Shown: in pieces, positions 1 through 35,502 of the stretch | How the letters are laid out: each line of letters opens with the position of its first letter | Position numbering within the stretch: the stretch's first letter is position 1 | IMG/VR virus record: IMGVR_UViG_3300032287_002319 | Span: 1 to 35,502 of that record | Length of the DNA: 35,502 nt | Reading direction: 5' to 3' (one strand) | Source of the DNA: a virus | Position numbers and translations under genes: made by a program | Notes under the pieces: model-generated | What the model was told of the DNA's origin: nothing | Database searches by the model: none | The model's input: the letters and a program-made list of their open reading frames with translations, nothing else

Positions 1-84
1 GAACTGGCATCAGTTAAGTTTAACTGGAAAAATAAGATTATTATTGAGTACGACTACCACACAAATACCTCCCTGTATAATTAA
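1..84 (+). CDS. C-terminal end of an upstream phage gene (partial)
   Basis: The window opens inside a reading frame that gives 27 residues, ending in HTNTSLYN and a TAA stop at 82-84. It contains the alternating hydrophobic stretch KNKIIIEYDY, which looks like a beta strand. The position immediately before the major tail protein is where siphophages usually carry a tail-terminator or head-tail completion protein, but too little is visible to assign one. The frame is open to the window edge, so the start lies outside. The last codons overlap a TATAAT-like string at 76-81, which probably means nothing because a better -10 follows at 91-99. Confidence 0.5.
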   Translation, partial: ELASVKFNWKNKIIIEYDYHTNTSLYN

Positions 85-90
85 AAATGC

Positions 91-99
91 TGTTATACT
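91..99 (+). promoter_or_regulatory. Putative extended -10 promoter of the major tail gene
   Basis: TGT-TATACT sits just after the upstream stop codon and 65 nt before the ATG of the major tail gene. No convincing TTGACA -35 is visible. It is one of eight TGN-extended -10 sites found in the intergenic gaps of this window. The leader between it and the gene is the longest of the set and has weak self-complementarity (GGGTT near 99-103, AACCC near 136-140). Confidence 0.45.
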
Positions 100-164
100 G
101 GGTTTGAGGAAACACAGCGCCAAAACAATTTAATAACCCTATTTAGGAAAAAAGAGGTGAAAAT

Positions 165-803
165 ATGGCTAATTATAGTCGTGGTACATCAACCAACATT
201 ATCGTTGGTGCAGCAGCACTTTTTGTTGCAGATACAACTCTTGATGCAGCAAGCCTTACAGCATTTGAATCCGCTAAATCTTTTAAGACTACTCTTACAA
301 ACGACGCGGATTACACAAACGTAGGCTACACAAGCAACGGCCTTGAATTACAGTTCCAACCAGATTTCGGTGAAGTCCAGGTAGACCAGATTCTTGACGT
401 TGCAAAACTTTATAAGCAGGGCATGCAGGTATCACTAGCAACTTCTTTCGCAGAAGCAACACTAGAAAATCTACTTCTTGCACTAGCATATAAGGATTCA
501 AAAATTTCAGGTAACAAGGCTACTTCTGGTGGTCGTGTACTTGATCTTTCTGCAGGCGATATTGGCGAATGTCCAGTAGAGCGTGGATTGGTCGCAGTTG
601 GTCCAGGTACTGGCGATTGCGTTAATTCAACAACAGTAGAGCGTGTTTACACAGCATACCGTGCACTTTCAATTGAAAATGTTACAGTCTCTGCAAAGCG
701 TGACGAGGCTTCAATGTTCGCAGTTAACTTCCGTCTTCTTCCAGAAGATGTTTCAGGCTCATACGGTAAGATCGTAGATCGTACATTTGTTCCTGCTTCA
801 TAA
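165..803 (+). CDS. Major tail (tube) protein, putative
   Basis: This 212-residue protein probably forms the stacked rings of the tail tube. The evidence is position: directly upstream of two tail assembly chaperones and a tape measure, the standard siphophage order. The protein is beta-rich, lacks a signal peptide or membrane segment, begins MANYSRGTSTNIIVGAAALF and ends in a strand-rich segment (FAVNFRLLPED) as tube proteins do. A GAGGTG ribosome site at 155-160 fits the ATG. Codon use is visibly richer in C-ending codons (AAC, TTC, CGT) than in neighbouring genes, as expected of a very highly expressed structural gene. It has its own promoter and is closed by a strong terminator. A minor tube or capsid-decoration role cannot be excluded from sequence alone. 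Confidence 0.72.
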   Translation: MANYSRGTSTNIIVGAAALFVADTTLDAASLTAFESAKSFKTTLTNDADYTNVGYTSNGLELQFQPDFGEVQVDQILDVAKLYKQGMQVSLATSFAEATLENLLLALAYKDSKISGNKATSGGRVLDLSAGDIGECPVERGLVAVGPGTGDCVNSTTVERVYTAYRALSIENVTVSAKRDEASMFAVNFRLLPEDVSGSYGKIVDRTFVPAS

Positions 804-826
804 TTTAATATAATTATACGACTTAG

Positions 827-850
827 CCCACTACAAAAGTAGTGGGTTTT
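827..850 (+). terminator. Rho-independent terminator after the major tail gene
   Basis: A perfect 8-bp stem (CCCACTAC 827-834, GTAGTGGG 839-846) closes an AAAA loop and is followed by TTTTGTTGTTT. It lies 24 nt after the major tail stop codon and separates that gene from the chaperone and tape-measure genes, so the tube protein can be expressed at a higher level than what follows. Confidence 0.88.
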
Positions 851-862
851 GTTGTTTCTGTA

Positions 863-871
863 TGCTAGAAT
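863..871 (+). promoter_or_regulatory. Putative extended -10 promoter, possibly giving a leaderless mRNA
   Basis: TGC-TAGAAT lies only 8 nt before the ATG at 880, so a transcript starting 6-8 nt downstream of the hexamer would begin at or next to the start codon. The 14-mer at 861-874 differs at one position from that at 1581-1594 in front of the paralogous chaperone gene, which suggests that the promoter was duplicated with the gene. Confidence 0.5.
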
Positions 872-879
872 TGAAGTAT

Positions 880-1590
880 ATGGCTACAACTGTTTATAAT
901 AGTAAAATAATTAAACTTATTGATGGAACTGAGTTAGAGGCAATGCCTTTAAAAATAAAGTACCTTCGTGAGTTTATGGATGCTTTTCAAATTGTTCAAA
1001 CAGCAAAAAATGATGATGATGCCATTGACCTACTTGTTGAGTGCGTAAGAATAGCCATGAAACAATACTATCCTGCAATATCTAGAAGCACTGAGGACAT
1101 TGAGGACAATATTGATCTGCCTAATATTTATGAAACATTAGATATTGCTGGCGGAATAAAAATAAAAGCCAACTCAGAAGAAACAGTAAAAACTCAAGCA
1201 AATGAAAGTGGAGTAACATGGGACACATTAGACCTTGCCAAACTAGAGTCTGAGGTATTTTTGCTGGGTATATGGAAAGATTATCGTGAACTAGAACTAT
1301 CTCTCTCAATGCCAGAGTTACTAGCAACCCTAGCAAGCAAAAGAGAACTAGATTATGAAGAAAAGAAATTTTTAGCAGCAATTCAAGGTGTTGATCTGGA
1401 CGCAGAAAACGGTAGCGACAAGGGTCAAAAGGAATGGGAAGACATGAAGGCAAGAGTCTTCAGTGGTGGTACTACATCTGATAGTAATGATGTACTTGCA
1501 TTACAAGGTGTTAATGCACAAAAAGCAGGGTTTGGTATTGGTCTTGGTCTTGATTATGAAGACGCTAGAGACCCCTCCGCTATGCTATAA
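880..1590 (+). CDS. Tail assembly chaperone, long form (G-T-like)
   Basis: This 236-residue cytoplasmic protein is expected to bind the tape measure and help the tail tube polymerise around it. Residues 1-95 are homologous to the next gene: both start MATTV and share LIDGTE, PLKI, a LL-x-ECV-x-IAM helix and DLP-x2-Y. Residues about 110-236 form an extra domain with LGIWKDYRELELSLSMPELL, typical of the C-terminal part of long chaperones. In most siphophages long and short forms come from one locus by programmed frameshifting; here the long form is a single uninterrupted frame. The ATG at 880 is preferred over the in-frame ATG at 862 because homology to the paralogue begins exactly there. No good ribosome site is present, consistent with leaderless translation. 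The stop codon overlaps the next promoter. Confidence 0.75.
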   Translation: MATTVYNSKIIKLIDGTELEAMPLKIKYLREFMDAFQIVQTAKNDDDAIDLLVECVRIAMKQYYPAISRSTEDIEDNIDLPNIYETLDIAGGIKIKANSEETVKTQANESGVTWDTLDLAKLESEVFLLGIWKDYRELELSLSMPELLATLASKRELDYEEKKFLAAIQGVDLDAENGSDKGQKEWEDMKARVFSGGTTSDSNDVLALQGVNAQKAGFGIGLGLDYEDARDPSAML

Positions 1591-1591
1591 T
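1583..1591 (+). promoter_or_regulatory. Putative extended -10 promoter of the short chaperone
   Basis: TGC-TATAAT overlaps the stop codon of the long chaperone and lies 25 nt before the next ATG. An AGGAGG ribosome site follows at 1607-1612. The surrounding 14 nt closely match the promoter at 861-874. Confidence 0.6.
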
Positions 1592-1616
1592 TGACATAGC
1601 CTATATAGGAGGAACA

Positions 1617-1931
1617 ATGGCAACAACAGTACATGAGAGTAACAAACTTACGCTCATTGATGGGACAGAGATTGAGGTTAGACCTCTTAAGATTTCTCTA
1701 CTTCGCCCATTTATGAAGAAGTTTGAAGGTGTGGCAGCGGTGGCAGACAATAATGAAAAGTCAATGACTCTTCTTCTTGAATGCGTACAAATTGCTATGG
1801 AGCAGTATAAGCCAGAATTGGCTAAAGACTTGGCAGCACTAGAAGAAATTCTAGATCTTCCAACTGTCTATAAGATTGTTGAAGCAGCATCAGGTATTGA
1901 ACTTGGTTCTGTCTCAGACATTCTTGCATAA
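1617..1931 (+). CDS. Tail assembly chaperone, short form (G-like)
   Basis: This 104-residue protein is a paralogue of the preceding gene, covering only its N-terminal domain. By eye about half of the first 65 residues are identical. It stops soon after the DLPTVYKIVEAASGIEL segment and lacks the extra C-terminal domain. It therefore corresponds to the short (gpG-type) chaperone, which in lambda-like phages is made in large excess over the long form. It has its own extended -10 promoter and a strong AGGAGG site 4 nt before the ATG, unlike the long form. The tape measure starts 25 nt downstream, the usual position for a chaperone. There is no room for a frameshifted extension in another frame. 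Confidence 0.75.
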   Translation: MATTVHESNKLTLIDGTEIEVRPLKISLLRPFMKKFEGVAAVADNNEKSMTLLLECVQIAMEQYKPELAKDLAALEEILDLPTVYKIVEAASGIELGSVSDILA

Positions 1932-1956
1932 TAATAAAACTTAAAAGAGGTGATAC

Positions 1957-4900
1957 ATGGCTGATGTAAATGCTAATATTGGCGTAAATATTGACACGTC
2001 TGCAGCATTGGCTCAACTAAAGAGCCTACAACGTCAGATATCACAGTTTCACTCTTCAATCGCTAAGTCTAGCGAAGCAGCAGCACTTGCACAGAGGGAT
2101 CTGCAGAGAAACTTTCTTAATAGCGTAAATTCTATTGGGGCTTTCTCTGCAGAACTCCGCACTGTAAAAACAACATCTGAATCATTTACTTCATCTCTTG
2201 AGAAAAATAAGTTCTCAATGCGAGAGTACTTCCGCTATGCGGGGGCATCTACAAAAACATTTGGTAAATTATTTAAATCAGAATATGACACAATCGGCAA
2301 GGTAGCAGAAGACCGTGTAAAGAAACTTCAAACCCAATATATTAAGATGGGCAGAGATGCCTCTGGAGCAATGAAGGCTATTGCTATCATGCCTAATCAA
2401 TTGGATATGGGAAATTATTCAACACAGTTGCAACTGGCAGCACAAAAACAGGCGCTATTTAATCAGTTAATGAGACAAGGGTCTACAAACCTATTAAACT
2501 TTGGTAAGAATACTCAGTGGGCTGGCCGTCAGTTAATGGTTGGATTTACATTGCCACTTATTGCTGTTGGCTCTGCTGCAACAAAATCATTTATGCAGAT
2601 GGAAGCCCAGGCTCTCAAGTTTAGAAAAGTATATGGAGATTTATTTACACCAAAGGCTGAAACACAACAGGCTCTTGCAGACATACAGGAACTAGCAAAA
2701 CAATTTACAAAGTATGGAATTGCTGTTGCTGATACTGTTGGACTTGCAGCAGATGCTGCAGCAGCAGGTTTTCAAGGAGTAGATCTTCAACGTCAAACAA
2801 CACAAGCGACAAGACTTTCGGTACTTGGTCAAATTGATAATCAGCAAGCACTTCAAACAACAATTGCTCTTCAAAATGCCTTTAGTATTTCAAGTGCGGA
2901 TCTTGCACAAAATATTGACTTCCTAAACGCAGTAGAAAACCAAACAGTTGTATCTCTTGATGATATTACAACAGCAATCCCAAAGGTAGCACCAGTAATT
3001 CAACAACTTGGTGGTGACGTAAAAGACTTAGCATTCTTCCTGACAGCAATGAAGGAAGGCGGAATTAACGCATCAGAAGGCGCCAACGCACTCAAGTCTG
3101 GTCTTGCATCTTTAATTAATCCAAGCACAAAAGCAAGAGATATGCTTTCTGGACTTGGTATTGATATTGTTGGAATTGTTGAAAAAGATAAAGGCAACCT
3201 AAAGAAAACTGTTGTTGATTTTGCAAAGGCACTTGATACACTTGCTCCACTTCAAAGAGCACAAGCTATTGAGCAAATGTTTGGCAAGTTCCAGTTTGCT
3301 CGTCTATCAACATTATTCCAAAATGTAACAAGAGATGGCACACAGGCATCTCGTGTACTTGAACTTGCAGGATCTTCAGTATCAGATCTTGCAAACCTTT
3401 CAGATCAAGAATTAGGAAAAACTGCAGACTCTGCAATGAATAAGTTTAAGAAATCTGTTGAAGATCTTAAGGCAGCAATTGTTCCAGTAGGAGAAGCATT
3501 CCTAAAAACAGTAACCCCAATCATTGATTTTCTTGGAAAGATTGCGGAAAAATTCTCTAATCTTTCAGATGGAACTAAAAAAGCAATAACTGTTATGGTT
3601 ACTGTAATTGGTGGCCTTGGTCCAATTTTGCTTATGACATTTGGTTTACTTGCTAATGGTGTTGCAAATATTATTAAACTTTTCCTTACCCTCCGTACTG
3701 GTTATCAAAAATTAACGGGACAGTCACAAAATCTAGGTGAACAAACTCAGTATATGACTAGTGAGCAGATAGACGCTGCTGCTGCAGCCCACTCACTTAA
3801 CCAGGCACATGCAACCCTTACCCAACAGTTTACAGTAGAGGCAGAGGCCCTTCAAAGGCTTATAGCAGCCTATACAGCAGCCACAACAGCAGCAGCAAGG
3901 TTTGCTTTGGCTAACCCTGGAATGATGGTTCCACCAAGAGTAAGAGGAAAGTTTGCTAAATCTGGAATTGTCCGTGGCCCAGGTGGACCAAAGGATGACA
4001 AAGTTCATATTATGGCTTCTAATGGAGAAGCAGTCTTATCTGCAGAAACAGTGAACAATAACAAAGAGGCTGTTGATGCATTAATTAAGACTGGAGAGTT
4101 TGTCCCAAAAACAGATTTAACTGGAGCGCCAGGAAGTAACGCAAGAAGTTCATTCAGTTACAGTGGAGTAAATCGTCTTATCAGGGGACAAGGAATGTCA
4201 GGTGCAACTGTTGGTGGACTACCGCCAAGCAATGTTGGATCAATGGTTGCAGATGGATTAAAGAAAATAGATGCAGAGAAAGTTCAGTTTGCACATGTAA
4301 CAGATAAAATTGTAATTTCTCTTGATCAACTTGTAGCATCTTTTGATCAACTACCAGAAGCAGTTAAAAAAGCAAAAGCAGAAATGATTGCTAAAGTAAA
4401 AGAACTTCAAATGTCATTTGGTGGTCAAACACCAGTAAATGTTTATTCTGGATTAGGATTCTCGCAATCGGCAGAACTAAATAACGCAATGCAAAAAGAT
4501 CGTCCAGTTTCAGCACAATCATTTTTAGATGATTTTACAAAACGTGGCGCACAAAAATGGCAAACATCACTAGAAATTGGTGGAACAACACTAGATGCTG
4601 TTAATGAAGAACTGAAAGCATATGATACGGCACTTTCTAAGGGTGTTCAAAATATGCTTGATTTAGATAAAGATGTACAGATAACATCTTCACAATTTGC
4701 AAAACTTGAAAAAGAAGTTAGAGGTTTATTGCCAGAAGGATCACAACTAAAGGCAGCACTGGATTCCGCAGAATTAACTCTTACAGAGTGGAGATTAAAC
4801 CTTACAAAAGGTATGGCTGAAACTTCTGGAATGTCAACATTCAAAAAACCTTCAACAGCAGATCCTTCAAGAATGTCTCCAAAACCTTGGGTAACACTGC

Positions 4901-7410
4901 CCAGTGGAAAAGAATTTAGACTTGGAGGAGACCATGATGTGAGAAGACTTCCTAGTGGTATGGGTCCAATGCCTTCAGATGTTGTTGATAATATGATTCA
5001 GGCAACTAAAAAAGAAGCAAAGGTTCAATCTCCATCAAAGAGAACAATTCCAATTGGTGAAGACATTGCTCGTGGTCTTGAAGTAGGAATGGCAAACAGA
5101 CAAGCAAATGTTGCTAAGTCTGGAGAAAGTCTTGCAAGTAATGCTGTATCTGGTGCACGTCGTGCCACAAGACTACAAGGTGCTCCACGCTCTCTTCCAA
5201 TGTCTCAAGTTTCATCACAACTTGTTTCTGCTCCACAAACAGAGCAGCAACTTAAAAAGTTTAGTGGAACACTAAGTGAATCAACACCAAGGTTATTAAA
5301 AATGAACAATGCTCTACAGGGTGGATCTTTTGCCTTGATGAGTTTATCTGGAATGGCACAAATGTTTGGCGGTAAATTAGGAAAAGTATCATCAGTAATA
5401 TTCAATGTATCTGGAGCACTATTTGCACTACAGACCGTAACCCAGTTACTAACACAAGCAAAGGCACTAGAGTTAATTCAATCAAGACTTGCTGTAGCAA
5501 AACAAGCAGCAGCATTTGCTAGTTACGGTACAGGCTTAGCAAGCAAGGTTGGCCCACTTGGAGCCCTATCAAGAGTTGGTCTTTTAATTACTAAATTCTT
5601 AGGACCAATAGGAATTGCAATAACAGTTGTTTCTGCTCTTGTAGTAGGATTTAAAATGCTTCGTGATGCACAGGAACGTGAGCGCATTGCAATAGAAGGT
5701 CTTGGAAATGCGGCAGAACTTACTAAGAGTAAAATGGAAGCCCTTGGTAGTTTCTTTGGTGTTGTTGCAACAAAGTCAGCATTTGAAAGAGGCAAAACTG
5801 CAAATGCAGGAGAAGTCCAGGTTGGATCACAGACAAGAACACAACTTGAATCTTTAAAGGCTGATAAGGGTTTTCAAGGAGCTTTTGCTGGAGATATTAA
5901 AGCACTTAAAGGTGCAACTGATAAGCAGGCTCAGTTAGTATTTGATTCTCTTGCAATTGATCTAAAGGGCAAGGGCTATGCAGCAGAACAGATTCAAACA
6001 ATTATTACTGCTCTTCAAGAAGAAGCAGGCAAGACAAATGTTAAATTTGATGTTAAGTCAATAGATGTTTCAACAAAAGAAGGCCAAGATAGAATGGCAA
6101 AAAATGTTGAAACTTTAACAAAGTCCCTTTCCAATAACCTATCAAAGGGAATGCAAACAATTTATCGTTATGTATATGATCCAAAACAACAAAAAATGAT
6201 TTTACAGCCATTTGTAGAACTATCAAAGGGCGCAAAGAAAAACCTTAATCTTGTATCTAAATCTATTACATCAATGTTCTCTGGACTATCTGGACAACTT
6301 GAAGCAGGAGTTATTACCGCTGATCAATTTGATAGCGCATTTGTAAGAATTTCAAATACAATTAGCGCAATGCCAAAAGCACAAGCCCTTGTCTTAATGG
6401 AAAATCTGCTTAGTTCTTTGCCAGAAAAACTAAGAGCGTCTGCTCTTGGAATTGGAAATATTTCAAGTCAACTTCTTCTTCTTAAAGCACAGGCAGCAGG
6501 AGTAGCAGTTACTGCAGAAATTATTGCAGCAATGACTACTGCTGAAAAAGCATCAGGCCCTAATGCAGGTGGAAGAAAGAAAAAAGCAAATGACACTATT
6601 GCAGACTTTGAAAAGAAGATTGCCGCTGCAGCCGCAGCATACAAAAAACTTAATGATGCATTTACTGCTGGGACTGTAACTGGTGGAGGCGGTGGCTCTG
6701 GAGCAGACACACTTTCAAAGGAAGCAAAACTTACAATTGCTAGACTTCAAAAAGAACTTGACGGACTAAAGACAAAACGTGACATTATTAATGAAACTAA
6801 TAATGAATTAAAACGTCAGTATGACTACCAGCAAAAATTAATGCAATTATCTAAGGATGCTATACAAGCAAAAATTTCTGGCGACTATATTGGTGCAGCA
6901 GTTCTAGGATCACAAAAATCATTTGAAACTGGGCAGTTCAATAAAGAAACAGATAACCTTGCTCTTGATAAAAAGATCATGATGCTAGAAAATAGAATTT
7001 CAGAACTTCAGGCTAATGCTAGAGTTAGTGCTGCAGAAACATCACTTAATAAAGCAAAGGCAAAAGGCAAGTCAATGGGTGGTCTTATTAAGGGACCAGG
7101 AACAGGTACCTCTGATTCCATAATGGCAAGAGTTGGATATGCAAGCGGTGGAATCATTGGCGTATCCAATAATGAGTATATTGTTAAAGCAGCATCTGTT
7201 CAAAAATATGGTGTTGGTTTTATGAATGCAGTTAATAATCAACAACTTAGCCCAGTAAGCGCACTCTCTTCCTCATCAGAAGGCGGCACAGTGTATAATA
7301 TTGATATGGTTATCAATGGTGGAGATGCAGTAACAATTGCGGACCAAGTAATCAGAAGACTTAAGATTGAAACATCAAAAAATAATAAATCAAATATGGT
7401 GAAAATGTAA
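1957..7410 (+). CDS. Tail tape measure protein
   Basis: This 1817-residue protein sets tail length and is ejected with the DNA. Residues about 190-480 match the TP901-type tape measure core: QWAGRQLMVGFTLPLIAVGS, then Ala/Gln-rich helices, then LAFFLTAMKEGGINASEGA and a FGKFQFARLSTLFQNV segment. Hydrophobic segments suited to membrane passage lie near residues 193-215, 540-580 and 1209-1234. Two copies of a GPG-(x)n-D-(x)n-NGE/NNEY motif with a following helix occur near residues 672-715 and 1712-1760. Long coiled-coil segments occupy the remainder. The ribosome site is AAAGAGGTG. The stop overlaps the next start (TAATG). At roughly 1.5 angstroms per residue the length predicts a tail up to about 270 nm, less if processed. 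Confidence 0.95.
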   Translation: MADVNANIGVNIDTSAALAQLKSLQRQISQFHSSIAKSSEAAALAQRDLQRNFLNSVNSIGAFSAELRTVKTTSESFTSSLEKNKFSMREYFRYAGASTKTFGKLFKSEYDTIGKVAEDRVKKLQTQYIKMGRDASGAMKAIAIMPNQLDMGNYSTQLQLAAQKQALFNQLMRQGSTNLLNFGKNTQWAGRQLMVGFTLPLIAVGSAATKSFMQMEAQALKFRKVYGDLFTPKAETQQALADIQELAKQFTKYGIAVADTVGLAADAAAAGFQGVDLQRQTTQATRLSVLGQIDNQQALQTTIALQNAFSISSADLAQNIDFLNAVENQTVVSLDDITTAIPKVAPVIQQLGGDVKDLAFFLTAMKEGGINASEGANALKSGLASLINPSTKARDMLSGLGIDIVGIVEKDKGNLKKTVVDFAKALDTLAPLQRAQAIEQMFGKFQFARLSTLFQNVTRDGTQASRVLELAGSSVSDLANLSDQELGKTADSAMNKFKKSVEDLKAAIVPVGEAFLKTVTPIIDFLGKIAEKFSNLSDGTKKAITVMVTVIGGLGPILLMTFGLLANGVANIIKLFLTLRTGYQKLTGQSQNLGEQTQYMTSEQIDAAAAAHSLNQAHATLTQQFTVEAEALQRLIAAYTAATTAAARFALANPGMMVPPRVRGKFAKSGIVRGPGGPKDDKVHIMASNGEAVLSAETVNNNKEAVDALIKTGEFVPKTDLTGAPGSNARSSFSYSGVNRLIRGQGMSGATVGGLPPSNVGSMVADGLKKIDAEKVQFAHVTDKIVISLDQLVASFDQLPEAVKKAKAEMIAKVKELQMSFGGQTPVNVYSGLGFSQSAELNNAMQKDRPVSAQSFLDDFTKRGAQKWQTSLEIGGTTLDAVNEELKAYDTALSKGVQNMLDLDKDVQITSSQFAKLEKEVRGLLPEGSQLKAALDSAELTLTEWRLNLTKGMAETSGMSTFKKPSTADPSRMSPKPWVTLPSGKEFRLGGDHDVRRLPSGMGPMPSDVVDNMIQATKKEAKVQSPSKRTIPIGEDIARGLEVGMANRQANVAKSGESLASNAVSGARRATRLQGAPRSLPMSQVSSQLVSAPQTEQQLKKFSGTLSESTPRLLKMNNALQGGSFALMSLSGMAQMFGGKLGKVSSVIFNVSGALFALQTVTQLLTQAKALELIQSRLAVAKQAAAFASYGTGLASKVGPLGALSRVGLLITKFLGPIGIAITVVSALVVGFKMLRDAQERERIAIEGLGNAAELTKSKMEALGSFFGVVATKSAFERGKTANAGEVQVGSQTRTQLESLKADKGFQGAFAGDIKALKGATDKQAQLVFDSLAIDLKGKGYAAEQIQTIITALQEEAGKTNVKFDVKSIDVSTKEGQDRMAKNVETLTKSLSNNLSKGMQTIYRYVYDPKQQKMILQPFVELSKGAKKNLNLVSKSITSMFSGLSGQLEAGVITADQFDSAFVRISNTISAMPKAQALVLMENLLSSLPEKLRASALGIGNISSQLLLLKAQAAGVAVTAEIIAAMTTAEKASGPNAGGRKKKANDTIADFEKKIAAAAAAYKKLNDAFTAGTVTGGGGGSGADTLSKEAKLTIARLQKELDGLKTKRDIINETNNELKRQYDYQQKLMQLSKDAIQAKISGDYIGAAVLGSQKSFETGQFNKETDNLALDKKIMMLENRISELQANARVSAAETSLNKAKAKGKSMGGLIKGPGTGTSDSIMARVGYASGGIIGVSNNEYIVKAASVQKYGVGFMNAVNNQQLSPVSALSSSSEGGTVYNIDMVINGGDAVTIADQVIRRLKIETSKNNKSNMVKM

Positions 7411-7916
7411 TGGCATATAAAATTCAAGCGGGAATTCAAGTCTCCCTTAACGGCTCAACTTGGTATAAACTAACAGATCATAATAGACAGGCTGTTCAGA
7501 TAGACGTAGAATTAATTGAGAATCAAAGCCGTATGGCTAATGGAGCAATGAGAAAATATGTTGTTGCAAAGAAACATAAGATTGCTACTTCCTGGACGTT
7601 TTTGCCAACAAAGACAGCAGAGACTGCCGACGGTAACTATGGCGCTGCATGGATGGAATCATTCTATAATGCTAATGCAGGTGTACCTATTTATGTAAAG
7701 ATTATTGAATCTAAACTTAATGCCGATCCTGCAGCAGGAGCAATTCCAGATGAGTCGGGCACTAATTTTAAAACAGCACAAACAGAATCTACAGTAACAA
7801 ATGCAACGGGGTCTAGAACATATAGTGCATTTATAACCTCATTCTCAAAGACCTTATCAAAAAGAACCTCTGTAGCAGACTACGTAGATATAAATATTGA
7901 GTTTACGGAGATCTAA
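7410..7916 (+). CDS. Distal tail (Dit-position) protein, putative
   Basis: This 168-residue beta-rich protein has no signal peptide. It lies between the tape measure and the large hub-like protein, where siphophages encode the distal tail protein that caps the tube and anchors the baseplate or fibres. Visible features are an N-terminal strand pair (YKIQAGIQVSLNGSTWYKL), a central TSWTFLPTK segment and a C-terminal SVADYVDINIEFTEI strand. This resembles the tube/Dit fold but no diagnostic motif is seen, so the call rests mainly on position. Start and stop overlap both neighbours by one base (TAATG at each end), indicating translational coupling. Confidence 0.55.
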   Translation: MAYKIQAGIQVSLNGSTWYKLTDHNRQAVQIDVELIENQSRMANGAMRKYVVAKKHKIATSWTFLPTKTAETADGNYGAAWMESFYNANAGVPIYVKIIESKLNADPAAGAIPDESGTNFKTAQTESTVTNATGSRTYSAFITSFSKTLSKRTSVADYVDINIEFTEI

Positions 7917-10900
7917 TGCTAACGAACTTAAGTTCTTCAGTATTCTCTAATTCTGATTCAATAGGCATGGTTCCCGTTGTTTCTGCAGAGTGGAATCATA
8001 ATTTATTTAATCCACCATTTATTACTACCGCTAATACTGGCGTTTCACTTTCTACATCTTTTTCTACTTCTTCTAGCACCGTTTCTGATTCTAGCACTGT
8101 AGAAAAGAAAAACTTTACTACAAAGAAGTTTACAATGTCTGGTGGAAAAGGGTCTGTATCATATAGTGTAACTGCAGATGATGCAGAGGCATGCAAGATA
8201 GTTACTTACATTAAAACAGATAATGCAATACCTGTCATGGTTACAGCATATGCAAATGGTTCGGCTGGAGAGTTTGGATCAGAACAAGAAGAAGCAAGTG
8301 CTCTAGGTTGGACAAAAGTTGTTACTTACATTGGTGCCCCAGCCTCAGCAATATCTGGTATTTCTTCTTTTACATATACAATCAATGTTAATTCTTTAAG
8401 CGGTACCGATATTAATCCAGAAATATATTTTACAGTTCCACAATCATATAAAACATCTGCAACAGACTATAGATATGGTTCGCTATGGCCAACAGATAGC
8501 CCATTTACCTACTTTAGACCTGGAGAGTCTTATGTCCCTACGGGTAACACAAATTGTTCATTTCCATCTAACTATAGAAAAATTTCATCTTCAATAATTA
8601 ATGGATACACTGCTGCAAACTATTCTCCAGTAAGTTCAATTCTTCAGATGCCTTCATTTTTCTTTGCCTCCCCTCCAGTCCCAGGAATAAAGAGTGCACC
8701 ACCAACAGATATATCTCCGTACAAGTATTTTGTTTCTGGTCAGTATACAAAGAGCATTACTGGAATATATGAATCATCTATTTTAACAAACAAGATTGTG
8801 ATTAAGTTTAATACTTTAGTAACAATTCCTACAATTAATGTTATTGTAAACGGAACAACTATTACTGTTGACGGAAGCCAAAGTATTACTATTCCATCAA
8901 ACTCAGAAAGTTTTAATACAGGAGTGTTAACTTTGTACTGGACAGGATCTGCTTGGACAAAAACAAGATGGTCTGAAATGCCAAAGTTTACAAGCACGGG
9001 ATCAATAAGTAAAACAACTACTGTAAGCAAATTAACTATTACACAGATATCAGAAACAAAAAGATCTGCTTTTACTTCATACACTAATACAGATGCCCTT
9101 GCTGATTTTGCAAGAATGCAATTAGTTGAAGTATCTCCAAGACTTGAAGTTGATCTTTCAGAATTTGTACAGTCTTTATCCATAGATAAATCAATAGATT
9201 CTCAAAATAGCGCTCTTCCTATTTCTTCAATAAACTCTGATTCATGCAATATAACATTGTCTGCAATTCCTCTTTATAATAACAATGAGCCAGTAAGTAT
9301 ATTTTCTAGTCAAAGTGATCAAGCATCAACTGTATTATCAAACATATTAAGAAAAAATATTAAACTTTATGTAAACTTTAATGTATTTCAATATTCTCAA
9401 CTATCAACTTCCTCAACAACAGCAGCAAGTGCATACATCCCTGGAGGGGTATTTTATTCTGATACATGGGATGAAAATGACATAGACACAGTTTCTATTC
9501 AGTCCTTTGATATATCAAGATACCTTCAGGCAACACCAGCACCAGACTACGTTGCAAATCTAAAAAGCGTGTTTGAGATTGTAACAAATATTCTTGATAC
9601 TGCTGGGTTTACCGACTATGATTATGATTCCCTATACAATATCTGCAATAGCAAGGCTATGCCTATGGATGTATCTTATTTCTACTGTAACTCAAAAGAC
9701 TCTACAATTTTAGATACCCTTAATAAAATTTTTGTTGCTTATCAAATTGGTGCATATATTGATGAGTATGGAATTATGAAGTTTTTGAGTTTGCACGATA
9801 TTCTTTCTAGTAGTGGATCTTCATTAACCCTTGCAGATAAAGATATCAAGCAGGGCGGATTATCAGTTTCTAATAAAGCAAAACCAGGAAAAGTTTCTTT
9901 AAGATATCAAGTTCCTAAAGTAAAACAATCTCCATCTTTACAAAATGTGACCAACCCAACAATTAAAAATTCTCCATCATTTGTTTATACAACGTCAAAC
10001 GATGTTGTTTGGCAGCAGCAAAGTATAGACTCTGTTGGCTTTAATTATCTTAAAACTTCAATGGCTTTAGATAGTAATGTTATGGGTATAAATGTAAATG
10101 ATTTACAAAATATCTTTCATACTTTTAACCGTGATGCAAATGGCTATGCTTTTATTGAAAATGAAATTGTTTCATTTTTATACAAAGAATATACAATTGC
10201 AAAAGCAGATAATACTTCTGTTACTGTTTCAGTAAAAAATGATCTTGAACTTCAGTCTGAAATTAATAATTTTATTAAAAAGTATAGCGTTGGCCTTAAA
10301 ACTTCTAATGGGGATGTAAAACAAGACTATGATGTTATTATTACTCCAACAGGAAATATAACAAATGTTCAGCGTGGACTTTTTGGAACAGTTCCGTCTG
10401 CTCATTCAAGAGTGACTAATCTTGCAAGCAAAGCCCTGTCTGAAAAGGTTATGGCTCCAAACTACACAATTTCTTCTTCTTCTGGGTACAACTCAATAGT
10501 TGATGACTTTACCAGTGATCCAAGTTTGCCAAGCATATCAAAAATAAAAATTGCAAGCGCAGGAAACAATCGTGTATTAATCTATCCAACAAATGAGGTT
10601 GATAAAGGGTATCAAACATATTCTGTTAAATTTGATATGCCAGATCAAGATGTTTCTGCTGCGGGTTTATTTTTTAATATGACTAGTGCAACAAGTTCAG
10701 TTGGCACATATATGGTAGAACTTGTTAGATTTAGTTTGGTAGACCCAAAAACAACAAATCTATACTCTCCAGCAAAATATAAATACCTATTGTTTATCTT
10801 TGGTCCTGGAGCATCAACTAATTATTGGGCTGATGTTACGGGTCAATGTAACAGTATTGTTAACAATTTTCCAAAAATTATTAAAAAGAATGAAGCAACA

Positions 10901-12049
10901 ACTCCAACAACATATTCTTACGTAACAGATAATCCTTTTAATCTAAAGGTTGTTCACTATTTGTCAGATGGAACTGATGGAGAAAATGCAACAGTAGAAA
11001 CTTCAAAAAGAATACTTTCTGTATTTTTAAATAATATAGAAATTACTGGATGGAACGAACAAAAAACAGATGACTATAATGCAACCACAAACCCAGGAGG
11101 TTCTGGTTGGAAAGCAACAGAAGTCAACAAAAAAACTGGAATGAGACAAAAGCCATACTTTACAGACAACATTGTTTCGGGTAGAAAATTTGGATTTTAC
11201 GCAACTACAAATCCAGCAGTAATTAATGCAATCCATCCAGCATTTAGTTATTCAGTAGAGAATGCAGTAACCGCCCCAGCATCACTTAGAGAAATACATG
11301 CAACTCAAAAACCACTAAAAGAAAGAAGCGTTAGTTACTTCTATCAAGACAGAGAATTTTTAAATGGATTAATTCAGGGTCAACCTTTATATGGAAACTC
11401 TAGAACATACGTTATGCAGACAACTCCAGAAATCTCTGGCATTAATTATTATGATATTCAATATACAACGCCTGCAGCAGTTTCTGTTGATGTTTTGCCA
11501 GTAGAATATATGTGGTATTACTTCCCAGGTAATGAGCAGGGAGACCAAAGAAACTACCAGAAAAAACTAGTTGATGAGTATTCGCTTTCATACTCAACTC
11601 CAATTAATACAGGTTTTAGAGCAAAGATGGCTATTGCCAATAACTCTTCAAACCTTGTGTTCCTTCATAAAGAAGCAGATGACCTTGATCAGTTTACAAT
11701 CAATCTTAATCTATGGACTCATGAAATTGTTGCTCCATCAGACCCAGAAATTTTGGAGGCAGTCATTGATCCATCCAACATGTCAGAGGTAGCACAACTA
11801 GACTCTGAGTGGATACAGTCAAAGCAAGCAGCACAAAGAATGCTTAAGGTTATTGCTATGGGTATTGAAGGTTTTTCAAAAACGGTATCGCTAAACATAT
11901 TTGGTAATCCATTAATCCAAGTAGGAGATGTAGTAACACTTACATACGCACTTAATGGAATTTCTAGCCAAAGATATGTTGTAGTTTCTGTTAATCATAC
12001 ATTTGAGCAGGGACTTAATACCAAGCTAACACTTAACAGGATCTACTAG
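7916..12049 (+). CDS. Large tail hub / Tal-like minor tail protein
   Basis: This 1377-residue protein probably forms the tail tip hub through which DNA passes. The N-terminal 450 residues are Ser/Thr-rich beta structure. The middle (near residues 810-840) carries RGLFGT followed by a conserved AH, a motif seen in tail-tip proteins. The last 55 residues contain SLNIFGNPLIQVGDVVTLTY, then RYVVVSVNHTFEQGLNTKLTL, which is the beta-rich end typical of hub and late-control D-like proteins. The protein follows the Dit-position gene with a one-base overlap, the usual Dit-Tal order. No peptidase or lysozyme motif was recognised. The fibre block starts 35 nt downstream under a new promoter. Exact homology to a named hub family is not established here. 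Confidence 0.65.
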   Translation: MLTNLSSSVFSNSDSIGMVPVVSAEWNHNLFNPPFITTANTGVSLSTSFSTSSSTVSDSSTVEKKNFTTKKFTMSGGKGSVSYSVTADDAEACKIVTYIKTDNAIPVMVTAYANGSAGEFGSEQEEASALGWTKVVTYIGAPASAISGISSFTYTINVNSLSGTDINPEIYFTVPQSYKTSATDYRYGSLWPTDSPFTYFRPGESYVPTGNTNCSFPSNYRKISSSIINGYTAANYSPVSSILQMPSFFFASPPVPGIKSAPPTDISPYKYFVSGQYTKSITGIYESSILTNKIVIKFNTLVTIPTINVIVNGTTITVDGSQSITIPSNSESFNTGVLTLYWTGSAWTKTRWSEMPKFTSTGSISKTTTVSKLTITQISETKRSAFTSYTNTDALADFARMQLVEVSPRLEVDLSEFVQSLSIDKSIDSQNSALPISSINSDSCNITLSAIPLYNNNEPVSIFSSQSDQASTVLSNILRKNIKLYVNFNVFQYSQLSTSSTTAASAYIPGGVFYSDTWDENDIDTVSIQSFDISRYLQATPAPDYVANLKSVFEIVTNILDTAGFTDYDYDSLYNICNSKAMPMDVSYFYCNSKDSTILDTLNKIFVAYQIGAYIDEYGIMKFLSLHDILSSSGSSLTLADKDIKQGGLSVSNKAKPGKVSLRYQVPKVKQSPSLQNVTNPTIKNSPSFVYTTSNDVVWQQQSIDSVGFNYLKTSMALDSNVMGINVNDLQNIFHTFNRDANGYAFIENEIVSFLYKEYTIAKADNTSVTVSVKNDLELQSEINNFIKKYSVGLKTSNGDVKQDYDVIITPTGNITNVQRGLFGTVPSAHSRVTNLASKALSEKVMAPNYTISSSSGYNSIVDDFTSDPSLPSISKIKIASAGNNRVLIYPTNEVDKGYQTYSVKFDMPDQDVSAAGLFFNMTSATSSVGTYMVELVRFSLVDPKTTNLYSPAKYKYLLFIFGPGASTNYWADVTGQCNSIVNNFPKIIKKNEATTPTTYSYVTDNPFNLKVVHYLSDGTDGENATVETSKRILSVFLNNIEITGWNEQKTDDYNATTNPGGSGWKATEVNKKTGMRQKPYFTDNIVSGRKFGFYATTNPAVINAIHPAFSYSVENAVTAPASLREIHATQKPLKERSVSYFYQDREFLNGLIQGQPLYGNSRTYVMQTTPEISGINYYDIQYTTPAAVSVDVLPVEYMWYYFPGNEQGDQRNYQKKLVDEYSLSYSTPINTGFRAKMAIANNSSNLVFLHKEADDLDQFTINLNLWTHEIVAPSDPEILEAVIDPSNMSEVAQLDSEWIQSKQAAQRMLKVIAMGIEGFSKTVSLNIFGNPLIQVGDVVTLTYALNGISSQRYVVVSVNHTFEQGLNTKLTLNRIY

Positions 12050-12055
12050 GCCCTG

Positions 12056-12064
12056 TGGTATAAT
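12056..12064 (+). promoter_or_regulatory. Putative extended -10 promoter of the fibre block
   Basis: TGG-TATAAT lies in the 35-nt gap after the hub gene, 20 nt before the next ATG and upstream of a TAGGAG ribosome site. No -35 element is apparent. Confidence 0.55.
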
Positions 12065-12084
12065 TGATAAAATAGGAGAATAGA

Positions 12085-12606
12085 ATGCCATACGTAAAAA
12101 TATCAGATCCAAACATTATTGACCTTGCTGCTTGGCATCAACTTATTAATGTTGTTAACCAGCACAGCGATAGCATTAACTCCATAACCAATAATTTTGG
12201 TACCACTGGAACTGGCTCTATTGACTGGAATGCAGACAATGCATATGCTGCCCATGAGTTTACCTCTGGAAGCGAAAAAATTGTTTACGGAAGAATAAAG
12301 ATTAATACCGCTGATGCCTCAAGTAATACTGGAGATCAGATATTCTACGGCGATGTTGACTTTGGAGATAATGTTTCTGGTGCAACAACATTTAGTGCAA
12401 AGCCAATTGTTGTTGGAACAATCCAATTTGGTCATGCTAGTTTTTCTGCTTTAGGTACTACAAATCATAACATTATTTTAAATATTTTTAATGTTACAAA
12501 AGACACATTTAGTTACAGAGTTACTAGAGCAACTAGTTCTGGAGCAAGTCCAGTACCTTTGACTGGATACTTTTATTTAAATTGGCAAGCAATAGGTCCA
12601 AAATAA
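12085..12606 (+). CDS. Small tail fibre / receptor-binding-like protein
   Basis: This 173-residue protein has a short helical N-terminus (residues 12-37, WHQLINVVNQHSDSINSI) of the kind that trimerises fibres, then a beta-rich C-terminal domain ending in YFYLNWQAIGPK. The sequence around residues 105-173 (KPIVVGTIQFGH, then NIFNVTKDTFSYRV, then the WQAIG end) resembles small carbohydrate-binding or H-type-lectin-like domains on phage fibres. That is an inference by pattern, not a proven homology. It lies between the hub gene and two larger fibre genes and has its own promoter. An accessory virion protein that binds the host surface is the most likely role. Confidence 0.5.
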   Translation: MPYVKISDPNIIDLAAWHQLINVVNQHSDSINSITNNFGTTGTGSIDWNADNAYAAHEFTSGSEKIVYGRIKINTADASSNTGDQIFYGDVDFGDNVSGATTFSAKPIVVGTIQFGHASFSALGTTNHNIILNIFNVTKDTFSYRVTRATSSGASPVPLTGYFYLNWQAIGPK

Positions 12607-12619
12607 TTAAGGGGCTACT

Positions 12620-14974
12620 ATGAAATCAAAATATCAAAGTAGCAAGTCTGTTGCAAAAAATCCAACAGTTCCAATTAGTGCAGATGATCCAAGAGTTGCA
12701 TGGAACAAAATTTCACAAACAAAATCACGCCAAGGTGCTGAAGTTGATATTGTTGGATTAAACGGAAAGTCTTTAGTTTCTGGAGGAACTTCAGCAAACA
12801 ATGCAAGCGGTGCTACATCTACCGCACAACCATCAGGAACAAAAGCAAAAGGATATGCTCCTCCAAGTAATGGAAGAAAAGGCATTGACCTTGATTCAGA
12901 CTCAATTACTCCCACTCCAGTAACTAATGTTGCTGCAGAATGGGATGGAGAAGACCTTATTGTTACTTTTGATTGGGATTATAGTAATGACTTAAACCTA
13001 CTAGTTTCTCATTTTATTTTAGAATTAACTGTTGATGGAATTGCAAAAAGAACACCACTAACATCTTTTGTACCAAATACATCAAGTACGGCTCAAACTG
13101 TTACAGTTACAAAAGCAATTAATACTGCAACTTTTGGTGTATTTAGAACTAATATTTCTGCAATATGTGTAATCACAATTGATCCATTTTATAACGAGAG
13201 TAGCAGTGTTTGCGTCACTAGTATCCCCGAATATGTTTTAGACCTACCAACACCAACAATTACTGTTACAGCCATTAGTAGTGGATACAGCGTTGCATAT
13301 ACTACCCCAACAGAAGATGTTTATGATGCAATTGAGGTTGTTGAGTATGAGTCAACTGCTTCTACAGCACCAACTGGTGTAACTTATATAAGGTCATATT
13401 TTGGTGTAGTAAATCCAGCAAATGTGATCACACAAAATTTTAATGCTAGATGGGTAAAGGCAAGATTCACATCAGACAGCGGAGTTACAACCCCATTTTC
13501 AACAGCATATAAAATAACTCCAACAAGCCCAGTTTCAGTAGATACAGAAGGACCTGCAAACGTAGCAACAGTTACAACAACGGGAGGCTTAGATACCACG
13601 GGAACAATTGGCTTTAATGGTTATGCAGATATTTCTTGGGCTTCCGTTACAACTGGCGGTATTCGTGGATACAGAATAAGATATAGACCAGTAACAACTC
13701 CAGCGTCATCCTACTCTTATGCTGACTCACCAGGGGTTGGAACTACTTATAGACTGTCTGGTTTGGGCGCTGGACTAACATATCAAATTGCAGTTGCTAC
13801 ATATGACGAATTTAACAATACTTCTACTTCTTATATTGCTGGATCAAATGTTTCAATTAGTGGAACACCTTTTATAGGAACAAACGTTTCAACAACAGGA
13901 TTTTTTCAAGCAGGAGTAACTGGAACCGATACTGGAACATTTAAATTTGGATACGGAGTAGATACTGGTAAAAGAGGTTTAGTATTTAACGCAAATAACT
14001 ATTGGTATATAGACTCAGCACAATCAGCATCATTGAAGGTTGGTGGAAGTGCGACAAACTATATTTCTTGGGATGGATCTACATTTGCAATTGATGGAGA
14101 TATAACTGCCAGAAGTGGATCTTTTACTGGAAATGTTTTACTGAATGGTGGATCACTTTATGCTCCAGGGGCTGGAGGTTCAGCAGGCAGTGGTATAAGA
14201 ACAATATTCAATTCATCTGGAGTAGCAGCATATAATGCTTCTGGTGGATATGCATTAATGCTAACGACACCTTTAGCGGATGGATCAGTATTTTCTACTA
14301 CTGCAGCAAATATTGGTGGGTGGAAGGTAAGTTCATCTAGTATTGAAAAAACTTCAGGAGATGCAAATATTGGCTTAGACTCAGCAAACGGCTACATCTA
14401 TGTATCAAATAGCAATGTTGCTGGCAATAAAGCAGGTATTAATAGCCCTAGTACTATTGACGATGTAGTATTTTGGGCAGGATCATCAGCAACACTTAAT
14501 AGTTCAACAAATCCATTTAGAGTCACTCTTGCTGGAAAACTGTATGCATCAGATGCCGAGATAACTGGAAAAATAAAAGCAGAAACTGGGTACATTGGAA
14601 CACTGGCAGATGGATGGGAAATTAACGCATATGGAATTACCGCTGTACGTAATGGAAGAATTAGAATTGGTAACTATGACATAAAGAGTATTGCTGGTAC
14701 TGATTTTTCAATTTATGATCATCAAAATTCACAAACTATCTTAACAACTGATACGGTAGCAACAATTCCTAGAATTTATTTAGGCCAAAATGGTCGTCAA
14801 GTTGAAGTTGCAAAGAACGCAGAAATATCTGGATCATATAGTGGAAGTGATCAGGATTATCGTTCGGGTGGACTTAGAAATATGTTTACTATTACACAAA
14901 GCGAATATGCTTCATATGTATTTTCACAAGCACCAACTGGGTCAGTGCTTCTTGTCTATGACCCATCTAGTTAG
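12620..14974 (+). CDS. Tail fibre protein with FN3-like domains
   Basis: This 784-residue virion protein probably extends from the tail tip. Residues 1-95 are a low-complexity linker rich in Ser, Asn and Ala. Three beta-sandwich domains of FN3 type follow, near residues 100-205, 210-300 and 307-412; the last contains the classic GYRIRYRP strand and the SGLGAGLTYQIAVATYD strand. From about residue 428 the sequence changes to repeated short strands such as FKFGYGVDTGKRGLVF, DGDITARSGSFTGNVLL and DAEITGKIKAETGYIGTL, a pattern of fibrous trimers seen in the C-terminal parts of gpJ-like central fibres. It ends TGSVLLVYDPSS. An AAGGGG ribosome site precedes the ATG. The next fibre gene begins 8 nt later. 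Confidence 0.72.
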   Translation: MKSKYQSSKSVAKNPTVPISADDPRVAWNKISQTKSRQGAEVDIVGLNGKSLVSGGTSANNASGATSTAQPSGTKAKGYAPPSNGRKGIDLDSDSITPTPVTNVAAEWDGEDLIVTFDWDYSNDLNLLVSHFILELTVDGIAKRTPLTSFVPNTSSTAQTVTVTKAINTATFGVFRTNISAICVITIDPFYNESSSVCVTSIPEYVLDLPTPTITVTAISSGYSVAYTTPTEDVYDAIEVVEYESTASTAPTGVTYIRSYFGVVNPANVITQNFNARWVKARFTSDSGVTTPFSTAYKITPTSPVSVDTEGPANVATVTTTGGLDTTGTIGFNGYADISWASVTTGGIRGYRIRYRPVTTPASSYSYADSPGVGTTYRLSGLGAGLTYQIAVATYDEFNNTSTSYIAGSNVSISGTPFIGTNVSTTGFFQAGVTGTDTGTFKFGYGVDTGKRGLVFNANNYWYIDSAQSASLKVGGSATNYISWDGSTFAIDGDITARSGSFTGNVLLNGGSLYAPGAGGSAGSGIRTIFNSSGVAAYNASGGYALMLTTPLADGSVFSTTAANIGGWKVSSSSIEKTSGDANIGLDSANGYIYVSNSNVAGNKAGINSPSTIDDVVFWAGSSATLNSSTNPFRVTLAGKLYASDAEITGKIKAETGYIGTLADGWEINAYGITAVRNGRIRIGNYDIKSIAGTDFSIYDHQNSQTILTTDTVATIPRIYLGQNGRQVEVAKNAEISGSYSGSDQDYRSGGLRNMFTITQSEYASYVFSQAPTGSVLLVYDPSS

Positions 14975-14982
14975 TAGGCCAA

Positions 14983-16833
14983 ATGTCTATCAAACTAAGA
15001 ACATCTGGTGGATGGAAAAACCTTGCTTCTGTCAAACTAAGAACTAGTGGTGGGTGGAAAAATGTTACACAAGCATTTTTAAGAACTGCTAATGGGTGGA
15101 AGTCATTGTTTTCATCTTCTATTACTCCAACCATAGAAAATGAAGTTTTAATATCTCAGTCTACAAATTCAACAACTAAACTAATTACACTTACTGGAAC
15201 AAACTACCATTGGTTTAATTCAACTGGACTAACATATCAATTTAAATATTCTACAGATGGATCATCTTTTTATGATTTAACCAGTTCAACGACTATAACT
15301 AATCCAAGTATTGGAAGCAGTAATACAAAAACTTACCAATTATTAACTTCAGATGTAATAGCAAATTTTGACAACACATATATGTTTATAGTAACAGCAA
15401 CAAATTCAACTTATGGAACTAATGCATCATCTACAGATTCTTTGGTTATTTCTGGAATTAGGGATATAGCAGGTTTAACTAATGATTCTCAAAGCGATAC
15501 ATCTTTAGGTTTTTCTTGGGGAGGAGGAACTTATGCAAATGCATTTATATACCAATATCAAACATATACTGGTGGAGTAGAGGGATCTTGGTCATCTCAA
15601 TCCGTTACACAAAATTATTTTGTGACTATAAACGGTCTTTCTGCAGGAACAACATATAGGATACGTGTAAAGGGAATAAGTGGTACAACGACTGCAAATC
15701 CAGGGTATTCTGGTAATTGGGCATATCAAACAAATGGAACAACAGTATCAGCACCAACAAATACTAGTACCCCTACAATTGCTAGAAATGCAACAACCAA
15801 TTATATTTATTCGGTAACAAGCAATGGAGGGTGGACAGGATCTCCAACCTCTTATAACTATCAGTGGTATTATTACAGATCTTTGCCATATCCCCCAAAC
15901 AATGAATATACATTAATTAGTGGTGCAACTAGTAGTAGTTATACAACAAATGCATCATATATTGGCTATGACATATATTGTGCAGTTTCAGCAGTAAACG
16001 CAGGCGGAACAAGTTCTGCTGTAAATTCAAATTTTATTACTATAACTGAAAAACTTTCGGCTCCTTCAGGAGGAAGCGTAACTTTGTCCCCCTCTGGAAC
16101 ACAGAATGCTGGAACTACTTTGACAGCATCAACTTCGGGATGGAGTGGTTCTCCAACATCATATAGCATTGGTATTTATGCATCTACTTCAAATCCTCCA
16201 AGTCCAGGTGCCATTGGAACTGTGTTAAAAACAAGTTCTGCCTCAAGTTCTGTTTCATATACAATAACAGCTTCGGATGCAACATCTCCACCTTACTACT
16301 TTAAAGCATTTGCTACTGCTTCAAATGATGTTGGAACATCAAGTCAGGTTGAATCAAATGTTGTGCTTTCCCAAATTGGTGTCCCAAATAGCGGTTCAGT
16401 AAGTTTAACTGGTTCAGGTGTTTCAGGAACTTCACTGACAGCAACTACAACTGGATGGTCTGGATCGCCTACAACATATAGTGTTGCTATTTATGCAGGA
16501 ACAACTGCTGGAAATTATAATGTTTTAAAGGCAATAAATAGCCCAACAAGTTCTAATACTGTTTCTTATACTGTTACAACAGTAGATGCAAGTCCACCGC
16601 CATATATTTTTATTGCATATGCCACTGCCACTAATGGTTCTGGAACATCTTCTCAGGTGTCTTCTAATACTATTACTTCTTCTCTTGCAGTAGCCCCTCC
16701 ATACTTTGTGACTCCACCTTACTTCTTTGGTCCACCTTACTTTGTGATTCCACCTTACTTTGTGACCCCTCCATACTTTGTGACTCCACCTTACTTTGTG
16801 CTCCCACCTTACTTTACAGATCCAAGAAAGTAA
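14983..16833 (+). CDS. Minor tail / fibre protein with Ig-like repeats and a PPYF array
   Basis: This 616-residue protein is probably displayed on the virion. It has three repeat layers. Residues 3-44 hold three 14-residue units of the form KLRTSGGWKN. Residues about 50-250 form two beta-sandwich domains, the second FN3-like (TTYRIRVKGISG). Residues about 255-571 hold three Ig-like repeats of about 95-100 residues, each with a GW-(S/T)-GSPTSY signature. Residues 572-613 are seven hexapeptides based on PPYFVT, followed by PRK. There is no signal peptide, as expected for a virion component. The ribosome site is weak and the gene follows the previous one by 8 nt, so translation may be coupled. 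Aromatic and proline content suggests ligand binding or packing, but the receptor is unknown. Confidence 0.65.
   Translation: MSIKLRTSGGWKNLASVKLRTSGGWKNVTQAFLRTANGWKSLFSSSITPTIENEVLISQSTNSTTKLITLTGTNYHWFNSTGLTYQFKYSTDGSSFYDLTSSTTITNPSIGSSNTKTYQLLTSDVIANFDNTYMFIVTATNSTYGTNASSTDSLVISGIRDIAGLTNDSQSDTSLGFSWGGGTYANAFIYQYQTYTGGVEGSWSSQSVTQNYFVTINGLSAGTTYRIRVKGISGTTTANPGYSGNWAYQTNGTTVSAPTNTSTPTIARNATTNYIYSVTSNGGWTGSPTSYNYQWYYYRSLPYPPNNEYTLISGATSSSYTTNASYIGYDIYCAVSAVNAGGTSSAVNSNFITITEKLSAPSGGSVTLSPSGTQNAGTTLTASTSGWSGSPTSYSIGIYASTSNPPSPGAIGTVLKTSSASSSVSYTITASDATSPPYYFKAFATASNDVGTSSQVESNVVLSQIGVPNSGSVSLTGSGVSGTSLTATTTGWSGSPTTYSVAIYAGTTAGNYNVLKAINSPTSSNTVSYTVTTVDASPPPYIFIAYATATNGSGTSSQVSSNTITSSLAVAPPYFVTPPYFFGPPYFVIPPYFVTPPYFVTPPYFVLPPYFTDPRK
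14989..15114 (+). repeat. Three 42-nt tandem units encoding KLRTSGGWKN-type repeats
   Basis: Three in-frame 14-residue units (IKLRTSGGWKNLAS, VKLRTSGGWKNVTQ, AFLRTANGWKSLFS) start at residue 3 of the fibre protein. The LRT and GWK cores are invariant. Units 1 and 2 are nearly identical and unit 3 is diverged. Confidence 0.9.
16696..16821 (+). repeat. Seven 18-nt tandem units encoding PPYF hexapeptides
   Basis: Seven consecutive 18-nt units encode PPYFVT, PPYFFG, PPYFVI, PPYFVT, PPYFVT, PPYFVL and PPYFTD. The PPYF core is invariant and the last two positions vary. The array ends four codons before the end of the reading frame (PRK and stop). Confidence 0.97.
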
Positions 16834-16847
16834 GATAAGCATTGCTA

Positions 16848-16856
16848 TGATATAAT
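16848..16856 (+). promoter_or_regulatory. Putative extended -10 promoter after the fibre block
   Basis: TGA-TATAAT lies 15 nt after the fibre stop codon and 30 nt before the next ATG. No -35 element is apparent. The ribosome site GAGGGT at 16874-16879 follows. Confidence 0.55.
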
Positions 16857-16886
16857 ATATAAAGCAGAGTTAATGAGGGTAAAAAA

Positions 16887-17090
16887 ATGAAAGATGACAG
16901 CGTAAAGCCGTGGGATATTTTAAATCCCGATACTCATTATGCTGCAAAAGAAGTTTCTGAACAAAGATATAACATATGCAAATCTTGTCCAGAGTTTATT
17001 GATTTTAGTAAACAATGTAAAAAATGTGGTTGTTTTATGATAATAAAAACTAAACTACAAAAAGCACAATGTCCTATAGGTAAATGGTAA
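16887..17090 (+). CDS. Small Cys-rich putative zinc-binding protein
   Basis: This 67-residue protein has six cysteines arranged CKSC (31, 34), CKKCGC (44, 47, 49) and C62 in a terminal CPIGKW. The spacing suggests one compact zinc site or a treble-clef-like knuckle. It has no signal peptide and should be cytoplasmic. Short proteins with the same CxxC-CGC-CPxGKW layout recur in tailed phages, but I know no function. It is transcribed from its own promoter and is followed directly by another promoter, so it may be independently regulated. A regulatory or virion-assembly role are both possible. Confidence 0.75.
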   Translation: MKDDSVKPWDILNPDTHYAAKEVSEQRYNICKSCPEFIDFSKQCKKCGCFMIIKTKLQKAQCPIGKW

Positions 17091-17092
17091 TG

Positions 17093-17101
17093 TGCTATAA
17101 T
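17093..17101 (+). promoter_or_regulatory. Putative extended -10 promoter of the small coiled-coil genes
   Basis: TGC-TATAAT starts just after the stop codon of the Cys-rich gene and ends 15 nt before the next ATG, with a GAGGAGG ribosome site between them. The predicted 5' leader is therefore very short. Confidence 0.55.
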
Positions 17102-17116
17102 TAATGAGGAGGAATT

Positions 17117-17335
17117 ATGACATACGAACTGACCAATGCAGAAAAGATCTTAATCATAGATCAACATTTAAAGAATTTAGAATATAATAGATATAATCTT
17201 CAGGTTAGTATTCTAGAGTTAACATCTGAAACTAATCCAAAACAGGAGTCTATCACGGATATTCAGGCACAGATTGATTCTATAGTAGCACAGCAAACTG
17301 CATTAAGTGCAGAAATTGCATCTTTAACTGAATAA
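17117..17335 (+). CDS. Small coiled-coil protein, unknown function
   Basis: This 72-residue protein is almost entirely helical with heptad-like spacing of Leu and Ile, for example EKILIIDQHLKNLEYNRYNL and a second helix DIQAQIDSIVAQQTALSAEI. A short turn (SETNPKQES) separates the two helices, so it could fold as an antiparallel hairpin. No signal peptide, membrane segment or Cys is seen. GAGGAGG lies 5 nt before the ATG. It is followed 10 nt later by another coiled-coil gene, and the two may act together. I do not recognise the family. Confidence 0.7.
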   Translation: MTYELTNAEKILIIDQHLKNLEYNRYNLQVSILELTSETNPKQESITDIQAQIDSIVAQQTALSAEIASLTE

Positions 17336-17345
17336 GGGGAAAATA

Positions 17346-17519
17346 ATGGAGAGAGCAGAATTGGTAATTACTGCCCTGCAGCAACGCATTGGGGAACTTG
17401 TTTCAAACTATGAAACACAGATTGCTGTTCTTAGAGCAGACCTAACACAACTGTCTCAAGAAAAAGAAGACAAAGAAAAAGCAATAGAAGAATACTCTGA
17501 AACAATTAAGAAGAAGTAA
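17346..17519 (+). CDS. Small coiled-coil protein, unknown function
   Basis: This short gene encodes 57 residues beginning MERAELVITALQQRIGEL and ending ETIKKK. It has an AGGGG ribosome site at 17334-17338, overlapping the stop codon of the previous gene. The sequence is a single amphipathic helix with charged C-terminal heptads (SQEKEDKEKAIEEY). It resembles the preceding small protein in style but is not obviously a duplicate. It lies in the region between fibres and replication genes where some phages keep lysis or regulatory genes; nothing in it (no membrane segment, no lipobox) supports a lysis role. Confidence 0.7.
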   Translation: MERAELVITALQQRIGELVSNYETQIAVLRADLTQLSQEKEDKEKAIEEYSETIKKK

Positions 17520-17536
17520 TCAGAGACCTTAAATAG

Positions 17537-17728
17537 ATGTTAACTTGCAAACGATGCACAGGTAGAATTTTTATTGATAGGCAATACACTTCTCAAATGC
17601 ATATTGAGACCTACTGTGTGCGCTGTGGTGAGAGAAAGTTTTATCATCCCCCGCAAGAAAGTAGGGAGGGCAGATGGCTACTGCTAAACGAAAAATACAG
17701 AGCGAAGAATACAATCAGTCCACTGTAA
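17537..17728 (+). CDS. Zinc-ribbon protein, unknown function
   Basis: This 63-residue protein has two CxxC knuckles: CKRC at residues 4-7 and CVRC at about 27-30, separated by a strand-rich segment (GRIFIDRQYTSQMHIETY). This is a typical zinc ribbon. It may bind nucleic acid or act as a protein-interaction module. The ribosome site is poor. Its last 55 nt overlap the following HTH gene in a different frame, the longest overlap in the window. The overlap does not present a good slippery heptamer and the downstream gene has its own strong ribosome site, so two separate proteins are likely. Confidence 0.7.
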   Translation: MLTCKRCTGRIFIDRQYTSQMHIETYCVRCGERKFYHPPQESREGRWLLLNEKYRAKNTISPL

Positions 17729-18216
17729 TAAAAGGAAACCAAAAAATATGGTTTTTAAATGGTGACCTTGTTAGGATGCATCATAACTCTAGATCAACAG
17801 GAATGACTTCTTTTTATAACATTACAAAAGATAGACTTGAAACTTGCTTGCGTACTGATTTTAGGCGTAACCGTGAAAGAGCATACACTATAACAGAAAC
17901 TGCTATTCTTGTCAATAGACATAGAAAGTATATACCAAGATTAATTAAAGCAGGAACTATTCCTGGACCAACAGGCTCAAGAAAAGGCGGGGAACCAGGA
18001 TGGCAAGTAAGAGCATACTATTCAGAATCACAAGTAAAAGAGATACGTGCTATACTTGCAAGTATACATATTGGTCAACCAAGAAAAGACAAATTAATAA
18101 CAAATAACATGACTCCTACTACGCAAGAATTGACAAGGCGTATGGGAGATGGTATTCTTACATATACAAAGACAGAAGATGGAAGATTTATTCCAACTTG
18201 GTCAGAGAGCATTTAA
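17674..18216 (+). CDS. HTH DNA-binding protein, putative regulator
   Basis: This 180-residue basic protein has a central helix-turn-helix of MerR/excisionase type: YTITETAILVNRHRKYIPRL at residues about 70-89, followed by a basic loop (IPGPTGSRKGGEPG) and a YYSESQVKEI helix. The N-terminal 50 residues and the basic RRNRERA stretch may add DNA contacts. A GGGAGGG ribosome site lies 3-4 nt before the ATG. It lies at the junction between structural and replication genes, a sensible place for a regulator of the early-late switch. That role is inferred. It is the only clear candidate transcription factor in the window besides the 51-residue HTH at 28657. Confidence 0.65.
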   Translation: MATAKRKIQSEEYNQSTVIKGNQKIWFLNGDLVRMHHNSRSTGMTSFYNITKDRLETCLRTDFRRNRERAYTITETAILVNRHRKYIPRLIKAGTIPGPTGSRKGGEPGWQVRAYYSESQVKEIRAILASIHIGQPRKDKLITNNMTPTTQELTRRMGDGILTYTKTEDGRFIPTWSESI

Positions 18217-18234
18217 AATAGGAATGGGTGGGTA

Positions 18235-18444
18235 ATGGAAAACGATTCAACAAAGGTAAACGTAACACTTGGATATACTCTTAACCTGGGAAATTTCCAG
18301 TCACTAAGACTTGATCTTGGCGTTATTGACAGCAAGCGTGATGGTGAAACAACAGAGCAGGCTTTTGATCGTGTCTATAAGTTTGTAGAAGATAAACTTA
18401 CAGATAAGATTAAGGAAGCACAAGAAGAGGCTTCCGAAGGATAA
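18235..18444 (+). CDS. Small conserved-looking protein before the replication genes, unknown
   Basis: This 69-residue protein has an N-terminal beta part (VNVTLGYTLNLGNFQSLRLD) and a C-terminal acidic amphipathic helix (EQAFDRVYKFVEDKLTDKI). There is no signal peptide or Cys. The stop overlaps the start of the next gene (TAATG), so it belongs to the replication transcription unit and may be coupled to it. A GGGTGGG ribosome site precedes the ATG. I do not recognise a family. A replication accessory role is only suggested by its neighbours. Confidence 0.7.
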   Translation: MENDSTKVNVTLGYTLNLGNFQSLRLDLGVIDSKRDGETTEQAFDRVYKFVEDKLTDKIKEAQEEASEG

Positions 18445-18752
18445 TGGCTGACCGCAAAGACCGCATGGCTTTGCTCAGTAGGTTCAACAAATTTTATACA
18501 CAACGCTTTGAGCGTAAGTCTAATATGAACTTAAATGTTGAACAGTGGGCAGCAGATGCTCTCGTAGAATCATATGGCATTTCCCAATGTTATGATTTAT
18601 TGGAATATTACTTTAGTGTTGCACAAGATCCCACATGGAATTATTTTGCTTACAATGCAGAAAAAATTCTTAATGGTAAACTAGAAGTAGAAGAAGATGT
18701 TAAACAAAGAGCAGAACTAAGAAGGAAAGCAAAGGAGTGGCTGAGTGAATAA
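18444..18752 (+). CDS. Helicase-loader-like small protein, putative
   Basis: This 102-residue, mostly helical protein ends 8 nt inside the DnaB helicase gene and starts on the stop codon of the gene before, so it is translationally coupled to the helicase. It contains a basic N-terminus (MADRKDRMALLSRFNKFYTQRFERK), a compact helical centre (SYGISQCYDLLEYYF) and a charged terminal helix. Many phages place a small helicase loader immediately upstream of their DnaB gene, and the size and fold content fit. No loader motif is visible, so the role is an inference from context. Confidence 0.5.
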   Translation: MADRKDRMALLSRFNKFYTQRFERKSNMNLNVEQWAADALVESYGISQCYDLLEYYFSVAQDPTWNYFAYNAEKILNGKLEVEEDVKQRAELRRKAKEWLSE

Positions 18753-19968
18753 TACAGAGGCAAAAGTAATCTCCGCAGTCCTAGCAGATAAGCAACTTCA
18801 TGTTTTGCTACAAGCAAATGTAGAAACATTGCTTCGTACACACAATGACGTATGGAATTTTATTAGACTGTATGCAGAAAATAATGGTACAGTTCCACCA
18901 ACATCTTTAGTCGTTGAAAAGTTTAGAGACTTCCAACCAGTACAGGGCATTGGTGCAACAAAGCATCACCTAGAAGAATTACAAACAGAATACTTAAATG
19001 ACAGTCTTAAAGATATTCTAAGATCAGCAGCAGGTGAAGTTCAAAATGGCCAAGGATCAATGGCTCTTGAAGATCTTATTGCAAAGACTTCACAACTTAA
19101 AAAGAATACATCCGCAATTCGTGATATTGATGCAACAGATATTGATTCTGCAATTGCATACTTTGAGCAAGTAAAAGAACAACAAGCATTGGGCCACAGA
19201 GGAATTAAAACAGGTTTGCCAGGGTTTGACAACTATCTTCCATCTGGAATCATGCCAGGTCAGCTAGGAGTCTTTCTAGCATACCCAGGTATAGGAAAGT
19301 CATGGATGGCCCTATACTTTGCTGTACAGGCCTGGAAACAGGGTAAGACACCCCTTATTATCTCCCTTGAGATGAGTGAGACAGAAGTTCGCAACCGTGC
19401 ATTTACAATTATGGGAGAAGGCCTTTGGTCTCATCGCAAACTATCAAACGGTGAGATTGAACTTGATATGATGAAGAAGTGGCATACAGATAAAATTGAT
19501 GGTCGTCCACCTTTCCACATTATTTCTAATGACTCTGGTGGAGAAGTAACCCCTTCAGTTATCCGTGGAAAACTAGATCAGTACAAGCCTGACTTTGTTG
19601 TTGTTGATTATCTACAGTTGATGAATCCAAATCAAAAGGCTGATAATGAAACGGTAAAGATGAAGAACCTTTCACGAGAACTTAAACTAATGGCTATTAG
19701 TGAAGAAGTCCCTATCATTGCTATCTCATCTGCTACTCCAGATGATGTTAAAGATCTTTCTACAGTTCCTACGCTTGCACAAACCGCATGGTCAAGACAG
19801 ATTGCATATGATGCTGACTGGGTACTAGCCATGGGTCGTGCAACGAATAGTGATATTATTGAATGTGCATTTAGAAAGAATAGAAATGGTTTTATGGGTG
19901 ACTTCTTAGTTCAGTGTGACTTTGATAAAGGTTACTACAGATATAAGGATTTTGAAGATGGCAAGTAA
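18745..19968 (+). CDS. dnaB: Replicative DNA helicase, DnaB-like
   Basis: This 407-residue ATP-dependent helicase is expected to form a hexamer that unwinds the fork 5' to 3' and recruits primase. The RecA-like C-terminal domain is complete: Walker A AYPGIGKS at 179-186, catalytic Glu in SLEM (209), Walker B VVVDYLQLM at 285-293, and the FRKNRNG arginine region near 377-383. The usual SQ after the third motif is replaced (ISSATPD, near 327-333), an unusual change at the gamma-phosphate-sensing position. The N-terminal domain is short, making the protein smaller than the 450-470 residues of cellular DnaB. The start is GTG with an AAGGAG site at 18732-18737, overlapping the loader-like gene by 8 nt. 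Primase follows with an 11-nt overlap. Confidence 0.92.
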   Translation: MNNTEAKVISAVLADKQLHVLLQANVETLLRTHNDVWNFIRLYAENNGTVPPTSLVVEKFRDFQPVQGIGATKHHLEELQTEYLNDSLKDILRSAAGEVQNGQGSMALEDLIAKTSQLKKNTSAIRDIDATDIDSAIAYFEQVKEQQALGHRGIKTGLPGFDNYLPSGIMPGQLGVFLAYPGIGKSWMALYFAVQAWKQGKTPLIISLEMSETEVRNRAFTIMGEGLWSHRKLSNGEIELDMMKKWHTDKIDGRPPFHIISNDSGGEVTPSVIRGKLDQYKPDFVVVDYLQLMNPNQKADNETVKMKNLSRELKLMAISEEVPIIAISSATPDDVKDLSTVPTLAQTAWSRQIAYDADWVLAMGRATNSDIIECAFRKNRNGFMGDFLVQCDFDKGYYRYKDFEDGK

Positions 19969-20884
19969 AGATATATATACAGAGGATCAGATTCGTCGTG
20001 TTCTTAACGGAGCAGGTATTGATATTGAGGCAGAGTTTGGTTCCGACTTTATTATCTTTTGTCCTTATCACAATAACAACAGAACTCCTGCTGGAGAAGT
20101 ATCTAAAGAGTCTGGATTGTTCTTTTGTTTTGGCTGTCAAGTAACAAAGAATCTAACTGAGTTAATTATGTTTATGTCAAATAGAACATATTTTGAGGCT
20201 GCACGATACATTAAGAGCAAAGAACAAGAGTCAAACCTTTCTTCTGTAATTGATAAAGCCCTGTATGCTCCCGCAGATTTTGTTCAGTACGATGAACTGC
20301 TTATTAAAAGATTAAATAATCAAGCAACTGAATCACCAAGAGCAATGAGATATTTTGAGGGTCGCAGCATCACAAAAGATTCTGTGATAAAATTTAGTCT
20401 AGGGTTTTCAGAAAAGCAAGACTCAGTAACAATTCCTATGGCAACTCCTGATGGAATGTGTATTGGTTTTGTTGCTAGAACTATTGAGGGTAAAGACTTT
20501 AAAAATACCCCAGGTCTACCAAAGAGTAAGATTTTGTTTAACTTACACAGAGTTAAAACATCAACAACGGTCTATGTAGTTGAATCATCATTTGATGCTA
20601 TTAGGCTTGATCAAGTAGGTTTCCCAGCAGTTGCAACACTGGGGGCTAATGTTTCTGCATCGCAGATTAAACTATTAGCAAAGTACTTCAATAATGTTGT
20701 GCTTGTTGCAGACAACGATGAGGCTGGCTCTATCATGAAAGATAAACTAGTTGAGAAACTAGGTCACCTTATTACAGTAATACAGTTAGATAAAAAATAC
20801 AAAGACATAGGCGATATGGATGATGAGGCAATTAAAAAGTTGGAGTTCCAATTTGACAATTCAATCATCGCCATGCTAAAATAA
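19958..20884 (+). CDS. dnaG: DNA primase, DnaG-like
   Basis: This 308-residue primase makes RNA primers for lagging-strand synthesis. The N-terminal CHC2 zinc site is C35, H38, C57 and C60. The Toprim domain shows the invariant Glu in YVVESSFDAIRL (E209) and the DxD in VLVADNDEAG (D252, D254). The C-terminal helicase-interaction domain of cellular DnaG is absent, so this is a compact phage form. A longer in-frame ATG exists at 19916, but the ATG at 19958 is preferred because AAGGA lies just upstream and the protein then begins MASKDIYTEDQI. The gene overlaps the helicase stop codon by 11 nt, so the two are co-produced. Confidence 0.92.
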   Translation: MASKDIYTEDQIRRVLNGAGIDIEAEFGSDFIIFCPYHNNNRTPAGEVSKESGLFFCFGCQVTKNLTELIMFMSNRTYFEAARYIKSKEQESNLSSVIDKALYAPADFVQYDELLIKRLNNQATESPRAMRYFEGRSITKDSVIKFSLGFSEKQDSVTIPMATPDGMCIGFVARTIEGKDFKNTPGLPKSKILFNLHRVKTSTTVYVVESSFDAIRLDQVGFPAVATLGANVSASQIKLLAKYFNNVVLVADNDEAGSIMKDKLVEKLGHLITVIQLDKKYKDIGDMDDEAIKKLEFQFDNSIIAMLK

Positions 20885-20916
20885 AAAACATAACAAACAT
20901 ATAGGAGAAAAATAAA

Positions 20917-21570
20917 ATGGCTATTGTAAAGGGACTAAAAAATATCAACGCATTGGTAGACAAGCCCAAGTATGAAGGCACAGGCACAAAGGTTCGTTGG
21001 CTCAAGTTGGCTGATGGACAATCAGTAAAGATCCGCTTCATTGAAGAGCTTGATGAAGATTCAGCAAATTATAATGAGGCTCGTGGTCTTGCACTCGTTG
21101 TTTCAGAACACACAAACCCAAAGGACTATAAGCGTAAGGCTGTAGATACAATGGACACAGAAGGTCGTGACTGGGCAGAAGAGATGCACCGCAAGGATAT
21201 GAAGGCAGGCTGGAGAGCACGTCTTCGCTTCTACTGCAACGTACTTGTAGATGACGGCATTGAAGCGCCATATGTGGCTATTTGGTCAATGGGTGTTAGC
21301 AAGCAATCTGCATTTAATACTATTCGTGAATACGCACTGGAGACAGGCAGTATTTCAAATCTTACTTGGAAGGTGAAGCGTAATGGTCAGGGAACTGAAA
21401 CATCATACACACTTATTCCAGGTGCTCCAGATAAGGAACCATTTGAATGGGCAGAAGTTGAACCCTTCCCACTAGAGAAGGCACTCAACAAGATTCCTTA
21501 TGCTGAACAGGAAGCCTTTTATCTAGGCTTTGATACACCAGGTACTGCATCCACAAACATGGACTGGTAA
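20917..21570 (+). CDS. ssb: Single-stranded DNA-binding protein, putative
   Basis: This 217-residue protein lies between primase and DNA polymerase III alpha and is likely the phage ssDNA-binding protein that coats template strands and coordinates replication and recombination. Its N-terminal half is beta-rich (VRWLKLADGQSVKIRFIEEL), followed by basic and aromatic residues (GWRARLRFYCNVLV, PYVAIWSMGV) suited to an OB-like fold. The C-terminus is acidic and aromatic and ends STNMDW, similar in character to the protein-interaction tip of bacterial SSB and phage gp2.5/gp32. A TAGGAGA ribosome site precedes the ATG. The family is not certain from the sequence alone, and an exact SSB signature was not identified. 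Confidence 0.65.
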   Translation: MAIVKGLKNINALVDKPKYEGTGTKVRWLKLADGQSVKIRFIEELDEDSANYNEARGLALVVSEHTNPKDYKRKAVDTMDTEGRDWAEEMHRKDMKAGWRARLRFYCNVLVDDGIEAPYVAIWSMGVSKQSAFNTIREYALETGSISNLTWKVKRNGQGTETSYTLIPGAPDKEPFEWAEVEPFPLEKALNKIPYAEQEAFYLGFDTPGTASTNMDW

Positions 21571-21578
21571 TACACTAG

Positions 21579-24500
21579 GTGAATTACGTAGGTTTGCATG
21601 TCCATACACACTATTCCTTGATGGATGGTGTTGCTACTCCAGAAGAATACATTGACCGTGCAGTTGAGTTAGGAATGACAGCAATTGCCATTACTGACCA
21701 CGGGACTTTATCTGGGCATAGGGAACTGCACCGTATTGCAAAAGCAAAGGGCATCAAACCAATTCTTGGCATAGAAGGCTATTTGGCATTAGATAGACAT
21801 GATAAAAGGGATAAGTCCGAAAGGGTAGGTCCACTTGATGTTAATTTTTTCCATATAGTTCTTCTTGCTAAGAATCAAAAAGGTTTAGAAAACCTCAATA
21901 AGTTAAATGAAATTGCATGGACAGATGGTTTTTATCGTAAGCCACGAATTGACTTTGATGTATTAGATCAATATGGCGATGGACTTATTATTCTATCTGC
22001 TTGTCAAGGTGGACTAATTGCAAAAGCTATTGAGAATGAAGAGTATGCTTTTGCAAAAGAAAAAGTTCAGTGGTTTAAGAATCGTTTTAAAGATGACTTC
22101 TACATTGAACTAATGCCACACAATCCAAAGAATATCAACGATGAGCTTGTTGAATTAGCAAAAGCATTTGATGTTAAGGTTGTTGTTACTCCCGACTGTC
22201 ATCATGCTGACACAAGTCAAAAAGAAATTCAGGAGATGATGCTCCTGCTAAATACCCACGGTAAAGTATTAAAAGAATCAACATTTGAAAAATCAAAGAA
22301 GATTGACAATATGATGGAACGTATAGACTATCTATATGGTGAAGATCGTCAAATGTCATTTAGAAATTTTGACATTCATCTTCTTTCATATGAAGAAATG
22401 AAGTCTGCAATGGCAGAGCAAGGCCATACAGATAAAGAAATGTTTACAAGTTCTTTAGAAATTGCAGATAAGATTGAAGAATATGACATTAAGTCTGGAC
22501 TTGACTTGCTTCCAGTTCAATATAAAAACCCAGACAAAGAACTAAAAGACCTTGCACTTGAAGGTTTGAAAGAACGTAAAGTAGATTCTCAAGAATACCT
22601 TGATCGTCTTGATGAAGAACTTACAATTATTAAAGATAAAAAGTTTGGTCCTTACTTTCTAGTTGTTCGCAATATGCTTAACTGGGCAAAGAAAGAAGAA
22701 ATCATGGTAGGTCCAGGTCGTGGATCTGCAGCAGGATCACTTCTTTGTTATGCTCTTGGTATTACTGACATTGATCCGATTAAACATGGACTTTTGTTCT
22801 TCCGTTTTATTAACCCAGAACGTAATGATTTTCCAGATATTGACTCTGATATCCAAGACAACCGTCGTGATGAAGTAAAAGATTATCTAGTTAGACAGTA
22901 TCGCCATGTTGCTTCTATTGCAACATTCATGCAGTTTAAAGATAAGAATATTGTTAAGGATGTATCTCGTGTTTTAAATATTCCGCTTGCAGATGCAAAC
23001 AAAGTAAACAAGCAAATTGATACTTGGGATGAATATTGCACCTCAAAGTCAGCAGCATGGTTTAGAGAGAAGTACCCAGAGGTTGAGGTTTACGGAGAAC
23101 AATTACGTGGACGTATCAAGGGCACAGGTATTCACGCTGCTGGAGTTGTAACATCTAAGGATCCAATATTTAGATATGCCCCAATGGAAACAAGATCAGT
23201 TGCTGGACAAGATGAGCGTATTCCTGTTGTTGCTGTAGATATGGGAGAGGCCGAAAACATTGGTTTGATTAAGATTGATGCGTTAGGTCTAAAAACTTTG
23301 ACGGTACTTAAAGACTGTATTGATATTATTAAAGAGCGTGAAGGAACAAAGATTGATCCATTAAAGATTAATATGGATGATGCTAATGTTTACACAATGC
23401 TTTCAGATGGGTATACAAAGGGTGTGTTTCAGTGTGAAGCAGCACCATACACAAACCTTCTTATTAAGATGCGTGTAAAGAATCTTGAAGAACTTGCTGC
23501 ATCAAACGCTCTTGTTCGTCCTGGGGCAATGAACACAATTGGAAAAGATTACATTGCTATTAAGCATGGTCGTCAAAATCCAGATTACAAGCACCAAATT
23601 CTTAAATCATTTACGGAGGAAACCTATGGCTGTATTCTTTACCAGGAACAAGTTATGCAAGCATGCGTACACCTTGGCGGTATGTCCATGTCGGAAGCAG
23701 ATAAAGTTAGAAAGATCATTGGAAAGAAAAAAGATGCTAAAGAGTTTGATGAGTTTAAAGATAGATTTGTTGCTGGAGCATCTGCGTACATTTCGCCAAA
23801 CAAAGCCTTAGACCTATGGCATGACTTTGAGGCTCACGCAGGGTACTCATTTAATAAGTCCCACGCAGTAGCATATTCAACACTTTCATATTGGACAGCA
23901 TGGCTAAAGTACCACTATCCATTAGAGTTTATGTATTCACTATTAAAGAATGAGAAGGATAAAGATGCACGTACTGAGTACCTTATTGAAGCAAAAAGAA
24001 TGGGAATTAACGTTAAGTTGCCTCACATTAACGAGTCAGATATTGATTTTAAGATTGAAGGTAAGGGTATACGCTTTGGTTTGTCAGGTATTAAGTTTAT
24101 CTCAGACAAGATTGCTGAGAGATACATGGCTGCTAGACCTTTTAAGTCATACGCTGAACTTGAGGAGTTTACGTTTACTAAAGGAAACGGAGTTAACTCT
24201 CGTGCTCTTCAAGCATTACGAATCATCGGTGCAGCAACATTTGAAGACAGCCCACGTAATGATCAAGAGATTAAAGAAAATCTCTACGAGTATCTAAACC
24301 TCCCTGAGTTTAATATGCAAGTACCTCAACACTACTATGCCTACATTCAAGAATCAGAAGACTACGAAGAGACTGGATCATTTGTTATGCTTGGAATGAT
24401 AAAATCAGTCAAGCGTGGCAAGGGGTGGTCAAGAGTTGAATTTCTTGATAAGACTGGAAGTGTTGGAATCTTTGATGATGAGAACACAACAATTGAAACT

Positions 24501-24851
24501 GGTAAAACTTATTTAATTCTTGTTAGTGATAACAGAATTGTAAATGCAATTCCTGCTGACAGCATTAAAGAATCAAAAGATGCTTTAGTAAAGTTTTTAA
24601 ATTATAAGCAGTTGCCGTATAAAGGTGAAGAGCAGTTTGTGGTTTCTTTTAAGCCAAGAATGACTAAGGCTGGAAAAAAGATGGCAAACCTTGTTGTAGC
24701 CGATGCTGCAAGAGAACTTCACTCAGTTCTTGTATTTCCTACAGCATTTTCTAAAGCTTACATGACTATTGAAGAAGGAAATGTTTACAAGGTTTCTTTG
24801 GGTAAAACTAAAGATGGAACAGTTATATTGGAGGATGTAGTAAATGTTTGA
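21579..24851 (+). CDS. dnaE: DNA polymerase III alpha subunit (DnaE type)
   Basis: This 1090-residue replicative polymerase is essentially full length for the DnaE family. The N-terminal PHP domain keeps all nine candidate metal ligands: H7, H9, D16, H41, E66, H92, C142, D206 and H208, spaced as in mycobacterial DnaE1, where the PHP domain is the proofreading exonuclease. The palm has GPGRGSAAGS followed by the catalytic PDIDSD (D420, D422) and the third Asp in KIDALGL (D567). A helix-hairpin-helix and an OB domain (VMLGMIKSVKRGKGWSRVEF) lie near the C-terminus. The start is GTG with a weak ribosome site 8 nt after the SSB-like gene. The end overlaps MazG by 8 nt. No DnaQ-like exonuclease or sliding clamp gene is visible in the window, so the host clamp is probably used. 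Confidence 0.96.
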   Translation: MNYVGLHVHTHYSLMDGVATPEEYIDRAVELGMTAIAITDHGTLSGHRELHRIAKAKGIKPILGIEGYLALDRHDKRDKSERVGPLDVNFFHIVLLAKNQKGLENLNKLNEIAWTDGFYRKPRIDFDVLDQYGDGLIILSACQGGLIAKAIENEEYAFAKEKVQWFKNRFKDDFYIELMPHNPKNINDELVELAKAFDVKVVVTPDCHHADTSQKEIQEMMLLLNTHGKVLKESTFEKSKKIDNMMERIDYLYGEDRQMSFRNFDIHLLSYEEMKSAMAEQGHTDKEMFTSSLEIADKIEEYDIKSGLDLLPVQYKNPDKELKDLALEGLKERKVDSQEYLDRLDEELTIIKDKKFGPYFLVVRNMLNWAKKEEIMVGPGRGSAAGSLLCYALGITDIDPIKHGLLFFRFINPERNDFPDIDSDIQDNRRDEVKDYLVRQYRHVASIATFMQFKDKNIVKDVSRVLNIPLADANKVNKQIDTWDEYCTSKSAAWFREKYPEVEVYGEQLRGRIKGTGIHAAGVVTSKDPIFRYAPMETRSVAGQDERIPVVAVDMGEAENIGLIKIDALGLKTLTVLKDCIDIIKEREGTKIDPLKINMDDANVYTMLSDGYTKGVFQCEAAPYTNLLIKMRVKNLEELAASNALVRPGAMNTIGKDYIAIKHGRQNPDYKHQILKSFTEETYGCILYQEQVMQACVHLGGMSMSEADKVRKIIGKKKDAKEFDEFKDRFVAGASAYISPNKALDLWHDFEAHAGYSFNKSHAVAYSTLSYWTAWLKYHYPLEFMYSLLKNEKDKDARTEYLIEAKRMGINVKLPHINESDIDFKIEGKGIRFGLSGIKFISDKIAERYMAARPFKSYAELEEFTFTKGNGVNSRALQALRIIGAATFEDSPRNDQEIKENLYEYLNLPEFNMQVPQHYYAYIQESEDYEETGSFVMLGMIKSVKRGKGWSRVEFLDKTGSVGIFDDENTTIETGKTYLILVSDNRIVNAIPADSIKESKDALVKFLNYKQLPYKGEEQFVVSFKPRMTKAGKKMANLVVADAARELHSVLVFPTAFSKAYMTIEEGNVYKVSLGKTKDGTVILEDVVNV

Positions 24852-25161
24852 TCAGTTAGCAATTGATTTGCACAAGGTAGCAGTTGAAAAAGGCTTTTGG
24901 CCAGAAGATGTTGATGATATTTTTGTTGCTAAACAACTAATGATGATTGTATCTGAGGTTGTTGAAGTAATGGAAGCAGTTCGCAAAGATAAAGGCGAAC
25001 ATGAAATTTCCAAAGAGTTTGCAGATATTATTATTCGCACATTAGACCTTTATGCAGGAATGGTTGAAGCAGGGTATACTAGAGATTCACTTGATCATAT
25101 TCTTAAAGAAAAAACGGAATTTAACAAGACTAGACCAGAGAAGCATGGGGTACGATTTTAA
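24844..25161 (+). CDS. mazG: MazG-like nucleoside triphosphate pyrophosphohydrolase
   Basis: This 105-residue all-alpha enzyme should hydrolyse (d)NTPs to monophosphate and pyrophosphate, controlling nucleotide pools or (p)ppGpp-related signalling during infection. The metal-binding signature is intact: E38-x2-E41 (SEVVEVMEA) and E58-x2-D61 (KEFADIIIRTLDLY). The length matches single-domain phage MazG proteins. The ATG overlaps the polymerase stop by 8 nt and the stop overlaps the RecA start (TAATG), so it is embedded in the replication unit. Its precise substrate cannot be read from sequence. Confidence 0.9.
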   Translation: MFDQLAIDLHKVAVEKGFWPEDVDDIFVAKQLMMIVSEVVEVMEAVRKDKGEHEISKEFADIIIRTLDLYAGMVEAGYTRDSLDHILKEKTEFNKTRPEKHGVRF

Positions 25162-26174
25162 TGTCAGTAACAATGGAAGAAGTATTAGCACAGTTAGATC
25201 CACGTATTCGTAAGCGTCTTGGAGATGCTACAGACCAAAAGGTTGATTATGCAGCCACCCCTAGTTTTGGCATTAACAAAGCCCTAAAGGGTGGCTTGCC
25301 TTATGGTCGTCAGGTTCTTATCTGGGGATCTAAATCTTCTGCTAAGTCTTCTTTGTGCCTTCAAATGATTGGTCAAGCACAAAAAGAAGGTAAGGTTTGT
25401 GCATGGATTGATGCAGAAATGTCTTATGACTCCGCATGGGCTGAAAAACTTGGGGTAGATTCAAAAAATCTTATTTACTCACAAGCAAGAACTATCAATG
25501 AGATGGTAGATGTAGGAACCAACCTAATGAACGCAGGAGTTGATATAATTGTCATAGATAGTATTACCTCCCTGCTACCTGCCATTTATTTTGAGAAGGA
25601 TACAGATGAACTTAAACAGCTTGAGAACACAAAACAAATCGGCGCTGAGTCTAGAGACTTTAGTAATGCGTGGAAAATGCTTAACTATGCAAACAATAAA
25701 GTTAAGCCAACTCTGCTTGTTCTTATCTCTCAGTCTCGCAACAATATTAGTGCTATGTATACTAGCCAGCAGCCTTCTGGCGGTCAGGCTACTAAGTTTT
25801 ATTCCTCAACTGTTATTAAACTTTTTTCTTCCGAATCTGACAATCAAGCAATTAAGGGCAAGATTCAGGTAGGGGATAAATTAATTGAAGAAAAAATTGG
25901 TCGCAAAGTTAAGTGGGAATTACAATTTTCTAAAACATCTGCTGGTTTCCAAAGTGGTGAATACGATTTTTATTTTAGAGGCGACAACGTTGGCATTGAT
26001 GGTATCGGTGATCTTGTTGACACTGCTGAACTTGCTGGGCTTGTAGAGCGCACAGGTGCATGGTATAAACTTGAAGATGGAACAAAAGTTCAAGGCCGAG
26101 AAGGTTTTATCAATCGTGTCAGAGAAGATCTTGATCTACAAGAGTCTCTTAGAAGCAAGTTGTTGAATGTCTAA
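25161..26174 (+). CDS. recA: RecA/UvsX-like recombinase
   Basis: This 337-residue ATPase forms filaments on ssDNA and catalyses strand exchange for repair and concatemer formation. The core is clear: Walker A region GSKSSAKSS (56-64), catalytic Glu in WIDAEMSYD (E86), Walker B DIIVIDSITSLLP (D133) and the Gln of LISQSRNN. Walker A has Ala where cellular RecA has Gly before the Lys, similar to the divergent P-loop of T4 UvsX. The protein lacks the long acidic C-terminal tail. It starts on the MazG stop codon and its stop overlaps the next small gene by 8 nt. It is best treated as a phage RecA in the UvsX-like group. Confidence 0.92.
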   Translation: MSVTMEEVLAQLDPRIRKRLGDATDQKVDYAATPSFGINKALKGGLPYGRQVLIWGSKSSAKSSLCLQMIGQAQKEGKVCAWIDAEMSYDSAWAEKLGVDSKNLIYSQARTINEMVDVGTNLMNAGVDIIVIDSITSLLPAIYFEKDTDELKQLENTKQIGAESRDFSNAWKMLNYANNKVKPTLLVLISQSRNNISAMYTSQQPSGGQATKFYSSTVIKLFSSESDNQAIKGKIQVGDKLIEEKIGRKVKWELQFSKTSAGFQSGEYDFYFRGDNVGIDGIGDLVDTAELAGLVERTGAWYKLEDGTKVQGREGFINRVREDLDLQESLRSKLLNV

Positions 26175-26346
26175 CGAAAAGTTTAAAGTATTTAGCGGGG
26201 AGTTTCACTGTAAGGTATGTAGGGAAGAAGTTAAATCTCTTCGTCTTTGGATTGAAACTGCTCATCTTACTTGGATGTGTACGCAAAAACACATATCAAG
26301 AGTTCCACTAATTATAACAAAGAAGGATTATGAGCGAGAGAAGTGA
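26167..26346 (+). CDS. Small zinc-finger-like protein, unknown function
   Basis: This 59-residue gene starts MSNEKFKVFSGEFHCKVC and ends KKDYEREK. It overlaps RecA by 8 nt and the next gene by 17 nt. Cys15 and Cys18 (CKVC) plus a second half with Cys38 and His42 (CTQKH) form a plausible zinc ribbon of about 28 residues. Its placement between a recombinase and a putative nuclease suggests a nucleic-acid role, but no function is known to me. A poor ribosome site suggests translational coupling to RecA. Confidence 0.7.
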   Translation: MSNEKFKVFSGEFHCKVCREEVKSLRLWIETAHLTWMCTQKHISRVPLIITKKDYEREK

Positions 26347-26623
26347 GTCAAAGAGGCTTGGGGCTAAACAGCACAAGAACTCTGGTCGTGGAACACACAA
26401 AGGAGATGCTACATGGAGAAACTTTACTGTTGACTTTAAAGAATATCCAAAGGGTATAACCATTAATAAAGATATTTGGGCTAAAGCAGTAACTGACGCA
26501 ATTAAAAATCATAATGATCCAGCAATATTTATAGTTTTGGGAGACGGGGATTCAAAGGTTCGTCTTGCAGTAATAGAAGTAGATTTATTAGAACAGTTAA
26601 CAGAAGGGGAACAAAATGACTGA
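26330..26623 (+). CDS. Putative PD-(D/E)XK nuclease / resolvase-like protein
   Basis: This 97-residue basic protein shows LGAKQHKNSGRGTHKGDA followed by FTVDFKEY. The arrangement Gly-Asp, then a strand ending in Asp-Phe-Lys, matches the core of PD-(D/E)XK nucleases (catalytic Asp25, then D33 and K35, approximate numbering). The size and context (between RecA and a Cas4-like nuclease) would suit a small Holliday-junction or single-strand nuclease. The call rests on this motif only, and a non-catalytic DNA-binding protein is possible. The start overlaps the previous gene and an AAGGA ribosome site lies just upstream. The stop overlaps the next gene by 8 nt. Confidence 0.5.
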   Translation: MSERSESKRLGAKQHKNSGRGTHKGDATWRNFTVDFKEYPKGITINKDIWAKAVTDAIKNHNDPAIFIVLGDGDSKVRLAVIEVDLLEQLTEGEQND

Positions 26624-26930
26624 AATAGGACCACAGCAAACAACACTAGATATGGTAAATGGTTTGACAGAGATTGCAGATTATATGCAAGACGAAGAGC
26701 TAACTGCTGCCCTAATATTTATTGCAAAGGTAATTATTAAGCCAGATATTCCAACCCAAGTAGCAAGTATTGAGATTGTTAGACTACAGGCCATTGCAGC
26801 AAAGATGGCTTTTAAGGCTACTTGGATGGCTAATGTAGATAAGAATGATCGTGCAAAGAAGAACATTTATTACACAGCAGCGGAATCTATCAATAACTTG
26901 GTGTCAGCACTCAAGTATATAATGCGCTAA
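26616..26930 (+). CDS. Small all-helical protein, unknown function
   Basis: This 104-residue protein is predicted to be almost all alpha-helical: segments LDMVNGLTEIADYM, EELTAALIFIAKVII, RLQAIAAKMAFKATWM and a final helix ending NNLVSALKYIMR. There is no Cys, signal peptide or clear membrane segment. It is coupled to the preceding gene by an 8-nt overlap and is the last gene before a new promoter, so it closes the RecA transcription unit. I do not recognise the family. Given the neighbours it may bind DNA or a recombination protein, but nothing visible proves that. Confidence 0.7.
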   Translation: MTEIGPQQTTLDMVNGLTEIADYMQDEELTAALIFIAKVIIKPDIPTQVASIEIVRLQAIAAKMAFKATWMANVDKNDRAKKNIYYTAAESINNLVSALKYIMR

Positions 26931-26932
26931 CC

Positions 26933-26941
26933 TGCTATACT
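26933..26941 (+). promoter_or_regulatory. Putative extended -10 promoter of the nuclease-terminase region
   Basis: TGC-TATACT follows the previous stop by 2 nt and lies 23 nt before the Cas4-like gene, which has an AAGGGG ribosome site. No -35 element is apparent. Transcription from here could read through to the terminase and secreted genes, because no terminator is seen before 33203. Confidence 0.5.
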
Positions 26942-26964
26942 TATATAAACAAGGGGAATAAAAA

Positions 26965-27798
26965 ATGACAAAAAGTTTACTAAAGCAGGTTATGTTAAAA
27001 GAAGCAGAAAAGAAAGAAGCAATCACTAAGCAAAATACAATCTTCAATGCTGAGGATATGATAGCTAAGATTAATTCTGGATATACAGTTAGTCGTGGTC
27101 CAAAGATGACCACAAAAAAAACATTTGCTCCATCAACAATTGCATATCAGCATGGCCAGTGTCCACGATACTGGTATCTTGCATTTAATGGTAATGTTTT
27201 TGATGATTACACAGACGCATATGGTGTTGCTAATATGAGTTCTGGAACAATGGGACACGATAGAATTCAAGGAGCAATGCTTGCTTCTGGTGTTGCTGTT
27301 CCATATGTAAATGATAAGGGCGAGAAGACAACAGAGTTCAAGGTTATTGCAAATGATCCACCAATCTTTGGTTACGGTGACGTAATGCTTAATTGGGAAG
27401 GTGAAGAAATCATTGGAGAAATTAAGACAATGATGAGTGAAGCTTTTGAGTATCGCAAGAAAACAAATAAGCCAAAGGCAGGACACCTAATTCAATTGCT
27501 TATTTATATGAAGATTCTTGGCAAGCAAAAGGGTGCACTTATTTATGAGAATAAGAATAACCATGACTTGATGATTATTCCAATAGAAGTAAATGATGGT
27601 TATCGCCAGTGGGTTGACTATGCTTTTAATTGGATGAGAGAAGTTCGCAAGGCATGGAATGATCAAACCATCCCAACAAAGAACTATCGTGGTAATTCAA
27701 AGATTTGTAAAACATGTCCAGTAAAGGCAGCATGTGCTGAAGCTGGAGATGGAAATATTAAGATTGCTTCTCTGGAGGAATTGAGTGAAACTTTGTAG
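26965..27798 (+). CDS. Cas4/RecB-like Fe-S exonuclease
   Basis: This 277-residue enzyme has the complete catalytic and cluster signature of the Cas4/AddB-like group. Cluster cysteines are C66 (QCPRYWY) and C248, C251, C257 (CKTCPVKAAC). Nuclease residues are H98 (GHDRIQ), D139 (YGDVML), E152 and K154 (GEIKTM) and Q177 (HLIQLLIYM). It should be a metal-dependent ssDNA or end-resecting exonuclease, supplying 3' tails to the phage RecA. There is no CRISPR array or cas1 or cas2 nearby, so a role in phage recombination is more likely than spacer acquisition. It has its own promoter and overlaps the following zinc gene by 14 nt. Confidence 0.88.
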   Translation: MTKSLLKQVMLKEAEKKEAITKQNTIFNAEDMIAKINSGYTVSRGPKMTTKKTFAPSTIAYQHGQCPRYWYLAFNGNVFDDYTDAYGVANMSSGTMGHDRIQGAMLASGVAVPYVNDKGEKTTEFKVIANDPPIFGYGDVMLNWEGEEIIGEIKTMMSEAFEYRKKTNKPKAGHLIQLLIYMKILGKQKGALIYENKNNHDLMIIPIEVNDGYRQWVDYAFNWMREVRKAWNDQTIPTKNYRGNSKICKTCPVKAACAEAGDGNIKIASLEELSETL

Positions 27799-28075
27799 CA
27801 GATGTGATAACTATTTCACACCAAAAGTTTCTTACCAGATTTACTGCAGTGAATCTTGTAGAGACGAAGCTACAAAAGAAAAAATAGCAGAACGCTATCA
27901 AGTAACTCGTAGACAAAAGAGAATAGGCAAGGTAAGAAAATGCTTGGGTGGTTGTGGAGTTGATCTTTCAATCTACAACGACTCAGGCTTTTGTTCTAAT
28001 TGCAACATAAGCAAGAAGGCAGTTGACAAGATGTTAAAAGATTTAAAAGGATTTATTGAGTATGAACAAGACTAA
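27785..28075 (+). CDS. Double zinc-ribbon protein, unknown function
   Basis: This 96-residue basic protein has two four-Cys sites: C4, C7, C21 and C25, then C53, C57, C70 and C73, separated by a basic helix (TRRQKRIGKVRK). A terminal helix (KAVDKMLKDLKGFIEYEQD) follows. The layout suggests nucleic-acid or protein binding. The first site resembles zinc knuckles of HNH-like or treble-clef proteins, but the HNH residues are absent. The start is GTG, supported by GGAGG at 27775-27779. It overlaps the Cas4-like gene and the RuvC-like gene, placing it within the recombination set. Confidence 0.75.
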   Translation: MKLCSRCDNYFTPKVSYQIYCSESCRDEATKEKIAERYQVTRRQKRIGKVRKCLGGCGVDLSIYNDSGFCSNCNISKKAVDKMLKDLKGFIEYEQD

Positions 28076-28652
28076 ATGGGGTGGGCCAGTGCAACCAAAT
28101 AATATTTGTGCCATAGATGCTAGCACTAATAGTCTTGCATTTGCTTTTTATTCGTTTAAAAACCTTGGAACTATTGGAAAGATTAACTTTACTGGTGGAG
28201 ATATTTACGAAAAAGTAGCAGACGCTTGCAAAAAAAGCAAAGGTTTGTTCGCCCAGTTTAATATGGTTGATGCAATTGTTATTGAACATACTGTTTTTAT
28301 GAATAGTCCTAAGACTGCTGCTGATCTTGCACTAGTTCAAGGTGCATTGCTAGGTGCAGCAGGTCTTTCTGGCATTAACACTTTTGGAAAGGTTTCTCCT
28401 ATTACTTGGCAAAATTATATTGGTAATAAGAAGATATCAAAAGATGAGCAACTTTATATCCGTGCACAGCATCCTGGAAAATCTGTTTCTTGGTATAAGA
28501 CATATGAGCGTAACCTTCGTAAAGAAAGAACAATTAAGTTTATAAACACTATTTATGATAAAACAATTACTGATAATGATGTGGCAGATGCCTGCGGTAT
28601 TGGTCATTGGGCTATTAATAACTGGGGCAAGGCAATTGGAGTTGACAAATAA
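28062..28652 (+). CDS. ruvC: RuvC-like Holliday junction resolvase
   Basis: This 196-residue endonuclease has an RNase H-like fold and should cleave recombination intermediates before packaging. The four acidic residues are in place: D19 (ICAIDASTNSLAFAF), E75 (AIVIEHT), and D173 and D176 (DNDVADACGIGHW). The AADLALVQGALLGAA helix is typical of RuvC. The ATG at 28062 is chosen; a TTG at 28056 is possible. The AAGGA at 28047-28051 fits ATG better (10 nt against 4 nt). It overlaps the double zinc-ribbon gene by 14 nt. No RuvA or RuvB is visible, as in other phage RuvC enzymes. Confidence 0.88.
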   Translation: MNKTKWGGPVQPNNICAIDASTNSLAFAFYSFKNLGTIGKINFTGGDIYEKVADACKKSKGLFAQFNMVDAIVIEHTVFMNSPKTAADLALVQGALLGAAGLSGINTFGKVSPITWQNYIGNKKISKDEQLYIRAQHPGKSVSWYKTYERNLRKERTIKFINTIYDKTITDNDVADACGIGHWAINNWGKAIGVDK

Positions 28653-28656
28653 CATT

Positions 28657-28812
28657 ATGGCTGCTAAACTATATACTAGTGAGACTTGGCTTCGTAAGAG
28701 ATTTCTTATGGACAAAAAGTCACCACAAGATATTGCAAAAGAGTGCGGAGCAAGCGTAGAAACTATCTATGTTTACCTTGCTAAATTTGGATTAAGGAAG
28801 TCAAAGAGATGA
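28657..28812 (+). CDS. HTH microprotein, putative DNA-binding
   Basis: This 51-residue basic gene starts MAAKLYTSETWLRKRF. A helix-turn-helix occupies residues about 22-44 (SPQDIAKECGASVETIYVYL), similar to the C-terminal HTH of resolvases and to small phage regulators, and is followed by a basic tail (FGLRKSKR). An in-frame longer reading frame begins inside RuvC, but the ATG at 28657 fits the HTH boundaries and lies 4 nt after the RuvC stop. It could regulate the late genes or help the terminase recognise DNA; neither is shown. Confidence 0.65.
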   Translation: MAAKLYTSETWLRKRFLMDKKSPQDIAKECGASVETIYVYLAKFGLRKSKR

Positions 28813-28928
28813 ATAAGTTTCATAAGTTTGTAACATTTATTGCAGTTGTATGTACTGTTGGACTTACTTATGCAGTTTTTACATTAAAAGGAATGCCCGA
28901 AGCCTTTGATTGGGAAGATGATGAGTGA
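28809..28928 (+). CDS. One-TM membrane microprotein, unknown function
   Basis: This gene encodes 39 residues: a short basic N-terminus (MNKFHKF), one hydrophobic segment (VTFIAVVCTVGLTYAVFTL) and an acidic tail (EAFDWEDDE). The topology is a single-pass inner-membrane protein, N-in by the positive-inside rule. It overlaps the HTH gene by 4 nt and the DUF3310 gene by 8 nt. Its ribosome site is weak (AAAGAG). It is too short for a holin with two or three spans, though single-span holins exist. A host-modifying or superinfection role is equally possible. Confidence 0.6.
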   Translation: MNKFHKFVTFIAVVCTVGLTYAVFTLKGMPEAFDWEDDE

Positions 28929-29163
28929 TAATTTAAACATCACGGTTGATCAAGTTAATCATCCACAACACTATACAACAGATCCTTCTGGAGTTGAGTG
29001 TATTCAGATTACTCGTCATCGTAACTTTAATATTGGTAATGCATTTAAGTACTTGTGGAGAGCAGGACTTAAAGATGAATCAAAAACTATTCAAGATCTT
29101 GAAAAGGCAATATTTTATATCAAGGATGAAATTAATAGACTAGAGGGAAAGTATGTCAACTGA
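28921..29163 (+). CDS. DUF3310 domain protein
   Basis: This 80-residue protein has the DUF3310 signature: an N-terminal NHPQHYT, then ECIQITRHRNFNIGNAFKYL and WRAGLKDE, then a paired helix ending DEINRLEG. Family members are common in phages and are often annotated as nucleotide kinases, but the enzymatic activity is not established. Two adjacent ATGs (28918, 28921) fit the GGGAAG just upstream; I chose 28921. It overlaps the membrane microprotein at its start and the small terminase gene at its end (11 nt). Confidence 0.8.
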   Translation: MSDNLNITVDQVNHPQHYTTDPSGVECIQITRHRNFNIGNAFKYLWRAGLKDESKTIQDLEKAIFYIKDEINRLEGKYVN

Positions 29164-29689
29164 AGAAGATCTAGTTAAACACCTTGATCAGGTAAACCAA
29201 GTTGTTGCAGAGTATCTTAAGGGTACTGACCCAACAAGAATTTCAAAAGAATTAGCAATCCCACGCACCCGTGTTGTAGAACTTATTAATGAGTGGAAGG
29301 TTATGGCTTCTGCTAATGATGCTATTCGTGCCCGTGCAAAAGAAGCACTTGCTGCAATGGATGCACACTACAGCAAGCTTATTACAAAATCTTATGAGGT
29401 TATTGATGAGGCATCAATGACTAATAATCTTAGCGCAAAGACTCAAGCAATTAAGCTTGTTGTTGATATTGAAAAAGCAAGAATTGATATGCTTCAAAAG
29501 GCAGGACTTCTTGAGAACAAAGAACTTGCAGAAGAAATGGTTGAGATTGAAAAGCGTCAAGAAACTCTTGTCGCTATCCTTAGAGACATTGCTTCAACTC
29601 ACCCAGATATTCGTGACTTAATCATGTACAGACTTTCTTCTGTTGCAAAAGATGGGGAAGTGATTACAGTTGTCCACGATGTTCAATGA
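29153..29689 (+). CDS. terS: Terminase small subunit
   Basis: This 178-residue protein is expected to form a ring that recognises the phage packaging site and stimulates the large terminase. An N-terminal helix-turn-helix is visible at residues about 12-47 (VVAEYLKGTDPTRISKEL then RTRVVELINEWK), followed by a long helical oligomerisation region (NDAIRARAKEALAAMDAHYS then KAGLLENKELAEEM). It lies immediately before and overlaps the large terminase gene, as in most tailed phages. The ATG has a GAGGGAAAG ribosome site. No other function is likely. Confidence 0.8.
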   Translation: MSTEEDLVKHLDQVNQVVAEYLKGTDPTRISKELAIPRTRVVELINEWKVMASANDAIRARAKEALAAMDAHYSKLITKSYEVIDEASMTNNLSAKTQAIKLVVDIEKARIDMLQKAGLLENKELAEEMVEIEKRQETLVAILRDIASTHPDIRDLIMYRLSSVAKDGEVITVVHDVQ

Positions 29690-31460
29690 TTTTTTTGAGG
29701 CACTTAAAAATAATAATTTTGAGGAAATGCCAGTAGATGCAAAGACATTTGTTGAAGGTGAAGCATACCTAAACCAACCACCACTATCTGATATTCAGTA
29801 TGACATTGTTGAAGCAATGAGCCAAATCTACAGAGAAGAAGACCTTGTAGATATTTTGGGGCCAGAAGAAGGTCATCGTTACTACAAGAAGTATACAAAG
29901 AACGAAGTAATCTTGCAACTGGGCAAGGGATCTGGAAAAGACTTCACATCAACAGTAGCATGTGCATACATAGTATATAAACTACTATGCCTTAAAGACC
30001 CAGCAAGATACTTTGGTAAGCCTGCAGGAGATGCCATTGATATTATCAACGTGGCTATTAACGCTCAGCAGGCAAAGAACGTATTCTTTAAAGGATTTAA
30101 AACCAAGATTGAGAAGTCTGAATGGTTTGCAGGAAAGTATAATGCTAAGGCTGAAAGCATTGAGTTTGATAAAGCAATCACGGTTTACTCTGGTCACTCA
30201 GAAAGAGAATCACACGAAGGTTTGAACCTTATCCTTGCGGTGCTTGATGAAATTTCTGGGTTTGCACAAGAAGTTGGAACAGGAAATGATCAAGGTAAGA
30301 CTGCGGATAATATCTATAAGGCTTTCCGTGCATCTGTTGATTCTCGTTTCCCTGATTTAGGTAAGGTTGCATTGCTTTCCTTCCCCCGTTTTCCTGGAGA
30401 CTTTATCTCTCAAAAGTATGAAGACTCAATTATGGAAAAAGAAACAATTACTTATACTCACCGTTTTATTATGAATCCAGATTTTCCAGATGACCTTGAA
30501 GGAAACTATTTAGATATTGCTTGGGATGAAGATCAGATTGTTGCATATAAATATCCTGGGGTATTTGCATTAAAAAGACCAACATGGGTAGTAAACCCAA
30601 CAAGAAAGATTGATGATTTTAAACTAGCGTTCTTTACAGATATGGGTGATGCCATGCAACGCTTTGCTTGCGTACCAACATTTGCATCTGATGCTTTTTT
30701 TAAGCAAAAAGATAAACTTGAAAAGTGTATGACACTAAGAAATCCTATTGACAATAACAAAAGGTTTGATGAATCATTTGTGCCAGATCCAGACAAGGTT
30801 TATTATGTTCATGCTGACCTTGCACAAAAACACGATAAATGTGCAGTAGCAATTGCACACGTTGATAAATGGGTAAACCTACAAGTAGTTAAAGACTATG
30901 AACAAGTTGCTCCAATTATTATTGTTGATGCAGTGGTTTGGTGGGAGCCAAAGGTTGAAGGCCCAGTCAATTTATCTGAAGTAAAACAATGGATTCAAAA
31001 CCTTCGCAGACAAGGCTTTAATCTTGGAATGGTTACATTTGACCGTTGGCAATCATTTGATATTCAGCAAGAACTACAAGCCGTAGGAATAAGAACTGAT
31101 ACTGTTTCTGTTGGCAAAAAGCATTATGAGGATCTTGCAATGATGATTTATGAAGAGCGTGTTGCTATGCCACGCATCCCATTACTGCTTGATGAAATGT
31201 CTGAACTTAAGATTATTAATGATAAAAAGGTGGATCACCCACGTAAAAAATCTAAAGATCTATCTGATGCTGTAACAGGTGCGGTATTTGGTGCGCTATC
31301 TCATACCCCCAAGAATACTAATATAGAGATTGATATTCATACCTGGTCACGCTCAACGTCGCAACGACTTGCAGAGCAAGAACAAGGTGTGGTAAAATTG
31401 GATAGTCGTGAAATTCCTGAAGAAGTTCAGGATTATCTTGACAACTTCAATTTATTATAA
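29679..31460 (+). CDS. terL: Terminase large subunit
   Basis: This 593-residue motor packages DNA into the prohead and cuts it. The ATPase domain has Walker A LQLGKGSGKD (82-88, Asp in the last position) and Walker B LILAVLDE (D190, E191). The C-terminal RNase H-like nuclease domain has its acidic residues at D380 (YVHADLAQKHDKCAVAI), D455 (VTFDRWQSF) and D530 (DLSDAVTGAVFGA). The start is either ATG 29679 or TTG 29670; GGGGAAG at 29654-29660 favours the TTG slightly. The gene overlaps TerS. Unusually, portal and capsid genes do not follow; secreted proteins do. Confidence 0.95.
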   Translation: MFNDFFEALKNNNFEEMPVDAKTFVEGEAYLNQPPLSDIQYDIVEAMSQIYREEDLVDILGPEEGHRYYKKYTKNEVILQLGKGSGKDFTSTVACAYIVYKLLCLKDPARYFGKPAGDAIDIINVAINAQQAKNVFFKGFKTKIEKSEWFAGKYNAKAESIEFDKAITVYSGHSERESHEGLNLILAVLDEISGFAQEVGTGNDQGKTADNIYKAFRASVDSRFPDLGKVALLSFPRFPGDFISQKYEDSIMEKETITYTHRFIMNPDFPDDLEGNYLDIAWDEDQIVAYKYPGVFALKRPTWVVNPTRKIDDFKLAFFTDMGDAMQRFACVPTFASDAFFKQKDKLEKCMTLRNPIDNNKRFDESFVPDPDKVYYVHADLAQKHDKCAVAIAHVDKWVNLQVVKDYEQVAPIIIVDAVVWWEPKVEGPVNLSEVKQWIQNLRRQGFNLGMVTFDRWQSFDIQQELQAVGIRTDTVSVGKKHYEDLAMMIYEERVAMPRIPLLLDEMSELKIINDKKVDHPRKKSKDLSDAVTGAVFGALSHTPKNTNIEIDIHTWSRSTSQRLAEQEQGVVKLDSREIPEEVQDYLDNFNLL

Positions 31461-31480
31461 AAAAACTAACAAGGAGAAAA

Positions 31481-33187
31481 ATGAATTCATTTAAGAAAAT
31501 TGCCCTAGGTCTTGCTGCAGCTTTGACCTTTGGCGTTACTTCGGCACTTCCGACAAGTGCTACTGTAATTGGTCCAACACTTACGATTGACTCTGCTACA
31601 GATGCAATCAATGCTGGTGAGACTGCAACTGCGGTAGTTACATTGTCATTTATTTCAGAAACAGCAGCAGATACAGCAACTGTATTGTCTGCTATGTTCT
31701 CACAGCCAACAGGCGCAGCAAAGAATGCAACAATTACTTTGCTTGAGACAACAACTTCAACAGTAGCAATCGCTGCAGGAAATCTTTCAGCAGACGTTAA
31801 CTCAACAGTTGGTACACCAGGATATGTGACCGCAAAGTTCACACTTTCATTGGTTGCTCCAACAGTTGCTGGTACATATGAAGCAAGAATCATTACAACT
31901 AAGCCATCAACTGGACCATCCGTTGCATGGACAATTACAGTTAAGGCAGCGGACATTGTTCCTTCTGCAGCAACAACAACTTCAATTCTTAATAAGGGTG
32001 AAGTTACAACTGCAACAGTAGATGCTTCAGTTTATGCACCAAAGGCAACTTCAACAGATGCAGCAGCGGTAATCGTTGTTACACCTAAGAATGCAGCAGG
32101 CGGAGCAGCAACTGAATCAATTCTTGCAACAGTTTCAGGAACAGGCTTGATCGGTTATGGCACAAATGCTACAACTATCTCTGCTCTTGGTCGTGCACTT
32201 GTTATTCCTACAGGCAACTACATTGGCGTATTTGCTGACGGTACAGCAGGAGTTGGAACAATTACTCTTACAACACTTACAGGTACAGTACTTGCAACAG
32301 AGCAGGTAACATTCTACGGTGATATCGCAACAATCGTTGCTACACCAGTTAAGTCTGTTATCGCAGTTGGTGCAAATACAAATACAGTAACAGCAGTTGC
32401 AAAGGATGCTTCTGGCGTAACAGTCGGAGCAGGAACCCTTTATGCATACTCATCAGACGTAACAACAGTTTCTGATTCAGCAACAGCAGCAACAATCGTT
32501 GACGGCGTTGCAACATTTACAGTCACTGGTGTTAAGGCTGGCGGAGTTGCTGTCACAGTTAAGTCAGGTACAATTGCATCTGCTCCAGTCGCTACTCGTG
32601 TAGAGGCAGCAGCAGCAACAGTTAAGGTTTCATTTGATAAGGCAACATACCTTCCAGGTGAAGCAGCAACTATCAAGGTTCAGGTTCTTGATGCAGCAGG
32701 TCTTCCAGTATCTGGAAAGACACACGCTAACCTTTTTGCAACAGGTGGAATTGTTTCTACTTATGCATTTGGTTCAGGTTCCGATGTTCTTACAGCAACA
32801 TCAGTCACAACTGATACTGAAACTGTAAAGTCATACAAGGTATTCATGCCTTTGACAGAGAACACTGTTACACTCACAGCAACTGGTGGATCATCTCTTC
32901 CAGTAGCAGGTCAGGTTGCAGTAACAGCATCAGCAGTTGTTTCAAACACTGCTGCAAAGGCTGCTACAAAGGCTTCTGAAGATGCTGCTAAGGCTGCAAC
33001 AGAGGCAACTAACGCAGCACTTGCTGCTGCAAAGGCTGCTGACGAAGCAACTCTTGCTGCACAGGCTGCATCAGATGCAGTTGCTAAGTTGTCTGCAACA
33101 GTGTCAGCAATGATCGCTTCACTTAAGAAGCAGATTACTTCACTTACCGCTCTAGTCGTAAAGATTCAGAAGAAGGTAAACGCTTAA
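31481..33187 (+). CDS. Secreted S-layer-like / Ig-like surface protein
   Basis: This 568-residue protein has a clear Sec signal peptide (basic MNSFKK, hydrophobic IALGLAAALTFGVTSA, cleavage after PTSA, about residue 27). The mature part is Ala/Thr/Val-rich beta structure with at least two Big-type Ig-like repeats: one at about 275-385 (VGANTNTVTAVAKDASGVTV) and one at about 385-490 (VSFDKATYLPGEAATIKVQV). The last 80 residues form an Ala-rich coiled coil ending KKQITSLTALVVKIQKKVNA. This is the style of bacterial S-layer or cell-surface proteins. Codon use is richer in C-ending codons than in neighbours, like the major tail gene. AAGGAG precedes the ATG and a strong terminator follows. A secreted protein beside the terminase is unexpected for a virion gene. 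Confidence 0.65.
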   Translation: MNSFKKIALGLAAALTFGVTSALPTSATVIGPTLTIDSATDAINAGETATAVVTLSFISETAADTATVLSAMFSQPTGAAKNATITLLETTTSTVAIAAGNLSADVNSTVGTPGYVTAKFTLSLVAPTVAGTYEARIITTKPSTGPSVAWTITVKAADIVPSAATTTSILNKGEVTTATVDASVYAPKATSTDAAAVIVVTPKNAAGGAATESILATVSGTGLIGYGTNATTISALGRALVIPTGNYIGVFADGTAGVGTITLTTLTGTVLATEQVTFYGDIATIVATPVKSVIAVGANTNTVTAVAKDASGVTVGAGTLYAYSSDVTTVSDSATAATIVDGVATFTVTGVKAGGVAVTVKSGTIASAPVATRVEAAAATVKVSFDKATYLPGEAATIKVQVLDAAGLPVSGKTHANLFATGGIVSTYAFGSGSDVLTATSVTTDTETVKSYKVFMPLTENTVTLTATGGSSLPVAGQVAVTASAVVSNTAAKAATKASEDAAKAATEATNAALAAAKAADEATLAAQAASDAVAKLSATVSAMIASLKKQITSLTALVVKIQKKVNA

Positions 33188-33202
33188 TAAGCCAACAATT
33201 TA

Positions 33203-33233
33203 GGGGGTTAGCCAAGTGCTAGCCCCCTTTCTT
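33203..33233 (+). terminator. Rho-independent terminator after the S-layer-like gene
   Basis: A 10-bp stem (GGGGGTTAGC at 33203-33212 with GCTAGCCCCC at 33218-33227, one G-T wobble) closes a CAAGT loop and is followed by TTTCTT. It lies 15 nt after the stop codon and ends the transcription unit that includes the terminase. Confidence 0.88.
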
Positions 33234-33244
33234 GTAGCATAAAA

Positions 33245-33253
33245 TGATATAAT
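33245..33253 (+). promoter_or_regulatory. Putative extended -10 promoter of the second secreted gene
   Basis: TGA-TATAAT lies 12 nt after the terminator and 23 nt before the ATG at 33277. No -35 element is apparent. The downstream gene is therefore an independent transcription unit. Confidence 0.55.
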
Positions 33254-33276
33254 AGGGTTATCAAACATCGGGAAGG

Positions 33277-35502
33277 ATGTGGCCCTGTATTCAAAATATC
33301 CTGCTAAAAAGTGGGTTGGTGGCTTTTTTGGTGGGACTTTGGTTCATCCTGTGTCCAACAGATCATGCACATGCAGATAATGAAGTTACATCTCAGGTAT
33401 CTTCTTCAGATACATCTACTGCAACAATAAATTCATCTTCAACAGTAATAGTCCACACATCAACAGAAAGTGCCACAGCCATAATTGAGGTAGCAAATGC
33501 TACAATTTCTCAGGCTGAAACTACCACGGCACAGGTAACAAGTAACGCAACAGCCATTACAAGCCCTACAGAGACCATTACAGCCACTATCACACAGGCT
33601 GGTACATCAATTGCTCAGGCTCAGACAGTAGTAGATAGTGCTACTGTGGCTGTCAATAATGTTATTTCTGCTCAGAATTCCCTGGCTCAAGCGGTAGAAA
33701 CTCAGACTGCCAGATCACAAACGGTAGCCACAGAGTCAGCAACAGTCCTATCTTTAACAGATAGTATGACAGTTCTTAATACACAAATAGATAGTCAGAC
33801 AGCAACTGTTGTATCAGACAGCGCAACAGTGACTAACTTTCAGGGAGCAGTTGCTCTGGTACAAAACCAAATACGATTAGAGAACTCTGGAAATCCACAA
33901 ACCACTGATCTTCCAAAAGACGATGACTGGGCATTTTTAATGACTTTACCGTATGCTTTAAAACTTGGTGATCGGACCTATACAGATGTTTATGTTGCTA
34001 CAAATGGTTTGATATCTTTTGGACAGCCACAAGGTTGGGGAGGAAATGCTCCAGCAGTTTATGTTAATTTCCGTGACTGGTGGAATGTTGATCAGCAAAC
34101 ATATGTAAGATACTCAACAACAATTAATTCATTATTAGTTGAATGGAATGTTGTTCCATTTGCTACCCATGCCCCAGGTACATCAACTACACGGATGACA
34201 TTTGATGCAGACGTAAACCCAATTGATGGATCTTGGAAAGCAGATATTTCTTCTATTGGAATGAATGGAAATAATACAAACAATCCAGTTCAAGTTGTTC
34301 AGTATGTTAATAATCAAATGCAAAGTATTTCTATACCGCTAGCATCTGGAACAAATTCAAGTAATTTTACAGCACATATTGATAATACTGGATATACTCC
34401 TTATACACCAGTACCCGCAAATACAAATCTTGCAGAAGCATTAACAACTGCACAAAATAATTTAACAACGGCACAACAAACTTTAACTGCAGCACAGGCA
34501 GTTCTTGCTGGTCTTATGTCTGATAAGAATGCATTACAATCAGAAATTAATCAAGCACAACAATTACTACAAGCAGCCCAGTCTAACTTAAATACAGCAA
34601 ACCAGCAAGTAGTGTACTGGCAGGGACAGGTTGAAACAGCCAAATCACAATTAGATTCAGCAATTATACTTATAACTCAAGCAGTTGAAGCCATGGGATC
34701 GTCTGTTAGTGCTGCAGATTCAATAGTTCAAAATACTTTATCTGCAGAAGAAGCAGTTAGACAAGCAGCAGCAAGAGTGGAAGCCCAAAGGCAATTGTCT
34801 ATTGCTGAAGAAAATGCAAATGCAGCAGAGGCTGCAGCAGCAAGAGCAGAAGCAGCAGCGCAGGCTGCACAGCAAGAAGCAGAAAAGGCTGAAGCAGATC
34901 GTGTAGAAGCAGAAGAGGCTGCAGCACAAGCAGAAGCAGAGGCACAGCAAGCAGAAGAAGATAGAATTGCTGCAGAAGCAGCAGCAGCAGAAGCCCAGGC
35001 AGAGGCTGAGGCTCAACAAGAAGCAGAAGCAAAAGCGGAAGCAGACAGACTAGAAGCAGAGGCCGAGCAAGCAAGACAAGCAGAAGAAGATGCTAAGGCT
35101 GAGGCAGCAGCACTTGAAGCAGAAGCAGAGGATGCTAGACAAGCAGAAGAAGATGCAAAGGCTGAAGCGGAAGCAAAAGCACAAGAGGCAGAAGATGCCA
35201 AGGCAGAGGCTGAAGCAGCACAAGAAGAAAAAGAATTAAAAGAAATAATTGCAGATGCAAAAAATGGTAAAGAATTAACCGAAGAACAAAAAGATGTTGT
35301 AGTCGCAGCATTAGTAGCAGACTTAAAACCAGGTGAATCAATTTCTGCAGCAGAGGTAAAGGCATCTGGAGTTTCATACGCAGACCTTCCACCAGAAACA
35401 CCAGTAGCAGTTAGAACTTCTGAGTCTGGAGAGGTATTAGTTATTACTGCAGAAGTAGCAGCAAATGTAGAACTTGTTCAAGACCCAGGGGCATTGTTGC
35501 AA
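33277..35502 (+). CDS. Secreted coiled-coil surface protein (partial, runs off the window)
   Basis: This reading frame is open to the window end (742 codons seen). It begins with a plausible signal peptide: SGLVAFLVGLWFILC hydrophobic core and AHA cleavage before DNEV, near residue 36. Residues about 40-205 are Ser/Thr/Gln-rich with heptads. Residues about 207-383 form a globular beta domain with LPYALKLGD, VYVATNGLISFG and a YVNFRDWW segment, similar in pattern to nidogen-like extracellular domains. Residues about 385-650 are coiled coil, very rich in Ala and Glu from 488 on. A final mixed domain (SISAAEVKASGVSYADLPPE) continues off the edge. The ATG at 33277 directly follows GGAAGG, so spacing is poor and an alternative start at TTG 33316 is possible. 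Confidence 0.65.
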   Translation, partial: MWPCIQNILLKSGLVAFLVGLWFILCPTDHAHADNEVTSQVSSSDTSTATINSSSTVIVHTSTESATAIIEVANATISQAETTTAQVTSNATAITSPTETITATITQAGTSIAQAQTVVDSATVAVNNVISAQNSLAQAVETQTARSQTVATESATVLSLTDSMTVLNTQIDSQTATVVSDSATVTNFQGAVALVQNQIRLENSGNPQTTDLPKDDDWAFLMTLPYALKLGDRTYTDVYVATNGLISFGQPQGWGGNAPAVYVNFRDWWNVDQQTYVRYSTTINSLLVEWNVVPFATHAPGTSTTRMTFDADVNPIDGSWKADISSIGMNGNNTNNPVQVVQYVNNQMQSISIPLASGTNSSNFTAHIDNTGYTPYTPVPANTNLAEALTTAQNNLTTAQQTLTAAQAVLAGLMSDKNALQSEINQAQQLLQAAQSNLNTANQQVVYWQGQVETAKSQLDSAIILITQAVEAMGSSVSAADSIVQNTLSAEEAVRQAAARVEAQRQLSIAEENANAAEAAAARAEAAAQAAQQEAEKAEADRVEAEEAAAQAEAEAQQAEEDRIAAEAAAAEAQAEAEAQQEAEAKAEADRLEAEAEQARQAEEDAKAEAAALEAEAEDARQAEEDAKAEAEAKAQEAEDAKAEAEAAQEEKELKEIIADAKNGKELTEEQKDVVVAALVADLKPGESISAAEVKASGVSYADLPPETPVAVRTSESGEVLVITAEVAANVELVQDPGALLQ
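34740..35230 (+). repeat. Ala/Glu-rich coiled-coil repeat region
   Basis: In the + frame this stretch is dominated by Ala, Glu, Gln and Lys in imperfect heptads, with recurring units such as AEAEA, RQAEEDAKAEA and EDAKAEAEA. It makes a long, highly charged helix of the TolA type. Two nearly identical units, RQAEEDAKAEA, occur about 22 residues apart, which suggests local duplication. The opposite strand is open as a consequence and should not be annotated. Confidence 0.85.

Follow-up and report, generated by a model that had tools for sequence, protein, structure and literature searches.

Why should a bacteriophage carry, immediately behind its terminase gene, what looks like a bacterial surface-layer protein? 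The question is raised by ORF568 (positions 31481..33187, + strand, ATG start, 568 amino acids), a gene in a stretch of 35,502 nucleotides, here called the window, which forms part of the IMG/VR virus record IMGVR_UViG_3300032287_002319. Its product emerges below as a secreted homologue of a surface (S-layer-like) protein of the Nanopelagicales (acI), the main freshwater actinobacteria.

The ORF568 gene and its product

The protein begins with MNSFKKIALGLAAALTFGVTSALPTSA, a classical Sec signal peptide (residues 1-27, 31481..31561, + strand), which is kept in all homologues and is of the host type xFK[KR]IAL..., the host counterpart reading MSTKTTFKRIALVTVAALGFG. In the AlphaFold2 model a short N-terminal helix is followed by a string of Ig-like beta-sandwich domains (residues 30-487, 31568..32941, + strand) and a single helix spanning residues 490-567, with a mean pLDDT of 69.8 that makes the packing of the domains uncertain. 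This helix forms an Ala-rich tail (residues 490-568, 32948..33184, + strand), which ends in SLKKQITSLTALVVKIQKKVNA with the final motif KIQKKVNA and corresponds to an exchangeable module of host type. The third domain (residues 289-370) is matched by the Pfam family Big_1 with an E-value of 2e-4, short of the family cut-off, and residues 280-376 superpose on domain 5 of the S-layer protein SbsC with a Z-score of 10.3 (92 residues, 2.7 A, 27% identity). The Ig string as a whole has Bacillus anthracis Sap as its top Foldseek match, with other Ig strings similar, and its folds are of the SbsC, invasin and intimin type. The first-pass annotation had described a Sec signal, Ig-like repeats and an Ala-rich helical end, and all three were recovered by sequence analysis, modelling and the SbsC superposition. 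As such folds are common, the structural matches are best taken as pointing to a type of architecture only. Neither an SLH domain nor another anchor family is listed for ORF568 in Pfam or NCBIfam, and the helical tail might serve as an anchor of a kind not yet described. Single-sequence searches with ORF568 against host genomes, phage isolates, solved structures, PHROGs and NCBIfam were empty or weak.

A gap of 20 bp, holding a Shine-Dalgarno sequence AAGGAG (31471..31476, + strand), separates the gene from the terminase stop codon, and a strong intrinsic terminator with an 11-bp stem (33202..33228, + strand, -24.6 kcal/mol, z -4.6) closes the unit on its 3' side. Searches found no consensus sigma-70 promoter near ORF568 on the + strand, and no Rfam RNA or tRNA in the 35,502-nt window. 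An antisense open reading frame at 31447-31956 was rejected as a gene, its overlap with ORF568 being almost complete.

A homologous surface protein in Nanopelagicales

The host link surfaced only through the C-terminal end of the protein. As this end is conserved in the ORF568 family, we scanned 84,980 prokaryote genomes with a degenerate DNA pattern for ...KIQKKV[KR]A followed by a stop codon, and recovered 55 matching stretches, of which about 50 belong to freshwater actinobacteria, against a chance expectation that we estimate at 1-6. The pattern is nearly confined to Nanopelagicales, and among the tagged genomes are those of Ca. Planktophila lacus MMS-21-148, IMCC19121, IMCC26103, IMCC25003 and LanE-43, all of them closed chromosomes. 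The tag also occurs in lake MAGs that go under the names Bifidobacterium breve or Streptomyces griseus (L187, L190, L194, L208, L236 and others), which are probably mislabelled Nanopelagicales.

The tagged host proteins share the layout of ORF568, with a signal peptide, an Ig-like body and an Ala-rich helical tail. In hmmsearch runs a profile of the phage proteins aligns end to end with the host protein L219 (E-values of 1e-110 to 3e-110, positions 4-568 against 5-612), and likewise with those of IMCC26103 (9e-92) and P. lacus (2e-86). Full-length homology extends to Ca. Planktophila lacus, IMCC19121, IMCC26103 and IMCC25003, each with a closed chromosome, and to many more hosts; the LanE-43 protein matches in the tail only, its body having diverged. 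With about 39% identity to the host protein over its full length, ORF568 is, by homology, a phage-borne member of a Nanopelagicales family of secreted surface proteins with Ig domains. The proposal that it mimics a host S-layer protein is thus right at the level of homology, and the suggested search against actinobacterial surface proteins did yield homologues, with E-values down to those given above.

Each of the first eight host genomes searched, five of which are closed chromosomes, has one match, and the gene is usually single-copy in a wider sample of the family as well. A homologue was detectable in 33 of 121 sampled family genomes, a proportion that is probably due to poor assembly of the islands that carry it or to divergence of the body. 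In the islands examined, which are surface-glycan islands, the gene stands behind a sigma-70-family (ECF-sigma) gene, and nearly all of them have a Wzy_C-type O-antigen ligase gene downstream. ORF568 adjoins a terminase and has neither neighbor, which marks it as a phage-borne homologue and not a chromosomal gene. The sigma-70-family protein encoded ahead of the host gene has a long C-terminal extension (L274, L277, L373, L374) and may regulate the surface-protein gene.

Codon use further characterizes both versions. With host ribosomal proteins as the reference, ORF568 has the highest codon adaptation index of the 18 genes in the window (0.757), equalled by the tail-tube gene (0.752), and it deviates by z +8.2 from an amino-acid-matched null drawn from the rest of the window. 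The fraction of C-ending codons among NNY codons is 0.40, as against 0.31 in the terminase gene, and 100 phage homologues have a median index of 0.724, as against 0.562 for the terminase. The observation that ORF568 shares its C-rich codon use with the tube gene is thereby borne out, and the recommended comparison with host ribosomal genes finds it the most ribosomal-protein-like gene of the window. The first-pass annotation had considered high expression as likely as recent transfer. As the host homologues share the bias, with indices of 0.66-0.73 on par with ribosomal proteins and neighbor genes at 0.48-0.52, the bias points to expression, and recent transfer of the whole gene was rejected as its source; ORF568 is likely to be strongly expressed, to judge from its codons. 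Recent transfer holds for the tail segment alone, in whose DNA phage-host exchange is seen.

Taken with its genomic context, this codon use fits an abundant, glycosylated and phage-exposed surface-layer protein in the host. From these features we infer that the host protein may form an S-layer or serve as a phage receptor; a literature search did not find Nanopelagicales and S-layers treated together.

The carrier phage and its post-terminase cassette site

The window encodes, in order, a tape measure protein, tail proteins, DnaB, a primase, SSB, a DnaE-type polymerase, RecA, a Cas4-type nuclease, RuvC and the terminase, an arrangement collinear with that of Streptomyces phage Yaboi (Stanwilliamsviridae). 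The large terminase subunit (29670..31460, + strand), assigned by PHROG terminase families, is 53% identical over its whole length to the Stanwilliamsviridae terminases. Adjoining it is a gene of family phrog_9507 (29153..29689, + strand, E 3e-47), possibly for the small terminase subunit, which shares 40% identity with the gene preceding the Yaboi terminase (found via L082). The carrier therefore appears Stanwilliamsviridae-like, as judged by the collinear replication block and the homologous terminase and not by a genome-wide measure.

It had been argued that ORF568 occupies a place where portal genes are expected. In Yaboi, however, what comes after the terminase is an HNH gene, then a hypothetical gene and tRNAs, and not a portal gene, so the portal-slot argument was rejected on this gene order. 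Nor is the place unexpected, since within this phage group it is a conserved site for secreted proteins. Starting from the terminase, which forms the fixed left border of the slot, we surveyed 67 loci with enough downstream sequence: 24 hold a member of the ORF568 family (type A), 13 a type B and 20 a type C protein, giving 57 with a secreted protein of one of three families. The other 10 have none, so the slot protein is not essential.

Type B proteins are about 540 residues long and type C proteins shorter, and most share the MNSFKK signal peptide. The type B profile had no match among the previously collected host proteins; a search of 296 genomes of the order matched it to surface proteins of four Nanopelagicales-order genomes, whose genes stand at the sigma-factor locus of the type A homologues in all three cases with readable upstream context. 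For type C the host match is a secreted protein encoded on a chromosomal contig of the genome G119 (L369). As all three types match host chromosomal proteins, the slot is, on this sequence evidence, a cassette site for alternative homologues of secreted proteins of the host chromosome. Examples of type B are L310:6803-8416 and L334:6805-8418, among others, with host homologues L363-L366; those of type C (L296:6807-7799, L359:5890-7272 and others) are short and fast-evolving, with WNKxNPKAKV-like tails that also occur on a fifth of those of type A.

A probable single capture and repeated exchange of the tail

At least 429 IMG/VR loci carry a relative of ORF568, and most of the first 80 have it directly behind the same terminase. 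In one phage group, whose terminase is about 56% identical, the relative is next to a thioredoxin-like gene, which precedes it in L046, L049 and L053 (5490-5795). A copy with 86% identity (L078:6001-7713) is found in an unrelated phage of 136 kb (G125), whose terminase, portal and polymerase belong to different families; a T4-like Gp23 was not found there, in a search without a working control. This phage also encodes glycine-rich fibre-like proteins. Between contigs, ORF568 identity tracks terminase identity only weakly (Spearman 0.27), which argues that the gene recombines. It is under purifying selection, with a dN/dS of 0.24, a value affected by recombination, as against 0.11 for the terminase. 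In an unrooted tree all phage versions form one clade (support 1.0) among the host sequences, which indicates a single probable capture from a host in the ancestry of the clade, followed by phage-to-phage spread through recombination. Within the matches listed, the median identity is 77% for phage versions and, among alignable pairs, 36% for host proteins.

The tail has a different history. Among the matches listed, phage bodies reach no more than 42% identity with any host body, the last 80 residues reach 87% identity with hosts, and the last 45 are identical at up to 41 of 45 positions to hosts with bodies about 39% identical. At the DNA level the tail of L066 matches that of host L235 at 123 of 135 positions (91%) and that of L111 matches host L245 at 120 of 135 (89%), which indicates that the tail alone was exchanged between phage and host, apparently fairly recently. 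Moreover, phage proteins with 95% identical bodies bear different tails, and between L002 and L011 DNA identity drops from about 95% to about 55% within the tail. Alignments thus show a C-terminal tail that has, by all appearance, been exchanged separately from the body and that matches different host lineages. Several phage tail types, KIQKKVKA and LVNKLLKK among them, have host counterparts. For the WNKKNPK type, borne by about a fifth of the phage (type A) proteins, no host match was found in 121 family genomes with a DNA pattern or in 251 order and 395 class genomes with a profile.

Proposed function

We favor, with a probability of about one half, a scenario in which the phage re-covers or replaces the host's variable surface protein with a coat of its own and thereby masks receptors. 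ORF568 would be made in quantity during infection, as its codon use suggests, exported by Sec by virtue of its signal peptide, and anchored at the host surface via a helical tail like that of the host protein, as the host-matched sequence of this module implies. At the surface it would dilute or cover the hypervariable host protein, the layer in which competing phages likely find their receptors. Such a coat could shut out superinfecting phages and spare newly released virions a futile attachment to the lysing cell and its remains. The tail module would adapt it to the surface of a particular host lineage, and the uniform body might be the phage's own, non-receptor face. The limited detection of the host gene among family genomes, the WNKKNPK tails with no host match in the genomes searched, and the 10 of 67 relatives with no secreted protein in the slot count against replacement of the coat. 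More tentatively, and at somewhat less than even odds, we consider the gene part of a dedicated coat-swap module, in which a conserved phage layer replaces the hypervariable host layer, only the C-terminal anchor is swapped with the resident host gene to adjust it to a host lineage, and the slot is a general cassette site for whichever family suits the host.

The phage might instead maintain the envelope, supplying surface protein after host shut-off to keep the cell sealed in fresh water until lysis, so that masking would be unneeded. The layout and high codon adaptation shared by the phage and host proteins agree with this, as do tails that match host lineages, since the phage version need only be compatible; we nevertheless consider it unlikely, for it leaves unexplained both a uniform phage body distinct from every host body and the 10 of 67 relatives with no slot protein. 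Less probable still is a soluble decoy, shed to bind competing phages by their tail fibres at a distance from the cell: a secreted, probably abundant homologue of the likely receptor layer would suit this role, but the conserved, host-matched C-terminal module points to attachment and not release, and the body is close to no particular host protein (at best 42% identity among the matches listed). A place on the particle or tail, for camouflage or adhesion to the host, seems slightly more doubtful again. Virions often bear Ig-like domains, structural proteins figure among the viral fold matches, and the codon use is like that of the tail-tube gene; against this stand the conserved host-type Sec signal peptide, the full-length homology with a host surface protein, the position of the gene in the packaging and replication arm away from the structural genes, and the presence of the same gene in an unrelated phage. 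Finally, a passenger gene, gained by recombination and kept with no defined role at a cassette site with turnover, was already disfavored and is very improbable given purifying selection (dN/dS 0.24), codon adaptation, and occurrence on hundreds of contigs in one old clade with repeated adjustment of the tail.

Relation to known systems

The nearest counterpart of the proposed phage coat is the host protein itself (L211 of P. lacus MMS-21-148, L216 of IMCC26103 and L219, the closest listed), which has the same signal type, Ig-like body and high codon adaptation, a similar Ala-rich helical tail ending in KIQKKV[KR]A, and homology from end to end. The phage version differs in being encoded behind a terminase, in a body about 39% identical to the host's and uniform among phages, and in its swapped tail. 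SbsC of Geobacillus stearothermophilus and Sap of B. anthracis likewise consist of strings of Ig-like domains, but for ORF568 Pfam lists no SLH anchor and its long helical tail is different, so that the likeness is one of common fold and not of demonstrated descent. The superinfection-exclusion proteins Spackle of T4 and Llp of T5 are small and each bind a single target. Like them, ORF568 is an exported protein of a phage for which a role at the host envelope is proposed; unlike them, it is a whole coat protein of host type.

A parallel closer in setting is the OM43 methylophage Melnitz, a lytic phage that infects a streamlined bacterium of aquatic habitats, whose Gene_23 is annotated as a putative S-layer-type protein and is postulated by its authors to protect against superinfection (PMC9004378). 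We liken the two by annotation; for ORF568 there are in addition a host orthologue, an apparent single capture, tail swapping and a cassette slot. The idea of superinfection protection having already been voiced for Melnitz, what appears new here is that the gene has a host orthologue, that its tail is exchanged and that it occupies a cassette site.

Nanopelagicales rank with the most abundant bacteria of fresh water, and few of their phages have been isolated; to our knowledge CRISPR spacers are unusable for predicting hosts in this group. Their microdiversity has been attributed to phage pressure (PMC10202952). The present analysis names a likely receptor-layer gene in these hosts, finds that hundreds of phage contigs carry their own version of it, and provides a host-matched sequence tag, so that receptor identity, superinfection exclusion and host prediction become testable for Nanopelagicales phages.

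Other exported proteins beside the slot

A second secreted protein, an Ala/Glu-rich long coiled coil, is encoded at 33277..35502 (+ strand), where it runs off the window, and often adjoins ORF568 in relatives. It matches TIGR04320 (SEC10/PgrA surface-exclusion domain) weakly, with an E-value of 3.6e-4 that is far under the cut-off, and a search of 10 host genomes, run without a positive control, found no relative. Complete relatives have a Gly-rich stretch followed by an SRGGRRW-type end. In relatives this region also holds a block rich in exported proteins, including a secreted subtilase, a PstS-like binding protein, a proteasome-like Ntn hydrolase and a CHAP amidase (L006:11192-12079, L006:12835-13704, L081:10742-11326, L054:12913-13692).
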